From the NCBI GenBank assembly GCA_947593655.1, contig CANQDS010000001.1:67081-131080 (forward strand): DNA of 64,000 bases, in the 5' to 3' direction. Source of the stretch: an uncultured Lachnospiraceae bacterium (GTDB lineage: Bacteria; Bacillota; Clostridia; Lachnospirales; Lachnospiraceae). Shown in pieces: positions 1 through 64,000 of this stretch. A program made the position numbers and the translations under genes. The notes under the pieces are model-generated. The model had not been told where the DNA came from and made no database searches. It saw only the letters and a program-made list of their open reading frames with translations. Position 1 is the stretch's first letter. Each line of letters opens with the position of its first letter.

Positions 1-256
1 GGTATTCCCGCTCCGCTGCGTCCATCGGCACGATCCCGTTCCCGATCTCATCGCTGATAATGATGGCATCCGGATTCTCCTTTAGAAGCTTTTCCGTCTC
101 CGCCTCCGGATCTTTGCCCTCTTCCAGCAATCCGCGGATCCAGAGATGAAAATGGTTTTTGATCCGCTCCTCCTGCCCCGGATGCAGCCGCTTTACATAT
201 TCCAGTTTTCCCTGCGCATATCCTCCGATATACAGTTCTATCACCGATCTCTCCAT
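1..256 (-). CDS. Adenosylcobinamide kinase/CobU-like protein (partial, runs off window)
   Basis: Reverse-strand reading MERSVIELYIGGYAQGKLEYVKRLHPG...AIIISDEIGNGIVPMDAAERE; CobU-like SDEVGxGIVP motif; adjacent to cobS/cobU. Confidence 0.7.
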   Translation of the reverse strand, partial: MERSVIELYIGGYAQGKLEYVKRLHPGQEERIKNHFHLWIRGLLEEGKDPEAETEKLLKENPDAIIISDEIGNGIVPMDAAEREY

Positions 257-315
257 CTCCTGTGCTTTTTACAAATTTGTATTGTTAAATTCAGATTTTA
301 TTTCATACTTTTGTG

Positions 316-1107
316 TTAGATAAACTGTGCCAGACGTTCCGCAATTGGAATCGCAACAGAAAATGCGCACTCGCAGACAACTACAAAATATCCTGCGGTA
401 TCCCCGGTTACGCCGCCCAGTTCCTTTCCGGTTTTCCAGAAGTAATAACCGAAAACAAGCACAGCGATCCCCGGCAGAACGATCCCGTAATACCAGCCGA
501 TCCGAAACACCGCGCCCACGCCAAGAAGCAATTCCAGAAGCAGGACGGCTTTTACCATCCTTTTGTGCGCCGTATCCGCAAAATAAACCAGCATTCCGTC
601 CTTCCGGGCGGGCGGACAGCACACAACACCCAGCCCGCTGAAGATCCGGGAGATCACAAATCCCATGCCAAATGCCGCAATCGCCCGTCCGCTCCGGATC
701 TCCGAAATCCCCGCCAGATTGACCAGCAGCTCCAGTACCAGCATGATAACGGCAAATGCCCCGATATGGGAATCCTTTAAGATCTCCAGTTTCCGCTCCT
801 TCGGCTGATACGAATGAAACGCATCCATCGTATCCAGAAAGCCATCCATATGGAAACCGCCGGTAATCGCCAGCGGAAGCGCCGCCATGATCAGGATCCG
901 GCACAAAGATCCAATCCCCCAGATCCCGCACAACAGATTCCAGCCATATACGGCCGCGCCGATCACAAGCCCCACGCAGGGGAAAAAACAGAGGACATAG
1001 CGCATATCCGAATCTTTCCACGGGAACTGCGGCACCGGTATTTTGGAATAAATGGAAAAAGCGATCAAAAATGACTTCACAACCGGCATTTTCGTTCTTC
1101 CTCCCAT
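316..1107 (-). CDS. cobS: Adenosylcobinamide-GDP ribazoletransferase
   Basis: MPVVKSFLIAFSIYSKIPVPQFPW, polytopic, GGFHMDGFLDTMDAF motif; operon context. Confidence 0.93.
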   Translation of the reverse strand: MGGRTKMPVVKSFLIAFSIYSKIPVPQFPWKDSDMRYVLCFFPCVGLVIGAAVYGWNLLCGIWGIGSLCRILIMAALPLAITGGFHMDGFLDTMDAFHSYQPKERKLEILKDSHIGAFAVIMLVLELLVNLAGISEIRSGRAIAAFGMGFVISRIFSGLGVVCCPPARKDGMLVYFADTAHKRMVKAVLLLELLLGVGAVFRIGWYYGIVLPGIAVLVFGYYFWKTGKELGGVTGDTAGYFVVVCECAFSVAIPIAERLAQFI

Positions 1108-1670
1108 TCTCTAGGCAGTATCTCTTCGCCCTCTTTTCTGCGAAGCACTACGGGAATCCCCGCCACGACTTCCACGACAAAATCCGCCCGCTCCGTCAGG
1201 CGCCGGTTTACCCCGGCCAATACGCGAAGGTACTTCATCGTTTCCTCCTCATACCGGATCCCGTCCTCAAATACATTATTGGTCACAACGACCAGATTCT
1301 TAACCCCTTGAGCCAGCGTCCAAAGTCCACCGCAGATTTCCGCGGTCAGCGCCTCCTCGGAGCACGCTTCGCCGTCTTCGTCCGAAAACATCTCATTCGC
1401 CGCCAGATTGGATAAACATTCCAGTAAAACGCTGCTTTCTTCCGGCGCATCCATCTTCGCCAGCGCCCCGGCAATACGGCGCGGCTGCTCGATCGTGAAA
1501 AACCCTTTTCCCCGGCGCATATCCCGGTGGCGTTTGATCCTCCTTCGGCTTTCCTCTCCGTCCGGCCGCATCGTTGCAAGATAGTACCGTTTTTCTCCCA
1601 TTCCGGCAAGCAGCTCTTCCGCATACGCGGACTTCCCGCTCCCGCTTCCTCCAATGACAACGATCAGCAT
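1077..1670 (-). CDS. cobU: Adenosylcobinamide kinase/adenosylcobinamide-phosphate guanylyltransferase
   Basis: N-terminal GGSGSGKSAYAE P-loop, RRIKRHRDMR; overlaps cobS start. Confidence 0.9.
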   Translation of the reverse strand: MLIVVIGGSGSGKSAYAEELLAGMGEKRYYLATMRPDGEESRRRIKRHRDMRRGKGFFTIEQPRRIAGALAKMDAPEESSVLLECLSNLAANEMFSDEDGEACSEEALTAEICGGLWTLAQGVKNLVVVTNNVFEDGIRYEEETMKYLRVLAGVNRRLTERADFVVEVVAGIPVVLRRKEGEEILPREWEEERKCRL

Positions 1671-2749
1671 GGAACACTCCCCTTTTCCGGTTCGAAACGC
1701 CGGTACGGCTCCACCGCCATATCGGAAAATGTGGTAGGCGCTTCATAGAGCGCCAGCGCCATATCCAATAAGGCAAACATCATCACAGCTCCGGTTCCTT
1801 CGCCCAGCGCCATTCCCGCATCCAGAACGGGAGAAAGCCCCAGTTCCTTTAAAATCCTCTCAGCCGCCGGTTCCCGGCTCTTATGGGACGGGATCAGATA
1901 TTCCTCCACCCCCGGCAGCAGCCGTTTTGCCGTAAGCGCCGCCACGGAACTGATAAAGCCGTCCAGCACCACCGGCAGACGGTTCAATGCGCCGCCAATG
2001 CATACTCCGGCAAGCCCGGCAATATCCAGACCGCCTACCGTTGCAAGGATCCGGAGCGTTTCTTCCTTCCGGAACTGATAACGGGTAAGCGCCTCCTGAA
2101 TGATACGGCGCTTATGTTTCAGTCCTTCTTCGCTCAGCCCTGCGCCTTTTCCCGTCACTTCCGCCGCCGGACATCCCAGAAGCGCCGCGGCGACTGCGCT
2201 GCTTGCCGCAGTATTTCCGATCCCCATTTCGCCGGTTCCGATCAGCCGGAAGCCCTGTTTCCGGCAGGAAGCAGCCAGATCGATCCCTGTTTTGAGCGCC
2301 GCAAGCGCTTCCTGTTCGCTCATTGCAGACTCTTTGTAGAAATTGCCGGTTCCGCGGCGGATTTTCCGGTTGATCACGCCGGGAAATTCCCGGTCACTGT
2401 TCATGCCGATATCCACCACGATCACATCCGCACCGACCTTTTGGGCCATCTTCCCTACGGAAGTCCGGTTCTGTCCCATACATTCCGCAACCTGCGCCGT
2501 AACCGTCTGCGGAGACTGGCTGACATGCTCCGCAACGATCCCGTGGTCGGCGCACATCACGATCACGGCTTTTCTGGAAATATCCAGCGCGGCGCTCCCG
2601 TGGGCCGCGCCGATTTTCGCCAGCAGTTCCTCAAACTGTCCCAGCCCGTCTAAGGGCTTTGCAACCCGATCCCAGTTTCTCTTTACCGCCTGATAAACCT
2701 CATGGGAAACCGGTTCTATCTTATAAGTTTCCAGTTCTTCCAAAGTCAT
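1664..2749 (-). CDS. cobT: Nicotinate-nucleotide--dimethylbenzimidazole phosphoribosyltransferase
   Basis: [39 protein letters not shown] motifs. Confidence 0.96.
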
Positions 2750-4230
2750 ATCCGCTCCCTGCCTGTGCCGTATTCCTTCCGCCGGTCCATCATCCGGTAT
2801 ACGGCATCCATATCCAGAGAATCCCGCACGGTTTGGGCAAGCAGATCATACTGTCCCTCTTTCCATGCGCGGTAATCAAAATCCCGCAGATCCGAAAGCG
2901 CAAGCCCCTTTTTTTGTGCGAGCGCCTCCGCGATCGTTACGGCAATCCGTCCTTCATCAAAAATACCGTGGACATATGTTCCGTAAACATTGCCGGACCG
3001 GCAGATCGCCCCTGCATCCGGTGCTTCTTTGGTCACGCCCATATGGATTTCATAACCGCAAAACGGCAGTCCCGACAACCCCGCGAAAATCCCGCCTGTT
3101 TCCTCGATACGGCCGCTGACCTGCCGCTGCGTCTTCTCTTCCGCCAAGACCGTATGGCCGGGCAGAAGCCCCATTCCGCGCATTTGGCCGCCTTCTTCCA
3201 CGCAGCCGGGATCCGATATGCTCTCTCCCAGCATCTGGTAACCGCCGCAGATTCCGAAAACCGGGACATCGCCCGCCAGTTTCCGAATGGCCGCTTCCAG
3301 CCCGTTCTGCCGCATCCATTTCAGATCTCCGATCGTATTTTTGCTCCCCGGAAGAATGACAAGATCCGGTTCGCCGAGTTCCCGCACGGAAGAGATATAA
3401 CGCACCCGCACGCCGGGAATCTGATCGAATACCAGAAAATCCGTGAAATTGGAAATGCGCGGGAAACGGATCACGGCCAGATCCACCACGCCCGCACGGC
3501 GGTTTTCCAGCTGCGTGCTTAAACTGTCCTCGTCCTCCAGCGCCAGTTTCATATACGGCACAACGCCGGCCACCGGCACCTTTCCTTTTTCTTCCAGCAT
3601 GGCGATGCCCGGATCCAGAATGCTGCGATCTCCCCGGAACTTATTGATCACCAGTCCTTTTACGCGCTCCCGTTCCTTTGGTTCCAGCAGAAAAAGCGTT
3701 CCCAGAAGCTGTGCAAAAACGCCTCCCCGGTCGATATCCCCGACAAGAAGCACCGGCGCATCCACCAGTCCGGCAAGCCCCATATTCACAATGTCATTTT
3801 CTTTCAGATTGATCTCCGCAGGGCTTCCCGCTCCCTCGATCACGATAATATCCGCCTGTTCCTCCAGCTTGTGAAAAGCGTGCAGGATATCCGGGATCAG
3901 CTCTTTTTTATAGGAAAAATACCTCCGCGCATCCATATTGCCGCGGACTTTTCCGTTGACGATCACCTGCGAACCGGTATCGCTGGTCGGCTTCAGCAGA
4001 ACCGGATTCATCCAGACTTCCGGTTTTACGCCCGCCGCCTCCGCCTGCATGGCCTGCGCCCTGCCGATCTCCATGCCGTCATCCGTGATAAACGAATTCA
4101 AGGCCATATTCTGGGATTTAAACGGAAGCGCACAGTAACCGTCCTGCCGGAAGATCCGGCACAGCCCCGCCGTCAGGATGCTTTTCCCGACGCTGGACAT
4201 CGTTCCCTGCACCATGATGACTCTGGACAT
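2746..4230 (-). CDS. cobQ: Cobyric acid synthase
   Basis: [43 protein letters not shown] motifs. Confidence 0.96.
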
Positions 4231-5372
4231 TAAATACCTCCGCTGATCTGCTCCTCTGCCCAGTCGCAGATATCCCTTCTCGCATGGATCCGGATATTCC
4301 GGTGCTGATTTTCCCTCATCTGCTGCGCGGCATCATCCTGCGACAGTTTCCGGAGCGCCCGGCGCAGCTGCAGTCTCATATGCCGGATCCCGGCGCTCAT
4401 GCCGTTTTTGGAAAAATAACGCATATTATAAGTCTCGCACCCCGGAATCGGCGTAATATGAATATACGGGATCCCGGTCACGGCCGCTTCCGTGGAAGAA
4501 AGCCCCCCAGGCTTGGAAATAAAGACTTCGCTCGCTTTCATGTAAAGCGCCATCTGTCTGGTACGTTCCAGCAGGATGATCCTGTCCCGGTAGAGGAACT
4601 TCAGTTTCCGGTAGAGCCGCTTATTATTTCCGCAGACCACAATCAGTCTGCCGTCCGGCGCTTCTTTATGAATATACGCTAACAGGATGCGGATCGCCTT
4701 CTGGATATCGCCCGCTCCGATGCTTCCTCCGGTCAGCAGGAAATAGCGCTTGTCCGTTTCTAAGCCGAGCTCTCTTTTGGCCGTTTCCTTCGGAATTTCC
4801 TCATCAAACGCACGGCTGACCGGAATCCCGAACGGCAGCAGCTTCTCCTTCGGGATCCGCCGTCTGGCAAAATCCGGGATCTGCGGTTCGCCCGGTACAA
4901 TATAATAATCGCAGTTTGTCTCTTCTGTAAACGGAATGCATACATAATCCGTTGCAATAAATACCGTAAGCGGAATGTCTTTTCCTTTTGATCTTAAGAT
5001 CGTAACCAGCTCCGCCGGAAACAGGTGCGGCATAAAGATCACATCAAAGTGATGCTCCTTTAAATATTCCTCCAGTTTCCCGGCGACGCGGAGATTGGCA
5101 TAATATACCGGCGATTTCCCCGGTATTTTGCGCACCAGCCCGCCGATGGAATAGACAAATCCGAATACGCGCGGCATACGCTGCACCAGCTTCACATAAG
5201 TATTTCCGATCTTCACCGCCAGTTTTCTGCTGATCAGCGCATAAGGATCAATCATCTCTACATGATGCCCTCTTGCCAGCAGTTCCTCTTTCAGCGCAGC
5301 GCCCGCAGCATTATGCCCGCCTCCGGTACTGCACGATAATATCAATGCATCCATAGCAACCTTACCCTGCAC
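4230..5372 (-). CDS. Processive diacylglycerol glycosyltransferase / MGDG synthase-like glycosyltransferase
   Basis: [34 protein letters not shown]28-type C-terminal motif. Confidence 0.85.
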
Positions 5373-5989
5373 TTTTCCCTCTCTTCTTTACTCAAATGCA
5401 TTCTCAGACACACGAATGCCGTAATCGCCAGAAATCCGGCCTGAACCGCCAATGCTTCCCCGGAAAGCCAAAAAACCGCCACCGCGCATAAATAGGTTCC
5501 GATGGTCCGGTAAAAATGAGGCGTGATCCGGATCACAAGCGAAAACAGGATAAAAAAGAACGCAAGCGTTAATGCCGGCACAAGATCCGGCGCAAGCCCC
5601 AGCAGGCTTCCGAATGTCGCGGCAATCCCCTTTCCGCCCTTCCAGCGGCGGAATACCGGAAAAATATGCCCGGCCACCGGCGCCGCAAGCACTAACGCAA
5701 GCCCCAGTTCGATCACCGGCCTGCTGCCCTGCAGACGCAGACACAGAAAAACCGGAAGGAAGGCTTTCCCCAGATCACCCGCCAGCGTTAAGACCCCGCA
5801 CAAAAAGCCGCCCTGCATAAACGCGTTCGCCGTTCCGGGATTGTGGTCCTTGCTGTTGGCCGCAATATCTCCCTTATGAAACAAACGCCCGAACAGCGGG
5901 GCGAACAGAATACTTCCCATCAAATATCCAATCATCGCAAAACAAATGTAGTATCGCATTTTTTTCTCCATCAGAGGTTTATTATACAA
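5342..5989 (-). CDS. plsY: Glycerol-3-phosphate acyltransferase PlsY family
   Basis: GYLMGSILFAPL, DHNPGTANAF, GHIFPVFRRWKGGKGIAATFG motifs. Confidence 0.9.
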   Translation of the reverse strand: MYNKPLMEKKMRYYICFAMIGYLMGSILFAPLFGRLFHKGDIAANSKDHNPGTANAFMQGGFLCGVLTLAGDLGKAFLPVFLCLRLQGSRPVIELGLALVLAAPVAGHIFPVFRRWKGGKGIAATFGSLLGLAPDLVPALTLAFFFILFSLVIRITPHFYRTIGTYLCAVAVFWLSGEALAVQAGFLAITAFVCLRMHLSKEEREKCRVRLLWMH

Positions 5990-6065
5990 CTTTTCCTAAA
6001 TTTGCTCCATAAATTTCAAATTCCCTCTTGTATTTTTTTCAAAATCGATTACAATATAGAAGTAC

Positions 6066-6136
6066 GCAGATGTAGTTCATCGGTAGAATACCAGCTTCCC
6101 AAGCTGGGGAGGCGGGTTCGATTCCCGTCATCTGCT
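6066..6136 (+). tRNA. tRNA-Gly (anticodon CCC)
   Basis: Acceptor GCAGATG/CATCTGC, anticodon stem CCAGC-TTCCCAA-GCTGG, T-arm GCGGGTTCGATTCCCGT. Confidence 0.95.
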
Positions 6137-7159
6137 TATCGCCGGTATCCGTATGGATGCCGGTTTTTGATTGATATCCGCCTGAAATTCGTAAACCGGC
6201 TGGAGAAACCCTTTCGAATCGGTCTCATAAACCAGCTGGACCGAATGGACGTCGATCCAAAACGCCGCGTTTGCCGCCTGTTCCGGGAAATAACGGAATC
6301 TTCCCATGCAGATCTGATCATAAGCTCCCTGTTCGGAAAGGATCTCATAATCCTTGTATTTTTCATAAGAAATTTCCCCGTCTTTGTCTACGGCCCGGTA
6401 AACAGGGGCATTTACGGTTTCTTCGGACAGCACCGCCTCCAACGCGACTTCCAGCCGGTCCGGATTGTACCGGACCGTATAGCTGCTGGCCAGATTCCCC
6501 AGTTCCTGAAAATGATAGATCAGAAAAACTCCGGCCCAGGCGGCTGCGGTTAAAACAAATGGCAATTGAAGCAGCAGCACCGGTCGGAACCGCTCTTTCT
6601 TTGCGCTTTTCCGGAAATGCAAAAGCAGCCAGCGGAGGAAACGGTAAAAGCCGTAGCCGATCACCGCTCCAAGGAAGTTATTCATAATATCGTCCAGCTC
6701 GAAAACGCCCCTGTGGAACAGGATCTGCGATGTTTCGATCAAAAGCGTAAACAAAAAGCCCGCCAGATACGTTTTCCAGAACGTCTGAAAAACCGGAACA
6801 GCCAGCGGAAGCATAAAGCCAAACGGGACGAACATCAGGATATTCAAAAACAGATTCCGCCATTCCCGATCCGAAAAACAGTTCCAGGCACCCCGGTAGG
6901 AGGCCAGCGGCTGCAGCCGGATGCTTCCTCTTGCCGCCTCGCTCCGGCTGAACATCGTTGCTCCAAGCACGATAACGATATAGCATACCAGCAGCGCGCC
7001 CCAGAACAGATTCCAGAAATCGACCGTTTTCTCTCCCTTCCCGATCAGCTTATATACGAAAAAATAACCGGCTGTAAACAGCGTCAGCACAGCTGCCGCC
7101 ATCCACATTCCAGGCATCAGATACTCCTGCCCCAGCCGGATCACTTCTGAAAAACTCAT
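6128..7159 (-). CDS. VanZ-like family membrane protein
   Basis: NLFLNILMFVPFGFMLPL...LIETSQILFHRGVFELDDIMNNFLGAVIGYG; start MSFSEVIRLG avoids overlap with carbonic anhydrase. Confidence 0.85.
   Translation of the reverse strand: MSFSEVIRLGQEYLMPGMWMAAAVLTLFTAGYFFVYKLIGKGEKTVDFWNLFWGALLVCYIVIVLGATMFSRSEAARGSIRLQPLASYRGAWNCFSDREWRNLFLNILMFVPFGFMLPLAVPVFQTFWKTYLAGFLFTLLIETSQILFHRGVFELDDIMNNFLGAVIGYGFYRFLRWLLLHFRKSAKKERFRPVLLLQLPFVLTAAAWAGVFLIYHFQELGNLASSYTVRYNPDRLEVALEAVLSEETVNAPVYRAVDKDGEISYEKYKDYEILSEQGAYDQICMGRFRYFPEQAANAAFWIDVHSVQLVYETDSKGFLQPVYEFQADINQKPASIRIPAISR
6141..6168 (+). terminator. Intrinsic terminator after tRNA-Gly
   Basis: GCCGGTATCC-GTAT-GGATGCCGG-TTTTT. Confidence 0.7.
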
Positions 7160-7172
7160 TCCTTTAACCCTT

Positions 7173-7730
7173 TTACAAAAATTCCACCCGTCCGTCTTCG
7201 ATATGATAGACCGCTCCGACCACTTCACAGTCCATAGCACCGTTCCTGCTCTGCGCTTTCATTCCTTTTTTAATCTGCTGCACGCTGTGAATGACATTCA
7301 GGCAGCACGCTCTTGTATCATCCGTCTCGTTCCCGATGGCTGCCTTGATCTCATCGGTAATAAAACCGATATAGCCTTCCGGATTGTTCTGCATGGCGGC
7401 TCCTACCGCCCCGCAGTGCGTATGCCCCAGCACCACGACCAGCCGACAGCCGAGATGCCCGAGGGCATATTCAATGCTGCCGAGCTGATGGACGTCTATG
7501 ACATTTCCGGCGACGCGGATCACAAAAAGTTCTCCGATCCCCGCGGAAAAAATGCTTTCCGGAATTACCCGCGAATCCGAACAGGTCACGATCACCGCAT
7601 AGGGATACTGCCCGTTCTCGCAGGTCGCTTTCCGGATCGCCGGAGAAATATCCCCGCACGGCGTTTCCGCGGACAGATACCGCTGATTCCCCTCGATCAG
7701 TCGGTAAAGCGCTTCATTTGTACTCAGCAT
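7173..7730 (-). CDS. Beta-carbonic anhydrase
   Basis: VTCSDSRVIPESIF...RVAGNVID...VVLGHTHCGAV Zn-ligand motifs. Confidence 0.95.
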   Translation of the reverse strand: MLSTNEALYRLIEGNQRYLSAETPCGDISPAIRKATCENGQYPYAVIVTCSDSRVIPESIFSAGIGELFVIRVAGNVIDVHQLGSIEYALGHLGCRLVVVLGHTHCGAVGAAMQNNPEGYIGFITDEIKAAIGNETDDTRACCLNVIHSVQQIKKGMKAQSRNGAMDCEVVGAVYHIEDGRVEFL

Positions 7731-7754
7731 GATCTTTTCTCCTCCGGTATTCTT

Positions 7755-7967
7755 TTAATATTCTTTCGGTACTTCGTCTAACCCGTACATTTCCTTAAAC
7801 TCCTGCAGATCTTTCTCTCCGCGCACCAGCATAACGTCATGAAACTTTCCGGAACGGATCTCCTTAAAACCGGCGACCTGTTCCCCGGTGCATATGCTGC
7901 ATTTCAATACCGGCTTTAAATTCTCTTTATCATATGGTTTCACTTTTTTCTTTTTTTCAAACATCAT
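7755..7967 (-). CDS. Conserved small hypothetical protein
   Basis: 70-aa ORF, CSICTGEQVAGFKE; coding-like. Confidence 0.6.
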   Translation of the reverse strand: MMFEKKKKVKPYDKENLKPVLKCSICTGEQVAGFKEIRSGKFHDVMLVRGEKDLQEFKEMYGLDEVPKEY

Positions 7968-7982
7968 CCGCTCCTGTTTCTT

Positions 7983-10649
7983 TTATGCGCCCTGCTTCCG
8001 ATTCACAATGCACTTTCTCAGCAGATCCGCCGGTATCATGGTAAATGCAAGAAGGATCACAATGCCCCACCCGGCAATGCCAAACGGTACGCAGTTAAAC
8101 ATTTTCCCGATCCATTGAAATACTGCAGCCGGAACCAAAGCGGCGTTTACGATGACCGCCTGAACCAGCACGATCGTAAACCACACCTTCAAAAATCCCG
8201 GATTCAGCTTTAGATCCCGAAAGATCCCAAAACCTTCGTCTCGGACATTGAAGCCGTTAAATAACGCCGCAACAATGAACAGAACGAAATATGCGGTCTT
8301 TCTCTGATCGTCCGTTTCAAAAAACGGATCAAAGCACGGCAGCTTCAGAAACGCAAAGCTCAAAAGGATCAGCCACAGCCCCATCGTTGCGATCTGTCCG
8401 GCCATCTTTCTGCTGACGATCTTTTCGTCCCTTCTTCTCGGCTTCTCCAGCATATATTTCTCCAGCGCCGGTTCGTTCCCGAGCATGATCGCCCCAAGGC
8501 TGTCCATTACCAGATTGACAAACAACAGGTGCGTGACTTTCAGCGGTTCCTCGATTCCGAAGAACGGACTGATCGCGCTTACGACTACGGCCACCACGTT
8601 GATGACCAGCTGGAACTTGCAGAATTTTAAGATATTGTTGTATATGGTCCGCCCGTAAAGGATCGCATCCTTGATGGATTTAAAGTTATCATCCAGCACG
8701 ATGATCTCTCCCGCTTCTTTGGCGGCTTCCGTTCCGCTTCCCATCGCAAATCCGACATCCGCCCGCTTTAAGGCCGGCGAATCATTGACGCCGTCGCCCG
8801 TCATCCCGACTACCTGATTCATCTCCTGACAGATACGCACCATCCGGGACTTATCGGTTGGAAGCGCACGGGCGATCACGCGGATATCCTTGATCACGGC
8901 TTTAATATCATCATCGCTCATTTCCGCCAGCTGCGACGAAGTCAGCGCAAGATCCGACTTGCTGCTGATGAGCCCCGCATCCTCCGCGATCGCAACTGCG
9001 GTTTCCAGACGGTCGCCCGTGATCATCACGACCTGAATGCCGGCCTGCTGCACCTCTGCGATCGCTTCTTTGGCCTCCAGACGGACATCGTCGCGGATCG
9101 CCACAAATCCGATCAGAACCACATCTTCGTTGATCCGGTTCTCCGTCAGCGGAGAGTCGGAATAGCCGAACGCCAGCACACGCATCGCTCTGGAAGCCAG
9201 CGCATTGATCTTTTCATTGATCCGCCCCAGATCCAGATCGATCACATTGCCGTCCGCATCCAGCGCTTTCTTTGCAATATCCAAAAACCGTTCCGGTGCG
9301 CCTTTGTAAAACGTCTGCCCCAGATCGGTGATCTCTACCTGACTGAATTTGTTGGTGGAATTAAATCCCTGAGAAGCCCCTGCGATATACGCCTGATCGC
9401 TTCGTATCAGATTGTAATTATCTTCGCCCAGAAAACGCATCAGCGCCTGATCGGTCGCATTTCCGCCGACGATCTTGTGCTCTGCGTCAAACATGGAAGC
9501 GGTATTCATCCCGATCGCAGCGTCCACCAGCGTCTTGATCTTTCCGTGCTCTTTCATTTCCCCGAAAGGAATCTCTTTTCCGTCCGCAGTAAAAAACTCC
9601 ACCACTTCCAGGCTTCCTTTTGTGATCGTACCCGTTTTATCGCTGAAAAGGATATTTAATGATCCTGCCGTTTCAATTCCGATCGCCTTGCGGACCAGCA
9701 CGTTATGATCTAGCATCTTCTTGGTATTCTGCATCAGCACCAGAGAGATCATCAGCGGCAGCCCCTCCGGTACGGCGCAGACGATGATCACGATTGCCAG
9801 AGAAACCGCGTCGACCAGATCCTTCAGAACAGACGACCACCCGGCCGCCAGATACGCGCCGATCCCGCCGGCCGAAACAATAAAGTAGATAATATAAAGA
9901 ACGGTGATCACTGCCGCTCCGATATAGCCGAATTTGGAAATCTGGCCGGCCAGCACGCCGAGCTTTACCTTTAACGGAGAATCCGGTTCCTCCCCCTGCA
10001 TATCCTCCGCCATCTTGCCCATCATGGACTTTAAGCCGACCTTGCGGACATCCAGCACGCCTTCGCCGTCAAAAACGACCGCGCCGCGGAACAGGGAATA
10101 ACCGTCCACAAACGCATCGCCCGTGATCTCTTCCGCAAAAACCGTGCTCTCGGCAGCTGCGGACTTTTTACATTCCTCCGCTTCCCCGTTGAGCGCCGAA
10201 TTGTCCACCCGCAGATCGCCGTCGATCAGGATTCCGTCCGCCGGAATCTTGTCGCCCGACTGCAGGAGCACTTTATCCCCTACCACAACATCATCTACCT
10301 CAACAACCGTTACCATGCCGTTGCGGCAGACCTTGCAGGTGTCTTTCTTCTGATCGTTCTTTAACTTCCGGTATGCCGTATCGCTTGCCACACCGGTCTT
10401 TGCCGACACCACGGCAACGATGAAAATAGCAGCAATGGTTCCCGCAGGCTCATAAACTTCCGCATAACCCAGAAAGAACATGATGATCATGACCGCCGCG
10501 ATAAACAGCAAAATCTTAATCATCGGGTCCTTAAAGGTTTCCTTAAATTCATCCCAAAAAGTAGCAGGTTCTGAATCCGGAATAAAGTTGGAACCGTTTT
10601 TTTCACGGGAAGCCTTTACTTCCGCATCATTTAATCCTTTGTACTTCAT
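7983..10649 (-). CDS. Calcium-translocating P-type ATPase (PMCA-type)
   Basis: DKTGTITKG, TGDGVNDSPALKRADVGFAMG, 888 aa. Confidence 0.95.
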   Translation of the reverse strand: MKYKGLNDAEVKASREKNGSNFIPDSEPATFWDEFKETFKDPMIKILLFIAAVMIIMFFLGYAEVYEPAGTIAAIFIVAVVSAKTGVASDTAYRKLKNDQKKDTCKVCRNGMVTVVEVDDVVVGDKVLLQSGDKIPADGILIDGDLRVDNSALNGEAEECKKSAAAESTVFAEEITGDAFVDGYSLFRGAVVFDGEGVLDVRKVGLKSMMGKMAEDMQGEEPDSPLKVKLGVLAGQISKFGYIGAAVITVLYIIYFIVSAGGIGAYLAAGWSSVLKDLVDAVSLAIVIIVCAVPEGLPLMISLVLMQNTKKMLDHNVLVRKAIGIETAGSLNILFSDKTGTITKGSLEVVEFFTADGKEIPFGEMKEHGKIKTLVDAAIGMNTASMFDAEHKIVGGNATDQALMRFLGEDNYNLIRSDQAYIAGASQGFNSTNKFSQVEITDLGQTFYKGAPERFLDIAKKALDADGNVIDLDLGRINEKINALASRAMRVLAFGYSDSPLTENRINEDVVLIGFVAIRDDVRLEAKEAIAEVQQAGIQVVMITGDRLETAVAIAEDAGLISSKSDLALTSSQLAEMSDDDIKAVIKDIRVIARALPTDKSRMVRICQEMNQVVGMTGDGVNDSPALKRADVGFAMGSGTEAAKEAGEIIVLDDNFKSIKDAILYGRTIYNNILKFCKFQLVINVVAVVVSAISPFFGIEEPLKVTHLLFVNLVMDSLGAIMLGNEPALEKYMLEKPRRRDEKIVSRKMAGQIATMGLWLILLSFAFLKLPCFDPFFETDDQRKTAYFVLFIVAALFNGFNVRDEGFGIFRDLKLNPGFLKVWFTIVLVQAVIVNAALVPAAVFQWIGKMFNCVPFGIAGWGIVILLAFTMIPADLLRKCIVNRKQGA

Positions 10650-10714
10650 ACGCTTCTCCCCTTACTGATTTCTTTTGAAATTTTATCAATCGCCAAACAG
10701 CTTGTCAACACCAT

Positions 10715-11491
10715 TCAGCAATTTAAGCACGCGAGGGCCGCTTCCAGCAGTTCCTCCGAAAAGACGGCCGCTCCCGGCATCTCCGCCACACTGTCCCCGG
10801 CCGGAAAATGCTCTTTAAAGCCGTGCGGCGCAAACCCGCGGTCCGCTTCTTCCAGCATGGAACAGTCAAAGGCACTGTCCCCCGCCGCCCATACCTGTTC
10901 GGCGCCGGTATACTGCCGGAACCGCCGGAGCGCATTCCCCTTGCTCAGCGCCCGCGGCACGACATACACCTTATTGCCGTTATGAAAAACATCCGTTCCG
11001 GAATCGCCCAGTTCCCGCCGCAGTTCTTCCGTTACCGACTCCGGGCATCTGCATTTCGTAAACAAAAACAGCTCCCCGATCCACCTTAATTCAAATTCCC
11101 GCCGCGGATCTGCTTTTAAGAACCGCTTCGCCTCTTCGATCTGCCTCCTGCTGCCGTCCGCCAGTTCCCGCGATTTTTGATACCACGCATCATCGGAAAC
11201 ACCGTCTTTTAACAGCACTCCCCCGTTGCACACAAGCGCGTAGCGGATGCTTCCGATCCCCAGGCGGATTCTCTGGTACTGCTCCCTTGTCCGCGTCGAA
11301 GTCAAGACCAGCAGCGATTTCCTGCTGACTTCCTTCAAAAGCCGGTATGTTTTTTCGGTGATAAAAGAAACTTCCCGCCCCTGATAAATTTCAACATTTC
11401 TTTTCTCCGGCCCGATATCATGCTTATAGGAATAGATCAGGGTGTTGTCCAGATCCATGTGGAAAACAATCATAACTCCCCCATTGTGCAT
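10715..11491 (-). CDS. HAD-family hydrolase (Ter-associated)
   Basis: HMDLDNTLIYSYKHDIG; AAGDSAFDCSMLEEAD; adjacent to terD genes. Confidence 0.85.
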   Translation of the reverse strand: MHNGGVMIVFHMDLDNTLIYSYKHDIGPEKRNVEIYQGREVSFITEKTYRLLKEVSRKSLLVLTSTRTREQYQRIRLGIGSIRYALVCNGGVLLKDGVSDDAWYQKSRELADGSRRQIEEAKRFLKADPRREFELRWIGELFLFTKCRCPESVTEELRRELGDSGTDVFHNGNKVYVVPRALSKGNALRRFRQYTGAEQVWAAGDSAFDCSMLEEADRGFAPHGFKEHFPAGDSVAEMPGAAVFSEELLEAALACLNC

Positions 11492-11544
11492 CTTTCCTCA
11501 TGCAAAAAGTGTGGCACGATCCGCACCACACTCTGCTTCTGCCT

Positions 11545-12132
11545 TTAAACGAAGCGGTTGCACACTTCGATCAATCCCGGATCCGTCGTTCCCTGGCCCA
11601 TCGCATTGAATTTCCATTCGCCGTTGTGCCGGTACACTTCTCCGAAGATCATTGCCGTCATTCCGGAATAATCCTCAGTCAGATTATATTTGCACATTTC
11701 ATTATTGTTTCTGGTATCCACCAGCCGGATGAACGCATTCTGGATCATTCCGAAATTCTGCCCGCGCTCTACCGCCTGATAAATATTGACCACAATCACG
11801 ATCCGGTCATATTCCGCCGGAACCCTGGCCAGATCGATCAGGATCTGCTCGTCGTCGCCGTCTCCGGCTCCGGTCAGGTTGTCCCCCAGATGGGTAACGG
11901 TTCCCGACTTATGCTGGAGATTTCCAAAATAGACAATATCCCCTTTGTCCATCAGTCTGCCGCTTTTCAGCAGGATTGCCGATGCATCGCAATCGATCGG
12001 CTTCGGTTTCGGCGCGAAAAATCCTTTCGACCGCTTTACCTCATCCCAGCCCAGACCGACGACGATCTGCGACAGCCCGGCATTGTCCTTCGTCAGGCTT
12101 ACTTTCTGCCCTTTCTGTAAACTAACCGACAT
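11545..12132 (-). CDS. TerD family protein
   Basis: MSVSLQKGQKVSLTKDNAGLSQIVVGLGWDE; GDDEQILIDLARVP. Confidence 0.93.
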   Translation of the reverse strand: MSVSLQKGQKVSLTKDNAGLSQIVVGLGWDEVKRSKGFFAPKPKPIDCDASAILLKSGRLMDKGDIVYFGNLQHKSGTVTHLGDNLTGAGDGDDEQILIDLARVPAEYDRIVIVVNIYQAVERGQNFGMIQNAFIRLVDTRNNNEMCKYNLTEDYSGMTAMIFGEVYRHNGEWKFNAMGQGTTDPGLIEVCNRFV

Positions 12133-12146
12133 AAAAACATCCTCCT

Positions 12147-12728
12147 CTATTCCGCATTGATCCCGTAATGAGCGCACATCGCCGCCAGACCGCCCTGGAA
12201 TCCGCTTCCGATCGCATTAAATTTCCACTCGCCGCTGTGCCGGTACAGTTCTCCGACTACCACCGCCGTCTCGATCGAAAAATCCTCGCCCAGATCGTAA
12301 CGAACCAGTTCCTCCCCGGTCGTTCCGTCCACAATACGGATAAAGGAGTTTGCCACCTGGCCGAAATTCTGCCGTCTCTGCTCCGCCTCATAGATCGTAA
12401 CGGTAAACGCCACGCGCTCGATATTCGCCGGGATCTTAGACAGATCAACCTGAATCTGCTCGTCGTCGCCGTCGCCTTCTCCGGTCAGGTTATCGCCCAT
12501 ATGAATAACCGATTCGCTGCTGTGCTTCAGATTCCCGTAAAAAATAAATTCCTTCTCCGTCGGGCATTTCCCGTCTGCGCCGACCATAAACGCCGCTGCG
12601 TCCAGGTCAAAATCCGAACCGGAATCATAGGCATTGATGTCCCAGCCAAGCCCGACCATAATGCTCTTTAAGCCCGGATTTCCTTTCGTCAAGTCTACTT
12701 TCTGCCCTTTTGATAAATTAATCGGCAT
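12147..12728 (-). CDS. terD: TerD family protein
   Basis: [48 protein letters not shown]. Confidence 0.95.
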
Positions 12729-12791
12729 AAATCCATCCTCCCTTGAAATTGTTACTTGAAATTGTTATAAGATAAAAAGCATATGCCTTAT

Positions 12792-13955
12792 CTACTGTTG
12801 CGTTCTTCCGCCGGCGCCCTGGAATTCTTTAAAAAATTCCTCCTTGATTGCTTCCAGCCTTGCCTGATCCTCGAGGCGTTTCTTTCTGGCGTCCTCCTGA
12901 ATCCTCTTTGTCTCGTCAATGCCGTTCATAATGGTCCGCCATGTTGTTTCCAGCGTTTCGATCTGGATCGAGCTTCCGGATGCAAGCCTTGCCGTCATCT
13001 GGGAAGTCTCTACCGTATTCTTTGCATTTTTCACCAGCATCTCGTTCGTCTTTTTATCCAGTTCCGCAAGCGACTCCGCCTGAAGCTTCTGGCGTTTCAG
13101 CATGATCGCCTGCGCGAGCGCCTGCTTAAAGACCGGCAGCGTCACGATAAATGCCGAGTTGATCTTGCGCACCAGATTGTAGTTGCTGAATTCCATTGTT
13201 TTGATCATCGGAATGGACTGCATGGCAACATTCTCCGCCATCCGAAGATCCTGCGTCCGCTGTTCCATCATGGTAAGCGCCTGATTTAAGCCGGTCAGCT
13301 CAAACTGGATGGAAGTATCTCCCGTGCTTTCCATATCCGCCTGCCGCTTCGCGATATATTCCTCGATCTCCCGGCACGCCTGTTCCCCGGCCAGAATATA
13401 TTTGACCAGTTCGTGGTAATAATTCACGTTTGCATCAAACATCTGATCCAGATTATGATTCGCCGTTTTGATCTCCGATTCATACTGCCGGAGCTGGACG
13501 TAGATCTTGTCCACTTCTTCGCCCATCGTATGGTATTTGGCAAGGATCTTATCCAGCTGTTTCTTTAGATTGCCGAATAATTTCCCGAATAGCCCCGGCT
13601 CCTCTTTAATCTCCTCGATATCAAACTTGCTCATGACTTTCGCCAAGGTATTCAGCAGTTCGCTGGTATCCTCGAGCTGTGACATATTCATGTTGTTTAA
13701 AACAACATCAGAGGCTTTGGAAACCTCCTGCGCCGCTTCTGCACCGAAAGAAACGATCGTGTCCATATTGTCGATCTCAATGGTGCTTACGATCCGGTCG
13801 ATCTCCTGCGAATTGACCAGTTCCGCGTCCATCTTCCGGCGGTCTTCCACAATGTCATACGGTTCCACAACCGCAATCTCGTTTTTTCCTTCCGCCGGCG
13901 CATCCGCTGCACTGTTCTGAGCCGGCACTCTGCTAAAATCCAGTCCCATCATCAA
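12792..13955 (-). CDS. telA: Toxic anion resistance protein TelA
   Basis: Coiled helical TelA-like reading; MIKTMEFSNYNLVRKINSAFIVTLPVFKQAL; Ter context. Confidence 0.9.
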   Translation of the reverse strand: MMMGLDFSRVPAQNSAADAPAEGKNEIAVVEPYDIVEDRRKMDAELVNSQEIDRIVSTIEIDNMDTIVSFGAEAAQEVSKASDVVLNNMNMSQLEDTSELLNTLAKVMSKFDIEEIKEEPGLFGKLFGNLKKQLDKILAKYHTMGEEVDKIYVQLRQYESEIKTANHNLDQMFDANVNYYHELVKYILAGEQACREIEEYIAKRQADMESTGDTSIQFELTGLNQALTMMEQRTQDLRMAENVAMQSIPMIKTMEFSNYNLVRKINSAFIVTLPVFKQALAQAIMLKRQKLQAESLAELDKKTNEMLVKNAKNTVETSQMTARLASGSSIQIETLETTWRTIMNGIDETKRIQEDARKKRLEDQARLEAIKEEFFKEFQGAGGRTQQ

Positions 13956-16201
13956 TTACCTCTCTTAAAAATTTTATCCCGCCATCTCGTGCGCCCCAAT
14001 GGAATCCTCGCAAGATCCGGCACGGTAAGATCGTAAAGATAGGAGCCGGTCTGATGCTCTTCCATAATGTCTCTGTTATAATATTTCTCAACGCTCTGAT
14101 ATCCGGTCGGCACAAACAGCAGGATATCAAAACCGATCAGGTTCAAAAAAGCAAGCAGGATGGCATCTTCCAAAGAACTCATAGTCTCCGTCGGATTGAC
14201 ATAGACCAGCTTGGGATTCTTCTTCGTAAAATCAAATTTCTGAATCAGACGCACGAACACTTTCGGCAGATTCAGCGCCACGGCCGTGACCGTATATTCC
14301 GTTCCGTTTTCATAGGTTCCCCGGATCAGCCGCTGGTCGAGCATTAACTGCAGTTTATCCAGAATATGATCCTGCTTTTCTTCTTTCAGAAGCGCATAAG
14401 GAAAATCCGGATGGTTCTTGATCCTGCTTTTCTGCACTTTCCCGTTCTTTAAGAATTCCACCGCATGTCTTCGCATCGGATTCTCCGCATCATGATCCAG
14501 ATAAGGGATCGTATGGATAAAAACCGTATCCGCCGTAAGCAGTTCCCGGATGGAAGCCCAGTATTCCGGAATGGCTCCGTTCTTCACTCCGGACACTTTG
14601 GTAAAGATCACCGGAAGGCTCACGGTCCGCCCTTCGGTGGAAAATCCCGGACGGTATTTTAATTCCTGATCCCACAGGATACGGATCTCCTCATACATCG
14701 TCCGCAGAGTCAGCGCATCGGCCTTTGCATACTGCTGGTTCCGGTACATGCCGGAATCCTCATACATCAGGGAATCCAGTTCCCGCTCCGCGTGATAGGC
14801 CGCCGTTCCAAGCTGAAGCTGCGAACGCTCTTCCGGATAGCGGTCCAGTTCGAGCGAATCCGGATAGCGGATCTCATACAGCAGCGGATCGCTTAAGCAG
14901 CATTTCCGGTTCTGATCCGGGCACAGGATCAGAACATCCAGCGGCAGTCTCGCCAGGAAACGGAGAAACAGCGCTTCGCTTTCCGTCCGGCAACCGCCCA
15001 GAAAAATAAAACACCCGATTTCCGGCATTTTCCAGCCGGAAAACAGCCGGGGCTGATAGCGTTTCAGCCAGCAGAGCAGATAGACCGCCTGATTGGTCAG
15101 CCTGTTTCGATTGCCGCCGCAGGCTTTCTCCTCTTCTAACATGATATCAATAAACGCCTGATGCATGATCTTCTGCAGTTCGAGATTAGCAGGATACCGG
15201 ATATTGGAGCTTAAGTCCCAAAGCATCGTATCCGCGTCCGGATACTGCCCGCGCCGGATTGCGGCTATCTCTTCCGGCTCCGGCTTCGGCACCGCTTCAT
15301 TCACGATCACAACGTCTCGCCCGGCATGTTTCAGTTCCTCCTGAAACCGGTATAATTCATTGGCGTATGTCAGCTTATCCTCTGCGCCGCAGATGCGGCA
15401 GAAACAGTTATAATAAAATCCCAGATCCGTTCCCCGCGCCGCCGGTTCCATCCGGAAATCTTCCAGTCCTTTGCCCTTGATCCATGCATTGGTGCAGTTC
15501 CGAAACGACGGCCTTGCCCCGTACATGCGGTCCTTCTGGAGCTGTTCCTCCTGCTCTTTTCGGATCTTCTTTAAAGAAAAATCCGCGGGGAACGCTGTAA
15601 GGCCGTCCATCGGATAATCCTCAAACACCGGAGAAGCCGGCGCTTTGAGCTCCTGCAGCAATACAATGTCGCAGCCGGTATCCGCCAGAATGGATAAAAG
15701 CATCAGCTCATATTTCCCGATCTCCCCTTCATATAAGATCTTGGGAAGGCGGTTCTCGCCGAGCTGATTGATGATCCGTTCAAATTTATAATAAAGCCAG
15801 CACATAAACTTGATATATGCATTCTTCAGCATGGCTTCTGTCTTGCCCGCTTTCCGCAGGGCTTCCAGCGTATCGTATACCGATACCGCCATATTCTGCC
15901 TCTGGGCATCCTTCATGCGCGGCAGCCACTTCTTCAGGGCGTCGGAAAAAAATCCCACGCTCATCTGAAAATCCGCTCCCATAATCTCACTGTAGTAGGA
16001 AAGCTGTTTCTCATCGGGATTCGGAAGCCTGTTTTCGATGACTACTCCGTTCTTTCTCGCCGCATCATAATATCCGGCGATGAATTTCGCGATCTCGTCA
16101 GAATAGCCGCCGATCCTGTAAAAATAAATTCCCCTGCCTGTCCTGTTATTCAAATCTGTGAAATAATCGTCCAAATTCCGGAGCTTTATATGTTCAAGCA
16201 T
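13952..16201 (-). CDS. YceG-like (YceG_bac) protein of Ter locus
   Basis: MLEHIKLRNLDDYFTDLNNRTGRGIYFYRIGGY; two internal YceG-like segments; follows TelA. Confidence 0.8.
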   Translation of the reverse strand: MLEHIKLRNLDDYFTDLNNRTGRGIYFYRIGGYSDEIAKFIAGYYDAARKNGVVIENRLPNPDEKQLSYYSEIMGADFQMSVGFFSDALKKWLPRMKDAQRQNMAVSVYDTLEALRKAGKTEAMLKNAYIKFMCWLYYKFERIINQLGENRLPKILYEGEIGKYELMLLSILADTGCDIVLLQELKAPASPVFEDYPMDGLTAFPADFSLKKIRKEQEEQLQKDRMYGARPSFRNCTNAWIKGKGLEDFRMEPAARGTDLGFYYNCFCRICGAEDKLTYANELYRFQEELKHAGRDVVIVNEAVPKPEPEEIAAIRRGQYPDADTMLWDLSSNIRYPANLELQKIMHQAFIDIMLEEEKACGGNRNRLTNQAVYLLCWLKRYQPRLFSGWKMPEIGCFIFLGGCRTESEALFLRFLARLPLDVLILCPDQNRKCCLSDPLLYEIRYPDSLELDRYPEERSQLQLGTAAYHAERELDSLMYEDSGMYRNQQYAKADALTLRTMYEEIRILWDQELKYRPGFSTEGRTVSLPVIFTKVSGVKNGAIPEYWASIRELLTADTVFIHTIPYLDHDAENPMRRHAVEFLKNGKVQKSRIKNHPDFPYALLKEEKQDHILDKLQLMLDQRLIRGTYENGTEYTVTAVALNLPKVFVRLIQKFDFTKKNPKLVYVNPTETMSSLEDAILLAFLNLIGFDILLFVPTGYQSVEKYYNRDIMEEHQTGSYLYDLTVPDLARIPLGRTRWRDKIFKRGN

Positions 16202-16264
16202 GGATCTCTTACCCTCAATCCCGTTTACACGCCATTTTACCATAAACAAACTGTATTTACAAGT

Positions 16265-17617
16265 TTAAAAGAACCCTCTGGCAAACATCCGGATGCTCTC
16301 ATAACCGACCGCCAGATTGATATTCTGGGCGTTGTCGATCCCCGCCGTGCTGATCCCGATGACCTCCCCCTGCATGTTCAAAACAGCCCCGCCGGAACTC
16401 CCGTGGGAGGTCGGCGCCGTAAACTGGATCATATCCACATCATCGATCTTCCGGAAACCGGATATGATCCCGTCCGAAACGGAATTAAACAGCCCCAGCG
16501 GACTTCCGATCGCGACCACCTTCTGCCCTCTGGCCAGTTTCTGCGATCCGCCGTAGATCGGTATGGGTGCTAAAACCCGGTCGATCCGCAATACCGCCAG
16601 ATCCTGGACGGGGTTATATTTGATCACTTCATCGGTCCGATAGATTTCCCCGTCGTCTTCAATCCGGACCGAATAAAAGCATCCTCCCCGGATCACATGG
16701 TAATTCGTAAGCAGATAGCCGTCCTTCCCGATCATAATTCCGGAACCCGTCGCAACCGGCTCGCCCTTGTCGTCGTGCACGGAGATCATTACGACAGAGG
16801 ACGCCAGAAGCGCCAGTTCTTCAAAGGACTTCTCCGGATTTTCCGCCGCCGGTTCCCGGGAAGGCGTTCTCCTTCCGGGATGCTCCGGGATCGTAAGTTT
16901 TACCGGTTCTTTCGCCGGAACCGGAACTTCCTCCACAGTTTTGACATACGGCGGAATTTCCGCCGTACCGTATTCCCCCAGCCGCAATTTGGCGGACAGT
17001 TCCATCAGCCTGCCGTCCGCCTGAAGATCCTTCCGGCTTTCGATCAAAAACACATCGCAGCCGATCAGCGTCAGCATATAATAAAACAGATACTCCTGAA
17101 CATTTACCACATTATCCGCCAGAACCTTGATGCAGGTCTGCTCTTTCCACAAAGGCAGAATCCCGCCGAACAGCGATTCCAGCCAGAACCATAATTTCAC
17201 GGTAAAATTCTTCTCCATCGACCGGGTGCAGCCAGCCTTTGTTTCCCGGTAACGGCCGACGGCTTCTTTTGACGCATCCGCCAGTACCTCAGCCAGCAGC
17301 GGATTGTTCCGGCAGCATTCCAGTTCCAGCCGTCCGCTTTCCTCCCATGCATCGCAGCTTTCAGAATAAGTTTTGACCGCTTCGGCGGATTCCAGCCTCG
17401 GAAGCTGTGTCACCCGCAGATAGAACTGCTGCCCGTTTCCAAAGGCGCGGTCCATCCGCCGGTCAAGCGCCAGAAGCTGCTCTCCGATATCCGCCGGTTC
17501 TCCAAGCCCCCTGATAAAATAGACATCTCTCTGGTTATGATGATAGCCGCCCCTGATATTCAAAAATGCATCTATGGAATGAATCTGCATGGCATTGTGC
17601 CTGTAAGAGATCTTCAT
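16265..17617 (-). CDS. Trypsin-like (S1/HtrA-type) serine peptidase with N-terminal YceG-like region
   Basis: C-term SGIMIGKDGYLLTNYHVI, DLAVLRID, HGSSGGAVLNMQGEVIGIS; N-term LFYYMLTLIGCDVFLIESRKDL resembles the YceG-like neighbour. Confidence 0.8.
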   Translation of the reverse strand: MKISYRHNAMQIHSIDAFLNIRGGYHHNQRDVYFIRGLGEPADIGEQLLALDRRMDRAFGNGQQFYLRVTQLPRLESAEAVKTYSESCDAWEESGRLELECCRNNPLLAEVLADASKEAVGRYRETKAGCTRSMEKNFTVKLWFWLESLFGGILPLWKEQTCIKVLADNVVNVQEYLFYYMLTLIGCDVFLIESRKDLQADGRLMELSAKLRLGEYGTAEIPPYVKTVEEVPVPAKEPVKLTIPEHPGRRTPSREPAAENPEKSFEELALLASSVVMISVHDDKGEPVATGSGIMIGKDGYLLTNYHVIRGGCFYSVRIEDDGEIYRTDEVIKYNPVQDLAVLRIDRVLAPIPIYGGSQKLARGQKVVAIGSPLGLFNSVSDGIISGFRKIDDVDMIQFTAPTSHGSSGGAVLNMQGEVIGISTAGIDNAQNINLAVGYESIRMFARGFF

Positions 17618-17795
17618 CGTCCGTACCGCTCCCCCGTTTTCCTGTACTGGGGTTATTCTACCACACAATTTCTTTTTTTGCTATGATTTCCGCACCCGAT
17701 ATGCTACAATAGGTAACGATTTGTTACTGGCCAGCCAGAGAACGATCACAACGGTTTCACCATGCCGCAATACCTTGTAAGGGGAACAATAGAAA

Positions 17796-18788
17796 ATGAA
17801 AAATGATTTGATTTATTACAGCATCGGCGCACTGCTTTACTGCCCTGCCAATAAAAAGACGATCGCAGACTCCGTTATCCACGAGAAATTCGGGACAAAA
17901 TATTCCCTTGCGCTATGTCTGGAGGATACGATCAATGACGCTTTTGTTGCGGAGGCGGAACAGGATCTGATCCGGGCGCTGCAGCAGATTTCCGCCGCGC
18001 ATCAGACGCAGCCTTTTTTCCTGCCGAAGCTGTTTATCCGCGTCCGCAATCCACAGCAGATCTTAACGCTCCTTCATGCGGCCGGTCCGGCTTCATCCGT
18101 CATAACCGGTTTTATCATTCCGAAATTTTCTGCGGAAAATGCCGGATCCTATATCCAAAGCATCATAAAAGCCAACGAGCAGTCCGGGCGCAGGATCTAC
18201 ATGATGCCGATCTATGAAAGCGCCTCCATCATCGATCTGCGCACGCGCTATGAGCTTTTATACAGCCTGAAAGAACAACTGGATGCCATAGAAGACCTTG
18301 TTCTCAACATCCGCGTCGGCGGGAACGACCTGTGCCATATCTTCGGTTTCCGCAGGCATCCGGATGAATCCATCCACCGCATCCAGCCGATCGCCCGCAT
18401 CTTTTCCGATATCGTTACGGTATACGGAGCGGACTATCTCATATCCGGCCCGGTGTGGGAATATTATTCCGGCGCTTGCTGGAAAGACGGGCTGGCACGC
18501 GAGATCCGGGACGACCGGCTGTGCGGCTTCACCGGAAAAACCGTCATCCATCCCAGCCAGATCGCGGTCGTCAACGAGGGCTATCAGGTCTCGCAGGCCG
18601 ATTACCAAGATGCGAAGGCCATCTTAAACTGGGATCTTGATTCCGCCTCTTTTGTTTCCGGAAACCCGGCAAAGGAACGGATGAACGAATACAAAACCCA
18701 CAGCCGCTGGGCGCAGCGCACCCTGTTCCTTGCCGAAGCATACGGCATCAAAAACAGCGGGAGCGATCCCCATTTCAGACAGTTATGA
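17796..18788 (+). CDS. HpcH/HpaI aldolase/citrate lyase-like (C-C bond lyase, TIM barrel) of Ter biosynthetic module
   Basis: YCPANKKTIADSVI, SLALCLEDTINDAF, FTGKTVIHPSQIAVVNEGYQVS. Confidence 0.88.
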   Translation: MKNDLIYYSIGALLYCPANKKTIADSVIHEKFGTKYSLALCLEDTINDAFVAEAEQDLIRALQQISAAHQTQPFFLPKLFIRVRNPQQILTLLHAAGPASSVITGFIIPKFSAENAGSYIQSIIKANEQSGRRIYMMPIYESASIIDLRTRYELLYSLKEQLDAIEDLVLNIRVGGNDLCHIFGFRRHPDESIHRIQPIARIFSDIVTVYGADYLISGPVWEYYSGACWKDGLAREIRDDRLCGFTGKTVIHPSQIAVVNEGYQVSQADYQDAKAILNWDLDSASFVSGNPAKERMNEYKTHSRWAQRTLFLAEAYGIKNSGSDPHFRQL

Positions 18789-18810
18789 GCCGGACGCATC
18801 CGGCTCTTTT
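18787..18810 (+). terminator. Intrinsic terminator
   Basis: GAGCCGGA-CGCA-TCCGGCTC-TTTT. Confidence 0.8.
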
Positions 18811-19867
18811 ACATATCGGCGATCTTCTTAATGATCCCGCAGCATTTATAATGCTGCAAAGGATAGCTTTCAATCGGAACCTGTTTTTCTTCCGCCAGAC
18901 GGATCAGATGTTCCAGCTGCGGATCGTTCCGGCAGCGCCCGTCAAGCAGCACTTTCCACGGGATGCGCCGCAGCAGCACCCTGGTCGTTTCCCCGATTCC
19001 CGGCTTGATGAAATTGATATCTTCAATGCCGAACTCCGCGGCGACGGCACGGACTTCATCGATTCCTTTTCCGCATATCTGCCACTCGTCCGGTTTTTCG
19101 TCAAAACAAAACATTTCTTCGATCCGTTCGATAAATTCATAGGAACGGTCGGAATCTTTCAGTTCCCCGTAATAGACCGCTCCGTGGAAATCATTGCTCC
19201 CGATGATATCTTCCCGTAAAAACGTTCTGCTGACCAGTCCCGACACGGTGCAGTTTAAACAGGAACTCGGGATCAGGATGTCCTCATGCGTTCCGCACAG
19301 GGAAGTTTCATTCGCCGGATCCGCAAGAACCGCGATCTCTGGCGATACACCCGGATAAGCCGAAAGATCCTTCTTAAGTTCCGTTAAGATCGCGCCTTTC
19401 CCGATCCAGCCGTCCACAAACAAGAGCCGCCCCGCCTCATAACGTTCCAGCAGATACTTCATGGCGTTATGGTCGATCCCCCTGTCCCGGATAATGGAGA
19501 TCGAATAGTGCGGGATCTGAATCCGGTATTTCCGCTGGATATAATGCTTCAGCAGGATCCCGACCGGGGTTCCCGCCCTCGCAAGCGAAACCAGCACCGC
19601 ATCGCTGCCTTTTTCCCGGATGATCCGATCCGCCAGGATTCCGACGGCACGGGCCGTTGGACGCGCGTACCGCTCCAGCGCCTCTTGATAAGCCTGCATG
19701 TATTTTTCGGTCGGAACATACTCGACCGGGAGCATTTCACTGTAATGCCTGCCGGACTGGATCAGGCGCTCCCTTTCTTCCGCCGTCTGCGGCTGCACCA
19801 GCCCGGTAATATCCTTCAGCAGAAAAATCACGTCCTCGTTTCGATAAGAAGTTCTCATGGCTCCCAC
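18809..19867 (-). CDS. StiP/PRTase_1 family protein with C-terminal PELOTA-like segment
   Basis: RSGRHYSEMLPVEYVPTEKYMQAYQEAL; VLVSLARAGTPVGILLKHYIQ; LFVDGWIGKGAI; C-term VPIESYPLQHYKCCGIIKKIADM. Confidence 0.85.
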   Translation of the reverse strand: MGAMRTSYRNEDVIFLLKDITGLVQPQTAEERERLIQSGRHYSEMLPVEYVPTEKYMQAYQEALERYARPTARAVGILADRIIREKGSDAVLVSLARAGTPVGILLKHYIQRKYRIQIPHYSISIIRDRGIDHNAMKYLLERYEAGRLLFVDGWIGKGAILTELKKDLSAYPGVSPEIAVLADPANETSLCGTHEDILIPSSCLNCTVSGLVSRTFLREDIIGSNDFHGAVYYGELKDSDRSYEFIERIEEMFCFDEKPDEWQICGKGIDEVRAVAAEFGIEDINFIKPGIGETTRVLLRRIPWKVLLDGRCRNDPQLEHLIRLAEEKQVPIESYPLQHYKCCGIIKKIADM

Positions 19868-21462
19868 CTGACAAATAAAAGGCTCCGGTTCTTCGTGCGC
19901 AATGCATGGAGCAAAGAATTGCGCCCCGCATCTGCGCCATCTGCATCTGCGGCATCCGTGATCACAACAACCGCGTCATATTCCGCAATATCATAAAGAA
20001 ATGTGATCCGGTCCGCATCGTAACAGCTTCTTAACTCATAACGACAGTGCAGAGGATACGTTTCACCGGCGCTGACCTCGATCGGGCTGCGCGTTGTAGA
20101 GTGGCATCTTACTTCGCACCCCAGTTCTTCGATCCTTCTTCCTACATACAGAGACGGATACATGCACTCCTCCGTGCCGACCAGAAGAACCCGGCCGCCC
20201 TCCGGCGCCTCCCATTGTTTCCGGAGGTTTTCCCACAATTTCCGGCAGGCTTTTTCATACTCTGCGGCGTTTACCAGCCGCCGCGGATCAAGCGCTCCCC
20301 GGATTCGGATTTCCTGCACAGCCTCCGCCGCGGAAACATCGCAGGGAATATAAGTTCCATCCGCGTCATACCGCATAGCCCGTTTGTTGTACCCCGCATG
20401 ATCTGTCTTGAGCAGATAGTGGAGCAAGATCCCGTTTTCTTCATACCGGTCCAGATGTTCCTGCGTCATCCCGTTTAACAGGGACGCGGCCGCGTACTGC
20501 ACCCGCGCCGACGGATAGGTTTTCCGCAATAATCGAACGATATTTAAGATCGTCTTTCCTGTCGTAATCTCATCTTCCATGAAAACGATCCGGTCGATCC
20601 GTTCCATTTCCGAATCCAGATCATTTTTTACGAGTTTCTGCTCGGACGCATGGCTGTGTTCTTCGGAAAAAAACAGATACTCCGCCCCGTCCACATGCTC
20701 TCTGGTCGTCTGAATGTAATCCGCTCCGAGAAAAACCGCCGCCTGTGCGCCGATCGCGGTCGCCGTTTCCGCAAACCCGATCAGCAGCAGACGCTCGTTC
20801 CCGTACGCGTTCTGCACCAGTTCCGCCAGACGCGAAAACAGTCCAATCGCCTGTCCCGGCGCCGCCGGAATATGCTTTCCCTGCAGCGGATTGACCACCA
20901 GATAATTCCTTTTTACATTCTTCTCCCGCCGGGCAATTTTGACCAGCATTTCCTCCGTAAGATCGTTGTCCAGCACATATTCATAGACAAAATCATCCAT
21001 AAAAAATCCGTTCCCGATATCGTTTTTCTCTTCCCGTATCTTCCGGAAATGCAGCTTTTCATAGGCATATCTGGCATCGTTATTCCTGTTTACATTAAGG
21101 GTGACGGACTTCGCCCCCGCTTTCTGCGCCTCGTTTAACACAAAGTCCATCATCTGCCGGGAAAGACCTTTTCCCCTCTGCGTTTTCAGCAGATAGAATT
21201 TACTGAGGTAAAGTTCCGTTCCCCGCATATAAAACGCCAGAAACCCCAGCCGCTCCCCGTGATCTCCGCAGACAAAATAATAACGGTAACCGTGGTCAAG
21301 CTGTTCCTGTATCGCAGAAACAGACTGGTATTTCTGGATCATATAATCGTTCTGGGCGCTTCCGATGATCGGATCAAAATGCTCTTTGACGATCGAAGAG
21401 GCCAGTGCAGACAGCTCTCTGACTGCACCGGCATCACGATCTGAAATCCTGATAAATTTCAT
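19855..21462 (-). CDS. GNAT acetyltransferase fused to PRTase_2 and TRSP-like domains
   Basis: N-term GNAT (YLLKTQRGKGLSRQMMDFVLNEAQKAG), then RNYLVVNPLQGKHIPAAPGQA...FMEDEITTGKTILNIV PRTase, then VLLVGTEECMYPSLYVGRRIEE TRSP-like. Confidence 0.82.
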   Translation of the reverse strand: MKFIRISDRDAGAVRELSALASSIVKEHFDPIIGSAQNDYMIQKYQSVSAIQEQLDHGYRYYFVCGDHGERLGFLAFYMRGTELYLSKFYLLKTQRGKGLSRQMMDFVLNEAQKAGAKSVTLNVNRNNDARYAYEKLHFRKIREEKNDIGNGFFMDDFVYEYVLDNDLTEEMLVKIARREKNVKRNYLVVNPLQGKHIPAAPGQAIGLFSRLAELVQNAYGNERLLLIGFAETATAIGAQAAVFLGADYIQTTREHVDGAEYLFFSEEHSHASEQKLVKNDLDSEMERIDRIVFMEDEITTGKTILNIVRLLRKTYPSARVQYAAASLLNGMTQEHLDRYEENGILLHYLLKTDHAGYNKRAMRYDADGTYIPCDVSAAEAVQEIRIRGALDPRRLVNAAEYEKACRKLWENLRKQWEAPEGGRVLLVGTEECMYPSLYVGRRIEELGCEVRCHSTTRSPIEVSAGETYPLHCRYELRSCYDADRITFLYDIAEYDAVVVITDAADADGADAGRNSLLHALRTKNRSLLFVRWEP

Positions 21463-21463
21463 G

Positions 21464-22792
21464 CTAATTCTCCATTTTCTGTTCCCATACGCCGGTTTCA
21501 GACGCTGCAATTACATCTACAGAACCGGCATCCTGTATTGCAGCATATCCGCAGAATCCATATTCACAGCCGCCGATCTTCTGCGGCGTCATTTCATATA
21601 CGGCATCTGCGGTTCTTATATAAATCCTGCTGTCCGCCTCTGCATAAGAAGGATTGATCGTGCCCGTGATCTTTACCATATCTCCGTCATCTGCAATATC
21701 CCATTCTTGTACAAGGCCGCTCCGGGGCTTTCCCCGCAGCATTTCTCTTTCCGGAGCCGGAAATCTGGGTTCGTATTCCTGTATCAGTTTCACATTTCGT
21801 TCCGCGATCTCCAGGATCACCGTATCCGCCTGATAGGTTTCCATTTTCGCCAGATCGTACGGCACGGACTTATCATACACCGCATATTGGTACGCATCGC
21901 TGAAATACGGGATCAGATTATTGGCAAACGAATCCCGGAACATTAACAGGCTTCCTTCGGCACTGTCATTTTCCGTCTCGATATAGGCCTGCTCAAAATT
22001 TCTTGTTCTGGTCAGGAAGGTATAGGCTGCCTCTTTTCCAAACGTGATCTGCAGTTCATTATCTTTCGACAGAGGATATAACATTCTCTGCAGATCTCCG
22101 GTAAACGTATACTCCTCCTCATACCCGTACCTTTGCAGATCATCATATTCTTTCCCCAGCGTGCGCATCACTTCTTCATAAACATACCACGCTCCCAGAT
22201 CATTCCAGTGGGTATCGGTTTTATAATACAATTCCTCATTCCGGTTCTCAAACACCGGAAACAGATCGATATGATCAACACCGTCCAGATGTTCTTTTAA
22301 CAGATCCAGATTGTTCTTCTCCTGATATTTTATATAATAATACGGCATATGATCGTAAAGGCTGTTTTTATTCGGCGCTGCCAGAAAGACAAATTCCGCA
22401 CCTTTTTGTTCCACCGCTTCCTGCATCAATTCCAGAGTGTGATAGATATTAAAAAGTTCCCGGTCGTCTACGGTTCCGATCCCGCAGTAATCATCTACGG
22501 TATCTTTGTAGTAAAGATATCCGTCCGTTCCTGCCACCACATCCTCCACCGGCGAATGGTCAAAAAACTGATGCTGGATCATTCCATACGCCTGAATCAG
22601 CTCCTGTCTTCCGCCAAAATGCATACTCATATACTGCTCGATCTTCTGTGCCGGATTTTCTCCTGTGTCTTCTCCCTGCTGCACCGCTTCCGCCAGAGCC
22701 ACGCCGCCCTGTAAAAACATTGCCGCAGACATCAGAAAGCATCCGGCCAGAATAACCGCTGTGTAGCCGATAAAAATCAATTTTCTTTTCAA
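21464..22792 (-). CDS. DHHW/AlgX-like protein (probable TTG start)
   Basis: DTHWNDLGAWYVYEEVMR; LLMFRDSFANNLIPYFSD; GGAG followed by TTG at 22792. Confidence 0.8.
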   Translation of the reverse strand: MKRKLIFIGYTAVILAGCFLMSAAMFLQGGVALAEAVQQGEDTGENPAQKIEQYMSMHFGGRQELIQAYGMIQHQFFDHSPVEDVVAGTDGYLYYKDTVDDYCGIGTVDDRELFNIYHTLELMQEAVEQKGAEFVFLAAPNKNSLYDHMPYYYIKYQEKNNLDLLKEHLDGVDHIDLFPVFENRNEELYYKTDTHWNDLGAWYVYEEVMRTLGKEYDDLQRYGYEEEYTFTGDLQRMLYPLSKDNELQITFGKEAAYTFLTRTRNFEQAYIETENDSAEGSLLMFRDSFANNLIPYFSDAYQYAVYDKSVPYDLAKMETYQADTVILEIAERNVKLIQEYEPRFPAPEREMLRGKPRSGLVQEWDIADDGDMVKITGTINPSYAEADSRIYIRTADAVYEMTPQKIGGCEYGFCGYAAIQDAGSVDVIAASETGVWEQKMEN

Positions 22793-22806
22793 GCTTCCTT
22801 CTCTCC

Positions 22807-24147
22807 TTAAAACCGAAAATAAATAAACGGATGATACCCATTGACTGCCAGCGACATGAGGCACAATAACAGGCATACCACGCTGCCCGCATACTCTGCC
22901 GCCAGAACCAGCTTCCGGGGCAGAATCGTTTCCATCCTGTCTTTCCAATCAAACATTCCGGCAAACGCCAGCACGATCACCGTAATCGTAAATTTATCAA
23001 AATACGATACCAGCCGCACGAAAGAAGGCCCTGAAAGATCGAAGCCGGTAAACATGGCTGCCAGAAAATGCCCCGCCTGTACAATGGTATCGCTTCTGAA
23101 AAACACAAATGCAATGCATACCACAAAAGCCGTGTACAGCCAGCCGATGAAAGTATTTTTCCTTTTCCCCGGCTGGGAAACTTTTTCTTCCAGAACCGAA
23201 AAAATTCCGTGGATCAATCCCCAGATAATAAAAGTGATATCAGCGCCATGCCAGAAACCCGTACAGAAAAACACGATCAATTTATTGATATAAGTACGCG
23301 CCTTCCCTTTCCGGTTTCCTCCCAGAGGAATATACAGGTATTCTTTAAACCACGAACTGAGGGAAATATGCCATCTTCTCCAAAATTCCCTGATGGAAGA
23401 AGATTCGTACGGATAACGGAAATTTTCTTTGATATCAAATCCGAAAATCCTGCCGAGCCCGATCGCCATATCACTGTATCCGCTAAAATCATAATACAGC
23501 TGCAGACAGTACAATACGGCTGCCGTCCACGCGGCAGCGGCATTATAATCACAGTATTCCCATCCATAAATACCATCAACAATAACTGCGATCGTATTGG
23601 ATAGCAGCACTTTTTTCCCTAACCCGTAAATAAATCTGCGCAGACCCTCTGCGGCTTTTTCCGCAGAAAAGCTCCTGCGGTCGATCTGATCCCTGATATC
23701 ATTATATTTAATGATCGGCCCGGCCGCCAACTGCGGAAAAAAGGAAATATACAAAAACAATGAGAAAAAATTTTTCTGCAGATTTGTCCTGTCGCGGTAT
23801 ACATCAATGACATACGACAAAATCTGAAATGTATAAAAGGAAATACCGATCGGAAGCGGCAGGCCCGTCGGATATTTAAAAAAGCAGAGCATCCCGATAT
23901 CCAGAACCACCGCCGCTGTAAGGATCTTCTCAGGATGCCTGCATCTGCACATGATCCGGGCAAGGGCGTAATTAACCAATGAACTGCCGATCAATAAAAA
24001 AATATATACCGGTTCCCCCAGCGCATAAAACACCACGCTGGCGATGAGCAGAACCGCGTTTCTGCATTTGATCCCCGGAAGAAGATAATAGAAAAACACG
24101 GTAAGCGGCAGAAACAGGATCAGAAACGAAATTGAACTGAAAATCAT
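22807..24147 (-). CDS. MBOAT family O-acyltransferase
   Basis: FSGYSDMAIGLGRIFGFDIKENFRYPYESSSIREFWRRWHISLSSWFKEYLYIPLGG; HGADITFIIWG. Confidence 0.95.
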   Translation of the reverse strand: MIFSSISFLILFLPLTVFFYYLLPGIKCRNAVLLIASVVFYALGEPVYIFLLIGSSLVNYALARIMCRCRHPEKILTAAVVLDIGMLCFFKYPTGLPLPIGISFYTFQILSYVIDVYRDRTNLQKNFFSLFLYISFFPQLAAGPIIKYNDIRDQIDRRSFSAEKAAEGLRRFIYGLGKKVLLSNTIAVIVDGIYGWEYCDYNAAAAWTAAVLYCLQLYYDFSGYSDMAIGLGRIFGFDIKENFRYPYESSSIREFWRRWHISLSSWFKEYLYIPLGGNRKGKARTYINKLIVFFCTGFWHGADITFIIWGLIHGIFSVLEEKVSQPGKRKNTFIGWLYTAFVVCIAFVFFRSDTIVQAGHFLAAMFTGFDLSGPSFVRLVSYFDKFTITVIVLAFAGMFDWKDRMETILPRKLVLAAEYAGSVVCLLLCLMSLAVNGYHPFIYFRF

Positions 24148-24163
24148 ATCGTGCCTTTCCCGG

Positions 24164-24673
24164 TTATTCGGTAAGAAGGTACGCTTCTATCGCCGCAACC
24201 GTTCCGTCCTCCAGATAAAAAGAATATCCGTATCCGTCTGTCTCGTAAATATAATACGTATCGCTCATCGCCAGATTCTCTTCCCCGTATTTTTCCGCAA
24301 CCGTTTCTGCGCTGCTTCCGATCCGGATGCCGCTTCCGGATACCGCATCATCCGTTAAAATATTGATCGAACTGATATATTCTTTTCCGTTCATCGGATA
24401 AGTAATGATTTCAACGTCGGTATAGGTATAAGTTTTATCATACCCGTCATACAGGCAGCTTTTATTCTCCGTATAATTTACCGGTTCTCCCAGTTCCTCT
24501 TTGATATCTTCCATGTCGTCATTCAGGGAAATCACAAGATTCCCCGTTTTCACCGATTCCGCTCCTACTGCCGTGCCCGAATCTGCATCGGATGCCTTGT
24601 TTTGACCGGATCCGCACCCTAGAAGCATCAGCCCCATGAATGCAGTGATTAAAAAAACTTTGATCTTCTTCAT
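24164..24673 (-). CDS. Putative lipoprotein, unknown function
   Basis: MKKIKVFLITAFMGLMLLGCGSG lipobox. Confidence 0.7.
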   Translation of the reverse strand: MKKIKVFLITAFMGLMLLGCGSGQNKASDADSGTAVGAESVKTGNLVISLNDDMEDIKEELGEPVNYTENKSCLYDGYDKTYTYTDVEIITYPMNGKEYISSINILTDDAVSGSGIRIGSSAETVAEKYGEENLAMSDTYYIYETDGYGYSFYLEDGTVAAIEAYLLTE

Positions 24674-24714
24674 AGCCCGTTCCACCTTATCTTCCTGTAT
24701 TTTTCATCCGCCTT

Positions 24715-25467
24715 TCACGGCGTCTGCGGATATCCTGCCGGATCCCACTCATAGATAATCGTTACGCCTGTCTGCTCGCTGGTATAAGAATAATTAAGGA
24801 TCTGGTCGCTGGTCCATAAAAAACGCTCGGCTCCCCATCCGGTAGTTGCATCAAAATGCCACCAGGAACCGTCTACTTTTACCATATTCCAGTAATGCCC
24901 TCCGGTATATTCCTGCACTTCAATATTTTCAAAGCCCAGCCGGGTAAGCAATGCGCGCGAAGCGCTGTAAAATGCATAGCAGTTGCCGCTGCGCCTGGTC
25001 AGAGCCGTTTTCGCCCCGGCGACCCAGTCGCCAATGGCACTGTTTCCCCTGTATGTAATGTGGTTCGTAACCCAGGTATATACGGCATAGGCTTTCTCCC
25101 GTTCGCCCATATCATCATTTACAATACCGTTTAAAATATTATCGCATAATTGATCCAGTTCCGCATCTCCGGTTCCCTGACGCGCGGTTGTCTGTTCTAT
25201 TGCAGCCGGTTCTGCAGCTGGTTCTGCATCCGGTTCCGGCTCTTCAATCGTTTCCACTTTCCCGTCAGTTTCCGAAGATTCCTCCTGCGGTGCCGCTTCT
25301 ATCGATACCTCGGTGATATGCGCCGCTTCTATCGATACCCCGGTGATATGCACCGCCCCCGGCAGCGCTGCCGCCGGATCCGTCGTCATTGGAACCTCTC
25401 TGCCGCATCCTGTGATCAATACCGCCAGCACCGCCGCTATTGGAACCCATCGGCTTTTCCTCTTCAT
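24715..25467 (-). CDS. Transglutaminase-like domain lipoprotein
   Basis: Lipobox ITGCG; RSGNCYAFYSASRALLTRLG...GGHYWNMVKVDGSWWHFDATTG. Confidence 0.85.
   Translation of the reverse strand: MKRKSRWVPIAAVLAVLITGCGREVPMTTDPAAALPGAVHITGVSIEAAHITEVSIEAAPQEESSETDGKVETIEEPEPDAEPAAEPAAIEQTTARQGTGDAELDQLCDNILNGIVNDDMGEREKAYAVYTWVTNHITYRGNSAIGDWVAGAKTALTRRSGNCYAFYSASRALLTRLGFENIEVQEYTGGHYWNMVKVDGSWWHFDATTGWGAERFLWTSDQILNYSYTSEQTGVTIIYEWDPAGYPQTP
25296..25356. repeat. 30-bp tandem duplication in transglutaminase lipoprotein gene
   Basis: GCTTCTATCGATACCYCGGTGATATGCRCC present twice; HITGVSIEAA/HITEVSIEAA in protein. Confidence 0.9.
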
Positions 25468-25552
25468 GTAAACACTTCCTTACCATGATTTCCTGCTTTC
25501 GATATTATAATCTTTCTTTCCGGATTTGTCACCCTCTGTTTTCCTATCAAGC

Positions 25553-25582
25553 GAAAAAACAGGCAGACTGCCGTCTGCCTGA
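25553..25582 (-). terminator. Intrinsic terminator (minus strand)
   Basis: CAGGCAGACGGCAGTCTGCCTGTTTTTTC. Confidence 0.75.
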
Positions 25583-25603
25583 TCATATCTTGCCTTATCA
25601 TTT

Positions 25604-25918
25604 TCATCCTGCATAAAACCGGATATACGGAATACATTCCGTGATCAATACATCTGCGCCCGCCATGCAGAGGGCAAAAAGCGTCATCAGGATCTGCAGA
25701 AAGATCGCCGCCTTGTCATAGACGAATTTATCTTCCGACCGGTTGGAAAGCAGGATCTCGACGCCGAGCCCCACGATCATAAGCGGCCACAGGCGGAAGA
25801 TCATCTCATAGCTGATCAGCCGGGTAAAAAGATGGAACAAAAACAGCACTCCGTACACGATCATGGATATTCCGGCTGTTATGGAACCGACCCGGTGCAT
25901 CCTACTTTTCTTCTCCAT
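25604..25918 (-). CDS. Small LiaF-TM-like membrane protein
   Basis: GSITAGISMIVYGVLFLFHL...LWPLMIVGLGVEILLSNR. Confidence 0.6.
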   Translation of the reverse strand: MEKKSRMHRVGSITAGISMIVYGVLFLFHLFTRLISYEMIFRLWPLMIVGLGVEILLSNRSEDKFVYDKAAIFLQILMTLFALCMAGADVLITECIPYIRFYAG

Positions 25919-26459
25919 ATTCCGAACCTCCTTCCGCTTCTGTAAACGTCTTCTTTTTTCCGATGATCAGCCTGACACCGAGGACAATGATAATGACGGA
26001 AAAGATAAAGCCCGGAATGTTCGATGCGATCGGATAGAGCGTCTCCCAGAGATCATCCGGGATCATGTCATAGATCAGGTTGTCGACCGAATTCCACAGC
26101 ATGGCGCATCCGATCAAAAGCACGACGATACCGATCCATTTATTCACGGATTTCTGTGATATTCTGACCGGCTTTCCGTCCGTAAACTCTTCCCAGATAA
26201 ACTGATCCCGTATCTCTGCAAATTCCGCATCATCCGTCGCATCCAGATTCCTTGCATGGAAAAATCCATAGAACCATATGACGATCCCCACGAGATAAAA
26301 ATAATCTGCCGCAAGCAGGATCGTCGGGATCAGACAGCAGGCAAAAAATACCCCCATAAGGCTGATTCCCATTTTCATGTATCCCATATACATTTCCGCC
26401 GCTCCCGGCATAAAGGAGCATAGAAACGCAAACACCTTGTTTTTCTTTTTCGGCTTCAT
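25902..26459 (-). CDS. Hypothetical membrane protein
   Basis: MKPKKKNKVFAFLCSFMPGAAEMYMGYMKMG TM2-like N-terminus. Confidence 0.65.
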   Translation of the reverse strand: MKPKKKNKVFAFLCSFMPGAAEMYMGYMKMGISLMGVFFACCLIPTILLAADYFYLVGIVIWFYGFFHARNLDATDDAEFAEIRDQFIWEEFTDGKPVRISQKSVNKWIGIVVLLIGCAMLWNSVDNLIYDMIPDDLWETLYPIASNIPGFIFSVIIIVLGVRLIIGKKKTFTEAEGGSEYGEEK

Positions 26460-26476
26460 AAAAATTCCTCCCTCAA

Positions 26477-26947
26477 TCACTTAAAAACATAATTTTCCAG
26501 CAGATCCGCTACCATATGGGACTGCCGGATCGCTGCGGTCAGTTCCGATTCCGCCTTTGCGTCCGCTACTGCTTCCGCCTTCGTCCGGCGCCCGGCTTCC
26601 ACTACAGTCCGCTTATCCGGCACTTCATAACGGCCGGAATCCGAAAATGCAGGGACTGCAAACATCAGTGCGATCGCCGCCGCCGCTGACGTTATGATCT
26701 GCAGACAGTATCTCCGGAACTCTGCTTTTTGCTTATTCTTTGCAGCAATCTTCGGAGGTTTTTGGACTTCCAGAACAATTTCTCCGTCGGCAGCTTCCGG
26801 TTCGCGGTTTTTTGCGGCAGACGGTTCGCCGCTGACTGCCGCCAGAATATTTTCCAGAAGATCATCCGGCGCCGCAATCGTTTCCTCTTCCGCACTTCTG
26901 ATCAAAAGTTCCAATTCTTCTTCGGTTAAATATCCGTATTCCTTCAT
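26477..26947 (-). CDS. Putative anti-sigma-like single-TM protein
   Basis: Overlaps ECF sigma gene; N-terminal soluble domain then TM ITSAAAAIALMFAVPAF. Confidence 0.55.
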   Translation of the reverse strand: MKEYGYLTEEELELLIRSAEEETIAAPDDLLENILAAVSGEPSAAKNREPEAADGEIVLEVQKPPKIAAKNKQKAEFRRYCLQIITSAAAAIALMFAVPAFSDSGRYEVPDKRTVVEAGRRTKAEAVADAKAESELTAAIRQSHMVADLLENYVFK

Positions 26948-27465
26948 GAAAGCAGATCCTCCCTTCTTATCGATTTTTTCAGCATTTCCCTCGCCCGGTA
27001 AATCTGAGTCTGTATCGTTTTTAAATTCGCGCCTTTCTGATCCGCGATTTCTCTTGCCGTAAGTCCCTCCACGAAAAAGCTGACTCCGACATCGTCATAC
27101 GGCTTTGGCAGCTTCAAACATTGTTCCCTTACCGCTTCCAGCACCGCCCTGCCCTCAAAAATCTTTACGGGATTTTCCCCTGCCCCGGAAGTTTCGGCCA
27201 GTTCTTCTTCGGGCACGGGAACGCTTTTTCGTTCGGCCGCCCGTAAGTAATCGATGCACTTGTTTCCGGCGATCCGGCAGATCCACGACTTTTCATTCTT
27301 CCCGTCAAACCCGGCATATTTCTGGTATGCCTTAAGAAACGTTTCCTGCGTGATATCCTCCGCCGCAAAATAATCGCCCGTCATTTTCAGGCAGATGGAA
27401 AAAACCAGATTTTTGTACTGATTGACAAGCCGTATTAAATTTTCCTTTTCATCGATTTTTACCAC
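26944..27465 (-). CDS. ECF-type sigma-70 factor
   Basis: AAEDITQETFLKAYQKYAGFDGKNEKSWICRIAGNKCIDYLRAAERK; TAREIADQKGANLKTIQTQIYRAREML. Confidence 0.92.
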   Translation of the reverse strand: MVKIDEKENLIRLVNQYKNLVFSICLKMTGDYFAAEDITQETFLKAYQKYAGFDGKNEKSWICRIAGNKCIDYLRAAERKSVPVPEEELAETSGAGENPVKIFEGRAVLEAVREQCLKLPKPYDDVGVSFFVEGLTAREIADQKGANLKTIQTQIYRAREMLKKSIRREDLLS

Positions 27466-27556
27466 CTCCTCCGGTGCTTCATCTATTAAAACGGAACAGA
27501 GCCGGAAAAATCTTCAAATAAATCCTATTTTTTGAAATGAATCTGCAAACCGCCTG

Positions 27557-28936
27557 TCAGACGGAGTTTTCCTCCGTCTGATAATCCTGCTTCGGAAGTT
27601 TTTTGAAATAATAAATGACAAAAGGGATCGTAAACGGAAGCGCTAACACCATGGAAAGCGGCTGTGCCTCCTGGATTCCCGCAAGCCCACTGAAATGAGA
27701 AAGAAGAAACAGCAGCGGAATAAAAAGGAATCCGCTCCGGAGCGCCGAGAGAAAAGAAGCCCCGAACCGTTTTCCGGTACTCTGGAAAAGCATCTCCGTC
27801 ATCATGCAGACCGGAAGCAGAAGATGCGCCAGCGCCTGAAGCCGAAGCGCTCTCGTCCCTACTTCAATAACCTCCGGATCATTCCGGAATACGCCGATCA
27901 GGCTGTCGGAAAAAATGATCAGCAGAATACAGCCTGCGATAATGATCCCTTCCGCCGCAAGCAGGGTAAAACGGTAGCCCTTGCGGACGCGGGAATATTT
28001 CCCCGCTCCGTAATTAAACGCCGAAACCGGCTGAAATCCCTGCCCGATCCCCAGCGCGATGGAAAACGCAAAAAAGATGATCCTGCTTACAATGCTCATT
28101 CCCGCAACCGCCGCATCCCCGTATCTGCGGCACTGGGAATTCAGCAGCACGGTCGTCAGACTGTTTAATCCCTGCCGCAGCAGGCTTGGAAATCCGGTAG
28201 CCATGATATTTCCGTAAACCAGCGATCCCGCACGCAGAGCCTGCCGGATATCCAGCTTTGTTTCCGTTCTTCCCGATAAAAACATAAACATCAGGATCAG
28301 CCAGCTTATGATCTGGCTTACGGCGGTAGACAAACCCGCACCGGAAATCCCCATATGCAGTCCGAACATCAGGATCGGATCGCCGATCATATTTAAAATC
28401 GCGCCGGACATCAGACCGACCATGCCGAGGGAGGCTTTGCCCTCGTAGCGCAGAATATTGTTTAAGGTAAGGCTTCCGCTCATAAACGGCGCCGCCACAA
28501 GAATATAGGAAATATAGGTTTTTGCATAAGGCGCAATGGTATCGGTACTCCCCAGCAGCATGACAATATCATCCAGCCACAGGAAACCAACCAGTGTGAT
28601 CACAAGCCCGCACAGCATCGAGCCGAAAAAACCGGCGGAGGCATGAAGCGATGCTGTTTTCCGATCCTGTGCGCCCAGTGCTCTGGATAAAATGCTTCCG
28701 GACCCCTGTCCGAACATAAATCCGAAGGCCTGAATGATCGCCATAAACCCGAATACGATCCCGACCGCCCCGCTGGCGCTGGTTCCCAGCTGCCCGACAA
28801 AGGCCGTATCCGCCAGATTGTAGATATTATTGATCAGCATGGAAAAAACGCTGGGAATGGAAAGCCCTATGATCAGCCGCGGGATCGGCGTTCCTGTCAT
28901 TTTTTCATATTGGGTAAGTTCTGCTGTCTGCTTCAT
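27557..28936 (-). CDS. MATE family efflux transporter
   Basis: Start MKQTAELTQYEKMTGTPIPRLIIGLSIPSVFSMLINNIYNLADTAFVGQLG. Confidence 0.95.
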   Translation of the reverse strand: MKQTAELTQYEKMTGTPIPRLIIGLSIPSVFSMLINNIYNLADTAFVGQLGTSASGAVGIVFGFMAIIQAFGFMFGQGSGSILSRALGAQDRKTASLHASAGFFGSMLCGLVITLVGFLWLDDIVMLLGSTDTIAPYAKTYISYILVAAPFMSGSLTLNNILRYEGKASLGMVGLMSGAILNMIGDPILMFGLHMGISGAGLSTAVSQIISWLILMFMFLSGRTETKLDIRQALRAGSLVYGNIMATGFPSLLRQGLNSLTTVLLNSQCRRYGDAAVAGMSIVSRIIFFAFSIALGIGQGFQPVSAFNYGAGKYSRVRKGYRFTLLAAEGIIIAGCILLIIFSDSLIGVFRNDPEVIEVGTRALRLQALAHLLLPVCMMTEMLFQSTGKRFGASFLSALRSGFLFIPLLFLLSHFSGLAGIQEAQPLSMVLALPFTIPFVIYYFKKLPKQDYQTEENSV

Positions 28937-29084
28937 CTGATTTCTTCCTTCTTTCTTTTTCATAATCAATTGCAATTAGGATGTCCCGTCCAGCTAAAAA
29001 ATTATATCACGCCGTGTCAAATAATGCCATATCCTATTGCACCATCCCCGAAGATAGTGTATAAATAAGGAAAATAGCAGGAGG

Positions 29085-29583
29085 CTGCCGGACGCCGGTC
29101 TGATATGCGTCAGATATTCCCGGAAAGACAACGCCTATCTTCATTCGGACCGCCAGCCGAAATTTCTCGAAACCTCATCGGGAAAATACCGTGCGCATCT
29201 GCTTAAATTAAGGCGGATCGCAACCCTGATCCAGCGGCTTTATACGGATGAAGATTCCTATTATTTTGAAGACGGAGACGACTATTATTCCTGCAAAAAA
29301 TGTTACTGCGAGCTGCTTCCCGATGCCGGAGAACGGATACGGCACAATCGGCAGCCTGCTGACGCAGAACCATGTTTCCCTGAATGATCTGTGCCGGTGG
29401 GCGGACAGGATACGGAAAATGCCGTATTATAAAAAGCTGGATCTCGGCGGCAGAACCTGTATCATCGTTCACGCCGGATATCCGGAAACTGCCAAAGATA
29501 CCGGCGGCATACTGGTTATCGCCTTTATGATCTCCGGTGCCGTAAAGAAAATTGCCGGGCGGCGCAGGGAGCAGGAAAAATAA
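29085..29583 (+). pseudogene. Decayed metallophosphoesterase-like remnant
   Basis: 3' ORF has LLTQNHVSLNDLCRWADRIRKMPYYKKLDLGGRTCIIVHAGYPE, resembling the HAGxxP region of Ser/Thr-type phosphoesterases; an upstream open stretch is in a different frame. Confidence 0.45.
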
Positions 29584-29627
29584 CCGGCTGCCTGCCTACT
29601 TCCCGCAATACAAAGACATGCTTCCAG

Positions 29628-30599
29628 TTATCTCCAATACTTTTTATATGCATCCATAACCGCTCTTTGTATTTCATCCCGAAAATATTTTGGAGCGATC
29701 ACCTCGCACCGGCTGCCGTGAGCCAGTACCCATTCACGCATTACGGATGGAATACAATAAATCTTCACCAATACTTTTTCATGATCCGACTTCATCACCG
29801 TCAAATCATTCCCAAATGTTTCTATCAATGTCTGCCACAAAGCTCTGTCACATTCTACGTCGTAGCGCTCGGCATTTTCTCCATTCCGATAAATGTAATG
29901 CTCGGCATACTGACCGGGATTGATACCGCCAAATATCATGTCGGCATTTCGCTCCAGGATCACAATGTCGCTTAAATAGTCAATTCTGTAATGGGTAAGG
30001 GCTTCTCCATCTTCCGGTTTTGCCAATATGTAATAATTCCCTAAAGCCCATATGGTAACATAGGGGCTGATCACAATCGGACTGTCCATGCTTTTCACTA
30101 ATTCGGTATCCACATCATATTCCAGTAAATTCACTTCCACTTTACAGCCCTGATTGATGGCAATGTTTAAGGTGTCAATATTATAAAACAGCTGCTTATT
30201 CCATACTTTTCGCTTATTCTTTACAAAAACGGTTTTCTGGAGCATTCTTCCCTGAAATACACTTTGCGTATCAATCAGTTTTCTTATAATTTCCCTGCAG
30301 TTCTCTTCTTTTATCATATCAGAGGCTGCCACCGCATCACATAACAACCTGATTTCAGACGGCTCAAAAGCTCTGTCGATCAGATAATATCCTTCTCTGT
30401 TATCGGTATATCCTTCAATATCAATTCCCATACTTCTTAAGGCATCAATATTTCTGTAAATAGTCCTTCGTTCCATATCCACATCATAGATTGCTTTCAA
30501 TTTTTCCTGTATTTTCCCGGCAGAAATAATATGGTTTTCATCCGAGTATTTCTTTAATACTTCATATAAACAAAGTATGGTTGCTTTCTGGCTGATCAT
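29628..30599 (-). CDS. WYL-domain transcriptional regulator (HTH-WYL)
   Basis: N-term HTH (RRTIYRNIDALRSMGIDIEGYTDNREGYYLIDRAFEPSEIRLLCDAV), WYL-like PYVTIWALGNYYILAKPEDGEALTHYRIDYLSDI. Confidence 0.9.
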   Translation of the reverse strand: MISQKATILCLYEVLKKYSDENHIISAGKIQEKLKAIYDVDMERRTIYRNIDALRSMGIDIEGYTDNREGYYLIDRAFEPSEIRLLCDAVAASDMIKEENCREIIRKLIDTQSVFQGRMLQKTVFVKNKRKVWNKQLFYNIDTLNIAINQGCKVEVNLLEYDVDTELVKSMDSPIVISPYVTIWALGNYYILAKPEDGEALTHYRIDYLSDIVILERNADMIFGGINPGQYAEHYIYRNGENAERYDVECDRALWQTLIETFGNDLTVMKSDHEKVLVKIYCIPSVMREWVLAHGSRCEVIAPKYFRDEIQRAVMDAYKKYWR

Positions 30600-30758
30600 C
30601 GAATTCCTCCAATCATGATCTGGGTATCCTTATTATACCCATTGCAAATAAAAATCGCAATCATCCGGTGTGCTATTTTTGGTACAGCGAAAGGCGCACG
30701 TTTTGCCGCTCCGATCTGCTATAGTAATTTCATCAAAAAACAAAGGAGGATGCACGCC

Positions 30759-32081
30759 ATGCATATACCGCACATCGAACATGCTTATGAAAACATCAAA
30801 AAAACCTGTGACCGTAAACTCAGCCAGATATATCCGGTTCAAATACCGGAGCCGGTAAACGCACGATACCAGATCGAACTGGAATACCTAAAAACGTCTG
30901 ATTATCTGGATGACTTTGAGATCTTCCGATGCCTGAATCTGGAAGCCTCCAAATGCTCTCAGGCACTGTCAATGAGAGGAACGATTACAAGCTCATATAT
31001 TATCTATCTTCTTGGTAATTCATTGCTTAATCCGCTTCCTGTTCATTATTACTGTCCAAAATGCGGACACTATGAAAACGTTGATACGAAATTGTTCTGT
31101 ATCGATCTTCCGGAAGAAAAATGTCCAAAATGTCAAACAGCTTTAATTGCAGACGGATTTCATCTGCCGATAGAAAGCGTCTGGGGGCTGGACGGAAAAA
31201 AAGCCTTATCTTTTGATTATGATATATCCGAAGAATTTATTCCGTTCGCTAAAAGAGTGCTGCAGACCTTATATCCTCAATATGCCATCGCCCCGCTCGG
31301 AATTTGCCGCAGACCGGCGGAAGGAAAAGCGGTTGAAATGAAACATTCCGGCTTTCTGATCCTTCCGGAAGGACGAAATATCGAAGACTATCCGGAAATG
31401 ACCGGTTTTCTGGAAGACGGTGAATTATGTCTGTCCGGAAATATTCTGGAAATCGAGAATCATTATATGCACAGGGTTTTATTATTACCAAACAAATTCA
31501 TAGAGCAGATGATCGCAATGCAGCGAAAAACCGGCATTTATGCAAATGAAATATCACTTTCGGAACTCCGCGCACTTAACTGGAATGATATAAATAATTC
31601 ATCTGCTTTGACAGAGGCAGAATCCTATTTCTTCCGCAAAATAAAACCAAAAACTTATTTTGATATGGTATGTTTAAATGCAGCCAGCCATAATTCATAC
31701 AGCAATCAGAATTATTCCACCCGCGATGGCCGCTTCTATTCCCTGCCGGCACTCTTTGAAAAACCGGAATTTCAAAAATATCCCTGCTATACACGGGAAG
31801 ATTTCTTTGATGAACTTTTGAAAATGGGAACCAAGCTGGAAAAAGCATATGAAATAGCAGAATTTATCGGAAAAGGCAAACAGAACTCCACTATGCAAAA
31901 GCTGATTGACCGATTTGCTTCATTTGATATTCCGAAAGATTTGAAATCCGTTGCAAAAGAATATCTATACCTGTTTCCACGCTCACATTCTGCAGAACAT
32001 ATGCTGTTATACGCAAAACTTGCTTTCTATGCAAAGAAAGACAGTCGTGCTTTTAGCAAAATCGTATTCATCAATCGTTGA
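30759..32081 (+). CDS. PolC-type DNA polymerase III alpha-derived protein, truncated and catalytically degenerate
   Basis: NPLPVHYYCPKCGHYE...CIDLPEEKCPKCQTALIADGFHLPIESVWGLDG matches PolC NPLPPHYxCPxC...GFDLPDKxCPRCGTxxxKDGHDIPFETFLGFKGDK; C-term VAKEYLYLFPRSHSAEHMLLYAKLAFYAK matches PolC [26 protein letters not shown]; AAAGGAGG RBS before ATG 30759. Confidence 0.8.
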   Translation: MHIPHIEHAYENIKKTCDRKLSQIYPVQIPEPVNARYQIELEYLKTSDYLDDFEIFRCLNLEASKCSQALSMRGTITSSYIIYLLGNSLLNPLPVHYYCPKCGHYENVDTKLFCIDLPEEKCPKCQTALIADGFHLPIESVWGLDGKKALSFDYDISEEFIPFAKRVLQTLYPQYAIAPLGICRRPAEGKAVEMKHSGFLILPEGRNIEDYPEMTGFLEDGELCLSGNILEIENHYMHRVLLLPNKFIEQMIAMQRKTGIYANEISLSELRALNWNDINNSSALTEAESYFFRKIKPKTYFDMVCLNAASHNSYSNQNYSTRDGRFYSLPALFEKPEFQKYPCYTREDFFDELLKMGTKLEKAYEIAEFIGKGKQNSTMQKLIDRFASFDIPKDLKSVAKEYLYLFPRSHSAEHMLLYAKLAFYAKKDSRAFSKIVFINR

Positions 32082-32089
32082 TTCTTACC

Positions 32090-32133
32090 GCCGGCCAATG
32101 AATAAATGCGTTCAACGGCCGGCATCTTTTATT
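32090..32133 (+). terminator. Intrinsic terminator after PolC-like gene
   Basis: GCCGGCC...GGCCGGC followed by ATCTTTTATT. Confidence 0.6.
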
Positions 32134-32146
32134 GCACTCTTTCCTT

Positions 32147-32332
32147 TCAGCCCAAAAACAATGCTACTAAGAAAATAACGATCCCAAGCGGAGGACATAC
32201 TCCTACTACAACTGCCAATAGCACCCATTTCCACCAATCTGAAGAATTTCCTGATGTTCCATTGTTTGCCATATGATAGTCTATAAAACTATCTGACATG
32301 TCATATTTTCCGTTTCTATTCCAATCGTTCAT
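32147..32332 (-). CDS. Small membrane protein, unknown
   Basis: 61 aa, C-terminal hydrophobic segment WWKWVLLAVVVGVCPPLGIVIFLVALFLG. Confidence 0.5.
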   Translation of the reverse strand: MNDWNRNGKYDMSDSFIDYHMANNGTSGNSSDWWKWVLLAVVVGVCPPLGIVIFLVALFLG

Positions 32333-32357
32333 AAAGCACCTCCCTCTTAAAAAGCCA

Positions 32358-32415
32358 TTAAAATAAGAACCAGGATAAAGATTTTCTATATTCTTTATCC
32401 TGATTCTTATTTTAA
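32358..32415 (-). terminator. Large inverted repeat, likely terminator of ABC operon
   Basis: TTAAAATAAGAACCAGGATAAAG / CTTTATCCTGATTCTTATTTTAA, 23-bp arms with one mismatch. Confidence 0.55.
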
Positions 32416-32578
32416 AGCCTGTACTGTCCCAAAAACAGGACTTGTTTAGCCAATTGCAGTCAAAACTGTCAAATTACTTTCCTCATTGCCCGCGCAAAAA
32501 ACCCCGTTTATTGCCGGAAGATCCGGTACGATATCTCCTCAACGTTAAATGAGCAAAATGAAATAATATTTTCTTCTT

Positions 32579-33193
32579 TTACGTTCCCAATTCAATCACT
32601 CTTCCTCCGCCCTGTTTATATTTTTCATCATGCGTAACTAAGATTACCGTCTTTCCCTTCCGGTTCTGTTCCCATAAAATCGACATGATCCTTTCTCCAT
32701 TTTTTCGGTCGAGGGATCCGGTCGGTTCATCGCAGAGGATCAGATCGCATTTTTTAAACATCAGCCGCGCCAATGCAATTCTCTGCTGCTCGCCTCCGGA
32801 AAGCATATATATTTTTTTATCCTTGGCATCCGCTAATCCCACCTGCTCTAAAGCCTCATCCAAACCGATCCCCGAACGGTTCGCCTTCCGAATGATCTCA
32901 AGATTCTGCTTGACGGTTTTATCCTCGATCAATGCAAAGTTCTGAAACAGAAATCCGGCTTTTTCCGCCAGATATTTCTGCCTGTTCTTTTTTCTTCCCA
33001 CATCGATTCCATCCACCAGAATCTGTCCCGAATCCAGCGGCTCCAAGGAACCGATCATATTCAACAGCGTCGTTTTTCCACATCCGCTCACTCCTGAAAA
33101 AACCACAAACTCTCCCGTATCTATTTTTATATTTAGATCATGGAACAGGACTTTGTTTCCAAAGGCTTTATCCAGATTTTTAATTTCTACCAT
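32579..33193 (-). CDS. ABC transporter ATP-binding protein (bacteriocin export/immunity type, DUF1430-associated)
   Basis: Walker A GVSGCGKTTLLN, LSGGEQQRIALARLM, CDEPTGSLD. Confidence 0.92.
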   Translation of the reverse strand: MVEIKNLDKAFGNKVLFHDLNIKIDTGEFVVFSGVSGCGKTTLLNMIGSLEPLDSGQILVDGIDVGRKKNRQKYLAEKAGFLFQNFALIEDKTVKQNLEIIRKANRSGIGLDEALEQVGLADAKDKKIYMLSGGEQQRIALARLMFKKCDLILCDEPTGSLDRKNGERIMSILWEQNRKGKTVILVTHDEKYKQGGGRVIELGT

Positions 33194-33211
33194 TTCATTT
33201 CTCCTTCATTC

Positions 33212-34730
33212 TTATAAAACGCTTCCCTTTAGTGCTTTTTGTATGCTCGTTTTTTCCAGGATCTTAATATTACGCAGCGTAGCGGTCACGTCCACTGCAC
33301 CAATCGCCGCATAAGCGGTTAATAAATATCCTATGGATTCCATGTGCAGAACCGCTGCAGCGATCATTGCTGCCGCCGCGCTTACCGCCAATATGATCAC
33401 AGTGAGCAAAAACATTTTCCGGTATTTTAGAAAAACGGAATAACCAGACACCGTTTTTACTGCCAGTTCCATAGAGTGAAGCATTCCTTCATATTTGAGC
33501 AGCGTTTTAATAATGATAAATTCCATAACCAGAAGAATGGCAAATGCGGTCAGTCCAAACAGAATCGTCCGCTGGTAATGTTTTAAATAATAATGGTAAT
33601 TATCATACACATTGGTAAGAAATGATGCGTTTTTTTCAATGGGATTGCTGTTTATGTACGCACCCCATTCCGCTTCTGTCATGTTGATCATACACGCCTG
33701 CACAAAATAAATCCCATTGTATAAATTCAGTTCATCCTGCATATCCAAAATAATCAAAGGATTCTGATAAATCCGGCTGATAATCCCATTCTGGTTTCTG
33801 ATACCGATCACAGAACAGGAATCCTGATAGACCAGCGCCTCATATTTTGTATTTTCTCCCAGATACATTTCTGCAAGCATCTCTAAATCCTGCAGTCCTG
33901 CGTCCGCCATTTTTTCCGGCACAAGAAAATAGATTTTGTCCTCAAATTCCGTACTCCGGATATCACTGATATTTTCCTTTAAATAATGAACGGTGTTTTT
34001 ATTATAAAACAGACAGGGTTTTCCGCTGAACATTCCCTCATCCATATAAACATTCAGAAACGCCTGTCCTTCTTAAAAGTATATCGCACAAAATTCTTTT
34101 CAACACAATTGCTTTCAAACTCTCTCCGTAAATAAACCGCACCGCCGTTTCTTTTTTTAACAGCATCGTTTCATACAGCGTCATCAACAGCAGAAACAGG
34201 ATCCCTACGCCCCATATACAGACAGCGTTTCGAGCGGAATGCTGATAAATATACCCTTCTTTGGGGAAATTTCCGTCATAGATATTTATCATTTCACTTT
34301 TAAAGGCTCTTGCATCTTCCATTTTTCCTATAAAATAATAGCTTGAAATCTCATTCACATCCGGTATCTGCGAAAAATCTTTAAATTCCACTTCTATTTG
34401 TCCCAGAAAAATACTTTTATATTTCCCTTTGCGGATGGAAGAGTTCTTCTGTAAGATTTCTTCTGTTTTATCCATTCCATAAATAGAAACGATTTCTGAA
34501 TGAATGGTTTCCAAATTACGGTTGACCGCAAACACAAGACAATGATGAGCTTTTGCCTTTTCTTCTATATCCGTAAGCATCTTCTGTTGAGATACGTCCT
34601 TTGGCAGATACATTGTTGTCACAATATACTCCGTTTCAAAACTGTCAATGTTCCAAACAAACATTTCTCCGATAAAGGTCAGGATGGCTGCAATTAAAAA
34701 AATGCTTGTAAGATACCTTATTTTTCTCAT
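33212..34730 (-). pseudogene. DUF1430-type bacteriocin-associated integral membrane protein, split into two frames
   Basis: N-half ORF 34038..34730 (TM + extracellular region) and C-half ORF 33212..34045 (extracellular region + FtsX-like TMs) overlap in different frames; N-half ends in RRTGVSECLYG*. Confidence 0.7.
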
Positions 34731-34751
34731 TCGGTTTTTTTCTCCTTTTAC

Positions 34752-34832
34752 TCATCGTTTCCTCGAAACAACCTTTATAATTCCCACATTCTTTTTGCTT
34801 TTTCTTACAATTCTTTTTTTAGCATGTCCCAA
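34752..34832 (-). CDS. Putative 26-aa cationic peptide ORF (TTG start)
   Basis: GGAGG-TAAAATCA-TTG; peptide MGHAKKRIVRKSKKNVGIIKVVSRKR*; lies between LytTR regulator and ABC permease. Confidence 0.3.
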   Translation of the reverse strand: MGHAKKRIVRKSKKNVGIIKVVSRKR

Positions 34833-34855
34833 TGATTTTACCTCCGTCCGATATA

Positions 34856-35554
34856 TCACATCGAAGCAAACTTTTTCTTTGCTGCAATATATTGCTTTTT
34901 TGTTTCTACATACTTCCTAACACTGATATATGCCTTTTTATCTGCTGGAAAGTATGCAAACTCCTTATCCAGATGCTCTACGGAATTTAAATTGATCAGA
35001 AAAGATTTATGACATCTGAAAAAACCGTACTCTTCCAGCTTCTTTTCTAAATCATTGATTTTTTCGCTGCATTCATAGCATCTGTCAATTGTGTGTATGA
35101 TACAACCTCTGCCTTTCGTTTCTATATAAAGAATATCCTTCGCCAAAATACGTTTTGTATCATTTCCGTTTGTACCGACCAGCATAAACTGATTCTTTCT
35201 GTTGATCTCCCTTACTCTTTGAAAAGCCTCTTCTAATTCCTCCTGCATTTTTGTTTTATCCACATACCGGAATGCATCCACCAGATATCCTTTTCTTGCA
35301 TAATCCAGATGCGTGGTCAAAATTATAATGATACTTTCTGAATGTTCTTCTTTATATTTAACGATTGTTTCAAAACCATCCATTTCAGGCATATCAATGT
35401 CCATTAATACCATATGATACTCTTTATTTTTTTGGAGAAACTCAACGCCAGAATGAAAAACATCAATTTCATCCGATTGTTTCACATAATCCTGCACTGC
35501 TTCTAACTCCAGATCTCTCCATTTCTGTTCATCGTCAACAATAGCTATTTTCAT
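34856..35554 (-). CDS. LytTR-type response regulator (AgrA/ComE-like)
   Basis: MKIAIVDDEQKWRDLELEAVQDY; C-term LytTR DILYIETKGRGCIIHTIDRCYECSEKINDLEKKLEEYGFFRCHKSFLINL. Confidence 0.93.
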   Translation of the reverse strand: MKIAIVDDEQKWRDLELEAVQDYVKQSDEIDVFHSGVEFLQKNKEYHMVLMDIDMPEMDGFETIVKYKEEHSESIIIILTTHLDYARKGYLVDAFRYVDKTKMQEELEEAFQRVREINRKNQFMLVGTNGNDTKRILAKDILYIETKGRGCIIHTIDRCYECSEKINDLEKKLEEYGFFRCHKSFLINLNSVEHLDKEFAYFPADKKAYISVRKYVETKKQYIAAKKKFASM

Positions 35555-36854
35555 CCCGCATTATCCTCTTTTTCATTTTTTAATGTGATGGAAACAATAA
35601 ATTTATCATCCGCAATTTCAATATCCATGAGGCCCTTGCAATCCCTGATACTGTCTTCCACATTTTTCATTCCCCACCCATGATACTCTTTTTCCCCTTT
35701 CGTCGTTTGTAATCGGTTCTTATCCAATTTATCATTATAATAGTAATTACCTATTTCTACGATAATAACATCTTTCGCATACCGGCATATTACCCATATC
35801 TCTCTTTTCTCAGTCTTATCCGCCGCTTCTATCGCATTATTCAGCAGATTAAAAAAATGGTACATAAATTGTAAGCGCTGATATTACACTTTGAAGGGAA
35901 ATGACCTGTTACCTTCATTTTTATATGTTTTCTTTCCGCGTCGGCATATGATTGGTTCAGCACAGCATCAACGATATCATTTCCTACGCAAATACTGTTT
36001 CCCAGATCATCTACTTTTCCGATGATATCCTGAAAATAGTCTTCAAACTCCTGATTTTTTCCCTCTTTCCTCAAGGTATTTAAAAAATAAAGATGGCTTC
36101 TGATATCATGCCTGAATTTTTTTGTTTCTATTTCCCGCTCTTTCAAATATTCATAATATGCGGCTTGTTTTTCAAGATATTGCTTAATGATCAGTTCCTT
36201 TTCCTTATACATATTTCTTGAAACCAGCAGTAATATTACGGATATCATCTCTATAAATAATCCCAATGTTACCAAAATACAGATAATAATATACGCAAAT
36301 TTATTGCTAAATGCTTCTTCTTCTAAAGTTACGTTTGCCATCAGCGCCAATATATAAAAATTAACAAATAAATTCCCTGTAAAGAAAACCAAATATCTAG
36401 TGCTGATATTTCTGATTCCTTCATCTGTTATTTTATTTAGCAGTCTACTGGCAACGCCGATAACGCCAAGTGAGAATAATGCCCCCAAAACATTTTCCAG
36501 CGAATCGTTGGAGAAATCAACAACCTCCCCTATCGTATCCAGCAACAGCATTGCGATCAACTCAATGAACTCCACAATAATAGATACCCATATGGCGCAT
36601 ATGGCGATCTTTTTATTATTTTCTATATAGCATATTTTGAAAACAATTACCAAACACGCCAGATAGACAAACAGTGCGAAGATCCTATTCCCTGTCTCAT
36701 GAATCATCAGTGAGGCAAAAGCCGAGAGAAACAGAACTTTTACATATCTGTAGTTATCCTCTGTTTTTTCCCTTAATCGCAGATAATTTTTGCATATCAG
36801 CAGTATTCCCGCAATATGTAAAACATCAGCAATAATACTATACAGTATACTCAT
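35551..36854 (-). pseudogene. AgrC-like GHKL sensor histidine kinase, split by -1 frameshift
   Basis: ORFs 35841..36854 (...NISAYNLCTIFLIC*) and 35551..35865 (...FFNLLNNAIEAADKTEK) join as one kinase across a T7 run. Confidence 0.8.
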
Positions 36855-36877
36855 TTTCTCTCCTAAACTATATGGAG

Positions 36878-36973
36878 TTATTTCTTATTCCATTTTTTCC
36901 AAAAAGCATAAACCAACGTTGCAACAGAGCCGCATATAGCTCCTATGACCAACGGTAAAAATATTCCATCCAT
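36878..36973 (-). CDS. 31-aa single-TM peptide, copy 1
   Basis: GGAGG RBS; MDGIFLPLVIGAICGSVATLVYAFWKKWNKK*; paralog at 41009..41104. Confidence 0.65.
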   Translation of the reverse strand: MDGIFLPLVIGAICGSVATLVYAFWKKWNKK

Positions 36974-36993
36974 TATAAAATCCTCCTAGTCTT

Positions 36994-37455
36994 TTAACAG
37001 TTTTTAGAATACAAATATTTTTGACAGACGGAAAACATAAATAAAAATGATACAATACCGCTTCCAACTGCAAGAATCATAATCGCTGATAAATCTTTCT
37101 CATTCTCACTTATGCAGAGCAGCAAAGTTATGAATATGATGATTATCAGTGTGACGGACAATGTCGCAAATATGATATCCTGCGCTTTCAGCTTCTTAAA
37201 ATTTTTTACTCCCTGCAGCATTCCAACCAGATTTAATGCCAGAACGAAAAATATCCATCCATAAAACAACACGCTTAAATCCATGTTTCCAATACTGCTG
37301 ATTAAACAGAATACGCCGCCTAATAATGCCATTCCCAGATAACACATTCTGATAAAACTGATTCCCCTGTTGTTTTTCATCGTCAGGACGATTTTCCTGT
37401 TGAACAATACTGTGAAAAAAACTGCCAGTGACAAAATTGGAATTAAATCTACCAT
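36994..37455 (-). CDS. Hypothetical polytopic membrane protein
   Basis: 153 aa, multiple hydrophobic segments; same orientation as neighbours. Confidence 0.65.
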   Translation of the reverse strand: MVDLIPILSLAVFFTVLFNRKIVLTMKNNRGISFIRMCYLGMALLGGVFCLISSIGNMDLSVLFYGWIFFVLALNLVGMLQGVKNFKKLKAQDIIFATLSVTLIIIIFITLLLCISENEKDLSAIMILAVGSGIVSFLFMFSVCQKYLYSKNC

Positions 37456-37518
37456 CTTTTTTCTCCTTTTTCATAAATTTTTTCTTTATATTCTGATCCG
37501 AGTTTTTATATAAATGAT

Positions 37519-38190
37519 TTATTTTATTAAATTTCCGGTAATTTCTTTTAATCGAACGAAATCTTCTTCAAATACCCTGTCCTTTCCAACCTTAAGCTGC
37601 CCTTTATACAGTTCAATTTCGCAGACGGTTCCTTTCGTTGTAATCTTTTCCTTCACTATGCGTATCTCGGTTATCTGCGAATAATCTACCACGTATCTAT
37701 CAGAAAGAAAAAATGAATCGCAAAATCCAGATGTTACCTCATTATACGGTTCAAAACATGCCAAAAATGATATCAGTACGAGCCATATCCAATAATTATC
37801 ATATATATAATTCTCGCTGATGTAACTCAAGTCATGAACACATATATATACCAAACTTATAACTGCCAGTCCTATATTTACAACTAGGAGCAATTTGATT
37901 ACCTTATGATAATAAGCAGTATAAGCACCCATGCTATACCCATTTTTGAAATACCTATTTTTTATGGTAAACCTAAGTATAAATTCCACCAGTGCTACAA
38001 TATAAAAGAGCGTCATATATATGAATACAGCTATATAGTTGTTTGCCATCTTATGATAGTAAACTGCCAACATTACCAAATTCATTTCGATATTGATAAA
38101 CGCTGGGAACCATCCTTTAGGATATATTCTTTTTGCGTTAATATCTTTATCATTGTATTTGGATCGTTTGAATAATTTATCATTATACAT
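37519..38190 (-). CDS. Membrane protein with C-terminal PH-like/basic domain, paralog 1
   Basis: MYNDKLFKRSKYNDKDINAKRIYPKGWFP...FFLSDRYVVDYSQITEIRIVKEKITTKGTVCEIELYKG; close paralog at 41170..41868. Confidence 0.75.
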   Translation of the reverse strand: MYNDKLFKRSKYNDKDINAKRIYPKGWFPAFINIEMNLVMLAVYYHKMANNYIAVFIYMTLFYIVALVEFILRFTIKNRYFKNGYSMGAYTAYYHKVIKLLLVVNIGLAVISLVYICVHDLSYISENYIYDNYWIWLVLISFLACFEPYNEVTSGFCDSFFLSDRYVVDYSQITEIRIVKEKITTKGTVCEIELYKGQLKVGKDRVFEEDFVRLKEITGNLIK

Positions 38191-38202
38191 ACAGTTACTC
38201 CT

Positions 38203-38403
38203 CTACTCAATAATCAAATCCTTTGGTTTATCTGCTTTTAATTCAATGTATCCACACTCAACACATACAAGACAACTAACCGTACTTTGATGTAAAACTT
38301 CAAATACACCTTTCTTTTTGTTTGTCAGATACACCCCCATTCCAAACACATCCCCACTTATCTTGGCATTTATCATTTTGCCTTTACATTTTATACACTC
38401 CAT
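38203..38403 (-). CDS. Small zinc-ribbon-like protein
   Basis: MECIKCKGKMINAKI...STVSCLVCVECGYIELKADKPKDL. Confidence 0.65.
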   Translation of the reverse strand: MECIKCKGKMINAKISGDVFGMGVYLTNKKKGVFEVLHQSTVSCLVCVECGYIELKADKPKDLIIE

Positions 38404-39586
38404 TTATATTCCTTCTTTCGTTTCCTGTAAACAGTTTTTGCTGAATGATCCGACGTTCCACCTCTCTAACCGGTTCAAACAATCCTAATAAAGTAAACGA
38501 ACTGCTTGGATTCATATTTTTGTTTAACCAATCCGCATCGTCGCAGCCATATAGCAGATGTTTTGTCAACTTGGAGTAGTACTCCTTCGATGGCATACCC
38601 TTCAACAATTTCTCTGACGACCTGTTCATCACTTCCTGTAAAACACGCTTTTCAACCTGTCCGTCCTTTAACAGCCTGTATACCATATGAAAATAGAATA
38701 TATCCCGTTCTTCGCTTTGTGGATATTCTGATAGTATTTTATCCTCCTCAAACATGGATCTGAGAATTCCATTTATTTCATCATCCAACTCAAAAACACC
38801 TAGATACTCCAACTGAATTACCCAGTCGAGCATCCCGAGATTGGTTGAATCTTTCGGTTCAGCATTAGTCTTTTTTGCATATTTAAATATCTCATTCACA
38901 AGCCAGCCACTATCCATTATTTTTTGCTTCCAGTCATTTGCAAACATCAAATACTGTGCAAGTTGAAGGAGCGTCCGCTTATCATTTTCCTTATACAATT
39001 TGTACGCAGGAAAATCACCATATAAATTTTCTGTTTTTAGGAATGATGAAACGAACATGGTAAGTCCAATAAAAATACAAAACACTAAAAATACACTTAT
39101 GTATATATACTTTGCAGATAGTCCCGAAAATAACAACACAGCGTATGCCACCATTGCTGCTATCGCCTCCACAAATGATATGATCGGTGCAAACAGCAAT
39201 GCCCTGCTGTATATTTTTCGAATTTTTTCAAATTGTCCCTCACTGTTTATTGCCGGAAGATCCGGTATTACGATTCCGCCTGCAAGTGTAATTTTGTTTG
39301 GATAAAATAGAAATTTCCATCTTTTATCATCCTTATAAAAGCAAAATAAAAATACGGCTATAAACCTAAGCGGAATTTTATTGATCCAAAAATAAAATGC
39401 ATGAGACAATTCATGAAGCGTAGTGGAAAATAACATGGACAATGCAAACAATCCGATTATTGCTGCATAATTAATTCTAAGTTCAAACAGCTTATCCATC
39501 TCAAACTCAGTCACAAATGTTCCGATTCCGATTCCGAATAAAATGCATATTCCCAAAACGAAAATATACCGGCAAAACTTCTTCAT
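38384..39586 (-). CDS. M50-like site-2-type membrane metalloprotease homolog
   Basis: LHELSHAFYFWINKIPLRFIAVFLFCF HExxH in TM context; AGGIVIPDLPAIN. Confidence 0.7.
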   Translation of the reverse strand: MKKFCRYIFVLGICILFGIGIGTFVTEFEMDKLFELRINYAAIIGLFALSMLFSTTLHELSHAFYFWINKIPLRFIAVFLFCFYKDDKRWKFLFYPNKITLAGGIVIPDLPAINSEGQFEKIRKIYSRALLFAPIISFVEAIAAMVAYAVLLFSGLSAKYIYISVFLVFCIFIGLTMFVSSFLKTENLYGDFPAYKLYKENDKRTLLQLAQYLMFANDWKQKIMDSGWLVNEIFKYAKKTNAEPKDSTNLGMLDWVIQLEYLGVFELDDEINGILRSMFEEDKILSEYPQSEERDIFYFHMVYRLLKDGQVEKRVLQEVMNRSSEKLLKGMPSKEYYSKLTKHLLYGCDDADWLNKNMNPSSSFTLLGLFEPVREVERRIIQQKLFTGNERRNINGVYKM

Positions 39587-39618
39587 GCTATATCTCCTCC
39601 CATTATATTGTCTCCTCG

Positions 39619-39686
39619 TATTATAAATTTTGTCTTTGTACTCTGATTCGAGTTTTTATATAAATCAGTTCAATTTCGCAGACTGT
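39619..39686. pseudogene. Remnant of a third copy of the PH-like membrane-protein gene 3' end and its spacer
   Basis: 46 bp matching 41120-41166 (one mismatch) abutting 22 bp identical to 41262-41283, intervening sequence deleted. Confidence 0.65.
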
Positions 39687-39699
39687 TTATTACTTTGTT

Positions 39700-40881
39700 T
39701 TAACATAATGGATTAACAATTAAAAAATTATTAATAATCTTTTCGTCATCATAGTAATTGGGTAATTTGGATAATAACGAATCCATCGAGGATAATTCTA
39801 TCTTTTCGTTCAATTCACATACGTTAGTAGTCCTTTTATAAACCGCCATTTCCGTTTGCTTAAATCTATAAATTCCTGATTTTGTTTTTGTTATTCTTTC
39901 ACTATACTTTTCCCAAAGCATCAACGCTTCCTCAGAATCCCCTATAAGATTAAGATAAATAATTGCGTGACAACAAAAACAACTATATATCTCAAATGGT
40001 ATTCTTTCTTGTATGTTATAGATGATGCTATTAAGGTTTTCTGGATCAGCCAAAACGGATGAATAGCATTTAGGTTTCATAATCATTTCATATAAAAATG
40101 CATCAGCCAGCAAAAAGTTCATTGTGGGTGCATTTATGTCCAAAGTTAGTGTTTCAACGCATTGTCTCATCCTCTCGATTAAAAAGCTCTGTGTTGTTCT
40201 TACATTCTCTTTCAATATATTATCTTGTAAGAGAAAATAATTATATATTTGAACCAACGAATACACTTCATCTGTTTTCAACTTTTTAGCACCAATATAG
40301 TCTCCTACAATACTCCCCAGATTCAAAATGGATGTTATATTTATATAAACAGACCAAAACACCATAGCAATGCAAAATATAAAATAATAGGAGCAAACAT
40401 CATATTTTATATGCCTGATAGTAAAACTTACTAATAGCAAAAAAAGTATTCCTAATAATGCCGAAAATATTGAAGCGCTAATGACAGATATACTAATTTT
40501 TTCCCGAAGTGTATTATATTCTTTTTCATCCAAAACAGACGAAATTTGTGGAATAACTATTCCACCAAATCCAAGTTGTAGATTTAATGCAACCGATATT
40601 TTATATCGGCGAGCTTCCTTTATCAAACAAACGGGAAATAAGTATATTAAACGGATGGCTATGCCCTGTAAGCGATATGCAACCGCATGGGTAATCTCAT
40701 GCAAACACATTGAAAGCCATAATGCAACTCCAAAAACAATTATTCCTTTTACTATACCAATTGATAAATATTCTGGATGAAGTTCTTGAATTTTAGCAAA
40801 TCCTACTCCTATTATAATTCCCATAACAGAAATACAAAGCACAATTCCATAAAAAATTATATACAATCTTATTTTTCTCAC
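39700..40881 (-). CDS. M50-like site-2-type membrane metalloprotease homolog, second copy
   Basis: LHEITHAVAYRLQGIAIRLIYLFPVCL HExxH; FGGIVIPQISSVLDEKEYNTLREKI. Confidence 0.7.
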   Translation of the reverse strand: MRKIRLYIIFYGIVLCISVMGIIIGVGFAKIQELHPEYLSIGIVKGIIVFGVALWLSMCLHEITHAVAYRLQGIAIRLIYLFPVCLIKEARRYKISVALNLQLGFGGIVIPQISSVLDEKEYNTLREKISISVISASIFSALLGILFLLLVSFTIRHIKYDVCSYYFIFCIAMVFWSVYINITSILNLGSIVGDYIGAKKLKTDEVYSLVQIYNYFLLQDNILKENVRTTQSFLIERMRQCVETLTLDINAPTMNFLLADAFLYEMIMKPKCYSSVLADPENLNSIIYNIQERIPFEIYSCFCCHAIIYLNLIGDSEEALMLWEKYSERITKTKSGIYRFKQTEMAVYKRTTNVCELNEKIELSSMDSLLSKLPNYYDDEKIINNFLIVNPLC

Positions 40882-40907
40882 AGCATCTTTCTCCGAAAAT
40901 AGTTACC

Positions 40908-41008
40908 GTACACCAAAAGCCGAGAAAAACAGAATTTTTACATATCTGCAGTTATCCTCTGTTTTTCCCTTAATCGCAGATGATTTTTGCATATCAGCAG
41001 ATATGGAG
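40908..41008 (-). pseudogene. Remnant of AgrC-like kinase 5' end (duplication of about 36716..36802)
   Basis: CCAAAAGCCGAGAAAAACAGAATTTTTACATATCTGCAGTTATCCTCTG... nearly matches the kinase gene. Confidence 0.8.
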
Positions 41009-41104
41009 TTATTTCTTATTCCATTTTTTCCAAAAAGCATAAACCAACGTTACAACAGAGCCGCATATAGCTCCTATGACCAACGGTAAAAATATTCCAT
41101 CCAT
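41009..41104 (-). CDS. 31-aa single-TM peptide, copy 2
   Basis: MDGIFLPLVIGAICGSVVTLVYAFWKKWNKK*; one substitution from copy 1. Confidence 0.65.
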   Translation of the reverse strand: MDGIFLPLVIGAICGSVVTLVYAFWKKWNKK

Positions 41105-41169
41105 TATATTTTCTCCTCGTATTATAAATTTTGTCTTTGTACTCTGATCCGAGTTTTTATATAAATGAT

Positions 41170-41868
41170 TTATTTTATTAAGTTTCCGGTAATTTCTTTT
41201 AATCGAATGAAATCTTCTTCAAATACCCTGTCCTTTCCAACCTTAAGCGGCCCTTTATACAGTTCAATTTCGCAGACTGTTCCTTTCGTTGTAATCCTTT
41301 CCTTTACTATGCGTATCTCGGTTATCTGCGAATAGTCCACCACGTATCTATCAGAAAGAAAAAATGAATCGAAAAAACCAGATGTCATATCATTAAACGG
41401 TTCAAAACAAATCAAAAAGAATATCAGTGCAAACCATCTCCAAGAATAATCATATACAGCATCCTTGCTTATGTGAGTCAAGTTATGAACAAATAAATTT
41501 ACAAAACTTGCAACTGCCATCCCTATATTTACAACTAGAAGCAATTTGATTACCTTATGATAATAAGGAGTATGAACACCCATGCTATACCCATTTTTGA
41601 GATACTTATCCTTTATGATATATCTAAGTGCAAATTTCCCTAGTGCTACAAGGTAAAAAAGCACCATACAGATTGATACAGTCATATAGTTGCTTTCTAT
41701 CTTATAATAGTAAATTATCAACATTGCCAAAAACATTTCAATAATAAAAACCAATAGAAACCATCCTTTAGGATATATATTTTTAATGTTAATATTTTCA
41801 GCATTGTATTTAGATCGTTTAAATTTATCATTTAATATATATTTCATTTTATATTCCTTCTTTCTCAC
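41170..41868 (-). CDS. Membrane protein with C-terminal PH-like domain, paralog 2
   Basis: C-term DRYVVDYSQITEIRIVKERITTKGTVCEIELYKGPLKVGKDRVFEEDFIRLKEITGNLIK nearly identical to paralog 1. Confidence 0.75.
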   Translation of the reverse strand: MRKKEYKMKYILNDKFKRSKYNAENINIKNIYPKGWFLLVFIIEMFLAMLIIYYYKIESNYMTVSICMVLFYLVALGKFALRYIIKDKYLKNGYSMGVHTPYYHKVIKLLLVVNIGMAVASFVNLFVHNLTHISKDAVYDYSWRWFALIFFLICFEPFNDMTSGFFDSFFLSDRYVVDYSQITEIRIVKERITTKGTVCEIELYKGPLKVGKDRVFEEDFIRLKEITGNLIK

Positions 41869-42053
41869 TTGCTCTTTTTATTTAAAAAGCCCCAAAAAAC
41901 ACTAATTCCTGTTAATAAACTTGTGAAAATAAATGTTTCTTTTGAGATATTTTTATATTCCATCATCATATATAATTGATCAACTGTGCAAATAATTAAA
42001 ATAATTGAAAGAACTACAAATAAATTTTTTTGTATAAATCTTGATAATTTCAT
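41865..42053 (-). CDS. Small membrane protein
   Basis: AAAGGAG RBS; MKLSRFIQKNLFVVLSIILIICTVDQLYMMMEYK. Confidence 0.6.
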   Translation of the reverse strand: MKLSRFIQKNLFVVLSIILIICTVDQLYMMMEYKNISKETFIFTSLLTGISVFWGFLNKKSK

Positions 42054-42069
42054 ATTAATCTCCTTTAAT

Positions 42070-42102
42070 AAAAAAACTGCAATGAACTTCTATTCACTGC
42101 AG
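42070..42102 (-). terminator. Intrinsic terminator in regulatory cassette, copy 1
   Basis: CTGCAGTGAA-TAGAAG-TTCATTGCAG followed by T-run on minus strand. Confidence 0.8.
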
Positions 42103-42195
42103 CCGAACTATCCTAGCGGTTTTCGCATTCGCAAATTCCTGCCGTAGACTCCAAGCTTTGCGTCCTTATATTTCTATAAGTTTGCCAAGTATTAT
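42098..42195 (-). ncRNA. Cyclic di-GMP-I (GEMM) riboswitch-like aptamer, copy 1
   Basis: Minus strand GGCAAAC-TTATA-GAAA-TATAA-GGACGCAAAGC...AGTCTA...GCTAGGATAG; GNRA-capped P2 and ACGCAAAGC match the GEMM-I consensus from memory. Confidence 0.7.
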
Positions 42196-42208
42196 CTTAA
42201 CTATAAAA

Positions 42209-42277
42209 AACATATCCTATCTTCAGTTTCCTGTAAACAGCTTTTGCATCAACGTTGATTTATTTTACATAAACGTT
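42209..42277 (-). promoter_or_regulatory. LytTR-box direct repeat plus sigma-A-like promoter, copy 1
   Basis: AACGTTTAT-N12-AACGTTGAT-N10-TTTACA-N17-TATGTT on minus strand. Confidence 0.75.
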
Positions 42278-42483
42278 TTATTTGCTGTTTAAATGTGTGC
42301 CCTTTCTCGCGCGAGGGGCGTTCATGATCAAAAAAGCCGGTTGCAATACTGGACGCCCTGTGCGGCAGGATTGCTGTAGTCAAACTCCTTGCTTATAAAC
42401 ATAAACAAGTTTACTTTTTACTCTTTATAGGTCAAGAGCTAACTCTATAAGATGGAACCGATAAATTGTGCAGATGCATCCTA

Positions 42484-43104
42484 TTAATCATAGTGATTTT
42501 CCATACATAAACTGCACAAAAAATTGTATTCATCAATCGTAAATTTTTCCATGCACTCCTTTCCCTTTTTTGTTACTATTTTACATTTTTTTATTTCAGT
42601 TCCCATAATATCATAAGTTTTTACATCGACGATTTCTTTTATATCCTCATAACACATTTCAAATGAGCCAGAAACATACGATTTTTCTCCAAAAACAACT
42701 ATAAACGGATAAAATATCGCTATAAAATAGAATATAAAAAGCAAACCAAATTGCCACAGCAGCAAGTATTCATCCCACGCTCTCCTGTCTTTGATACAAA
42801 TCAAAAAACCAATACAAACAATTCCAAACAAACCTACAACTGAATACTCAAACATTCTTAGGCATTTTTTCGCATTTATCGAAATATATATTTTCTCTTT
42901 TATTTTCTTTTGAAAGATAAAATATCTACACAAAAATACAATAATCAAAAAAGCATAGCCATAGAACTGAATGAACACTCTATCACAGTTTGGAAAATTC
43001 CATAGCGCAATAAATGGAATTAACAGAATAATACAATATATTATAGTTTTTAATGCTTGCTTGTTTGTAAATGGATAATAATATTTCATATTATCTCTCC
43101 TCAT
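42484..43104 (-). CDS. Membrane protein with C-terminal PH-like domain, more distant family member
   Basis: Multiple TMs then YEDIKEIVDVKTYDIMGTEIKKCKIVTKKGKE, same layout as 37519 and 41170 proteins. Confidence 0.55.
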   Translation of the reverse strand: MRRDNMKYYYPFTNKQALKTIIYCIILLIPFIALWNFPNCDRVFIQFYGYAFLIIVFLCRYFIFQKKIKEKIYISINAKKCLRMFEYSVVGLFGIVCIGFLICIKDRRAWDEYLLLWQFGLLFIFYFIAIFYPFIVVFGEKSYVSGSFEMCYEDIKEIVDVKTYDIMGTEIKKCKIVTKKGKECMEKFTIDEYNFLCSLCMENHYD

Positions 43105-43197
43105 TTCTCTTTGTCTTTCATGTTCTCAAGATTAGCACACTTTTTTTCTTTCTGCCAGCTATTGTAAAAATCAATCGTTCTTTTGCATAAATTTACC

Positions 43198-44481
43198 CTA
43201 TTCTTCCATATAAAGCATAATTTTTACGCAGAATTCCCGAGCATCGTATGTCAGTTCCATTTCCCCATTATACTGTTCCACCGCTGCATTCACATTTTTA
43301 AGACCAATTCCATGCAATAATGTATCTTCTTTTTTCGTCAACAATTCTCCCTCTCTCTGAAAAACAACCCCATTGTAACTGTTTCTGACAGTGATCCATA
43401 CCGCCCCCGCCTGATATTTTATCTTCAGATCAATATACTTGTCATCTTCAAGGCAATCTGCTGCTTCAATTGCATTATCAAGAAGATTTCCCATAATTGT
43501 TACGATATCATCACTTTTCACAGCAATTTCACTAGGCAGAAGAATATGGGAGCAAACCTTGATCCCCCGTTCATGTGCATCACTTAATTTATAATTGATA
43601 ATACTGTCAAATGCCACATTTCCCGTACTACTAAAAGTTTTGGTCTGCTGCACCCTGCGCGTCAGATTCTGAAGATAGTTTTTGGTTTCTATATTTTCCT
43701 CTCCGATCATTCCCTCCAGCACATACAGATGATTACTGATATCATGCCGGAACTTTCTCAGTTCTGTACTGCTTTTCTGCAGCAGCTGCGCCTGTTGGTA
43801 ATAATAATTCTTTTCCATCTCCATCCTGTCTGTCTGCAGTTTTTCCTTAAAAATTCCGGATATAGTGTCATAGAGATATATCATTAAAAACAACACCATA
43901 AACATACAGAAAACCGAAAGCATTTTAATCCTGCCCCCTAAATTTTTCTGCATAAATATATTCAATTCCATTGTAAAAATCAGTATCGTTAAAACGATCA
44001 TAGATACGCCGAACAACTTTGGCATTACAATCTCATCGTTGATATTTTTAAAAATACTAATCACTTCACAAATGAGCCAGGATATCAACTGCACACTGAT
44101 AAATACAAATGCATCGCCCTCATGCCTGCTATCCGTAAGATCGACACCGCTCAAACCAATCAACATAGCAACTACCGCTTCGGAAGCAAACATACACATA
44201 AATGTAAATGCTGTTGCAATTGCTCGATTGACCATGCGCTTTCCATAACACATGGTAATCAGGAACAACATTCCAATCGTTACCGCCACATTTATAATTT
44301 CATATGGAAGCCACGCATATTGCAGAATACCTACTATCAATTTTGCCAAATAGACCAAAGTGATTTTTTGCTTATTGATATTCCTTTTTCCCAAAAACAA
44401 CTTCATATATTTTGAAATAATATAAAGTTCAAAGAAAGCAGATGCCACATATGACACCATATATAATAGATTATCCATCAT
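43198..44481 (-). CDS. AgrC-like GHKL sensor histidine kinase (intact)
   Basis: LRKFRHDISNHLYVLEGMI; MGNLLDNAIEAADCLED; LLHGIGLKNVNAAVEQYNGEM. Confidence 0.92.
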   Translation of the reverse strand: MMDNLLYMVSYVASAFFELYIISKYMKLFLGKRNINKQKITLVYLAKLIVGILQYAWLPYEIINVAVTIGMLFLITMCYGKRMVNRAIATAFTFMCMFASEAVVAMLIGLSGVDLTDSRHEGDAFVFISVQLISWLICEVISIFKNINDEIVMPKLFGVSMIVLTILIFTMELNIFMQKNLGGRIKMLSVFCMFMVLFLMIYLYDTISGIFKEKLQTDRMEMEKNYYYQQAQLLQKSSTELRKFRHDISNHLYVLEGMIGEENIETKNYLQNLTRRVQQTKTFSSTGNVAFDSIINYKLSDAHERGIKVCSHILLPSEIAVKSDDIVTIMGNLLDNAIEAADCLEDDKYIDLKIKYQAGAVWITVRNSYNGVVFQREGELLTKKEDTLLHGIGLKNVNAAVEQYNGEMELTYDAREFCVKIMLYMEE

Positions 44482-45185
44482 TCTTCCCCTAATTTCATAT
44501 ACTGGCTTCGTATTTCCTTTCTTCTTGACTGGCTGATCGACAATTCCACTCCGTCTGTCATAACCAGATGTGTATAACCGATCTTCTTAATATATTGATA
44601 ATTTACCAGATATGACTTGTGGATAAATAGAAATCCGCGGTTCTTTACACTTTCATATATTTTTTCCAGAGATTCATAAAATTCCACTGTTTCATCCATT
44701 GTATGCATAATTACTTTTCTTCCGTCTCGTTGAAAATACATAATTTTATATACTTCAACTTTATAGTTCTCATAGCCTTTTTTATATTGAAATATATCCG
44801 TCTTTTGTCCGTAGATCTTCATGTAAACATCAATCACTTTTTCCGCTTCTTCCTTCCTCAGCGGCTTAATCAAAAAATTAATCGGACGAACATCAAACAA
44901 TTCCATTGCATACTCCTGCTTAGAAGAAATATATGCGATCTGCACAAGATCGTCCCTTTTGTTCTCACGAATATCTTTTCCGATTTCCACGCCGCTTTTT
45001 CCGGGCAGTTCAATATCCAAAAAGATCAAATCATATTTCTGATATTCCAGTTCCCTGCACAGACTTTCCCCTGAATAAAAAACATCAATATCATAGGACA
45101 CTTTTCTTTTCTTCAGCAAATTGCTCAATATCTTTTCCAATTGCGAACAAATTTCAGCTTCATCATCACATATTGCGATCTTCAT
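44478..45185 (-). CDS. LytTR-type response regulator
   Basis: MKIAICDDEAEICSQLEKIL; LytTR IMYFQRDGRKVIMHTMDETVEFYESLEKIYESVKNRGFLFIHKSYLVNYQYIKKI. Confidence 0.93.
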   Translation of the reverse strand: MKIAICDDEAEICSQLEKILSNLLKKRKVSYDIDVFYSGESLCRELEYQKYDLIFLDIELPGKSGVEIGKDIRENKRDDLVQIAYISSKQEYAMELFDVRPINFLIKPLRKEEAEKVIDVYMKIYGQKTDIFQYKKGYENYKVEVYKIMYFQRDGRKVIMHTMDETVEFYESLEKIYESVKNRGFLFIHKSYLVNYQYIKKIGYTHLVMTDGVELSISQSRRKEIRSQYMKLGEE

Positions 45186-45206
45186 TTTCACACCTTCTAC
45201 TGATAT

Positions 45207-45240
45207 AAAAAAGCTGCAATGAACTTCCATTCACTGCAGC
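45207..45240 (-). terminator. Intrinsic terminator in regulatory cassette, copy 2
   Basis: GCTGCAGTGAATGGAAGTTCATTGCAGC followed by TTTTTT on minus strand, just upstream of the LytTR regulator ORF. Confidence 0.85.
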
Positions 45241-45332
45241 CGAACTATCCTAGCGGTTTTCGCATTCGCAAATTCCTGCCGTAGACTCCAAGCTTTGCGC
45301 CCTTATATTTCTATAAGTTTGCCAGGTATTAT
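45236..45332 (-). ncRNA. Cyclic di-GMP-I (GEMM) riboswitch-like aptamer, copy 2
   Basis: Minus strand GGCAAAC-TTATA-GAAA-TATAA-GGGCGCAAAGC...AGTCTACGGC...GCTAGGATAG. Confidence 0.7.
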
Positions 45333-45345
45333 CTTAACTACGAAA

Positions 45346-45414
45346 AGTATATCCTATCCTTAGTTTCCTGTAAACAGTTTTTTCATCAACGTTGATTTAT
45401 TTTACATAAACGTT
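45346..45414 (-). promoter_or_regulatory. LytTR-box direct repeat plus sigma-A-like promoter, copy 2
   Basis: AACGTTTAT (45406-45414), N12, AACGTTGAT (45385-45393), N10, TTTACA (45369-45374), N17, TATACT (45346-45351), minus strand. Confidence 0.8.
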
Positions 45415-45523
45415 CCATATAGAATTGGGCGGTCATTGGCAGATTCTTCAATCGCATTGGCGAACATCTCCATCTGTTCCTTGCCAGAATGGCAAAATTT
45501 TTCGTGATGCTTGAAGTTGCCAT
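45402..45523 (-). pseudogene. Frameshifted small conserved protein (MATSSITxNF family)
   Basis: GGAGGTG RBS; MATSSITKNFAIL then, in another frame, GKEQMEMFANAIEESANDRPILYGT. Confidence 0.65.
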
Positions 45524-45659
45524 CAGAAACACCTCCTTCCTCTTCACATTCTTGGCATAATTTCGACTTTACAAAATAATTTCACAGATCTTCTTGCATA
45601 ATTTTTTAATTATGCCATAATATAAGTAAGAAAATCTTACTTATAGGAGGACGTAGTAA

Positions 45660-45926
45660 ATGAATACCCAGATCGTAACCGTTTCTTCCAAAGGACAGAT
45701 TTCTCTGCCCGTCAATATACGAAAACTTTTGTCGATTGATTCCGGCGACAAATTAGTGGCTTATACCTCTGGAGATGTGATTATGCTGAAAACCCTAAAA
45801 CTTCCTTCTGCAGAAGAATTTGAAGCTTCTTTAGATGAAGCTCAGAAATGGGCGGCATCTGTTGGTTACACAGAAAACGATGTCAATGACATCATCAAAT
45901 CTACCAGAAAGAAGAACAGAGCATGA
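45660..45926 (+). CDS. AbrB/MazE/SpoVT-type DNA-binding antitoxin
   Basis: MNTQIVTVSSKGQISLPVNIRKLLSIDSGDKLVAY. Confidence 0.9.
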   Translation: MNTQIVTVSSKGQISLPVNIRKLLSIDSGDKLVAYTSGDVIMLKTLKLPSAEEFEASLDEAQKWAASVGYTENDVNDIIKSTRKKNRA

Positions 45927-46003
45927 AAATTGTTGTAGATACATATGAAAATATACAGATTGTTACGGCAAAAGACTTTTGCGAGAAATATCTGCAGACC
46001 TAA
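45923..46003 (+). pseudogene. Internally deleted PIN-like toxin remnant (26 codons)
   Basis: MKIVVDT (PIN N-term) joined to YENIQIVTAKDFCEKYLQT* (PIN C-term-like); ATGA overlap with antitoxin. Confidence 0.65.
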
Positions 46004-46055
46004 ACATCAGGTCATCTTTACCCTTTAACTGTCTGGCAGCCACAGGGATGCGGTT

Positions 46056-46099
46056 AAAAGACCGTTCCAAGAACCAAACAGTCCTTAAAACGGTCTTTT
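46056..46099. terminator. Inverted repeat / bidirectional terminator
   Basis: AAAAGACCGTT...AACGGTCTTTT perfect 11-bp arms. Confidence 0.65.
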
Positions 46100-46118
46100 G
46101 CCATAATAACAGACCATA

Positions 46119-47057
46119 CTACCACTCATCTTTTTCAGGAATGATTTTATAAACTGCCGTATTCTGATACACCCGCGGCTCCGCATGGGCGAACAGAATC
46201 GTACCGTCTGTGGGAGAACAAATTTCATCTGTCACATTTCCCTCATAGCAGTCGGCAATGCACGCCAGCACCTGCCCTTTTCGCACATGCTCTCCTGCTC
46301 CCGCTTTTCCCTCGAAAAATCCAGCAGTCTTGTTGCGCACGGTCACCATCTCCTCCGTGGAAACCACCCTGGACACATAGCCCTCAAATCCGTCATAGTC
46401 GATCGCGTCCGCTTTCCGCAGGAAATTCAAAACGGATTCTACCGCCTGCCTTGCGCTTGTTCTGTCGACCTCCTCTGTAGATGTCGTATAAACGGAGAAG
46501 GCCTTCGTCTCCCACACCTGCCAGTTATAATTCAGCGTAGTGGTATCAAAGGGCCTGGGCGTATGCAGAACAACATAGGGAAATCCGAACTTCTTTGCCA
46601 GTTCCACATCCTCAAACCCTGTCTTCATCACGCGGATGTGCGGCACGAATCTGCCCGGCATGTAGAAGGAAGCAAACTGCAATCCATAAACGTAGTCCTT
46701 GATTGCCTCAAAGAGGCCGCCCGCAATCCGCTGCGTCGTCTCGCCCTCGTCATACCCCGGAAACATTCTATTGATGTCCGTGTTATCAATACTCCAAAAT
46801 CTTTTCTTAATGTTCATGGAATAAGGATTGACACAAGGTACGACCAAAATCTCTTTTCCCTCATGAATGCGGCCTTCCGCCTCCAGCTCCTTCAATTTCC
46901 TGATGAGCTGGGAGCAGCAGTACAACTGCTGATTTTCGTTGCCCCGCATACTGCCGACGATGCAGACGGCCTTCTCCCCGCGCCCGAAAGAAAAACCCGA
47001 TACGCGGAAGTCATCGCGGTACAGCGCCTTGATTTCAAACAGAATTTTCTTTTCCAT
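46119..47057 (-). CDS. Succinylglutamate desuccinylase/aspartoacylase (M14-like) family protein
   Basis: GSMRGNENQQLY, VPCVNPYSMNIKKRFWSIDNTDINRMFPGYDEGETTQRIA. Confidence 0.85.
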   Translation of the reverse strand: MEKKILFEIKALYRDDFRVSGFSFGRGEKAVCIVGSMRGNENQQLYCCSQLIRKLKELEAEGRIHEGKEILVVPCVNPYSMNIKKRFWSIDNTDINRMFPGYDEGETTQRIAGGLFEAIKDYVYGLQFASFYMPGRFVPHIRVMKTGFEDVELAKKFGFPYVVLHTPRPFDTTTLNYNWQVWETKAFSVYTTSTEEVDRTSARQAVESVLNFLRKADAIDYDGFEGYVSRVVSTEEMVTVRNKTAGFFEGKAGAGEHVRKGQVLACIADCYEGNVTDEICSPTDGTILFAHAEPRVYQNTAVYKIIPEKDEW

Positions 47058-47069
47058 ACAGTATCCTTC

Positions 47070-47660
47070 CTAGCAGAGAGCCCTCGCTGACAACGGGATA
47101 TTCTCTGATGGTAAAAAGCTAGAGGCGTTCAGAAAGCCGACATCCTCATTATCCGCAGAGACGACCGGCGTTCTCACGTCAAAATTCTCCCCCTTCCAGA
47201 TGCCGAGACGTTTCATCAGGTGGACGATTCCGGCAAACAGCTGGTCTCCGTACACCTGCGTAATACGCATGCCAACGCCCATCTCGACCACCAGCGTCGG
47301 CGTGCCCGCCGCATTCAGGCTGTGCGCAAAAGTAGATTCCAACACGGTGCTGGCTCCGTGGATCCAGATAAAATCCACATTCGCTTCCTCAGCGTAGGGA
47401 ATGAGGCTGTCCTCGTGCAGTTCATTGATGCGGATCTGCGGCACTTCCGTCAGGAAAATATTGCTGGCGTGAATATCAAACACCAGATCCGATCCCGCCG
47501 CGTCCTTCACGATCTGCGCCGCCAGATACTCGTTCATGTCCCCCTCCGTATTCCCCGGAAAAATGCGGTTCATATCCAGATCGAAGGCCGGAATGCCCCT
47601 TGTGATGGAATCGATGCCGAAAGGGTTGAGCGCAGGATAGATATCTACCGTTCCTCTCTC
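47070..47660 (-). pseudogene. M14-like desuccinylase family protein, 5'-truncated
   Basis: SERGTVDIYPALNPFGIDSITRGIPAFDLDMNRIFPGNTEGDMNEYLAAQ in frame with ORF 47070..47573, but N-terminal zinc-motif region absent. Confidence 0.65.
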
Positions 47661-47985
47661 AGACGGATGCCCCGCCGTTTTCTGTTACCTCGACCAGAAT
47701 GCTCTGCCTCTGCGCCGCCTGCCCTGTGAAGACGCCCCTGTTGATCGAACAGTCCCGATAGTCCCTGCCATGGGATATTTTGATATGGGAATCCTCCACA
47801 GGCACATTATTGGTCGGATCAAAACCATGCCAACGCACTCCGTCATAAATTTCCACCCATGCATGGCTCTCTCCATCGCCCGTCAACATCCCCACCACAT
47901 ATCTCGAAGGAATCCTGTCCTCCCGGCACAGTGCAAGCAGGATATGCGAATAATCCTGACATACGCCTTGCGCATAAATGATTAT
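47659..47985 (-). pseudogene. Transglutaminase-like protein, 5'-truncated at the permease gene end
   Basis: YAQGVCQDYSHILLALCREDRIPSRYVVGMLTGDGESHAWVEIYDGVRWHGFDPTNN begins at its catalytic Cys; upstream codons belong to the permease in another frame. Confidence 0.75.
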
Positions 47986-49994
47986 GCCTCCCCTCCGCTG
48001 ACGATCTGATAATAAAAACGCGACGTAATATAATAGACAACAACATAGAACAGAATAAATACCATATAGCAGCACAGGAAACTCAAAACCAGCAGTTTCG
48101 TATCCGTGATCGCAAAAAGCACCAGCAGCTTCTGAATGATCGGAAACGCAAAAGCCAGATGGATTCCCGCTGCCAGCAGCGGCAGAAAAAATACCGTCAG
48201 CATCTGCGAATTGATGCTCTGGCGGATCTCCCGCTTCGTCATTCCGACCTTCTGCATGATGCCGAAGCGCGCCTGATCTTCATAGCCTTCGCTCAGCTGC
48301 TTGTAATACATGATCAGCACCGTCGCCACCAGAAATACCGCCCCTAAGAAAATTCCAAGGAAGAACAAACCGCCGTAAAAACCATAAACTTCCGAACGAT
48401 TGCCTTCCAGACTGTCCACATTGATATGCGAAGAAAATCCGCTGTCATCCGCGCAAAGCGCACCTTTCAGATTCCGCCAAACGGAAAGTTGCTTTTCCCC
48501 TGCGACATCCAGATCAAAACCGTAATAATACTCGGAATAAGCCAGCTGCTGCCCGGAAGCGGTCTTTTCCTTTTGCAGGACATCCGCTATATCGTCATAT
48601 TCCGGCGTAAACACATACACGGAATTTACCGCGCTTACCAGCGCCCCGCCGTCATTTTCAAAACTGTCCACCTGTTTCTTAACGTTCAGTTCCCCATAGA
48701 CATCGATATCCATCCGCTTGCGGTCAAAATTGCCGTGCAGTGCATAAACGATCACTTCTCCCGGCTGAAGCGTTTCCGTCTTTCCCATAATCCGGTTATA
48801 GTCCTCCAGCGGAATAAATTCCAGATACCACACATCATTATAAGAAAAAAATTCCACATTTTCCGGACTTGTGATCACCGTCTCTCCATCAAAATAGCCT
48901 GCCAGTCCCAGATCGGAAAATTCGATCGGATCCTGTTTTCCCACATGGCAGTTTTCCAGTACTTCGTCCGCTTTCTCTTTTAATGCGGCCTTCTGCGTCT
49001 CGTCCGGCGTCTGCATGGTGATCAGGATATCCCGCACATACCGGTTATGCAGGGAGTTCTCCGTTCCGACATATAACGTAACCGTAGACGTCAGCATGAC
49101 CAGAACCATCGTGGAAAGAATGCAGATCGACGCAAGCCCCGCGCCGTTGCGTTTCATCCGGTATGCCATAGAAGAAACGGAGACAAAGTGTCTTGTCTGG
49201 TAATAATAGTTCCGGTTTTTCTGGAGCAGACGGCAGATCACGACGGAACCGGAAATAAAAAGCAGATACGTCGCCGCGATGACCATAAGGACGGCGGCAA
49301 AAAACCACAGCAGCGCTTCAACCGGCTGTTCAATGGAAAGCGCAATCCCGTATGCACAGGCCAGGATTACGAGGCCGAGCAGCGCGGCCAGCCAGTTGCC
49401 TTTCGGCTTTTTCTCTCCGGAATTTTCGCTGCGCAGAAGCTCGATCGGTTTTGCAATGCGGATCTGCGCCATGCTGCTGACAAAGATCAGCCCGAAGATA
49501 ACCAGAAACCACTGCAGGGTAGAGCGCATGGCATCCCAAGAGACGAAAAAAGAAAACGCCGCTTTCTGCCCCATGATCCGGATCATGCAAAGTTCCGCGA
49601 GTTTGGAAAACAGCAATCCGCAGAGCAGTCCCCCGGCCAGCGCGACTGCGGCCGTGATCAGGCTCTCCCAGATCTGGATATGCACGAGGTTCCATTTTCC
49701 CATTCCGAGGATATTGTACAGGCCGTATTCTTTTTTTCTGCGGCGGATCAGAAACGAGTTTGTGTAAAAAAGAAAGACTGCTGCAAAAGCGCCCATCACC
49801 CCGCGCCCCATATCCAGCATCAGCCTCACCGGCTCTTCGCCCGGCAGTCCCGACAGCGCTTCTGTCCTGCTCAGATAATAGATCAGATAATACATCATGA
49901 CCATTCCGATGCAGGTCAAAAGATACGGAATGTACAGCTTACGGTTTTTATAGATCCCCATCCCCGCCAGTTTCGGATAAAATGCTGCCCTCAT
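47982..49994 (-). CDS. FtsX-like ABC permease (BceB-type)
   Basis: About 670 aa, FtsX-like TMs plus large extracellular domain; operon with ATPase and TCS. Confidence 0.9.
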   Translation of the reverse strand: MRAAFYPKLAGMGIYKNRKLYIPYLLTCIGMVMMYYLIYYLSRTEALSGLPGEEPVRLMLDMGRGVMGAFAAVFLFYTNSFLIRRRKKEYGLYNILGMGKWNLVHIQIWESLITAAVALAGGLLCGLLFSKLAELCMIRIMGQKAAFSFFVSWDAMRSTLQWFLVIFGLIFVSSMAQIRIAKPIELLRSENSGEKKPKGNWLAALLGLVILACAYGIALSIEQPVEALLWFFAAVLMVIAATYLLFISGSVVICRLLQKNRNYYYQTRHFVSVSSMAYRMKRNGAGLASICILSTMVLVMLTSTVTLYVGTENSLHNRYVRDILITMQTPDETQKAALKEKADEVLENCHVGKQDPIEFSDLGLAGYFDGETVITSPENVEFFSYNDVWYLEFIPLEDYNRIMGKTETLQPGEVIVYALHGNFDRKRMDIDVYGELNVKKQVDSFENDGGALVSAVNSVYVFTPEYDDIADVLQKEKTASGQQLAYSEYYYGFDLDVAGEKQLSVWRNLKGALCADDSGFSSHINVDSLEGNRSEVYGFYGGLFFLGIFLGAVFLVATVLIMYYKQLSEGYEDQARFGIMQKVGMTKREIRQSINSQMLTVFFLPLLAAGIHLAFAFPIIQKLLVLFAITDTKLLVLSFLCCYMVFILFYVVVYYITSRFYYQIVSGGEA

Positions 49995-50752
49995 GCCTTC
50001 TCACCTCCGGTTGCCAATACGGTCAGCGTATTGGAAATATTCTGATACAGCGCTTCATCCGTCTGCTCGCCCCGGTAGATCTGATGAAACACTTCCCCGT
50101 CCTTGATGAAAAGCACGCGGCTCGCATGGCTGGCCGCCTTGACGGAATGCGTTACCATGAGGATGGTCTGGCCTTCTTTATGGATCTCCGAAAAAAGATG
50201 TAAGAGTTCATCCGTCGCCTTGGAGTCCAGTGCGCCGGTCGGCTCGTCCGCGAGGATCAGTTTCGGCCGGGAGATCAGCGCCCTTGCAACGGCCGCCCGC
50301 TGTTTCTGCCCGCCTGATACTTCGTAAGGGTATTTCTCCAGAATCTCCCGGATCCCCAGCTTATCCGCGATCGGCAGGAGACGCTCTTCCATTTCCCGGA
50401 AGCTCTTTCCCTCCAGTACCAGCGGCAGGAAAATATTGTCTTTCAGGGAAAAGGTATCCAGCAGATTAAAGTCCTGAAATACGAATCCCAGATTGTCGCG
50501 CCGGAAAGCCGCGACATATTTTTCCTTGATCTTAACGAGATTATTGCCGTCGAGCAGCACCTCCCCGCCGGTCGGACGGTCAAACGCCGCCAGAATATTC
50601 AAAAGCGTGGTCTTCCCGGAACCGCTCTCGCCCATGATCGCGACATATTCGCCTTTTTCCACATAAAAAGTGACATTGCGCAGCGCTTCGATCTGATTGC
50701 CTCCGAAACGCGTTGTGTAAATTTTCTTTAAATTTTTCACTTCTAACATCAT
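49991..50752 (-). CDS. ABC transporter ATP-binding protein (BceA-type)
   Basis: MMLEVKNLKKIYTTRFGGNQIEALRNVTFYVEKGEYVAIMGESGSGKTTLLNILAAFDRPTGG. Confidence 0.95.
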   Translation of the reverse strand: MMLEVKNLKKIYTTRFGGNQIEALRNVTFYVEKGEYVAIMGESGSGKTTLLNILAAFDRPTGGEVLLDGNNLVKIKEKYVAAFRRDNLGFVFQDFNLLDTFSLKDNIFLPLVLEGKSFREMEERLLPIADKLGIREILEKYPYEVSGGQKQRAAVARALISRPKLILADEPTGALDSKATDELLHLFSEIHKEGQTILMVTHSVKAASHASRVLFIKDGEVFHQIYRGEQTDEALYQNISNTLTVLATGGEKA

Positions 50753-50858
50753 GATATCCTCCTGTATTTGTTCAGATCCATTATAAAAACCGGAAAAACG
50801 TTCCGCCATTGATTCGGCTTACATTTTTCCGGTCTGAACTTACAGTTTTGTAAGATGA

Positions 50859-51857
50859 TCATTCTACTTCCAGCGCCTTCTTTGCCAGGCCGATCCGCAC
50901 AGCGGTCCCTTCGCCGGGCACGGATTCCAGCCGGATCGAGTGCCCCAGATTCCCGCAGATCCTTTTGCACAGGTACAGGCCGAGGCCGGACGCTTTCTTA
51001 TCCTCCCGCCCGTTGAAACCGGTAAAACCCTTCTCAAAAACGCGCGGCACGTCTTCCGGCGCAATCCCGATCCCGGTATCCCGGATGCACAGGATCTTCG
51101 GTTCTTCCAGTGAGATCGTAATGCTTCCCTCTCTGGTATATTTCAGCGCATTGGACAAAACCTGCCCGATCACGAACAGCAGCCATTTCTCATCCGTGAG
51201 TACTGTGCAGGAAAGAGGCTCATAGACAAGCTGCAGCTTTTTCCCGATAAACTGCGGTGCGAACTGCTTCACCGCCTGGCGCACGATCCCGTCCAGATCG
51301 TATTCCTTCAGAAGATAGTCCGTGCTTTCGCTGTCCAGGCGCAGATAACACATCACCATTTCCACATACTGCTCGATCCGGATCAGATCCATTTCCAGAT
51401 CCCGGCACAACGCGCTGTCCTGACTGCCCAGCTTTAAACGCATGGAAGCGATCGGCGTTTTGACCTGATGCGCCCATGCCATATAATAATCCGCGAGATC
51501 GGCGTAGCGGTGCACCCCGTCCTCTTCCAGATCATGCATCCGCTCTCCCGTCTGCCGCAGAAGTTTTTGATAGGCTTCTTCGATGCAGTCCTTCGGTTCG
51601 GGCAGTTCTTCATAGAACAGGGGATCCTGCAGAAATCCTCCCAGAATACGGGAAATCTCCTGATACCGCTTCCGATAGCGCCAATAGTCCGTTCCCAGCA
51701 GAATCAGCCCCAGAAAAACGCACAGCGCGAATGCATAAAGGGATACCGGCAGCGGCAGCCCGAACAGCCAGCAGGTCACCATGTAGACCAGCGTCCACAA
51801 AAAACCTGTCAAAATTAATTTTCCCCGCGACCGCAGCCACGAAATCCACAAATGCAT
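50859..51857 (-). CDS. Sensor histidine kinase (BceS-like)
   Basis: DYYMAWAHQVKTPIASMRLKL; KKASGLGLYLCKRICGNLGHSIRLES. Confidence 0.93.
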   Translation of the reverse strand: MHLWISWLRSRGKLILTGFLWTLVYMVTCWLFGLPLPVSLYAFALCVFLGLILLGTDYWRYRKRYQEISRILGGFLQDPLFYEELPEPKDCIEEAYQKLLRQTGERMHDLEEDGVHRYADLADYYMAWAHQVKTPIASMRLKLGSQDSALCRDLEMDLIRIEQYVEMVMCYLRLDSESTDYLLKEYDLDGIVRQAVKQFAPQFIGKKLQLVYEPLSCTVLTDEKWLLFVIGQVLSNALKYTREGSITISLEEPKILCIRDTGIGIAPEDVPRVFEKGFTGFNGREDKKASGLGLYLCKRICGNLGHSIRLESVPGEGTAVRIGLAKKALEVE

Positions 51858-51861
51858 AAAT

Positions 51862-52545
51862 TTACTCCAGAAGATACCCCATGCCGACTTTCGTCGTGAT
51901 AAAACCGTCCAGCCCCGCCGCGGCCAGCTTTCTGCGCAGACGGTTCACATTGACGGAAAGCGTATTTTCATCCACAAAGCTCTCATCTTCCCACAAACGC
52001 CGCATCAGCCGGTTCCGGCTGACGACCTGCCCTTTCTGCTCCATCAGGGTTTTTAAGATGCGGAACTCATTTTTCGTCAGTTCGATCTGCTGCCCCTGAT
52101 ACGTCAGTTCCGCGTCCGCAAGATTTAAAAGCGCGCCGTGGTGTTCCAAGACCGGAACCTTCCCGCCGAAATCATATGCCCGCCGCAGCATCGCCTGCAC
52201 CTTTGCGAGCAGCACATCCATGTCAAACGGTTTTGCGATAAAATCATCTCCGCCCATGTTCATGGCCATGACAATATTCATCTTATCCGAAGCGGAAGAC
52301 AGGAAGATCACCGGCACTTTGGACGCCCTGCGGATCTCGCTGCACCAATGGTATCCGTTGAAAAACGGCAGGGTAATGTCCATCAGGACCAGATGCGGGG
52401 AAAAGTCCCCGAATTCTTCTAAAACCGCGTCAAATTTTTCCACGCACCGGGGCTGCAGCCCCCACATCCGCAGGGCGTCCCCGATCGCATGGGCGATCCC
52501 CGTATCATCTTCCACGATCAGCACCCGGTACTGTGTTTCCGTCAT
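51862..52545 (-). CDS. OmpR-family response regulator (BceR-like)
   Basis: YRVLIVEDDTGIAHAIGDAL; winged-helix C-term ENTLSVNVNRLRRKLAAAGLDGFITTKVGMGYLLE. Confidence 0.95.
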   Translation of the reverse strand: MTETQYRVLIVEDDTGIAHAIGDALRMWGLQPRCVEKFDAVLEEFGDFSPHLVLMDITLPFFNGYHWCSEIRRASKVPVIFLSSASDKMNIVMAMNMGGDDFIAKPFDMDVLLAKVQAMLRRAYDFGGKVPVLEHHGALLNLADAELTYQGQQIELTKNEFRILKTLMEQKGQVVSRNRLMRRLWEDESFVDENTLSVNVNRLRRKLAAAGLDGFITTKVGMGYLLE

Positions 52546-52558
52546 GTAAGCGCTCCTG

Positions 52559-53734
52559 TCATTGTCCGCCTGTTTCATCTGTTTTTTCCACCGCCTCCAT
52601 AAGGACTTCGCCCCGGCTGTTCCGTTTGATCACATCGCGGCGCAGCAGCTGGTAAACGGCCGCCGCAAGCGGTACTCCCAGAAGCATTCCGCCGATTCCT
52701 AAAACGCCTCCGCCGATCGTTACGGCGGTCAGCACCCAGACGCCCGGAAGCCCGATCGAATTGCCTACCACGCGCGGATAGATCAGATTTCCTTCGAGCT
52801 GCTGCAGGATCCCGAGGAATACCAGAAACAGGATCGCTTTCACCGGCGACACGGTAAAGATCATAAATGCTCCGACGATCGCCCCGATATACGCCCCGGC
52901 AACCGGGATCAAGGCGGTAAAGCCGATCAGGCATCCGATCATCGTCGCATACGGGAAGCGGAAGATCCACATTCCCAGAATGCAGAGCGAACCGATAATG
53001 ACCGCCTCAACGCACTGGCCGACAATAAAATTGTGGAAGGACTGATCCACCGTGCGGATGATATATAACAGCTTGTCCTCCGCTTTCCTGCTCAGATAAG
53101 TATGCATAAGGCGCAGAAAATTCTGTCCCAGCTTCTCTTTCCCGGCGAGCAGATAGATCGAGAAGATCGCTCCCAGAAACAGCGTCACCAGCGTGGAAAA
53201 AAACGAGGACACGACCAGAAGAATGGAGTTCATCGCTCCGCCCACGCCGTTGACCAGCAGGTTGACGCCCGTCTTTACGGCTTTGGCCCAGTCAATATTC
53301 TCGGTCCAGTATTTATCCAGTCCCCCCGTCAGGTACTGGCTGATCCCGAAATGCTCTTCCAGCCAGAGATAGGCATTCTTGATCGTCCGCGGAAGCGCTT
53401 CGATCAGCATGGCGATACAGGCGGCCAGCTGCGGAAGGATCATCTGGATCAGAACGATCACGATCAGAAATACGGTTAAAAACGCCAGGATCATGCAGAA
53501 CGGGCGCTTCATCTTCCGGATCGCGGAATTTTTACAGATCATAACATAGTATTTTTCATAAAAACTCATCAGGATATTCACCATGTACGCGATCGCACAG
53601 CCGACCAGAAGCGGAACCGCCGCACCGACAACCGCAACCGCCAGATTCGAAAACGCCGCCCAGTAATGGATCAGCAGAAAAATGACAAATGCGGTTACAA
53701 TCACCTTAAAACAGGTTTTCCATTCAATTTTCAT
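52559..53734 (-). CDS. AI-2E family transporter
   Basis: Eight-TM-like protein, IGFTALIPVAGAYIGAIVGAF, QQLEGNLIYPRVVGNSIGLPGVWVL. Confidence 0.92.
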   Translation of the reverse strand: MKIEWKTCFKVIVTAFVIFLLIHYWAAFSNLAVAVVGAAVPLLVGCAIAYMVNILMSFYEKYYVMICKNSAIRKMKRPFCMILAFLTVFLIVIVLIQMILPQLAACIAMLIEALPRTIKNAYLWLEEHFGISQYLTGGLDKYWTENIDWAKAVKTGVNLLVNGVGGAMNSILLVVSSFFSTLVTLFLGAIFSIYLLAGKEKLGQNFLRLMHTYLSRKAEDKLLYIIRTVDQSFHNFIVGQCVEAVIIGSLCILGMWIFRFPYATMIGCLIGFTALIPVAGAYIGAIVGAFMIFTVSPVKAILFLVFLGILQQLEGNLIYPRVVGNSIGLPGVWVLTAVTIGGGVLGIGGMLLGVPLAAAVYQLLRRDVIKRNSRGEVLMEAVEKTDETGGQ

Positions 53735-53926
53735 ATTCCCCTCCTAATTTGAATCACTGAATTTGACTGCTTCCTCTCCATTATATCCGTTTTCCGCATA
53801 ATGTAAAAGAAAATAATGAAATTGCGCCTTGACAAGCGTATTTTCCCCATGTTATATTTACTACGTCAGTCGTAGTACGACAGTCGTATCAACGCCGCTG
53901 CGGCGGCAGCACAGAAAGGAGGAGCC

Positions 53927-54283
53927 ATGAACAGCATCAGCAGCGATGTCATCCGCGGTTACAATGACACGATGATCCTGTACCTTCTTTTGGAAAAACC
54001 GTCTTATGGCTATGAGATCTCCAAGCAGATCAAGCAGCTGACCAGGGAAAAGTACATTATCAAGGAGACGACGCTTTACTCCGCTTTTACCCGGATGGAG
54101 AAGCACGGCTACATCGTATCCTTTTCCTCCGACGAAGAAGGAAGTGGGAAGCGCAGAACCTATTACCGCATCACGGAAGCCGGACGGCAGTATTATATGG
54201 CCAAGCGCGATGAATGGCAGCTTACCAAAGAAGTGATTGAACATTTTATCTTAAAGGAGGGATCCGGGAATGGAAACCATTAG
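53927..54283 (+). CDS. PadR family transcriptional regulator
   Basis: [46 protein letters not shown]. Confidence 0.93.
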
Positions 54284-54701
54284 GAATTATCTGGAAAATA
54301 TGTTTGCGAACCTTCCCCTGACGCCGGAAGTCGTGCGTGCCAAAAATGAACTCTGGCAGATGATGGAAGATAAATACACGGAATTAAAGAAAGAAGGCAA
54401 GAGCGAAAACGAAGCCGTCGGCACTGTGATCGCGGAATTTGGAAATCTGGATGAACTTTCCGAAGACCTCGGGATCCGCAGTTTTGTCAAATCCGAAAAC
54501 GCCTCCTCCATTTCCCGCAAACAGGAGGCAGACTACGGGACACCTGCCCGGAACACCGTCATGTCCGTATTCTGGCCGACCGTATCCTGTCTTTATCTGT
54601 GCTGGAGCTTCCTCAGCTTTGACTGGCACATCACATGGATCATCTGGCCGACTGCCGCTGTGATATTTGCCCTGTTAAAAGCGCTTTTTACAAACCGATA
54701 G
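54270..54701 (+). CDS. DUF1700/permease-prefix-like membrane protein
   Basis: [53 protein letters not shown]. Confidence 0.8.
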
Positions 54702-54714
54702 ATAGGAGGAACTT

Positions 54715-55533
54715 ATGAAAAAACAGATATATCTTGTGATCCTGACCGTCATTACCGTGCTCTGCATCATCGTTGGAAGCGCGTACCATCTTTTCGGCTG
54801 GATGGGAAATTCATTCGGAAATATCTTTGGCTCTCTCGACCACAGCCGGGTTACTTATTCCGAGGATCTCGACAATCTGAAAGAAATCCGTCTGGAGTGC
54901 TCCGTGATGGACGTTACGATCAAAACAGGCGGTTCTTTCCACTTAAGTTATGACTGCGTCGCTTACCTCGTTCCCGAAATCCGGGTAACGGACGGCGCGC
55001 TGATCCTGGAACAGCCGGCCGTTCCGCATTTCGGCGGTTTCAATAACCGCTGCAGCATGACGCTGACCGTTCCTTCCCAGACGGTTTTGTCCAATTCCGC
55101 CATTACCGTGGATGTCGGCGATATCCGCCTGACGGATACGGCTTTTGACCAAAAAAGCACGATCACGCTCGATGTCGGCGATATCCGGATCAAAAACTGT
55201 ACCTTCGCGGACGCGGAACTGGGAAATGACGTCGGCGATATCCGTCTGGAGGATTCATCGCTTCGGACTTCCAAAATCAGCGCAAATATCGGCGATGTCA
55301 AACTGACCGACTGCACGTTCGGCTTTCTGGATGTTTCTAACGACATCGGCGACATCTCTGTCGATTCCGGCGAGGATCTCTCCGGTTATCCGATGGAATT
55401 TTCCTGCGATGCGGGAAGCGTAACGGTAAACGGCAGAAACCACAAGCGGCATTTTTCGCAGGACGGTTCGCTTCCGGATTCCGGTATCGAACTGGAAAAC
55501 AACGTGGGAGATATTACCGTAAAATATCAGTAA
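54715..55533 (+). CDS. DUF4097 beta-repeat protein
   Basis: Repeated VGDIRLxDxxF / DVGDIRIKNCTF motifs; follows PadR/DUF1700. Confidence 0.85.
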   Translation: MKKQIYLVILTVITVLCIIVGSAYHLFGWMGNSFGNIFGSLDHSRVTYSEDLDNLKEIRLECSVMDVTIKTGGSFHLSYDCVAYLVPEIRVTDGALILEQPAVPHFGGFNNRCSMTLTVPSQTVLSNSAITVDVGDIRLTDTAFDQKSTITLDVGDIRIKNCTFADAELGNDVGDIRLEDSSLRTSKISANIGDVKLTDCTFGFLDVSNDIGDISVDSGEDLSGYPMEFSCDAGSVTVNGRNHKRHFSQDGSLPDSGIELENNVGDITVKYQ

Positions 55534-55539
55534 CCGGTA

Positions 55540-55574
55540 TCGAAAGCGGCCTTCTTTTCACCGGCCGCTTTCGA
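55540..55574. terminator. Perfect 12-bp inverted repeat, probable convergent terminator
   Basis: TCGAAAGCGGCC...GGCCGCTTTCGA. Confidence 0.55.
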
Positions 55575-55929
55575 TCTGATGCGCTTCTTTTAACAGTTCC
55601 GCAAACAGCTGCGCCGGCGTCCAGAATACATTGTGCTCCGTAAGAACCGCTTTCAAGCCGACCGGTTCCGTTCCGCTTTCCCGGTATTCTTTCAGAAACA
55701 GATCCACCTGTCCGGAATCCATCCCGGAAAACACCAGCATTTCCGCCGGAAACGCGCCCCCGGCATACGGCGCATGTTCTCTGGAAAATCCCGTGATCCC
55801 CGCCAAATATCCCAGCTTCTGGCCGTAGTCCTTCGGAACGATCTTCCGGACAGTGATCTGCAGACGGCGGCAGATCCGCCCGATCTCTTTTTCCTTTTCT
55901 TTTTCTATCTGAAATAATAAAATCTGCAT
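55558..55929 (-). CDS. DUF3783-like protein
   Basis: MQILLFQIEKEKEKEIGRICRRLQI...EMLVFSGMDSGQVDLFLKEYRESGTEPVGLKAVLTEHNVFWT. Confidence 0.7.
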   Translation of the reverse strand: MQILLFQIEKEKEKEIGRICRRLQITVRKIVPKDYGQKLGYLAGITGFSREHAPYAGGAFPAEMLVFSGMDSGQVDLFLKEYRESGTEPVGLKAVLTEHNVFWTPAQLFAELLKEAHQIESGR

Positions 55930-55961
55930 GGCATATACCCTTTTTAATGTGTTCATAGAAG

Positions 55962-56372
55962 TTACTGCTGTGCGTGCCTGGAATTAAGCAGCTGCATAAG
56001 ACCATCCTGAAGAACCTGCGAACAGTTCACGCCCCGCTTATCCGCAAGGGCGGCCATCCATGCAGGGAGGGATACGTTTTTGCGGACCGCCTTCGTGTCT
56101 GTAGCTGCGCGATAGGCGAGCGTATCAATGCAGATGATCGAGCAGGTGGCATTCTCCGGAATGTCAAGCCTGCATTGCGGCGTGGCAGCAGGAATCTCAT
56201 TTCCCTCGTCTTCGGCGACCACGAGCCACCCGCTGGCGGCGTCCGTAATCATTTCAATGGCGTCCTCGATGCTGTCCCCGGTGGTAATGCACCCCGGAAG
56301 ATCAGGCACTCTGCAGTAATATTTTGTGCCGTCCTCGTTGGGTTCAAATGTTGCGGTATAGATATATTTCAT
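55962..56372 (-). CDS. hicB: HicB family antitoxin
   Basis: YTATFEPNEDGTKYYCRVPDLPGCITTGDSIEDAIEMITDAASGWL. Confidence 0.93.
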   Translation of the reverse strand: MKYIYTATFEPNEDGTKYYCRVPDLPGCITTGDSIEDAIEMITDAASGWLVVAEDEGNEIPAATPQCRLDIPENATCSIICIDTLAYRAATDTKAVRKNVSLPAWMAALADKRGVNCSQVLQDGLMQLLNSRHAQQ

Positions 56373-56405
56373 TGTCAGCCTCCTTTTACTGGCGGCTAGG
56401 AGGCA

Positions 56406-56591
56406 TTACCTCCCGCCTTGTTTGATTTCCTTGCGTATGTAGCGGAGATCGTCTTCATCAAAATGCCCGCGCTTCAGAGGGATGGAATACTTTGTTTCGG
56501 GGTTATAGTAGATATCGTGATTTCCGCCGCTCCGCTTGAATTGATAGCCGTTGTTGTTTAAGTCCTTAATTGCGATGTTCCTCGGGTTCAT
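56406..56591 (-). CDS. hicA: HicA family mRNA-interferase toxin
   Basis: DLNNNGYQFKRSGGNHDIYYNPETKYSIPLKRGHFDEDDLRYIRKEI. Confidence 0.93.
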   Translation of the reverse strand: MNPRNIAIKDLNNNGYQFKRSGGNHDIYYNPETKYSIPLKRGHFDEDDLRYIRKEIKQGGR

Positions 56592-56777
56592 GATTTCCCT
56601 CCTTATAATTATATTATACACAAAATTACACAATTTTCAATAGCGCTAATTTCACTAACGCCCGAAAATAAAAATTTATCGTAAAACGATAAATTTTTCT
56701 TGTAATTCGACGTGAAATGGGATATACTCCCATATAGACAATGTATATACATTCAAAATACCATCAGGAGGTTTCTT

Positions 56778-57248
56778 ATGAAGCAGAAAAAAATATCCCG
56801 CTGGCTGAAAGCTATGATCCTGATGCTGGCGGTTCTGGGCATCCTGTTTTTCGGCCCGCTCACCTGTTTTGCCTTCCAGTACAAAGCCGAACATCCGGGC
56901 AGCCTGTTCTGGACCTTTATCTTTTTCAGCTGGTATACCGCGCTCCTCTGTTATGCCGTTCTGATCGAATTCTGGAAAATCTGTACCGAGATTGGACGGG
57001 ATAATTCGTTTTCTATGGAGAACGCAATCGGACTCCACCGCATGGGAATGTGCGCCGTTGCCGCGGAAGCGGGTTTTCTCGCCCGTTTCTTATGGTTTCT
57101 GCTGATCCATGAGCTGCGTCCCTGGCCGGTTCTTCTGATCGTCCTGGAAATGCTTCTCTGCCTGATCTTTGTGACGCTCTGCGAAGCGCTTTCCAAACTT
57201 ACGCAGAATGCTTACGAAGTAAAGCGCGAAAATGAGCTTACCATTTAG
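56778..57248 (+). CDS. DUF2975-like membrane protein
   Basis: MKQKKISRWLKAMILMLAVLGILFFGP; paired with YozG-like HTH. Confidence 0.75.
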   Translation: MKQKKISRWLKAMILMLAVLGILFFGPLTCFAFQYKAEHPGSLFWTFIFFSWYTALLCYAVLIEFWKICTEIGRDNSFSMENAIGLHRMGMCAVAAEAGFLARFLWFLLIHELRPWPVLLIVLEMLLCLIFVTLCEALSKLTQNAYEVKRENELTI

Positions 57249-57260
57249 GAGGGGGATTTT

Positions 57261-57506
57261 ATGGCGATCATCATAAATATCGACGTAATGCTTGCCAAGC
57301 GGAAAATGAGCGTGACCGAGCTTTCTGAAGCGCTTCAGATCACGATGGCCAACGTTTCTATTTTAAAGAACGGCAAGGCAAAAGCATTGAAAATAGACAC
57401 TTTAAATAAATTGTGCAAAGCATTGGACTGCCAGCCCGGCGACCTTTTGGAATACCGCCCGGATGCCGTCAAGGAACCTGACACGCCTGATGCGCACAAA
57501 GATTGA
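57261..57506 (+). CDS. XRE/YozG-like HTH regulator
   Basis: MLAKRKMSVTELSEALQITMANVSILKNGKAKALKIDTLNKLCKALDCQPGDLLEYRP. Confidence 0.93.
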   Translation: MAIIINIDVMLAKRKMSVTELSEALQITMANVSILKNGKAKALKIDTLNKLCKALDCQPGDLLEYRPDAVKEPDTPDAHKD

Positions 57507-57541
57507 TCTTGCGATTCCATTTACAGAGGAGGGAAATTATC

Positions 57542-59074
57542 ATGAACGAAACGACATTCAGTACCAATACGCCGCAGCCGACACCACAAGCGACACCGCA
57601 GCCAACCCCGCAGCCGGCATGGGGAACCCCGCCGCATACGCCGTACAGCATTTACCGGGAAACGCCGGAGCAGAAACAGGCACGAGCCGCGCTTTTTGCG
57701 TCGCTGTTTCTTCCGACGCTCATCTATGCCGGATTGTACACGTTCTTTCTGTATGATACGGTAAGCAGCATCACCGTACCGCTTTTCGTGATCGCTACGG
57801 TTGCTTACTGTTTCTATTATATGAACAAAGCCAAGATCCAACTTCAAAAAGGCAGTTATTTCTATGCCGCCGCCATGCTGCTACTCGGATTTTCCTCCGC
57901 GTCAACCGGCAGCGCCCCGATCATTGTAATGAATACCCTCGGCATCATCTTTTTGCTGATCTGTATGCTGCTGCACAATTTTTACAATGATTCCGGCTGG
58001 ACCTTCGGAAAATATGCTTCTTCCGTTTTCCTTTCGGTATTCGGCGCGATCGGCTGCATCGGCGACCTGTTCAGCGATGCGGCGTGCTGTCAGCAGCTGC
58101 GGAAACACAAACGGCAGTCGAAGCTGATCTATATCGGGATCGGAATTGCGATTGCAATTCCCCTGCTCCTTGTGATCATCCTGCTTTTATCCTTTGCCGA
58201 TGCGGTTTTCGCGCAGTTTATCCGCGATATCCGGATCAGCTGGAATCCCGTAACGGTCATAGGGATAGGCGCTACGTTCCTGTTCGCCCTGTTTTCCTCC
58301 TACTGCGGGATCCGTTACCTCGGAAAACACCAGATCAAAGAAACCGTTACCAGCCGCCGAAAGTTCGAGCCGCTTGTCGCGATCACTATACTGGCGCTGA
58401 TCTCGGTCGTTTACCTGATCTTTTCCCTGATCCAGGTGCTCTACCTGTTCTGGGGGAAAATGCAGCTTCCGCAGAATTATACCTATGCGGCCTACGCGCG
58501 GGAAGGCTTCTTCCAGCTTCTGTTTGTCTGCATGTTGAATGTAGCCATTGTGCTGTTTATGCTGGCGTTCTTCCGCAAAAATACGGTTTTAAATATCCTG
58601 CTGGCTGTTATTTCTTTCTGTACTTACATCATGCTGGCTTCAAGCGCTTACCGCATGGTTATGTATATCCAAAATTACAACCTGACCTTCCTGCGCATTT
58701 TTGTCCTGTGGTCACTGGCGGTCATCGCACTGCTGCTTGCCGGAATCCTGATCCAGATCTTCCGTCCGGGTTTTCCGCTGTTCCAATACGGACTTGCAAT
58801 CGTCTTTGCAAGCTACCTGGTTCTTTCGTTTTCGCATCCGGATTACTGGATCGCAAAATATAATCTGGATGACAGCCATCAGCAGGCCGCCCAGAATATG
58901 GACTATTTCTATCTGTCCCGCCTGTCATCGGACGCCGCACCGGTCATCTCCCATTATGAAGGAGACTGGGTAGACCGTTACAGCGACCGGATTCTGGCCT
59001 CTTCCGAAAGCGGGAACCTGCGCCGGTTTAACTTCTCCCGCGCTTATGCGGAAAACTTGTTTGCAGAGGAATGA
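57542..59074 (+). CDS. DUF4173/DUF4153-like membrane protein
   Basis: MNETTFSTNTPQPTPQATPQPTPQPAWG; polytopic; C-term NLDDSHQQAAQNMDYFYLSRLSSDAAPVI. Confidence 0.82.
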   Translation: MNETTFSTNTPQPTPQATPQPTPQPAWGTPPHTPYSIYRETPEQKQARAALFASLFLPTLIYAGLYTFFLYDTVSSITVPLFVIATVAYCFYYMNKAKIQLQKGSYFYAAAMLLLGFSSASTGSAPIIVMNTLGIIFLLICMLLHNFYNDSGWTFGKYASSVFLSVFGAIGCIGDLFSDAACCQQLRKHKRQSKLIYIGIGIAIAIPLLLVIILLLSFADAVFAQFIRDIRISWNPVTVIGIGATFLFALFSSYCGIRYLGKHQIKETVTSRRKFEPLVAITILALISVVYLIFSLIQVLYLFWGKMQLPQNYTYAAYAREGFFQLLFVCMLNVAIVLFMLAFFRKNTVLNILLAVISFCTYIMLASSAYRMVMYIQNYNLTFLRIFVLWSLAVIALLLAGILIQIFRPGFPLFQYGLAIVFASYLVLSFSHPDYWIAKYNLDDSHQQAAQNMDYFYLSRLSSDAAPVISHYEGDWVDRYSDRILASSESGNLRRFNFSRAYAENLFAEE

Positions 59075-61725
59075 TCTCTTTTACAGCGGTTGGCTATCGC
59101 GCCGACCGCTTTTTTCAGGCGCGCCCAGAAGGATCTTATGCCCGGAATTTTTGCTTTCCGTTTTGGGGGCAAAGCATCCGGACTTTCCATTTCTTTAAAT
59201 GGCTCTTCTGCTGCTTCGGATTGCTTTGCTGACGCCCCTGACAATCCTGCGACTTCGAATTGCTCTTCTGACGCTTTCGGCAGTCCTGCCGCTTCGAATT
59301 GCTTTTCTGATGCCTCCGGCAACTCTGCGGTTCCGGATTGCGTTTCTGCCGCTTCTTTCTCCTCGGAATAAAGAGGAAAATACAATATGACCTTAAACAG
59401 ATCCCCGTCGATGCTCAGCTGCAGTTTCCCATGCATCAGCCCCATCAGGCTCTGCGCGATCGAAAGCCCGAGCCCGCTTCCTTCCGTATTTCTGGAACTG
59501 TCTCCCCGCACAAAACGCTCCAGCAGTTCTTCACTGGAAATATTCAGCTGGTACTTTGAAATATTGCGGAACGTGATCACGGCGTTCGTTCCCTGACGCT
59601 CCAGATCGATATAAACGCGCGTTCCCGGCAGGGCGTATTTACAGATATTGCCGAAAAGGTTATCCAATACGCGCCACATATGGCGGCCGTCCGCCCACAG
59701 AATGACCGGTTCCTCTTCTTTATGGACGATCGGTTCCAGATTCTCTGCCTGCATCCGTTCTTCATACTCGCCCAATACCTGCGTCAGAAGCACATCCGCG
59801 TCGCAGCGTTCCAATTCCACGTTCAGATTGCCCGTAGACGCTTTGGAAACCTCCATCAGATCCTCGGTCAGTTTCTTTAAGCGGGCGCTCTGGCGGTCCA
59901 GTACATCGATGTATTCCAACAGCACTTCGTCAGTGATCTCCTGCTTTTTCAGCAGGGCGACATAGTTGATGATCGACGTCAGCGGCGTCTTGATGTCATG
60001 CGATACATTCGTGATCAGTTCCGTCCGGAAACGCTCGCTCTTCATCTCCTTTTCAACGGCAAGCGCGATCCCGTCGCCGATCTGATTGATATTTTCCGCA
60101 TGTTTCCGGAATTCCCAGTCAAGTCCGTTTGTATCGATCGGCGTGGAAATATCGCCTTCCGCGATCCTCTGGCTTCCCTTCTGGAGGCGGCTCATCTGAA
60201 TCACAATTCTGATTATGACAATCGACTCGAACACTTTAAAGAACGCGAATGTAGCAATCAGCACGACATCCGTATCCACGATCCAGTCCATGCCATAGCA
60301 GATGCCGGACACCGCCAGACTGATCAGAATTTCTGCGATATTGACACTCCACAGTACAAGAAGCGTTTTCCCGGTCAAAGCAACATTGTCCCGGATAACC
60401 TTATGTATGCTCCGGCACAGGCTGACGGCATGATACATAAGCGTATAGTGCCAAAAATGCTTTGTCTTTACGCGCACCGCAACGCCCATCGCGTATCCCG
60501 CCAGAAGAAGGAGGCAGAGCACGGCCGCTGCCATGGATATCAGAAGCAGGAACCATGTTTTTTCGCCCGGCCCGTTCCATGCCGCCAGCATCCCCCAGAT
60601 TCCCAGAGCTTCCAGTCCCGCGACGCCTGCCGTATAGATCCCGAACGGGATCCGATCCCAGATACGGGTGTGAATCTCATCATCTTCTTTCCGGTGCCCC
60701 GCCGTACCAAGCAGAAAAGCCGCCCCGACCAGAAAGAGCAGAAGAAATACCGCCGAAAACCAGCCTGCATACCGATCCCGAAAGCCATAGATCCGGCTGA
60801 TCCACATTTCGTCTTCATAAAACATATCATGCGCATTATGCGCCATATCCACTTTGGACAACACCCAGTAATAGGTTCCGCCGCTCTCGCCGATCGCCAG
60901 ATAGCCTTCATTCGGGTTAATGATGACATCTTTAATGATGACATCTTCCATGACCGGATACAGCGTATCCAGAACAAACATCGCAATAAAATTGTCCCCT
61001 ATGGAACGTACATGAAGTTTACTGTCATCCTCTCCCCCGACAGAATCATAAAAAGCATGGTATTCCCCGTCCAGCCAGACGCCTCTCCATTCCCTGAAAT
61101 CCACGCCCGGCGATTCGTCGGCGCTGCTCCGGTACTCCAGAGATTCCATATCCAGCTTATAACTTTTGATCCTGCCGCTTTTCCATGCCAGTTTCACATC
61201 GGAAACCGGATAATAACCGGATCTGGTATTGTAGTAAAACAGGCCGGTCTGCGTGGAAAAGACATACCGTATGATCTCCTCATAATCGCTGCTCTTATAA
61301 TAGACAAATTTCTCCTGATCTAAGACTTCGGAAAGCGAATCCATGTTATAAGCATATCCGGCTCCCTGAAAACTGCTGAATGTATAACTGTGCCCGGATA
61401 TCAGTTCCGGATCTCCATACACCAGATCAGCGGAGGAAGCCTCGGCAATAACCCGATCCAGATCCGCCTGCTTCCCTTTCAGGATCGCAGCCTCCATATT
61501 GCTTTTGCTTAAAAAATCATCCAGTTCCTCCGGTTCCTCCATATGATCCAGAAGATAGGCGGAATAATTCTTTATGATCTGCCCATAGCCCTGATCCCGC
61601 GCCTCCGCCTCGGACGGCAGCTGCACACTGACAGCCGCGATGCAGACGGCCATTCCTAAAAAACTGATCACGCACACCGCAGCGGCAATCGCTTTCGCCG
61701 ACATTCCGTAAATGAATTTTTTCAT
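59044..61725 (-). CDS. Membrane sensor histidine kinase (VanS-like HisKA/HATPase)
   Basis: LITNVSHDIKTPLTSIINYVALLKKQEITDE; GSGLGLSIAQSLMGLMHGKLQL; 893 aa. Confidence 0.93.
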   Translation of the reverse strand: MKKFIYGMSAKAIAAAVCVISFLGMAVCIAAVSVQLPSEAEARDQGYGQIIKNYSAYLLDHMEEPEELDDFLSKSNMEAAILKGKQADLDRVIAEASSADLVYGDPELISGHSYTFSSFQGAGYAYNMDSLSEVLDQEKFVYYKSSDYEEIIRYVFSTQTGLFYYNTRSGYYPVSDVKLAWKSGRIKSYKLDMESLEYRSSADESPGVDFREWRGVWLDGEYHAFYDSVGGEDDSKLHVRSIGDNFIAMFVLDTLYPVMEDVIIKDVIINPNEGYLAIGESGGTYYWVLSKVDMAHNAHDMFYEDEMWISRIYGFRDRYAGWFSAVFLLLFLVGAAFLLGTAGHRKEDDEIHTRIWDRIPFGIYTAGVAGLEALGIWGMLAAWNGPGEKTWFLLLISMAAAVLCLLLLAGYAMGVAVRVKTKHFWHYTLMYHAVSLCRSIHKVIRDNVALTGKTLLVLWSVNIAEILISLAVSGICYGMDWIVDTDVVLIATFAFFKVFESIVIIRIVIQMSRLQKGSQRIAEGDISTPIDTNGLDWEFRKHAENINQIGDGIALAVEKEMKSERFRTELITNVSHDIKTPLTSIINYVALLKKQEITDEVLLEYIDVLDRQSARLKKLTEDLMEVSKASTGNLNVELERCDADVLLTQVLGEYEERMQAENLEPIVHKEEEPVILWADGRHMWRVLDNLFGNICKYALPGTRVYIDLERQGTNAVITFRNISKYQLNISSEELLERFVRGDSSRNTEGSGLGLSIAQSLMGLMHGKLQLSIDGDLFKVILYFPLYSEEKEAAETQSGTAELPEASEKQFEAAGLPKASEEQFEVAGLSGASAKQSEAAEEPFKEMESPDALPPKRKAKIPGIRSFWARLKKAVGAIANRCKRDHSSANKFSA
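59085..59116 (+). terminator. Intrinsic terminator embedded in opposite-strand kinase gene
   Basis: AGCGGTTGGC...GCCGACCGCT-TTTTT. Confidence 0.75.
59210..59340. repeat. Degenerate about 39-bp tandem repeats in kinase C-terminal tail
   Basis: Protein repeats AELPEASEKQFEA / AGLPKASEEQFEV / AGLSGASAKQSEA. Confidence 0.8.
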
Positions 61726-61726
61726 C

Positions 61727-62419
61727 TCAATCTCCTCCCATTTTATAGCCGCGCCCCCACAGCACCTTTAAATAACGCGGTTCCGCCGGATCGTACTCGA
61801 TCTTCTCCCGCAGATGGCGGATATGCACGGCAACGGTATTCTCGGTTCCATAAGGATCGTCTTTCCATACCTTCTGATAAATCTGCCCCGGTGAAAATAC
61901 TTCGCCGGGATTCTGCATCAGCAGTTTTAAGATCTCATACTCTGTTCTGGTCAGCTTCACGAATTCCCCGTCCAGAAATACTTTTTTCTGCTTATCATCC
62001 AGTTCAATTCCGCCCAGTTTTAAAATACCGGTTTCCGGCACAATTCCGCTTCCCAGCTGCATATAGCGGCGGATCTGGGACTTTACCCGCGCCTGCAGCT
62101 CCGCCGGATGAAACGGCTTGGTAATATAATCGTCCGCACCGACATTCAGCCCTAAGACTTTATCAGCGTCCTCTCCCTTCGCCGTCAGAAGGATCACCGG
62201 AACATTACTGATCTCGCGGATCTTTGCCATCGTCTGGATCCCGTCCAGCTCCGGCATCATAATATCCATCAAAACCAGATGGATCTCATTTTCACGGATG
62301 ATCTTTAACGCATCCCTCCCATTGCCGCTTTCATATACATGATATCCTTCGTCTGACAGATAGATCTTTAACGCAGACACGATATCTTTTTCATCGTCAC
62401 AAACCAGAATATGATACAT
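61727..62419 (-). CDS. OmpR-family response regulator (VanR-like)
   Basis: YHILVCDDEKDIVSALKIYLSDEGYHVYESGNG; C-term wHTH GTENTVAVHIRHLREKIEYDPAEPRYLKVLWGRGYKM. Confidence 0.95.
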   Translation of the reverse strand: MYHILVCDDEKDIVSALKIYLSDEGYHVYESGNGRDALKIIRENEIHLVLMDIMMPELDGIQTMAKIREISNVPVILLTAKGEDADKVLGLNVGADDYITKPFHPAELQARVKSQIRRYMQLGSGIVPETGILKLGGIELDDKQKKVFLDGEFVKLTRTEYEILKLLMQNPGEVFSPGQIYQKVWKDDPYGTENTVAVHIRHLREKIEYDPAEPRYLKVLWGRGYKMGGD

Positions 62420-62548
62420 GACCAGATTTCCTCCAGTGTATTCTGCAGGAGCGCATCAAAAAAACCGTTACTCTGTACTCATGCCCTGCATAAATACATT
62501 GTAACGGTTTTCGGATCAATTTCCAATGCGCCGCACATTAAGATTTCA

Positions 62549-62839
62549 TTAAGATTTCATGATGATTTCATGATGCTGCCGGTCGGCAAGCTGCTGTTTT
62601 TCCTTATGGCCGAGGCGCTTCAAATGGTATTCGCGGCTCATGGCCTCCTGTTTCGTCGGAAAAACTTCATAATAAACCAGCTCCACCGGCGTCCGGCTCC
62701 GTGTGTATCTGGCGCCTTTCCCGGAATTATGCGCCCGCAGGCGCTTCTTTAGATCGTTCGTCCATCCGACGTAAAAGCTCCCGTCCCTGCACCGAAGCAT
62801 ATAGGTATAGTTCTCTTCTGCGTCAGACATCCTTTTCAT
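62549..62839 (-). CDS. GIY-YIG nuclease family protein
   Basis: [48 protein letters not shown]. Confidence 0.95.
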
Positions 62840-62844
62840 CCTTC

Positions 62845-63582
62845 CTATTGAAAATAATCCAGCGGATTGACCGGCTCCCCGTCTTTGAGCAGTTCAAAAT
62901 AAAGATTGCTTCCTTCGACGGAATAGTACTTTGTCGGTTCGCTGACATATCCGATCACCTGGCCGGACTCCACCAGATCGCCGACCTCGTAATTGACCTC
63001 TTTTAACTGTCCGTACACCGCCGAATATCCGTCGCCCAGATCCTGCGTCACCGTGCATCCCGTTTCTTCATTCGTGGAAATATCCGTGATCTTTCCTTTC
63101 GTGACGGCATAAACTTTGCTGTTGACGTCTCCGCCGATAATGACTGCCGGATTATACTGATACTGATCCAGCGTCGGGAAATAGATCGTGGCATCCATGC
63201 TGTAATTCAAAAGCACGTTTCCTTCCAGCGGCCACACCAGTTCCTGGCCTTCTTCGAAATGCAGCTCCTCCTCCGCTATGGTCTGCTGCACCGGTTCTTC
63301 CGGCTCGACCACAGGCGCCGGTTCCACACTCGGTTCCGGTTCGACCTCTTCTTTCTGAGGTACGGTCGTTTCCTTCTCTTTCGGCGGGACAACGGAAGAA
63401 ACTTTCTCCGCGGTTTCCTCCGGCTCGTCCTCTTTCTCCGTGGCGATCTGCATTTCCTGCTGCGCCAGCCGTTTCTCGTCTGCTTTTCTCTCCTGTGCCT
63501 TTTCCGTTGCGTATACGCTTGCAAAACCGATCACTCCCGCCACAAGGCACGCAACTGCTGCAATATATTGATTCTTCTTCAT
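62845..63582 (-). CDS. M23-family peptidoglycan DD-metalloendopeptidase-like (SpoIIQ-like)
   Basis: N-terminal TM, E/V/P-rich linker, [43 protein letters not shown]. Confidence 0.8.
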
Positions 63583-63637
63583 AGGGCTTTCCTCCATTGT
63601 CAAAATGATCTTTGACAACAGTATTGCCGCCCTGCAT

Positions 63638-64000
63638 TTATTTTATACAGATTTTCTTTTTGAACTCATTGGCAAGCCGCGCAAACTGCTCCAGCGTCAG
63701 CGCCTCGCCGCGCACGTTCTCCGGAAACCCGAGCCCGCAGATGCATTCCTTGATTTCTTCCTTTTCGAGATGAAACTGGCCGAAATTGCAAAGCCCGTTT
63801 ACCAGTGTTTTCCTTCTCTGATTAAACGAAGCGCGGATCATGGAAAACATCAGCGCCTCATCCTCCGTCTCCACCGGCGGTTTTTCATAGCGCGTCAGGC
63901 GGACCACGGAACTGCCGACCTTCGGCTGCGGCAGAAAACAGCCGGGCGGAACCTGTACGATCACTTCCGGTTTCGCAAAATACTGTACCGCAAGCGAGAG
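63638..64000 (-). CDS. rsmA: 16S rRNA (adenine1518-N6/1519-N6)-dimethyltransferase, C-terminal part
   Basis: VPPGCFLPQPKVGSSVVRLTRYEKPP; ASFNQRRKTLVNGL. Confidence 0.93.
   Translation of the reverse strand, partial: LSLAVQYFAKPEVIVQVPPGCFLPQPKVGSSVVRLTRYEKPPVETEDEALMFSMIRASFNQRRKTLVNGLCNFGQFHLEKEEIKECICGLGFPENVRGEALTLEQFARLANEFKKKICIK

Follow-up and report, generated by a model that had tools for sequence, protein, structure and literature searches.

A frame break at a T-run in an AgrC-like sensor kinase gene of an uncultured Lachnospiraceae bacterium probably reflects a recent one-base loss

GHKL kinases of the AgrC/ComD kind, which are paired with LytTR response regulators, are the closest described counterparts of the kinase gene analysed here. 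The gene spans 36854..35551 on the minus strand of the window, the 64,000-nucleotide stretch of DNA from an uncultured Lachnospiraceae bacterium that was analysed, and shares with those kinases a multi-spanning membrane N-terminal part, an FRHD H-box, an HATPase_c_5 domain (in this case in the −1 frame) and an adjacent LytTR partner (Table 1). These sequence features mark it as a membrane-bound sensor kinase of AgrC/ComD type. Unlike AgrC/ComD loci, this one has no agrB or agrD that was noticed beside the kinase, and no AgrB-like domain was found among the neighbouring ORFs scanned; a 31-aa peptide and an ABC transporter adjoin the gene, which is itself broken. The peptide, for which NCBIfam gave no match, could serve as a signal or be a small membrane peptide. 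The transporter invites comparison with bacteriocin ABC systems, which combine a TIGR01654 permease with a TIGR03608 ATPase: the window's ATPase is clearly of this type, with a TIGR03608 score of 225 bits that lies below the curated cut-off of 254.85, and the C-terminal part of the permease matches its family. Unlike TIGR01654 permeases, the window's permease is broken by an internal deletion of ~0.4 kb and a frame change; because its two parts align to separate stretches of the intact permease L090, about 146 residues appear to be gone. Relatives' permeases are mostly open frames of 629–665 aa. Kinase, regulator, permease and ATPase form a putative operon.

The kinase frame is broken at a T7 run. 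ORF1 reaches a stop three codons past the run, and its 337-aa product ends in ...SAYNLCTIFLIC*. The remainder of the gene is read in the −1 frame, where ORF2 carries the N-box NLLNNAIEA and the G-box HGWGMKN and matches HATPase_c_5 (PF14501) over profile positions 10–102 of 102 (E 3e-20), the first nine positions being absent. The minus-strand codons from AGC GCT to TGC TGA read exactly as the preliminary description had given them, and the zero-frame T_TTT_TTA heptamer was correctly identified. Its further statements, that an AgrC-like kinase is interrupted at the T-run and that the −1 frame restores the N-box, are supported; the kinase is of the GHKL type and has a LytTR partner.

Table 1. 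Features of the kinase locus (window coordinates).
Feature	Coordinates	Strand	Basis or remark
Kinase ORF1	35841..36854	-	337 aa; membrane sensor domain and H-box/DHp helix; aligned with intact kinases
Kinase ORF2, −1 frame, ATPase domain	35551..35865	-	PF14501; 104 aa from chance ATG
T7 run, frame change	35851..35857	-	One base short relative to the frame of intact orthologues
Zero-frame T_TTT_TTA heptamer at break	35850..35856	-	Sequence reading
Second zero-frame T_TTT_TTA in kinase gene	36081..36087	-	Read through; conserved frame-0 sequence after it
Lone predicted downstream stem	35818..35849	-	RNA folding; begins right after heptamer, 0-nt spacer
LytTR response regulator, intact, 232 aa	34856..35554	-	PF04397, PF00072; overlaps kinase stop
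Bacteriocin-associated ABC permease, N-terminal part	34038..34730	-	45% identical to intact L090 1–196; ends in frame change
Same permease, C-terminal part, other frame	33212..34045	-	35% identical to L090 343–619; TIGR01654 544–645/681
ABC ATPase, intact, L_ocin_972 (bacteriocin export/immunity) type	32579..33193	-	TIGR03608, PF00005
31-aa membrane peptide ORF before kinase	36878..36973	-	Translation; repeat D4
Truncated second copy of kinase 5′ region	40914..41000	-	94% identical to kinase bases 52–139; repeats D7, D8

Codon-by-codon comparison with 31 homologues, for which the pre-break part served as the query, found every one of them (31/31) in a single frame through the site, with the consensus DLCTIFSNLLSNAIEA. 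A second scan with a homologue alignment gave 80 loci, 78 of which span the site, in a set that partly overlaps the 31. None of the 31 or the 78 homologues, among them the four closest orthologues, has the heptamer at the break position, and A/T runs there reach a length of at most six among the 78. Three loci are evident orthologues (L112, L115 and L116; 65% identity before the break and 79–80% after it), and their regulators are 73–77% identical to the intact regulator of the window, 77% being the best value; a fourth orthologue, L119, shows 51% identity before the break and 63% after it. All four encode intact kinases of 432–435 aa in one frame, and the first three read NLCTIFFNLLNN in frame at the site, which is the window's own motif. 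The break is therefore specific to the window sequence, since the orthologues and homologues compared are single-frame, and judged against these intact homologues it is a real feature of the deposited sequence. The orthologues were reached only by the scan with the narrower homologue alignment, the broader alignment being too divergent; scanning genome and viral contigs with single proteins turned up no relatives, and neither did plasmids or a DNA search of 145 relatives. Among the three orthologue loci, two have the kinase pair behind a relaxase-like gene and one has it close to transposase-like genes (names from translations); nearly identical copies occur in two different MAGs, and the kinase/regulator pair probably travels on mobile DNA. 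In a separate homologous kinase gene (L130, SVED01000083.1, 531–1855), the matches to the N- and C-terminal parts lie on opposite strands and the frame changes near residue 375; this contig has low coverage, and the arrangement could reflect an inversion or a misassembly.

The same comparison bears on the idea that ORF2 is started separately, by translational coupling at the ATG at 35865, to yield a free ATPase domain. The ORF1 stop follows this ATG after 24 nt, a spacing that counts in favour of coupling. A split kinase was nevertheless rejected and carries next to no probability: no ribosome-binding site precedes the ATG, which is a chance TT-ATG-T within conserved Leu-Cys codons, and none of the orthologues is split.

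The ATPase domain behind the break is still under purifying selection, with dN of about 0.13 and dS of at least 1.4 for the post-break part against the close orthologues. Tajima-type counts of unique changes in the C-terminal part, window versus L115 with two outgroups, are 4 v 7 and 7 v 8 and show no acceleration; in the N-terminal part the window exceeds L115 (48 v 22 and 56 v 33). Because the severed domain is well preserved and evolves no faster than in the orthologues, the lesion would be young. The break is thus recent, corrected or not real; an old pseudogene is ruled out by the undecayed C-terminal part.

We consider it probable that a recent one-base loss at the T-run inactivated the kinase gene. 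Loss of one base would bring the stop into frame three codons later, and the resulting 337-aa product would keep the membrane sensor and the phospho-acceptor helix without the ATP-binding domain. The roles of these domains in histidine kinases are known, and because the ATP-binding domain is missing the short product should be inactive, with no self-phosphorylation. The sequences themselves show the break, the unbroken frame of the orthologues, the preservation of the C-terminal part and the lesion in the permease; we infer a genuine base loss in cells and an inactive short product. The setting is a decaying, rearranged locus, with a permease that is missing about 0.4 kb and has changed frame and, not far off, a truncated kinase copy. 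Some cells could possibly possess a functional full-length kinase, since the response regulator and the ABC ATPase are intact and the C-terminal part is undecayed.

Several other rearrangements were observed around the kinase. The truncated kinase copy lies ~4 kb away, alongside duplicated neighbours, and is preceded by a near-identical 31-aa ORF at about 41009..41104 (-) (99% over 108 nt, D4), so that each copy of the duplicated membrane peptide, MDGIFLPLVIGAICGSVATLVYAFWKKWNKK, directly precedes a kinase gene copy. A membrane-protein gene is tandemly duplicated within 37473–41423; the copies (37519..38190 and 41170..41868) are 93% alike over 300 nt and flank two M50-like peptidase genes. Two c-di-GMP-I riboswitches (RF01051), 93% alike over 219 nt, lie at 42095–42196 (-; 61.6 bits), ahead of the gene at 41868..41170, and at 45232–45333 (-; 58.4 bits), directly upstream of an intact pair of LytTR regulator and AgrC-like kinase genes (45230..43198); a related copy is found in a same-genus genome (G029:C76, L185). 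A transglutaminase-like gene (48075..47659, -) and an AstE/AspA-like gene (47573..47070, -) lack their N-terminal parts and meet their neighbours at sharp junctions, which could be deletions or assembly joins.

The missing base could also be an artefact of sequencing or assembly, the kinase being intact in the cells and a single base absent from the consensus. This reading, which we hold to be unlikely but worth reckoning with, would account for the undecayed C-terminal part, and because the assembly is a draft (3.09 Mb, 186 contigs, 87% complete) faulty assembly could explain the permease deletion as well as the lost base. It is also consistent with several apparent deletion junctions on this contig and with a further frame break in the same genome, in a flagellin gene with a G7 run (L054:10576). 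Frame changes are nevertheless rare, this flagellin site being the single other candidate across about 114 kb of the genome's coding sequence covered by relatives' proteins, and A/T runs of eight occur at ordinary frequency (14 in 400 kb, versus 128 of length seven), which together make a systematic homopolymer error unlikely; the permease lesion, moreover, is a ~0.4 kb deletion and not a homopolymer slip. The window holds 32 homopolymer runs of length seven and none of eight, and an assembly that shortens all homopolymers to seven is ruled out by the 14 A/T runs of eight. A local error at the T-run is possible. As to G/C runs, nine of length 7–8 occur in the sampled loci of this genome and none in the reference stretches from three same-genus genomes; the flagellin-like gene (L054:10540–10640, contig 13; name from translation) appears to change frame at its G7 run.

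Reversible slipped-strand changes in tract length at the T-run could instead switch the kinase on and off. A homopolymer in a coding region with an undecayed C-terminal part behind it is what such phase variation would leave, and the agr regulators of Staphylococcus aureus do vary via homopolymer tracts (PMC7911514). We regard it as improbable here: T7 is short and common in this genome, with 128 A/T runs of this length in 400 kb, the tract is not conserved (at most six in the 78 homologues), and a single allele was seen in one assembly. Among the alternatives that the preliminary description had listed, a true null mutation is the best fit. T-tract variation, like an error in sequencing or assembly, is less probable.

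Its principal proposal, programmed −1 frameshifting at the heptamer, did not hold up. In this reading, ribosomes would shift frame (or transcription would slip) at U_UUU_UUA and so make both full-length and truncated kinase, consistent with a heptamer in the correct frame, an N-box restored in the −1 frame and purifying selection on the C-terminal part. The coincidence of heptamer and break is, however, not informative, because in-frame T_TTT_TTA is frequent in this genome: across the window, non-overlapping ORFs of 200 aa or more hold seven zero-frame examples, and 400 kb of the remaining genome hold 25. One of the seven lies earlier in the kinase gene and is read through in frame 0. Loss of one base would leave a zero-frame X_XXX_XXN at 26 of 85 A/T runs of seven and at three of eight runs of eight, or about one third. 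RNA folding of pseudoknot-free structures gave no support for a stimulatory downstream stem-loop around the heptamer; the lone predicted stem abuts the heptamer, and stretches containing it have z-scores against shuffles of −1.36, −0.24, −1.72 and +0.20. No Shine-Dalgarno-like element was found by inspection just upstream of the heptamer, and no Rfam frameshift element matched near the break. A systematic study in E. coli placed H_HH.U_UU.Y among the efficient bacterial motifs, whereas U_UU.U_UU.A belongs to a class that is efficient in eukaryotes and is not among the shifty motifs selected in E. coli (PMC4066793). Selection against A/T runs prone to transcription slippage is typically evident at nine (PMC1088944), and the run here is T7. 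With the site absent from every homologue compared, we consider recoding very improbable. There is a similarly slim chance that the T-run is very young and that slippage in translation or transcription still yields some full-length kinase, tuning the ratio of signal to kinase; if so, the loss of a base from this quorum-type sensor gene would be corrected in part.

However textbook-like, a slippery heptamer found at a frame break provides weak evidence by itself, and the orthologues settle the question. A genome-wide classification of frame changes requires a conserved site for programmed frameshifting and treats singletons as indel mutations or sequencing errors (PMC3711429). What the kinase gene shares with programmed −1 frameshift genes such as dnaX and the IS1/IS3 transposases is a zero-frame X_XXY_YYZ at the frame change; unlike in those genes, the kinase site is a singleton that is not conserved, lacks a supported stimulator and uses a motif that is weak in bacteria. 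The staphylococcal agr homopolymer variants (PMC7911514) are alike in that a sensor or regulator gene is knocked out by a change in tract length, but the window offers one allele, from a different bacterial family. The kinase gene agrees with a pseudogene created by a recent indel in its frame break confined to a single gene, its intact homologues and its lack of a conserved recoding signal, and if the base loss is real, it would be another case of sensor-kinase inactivation in a bacteriocin- or quorum-type locus, here in one gut species of the Lachnospiraceae.
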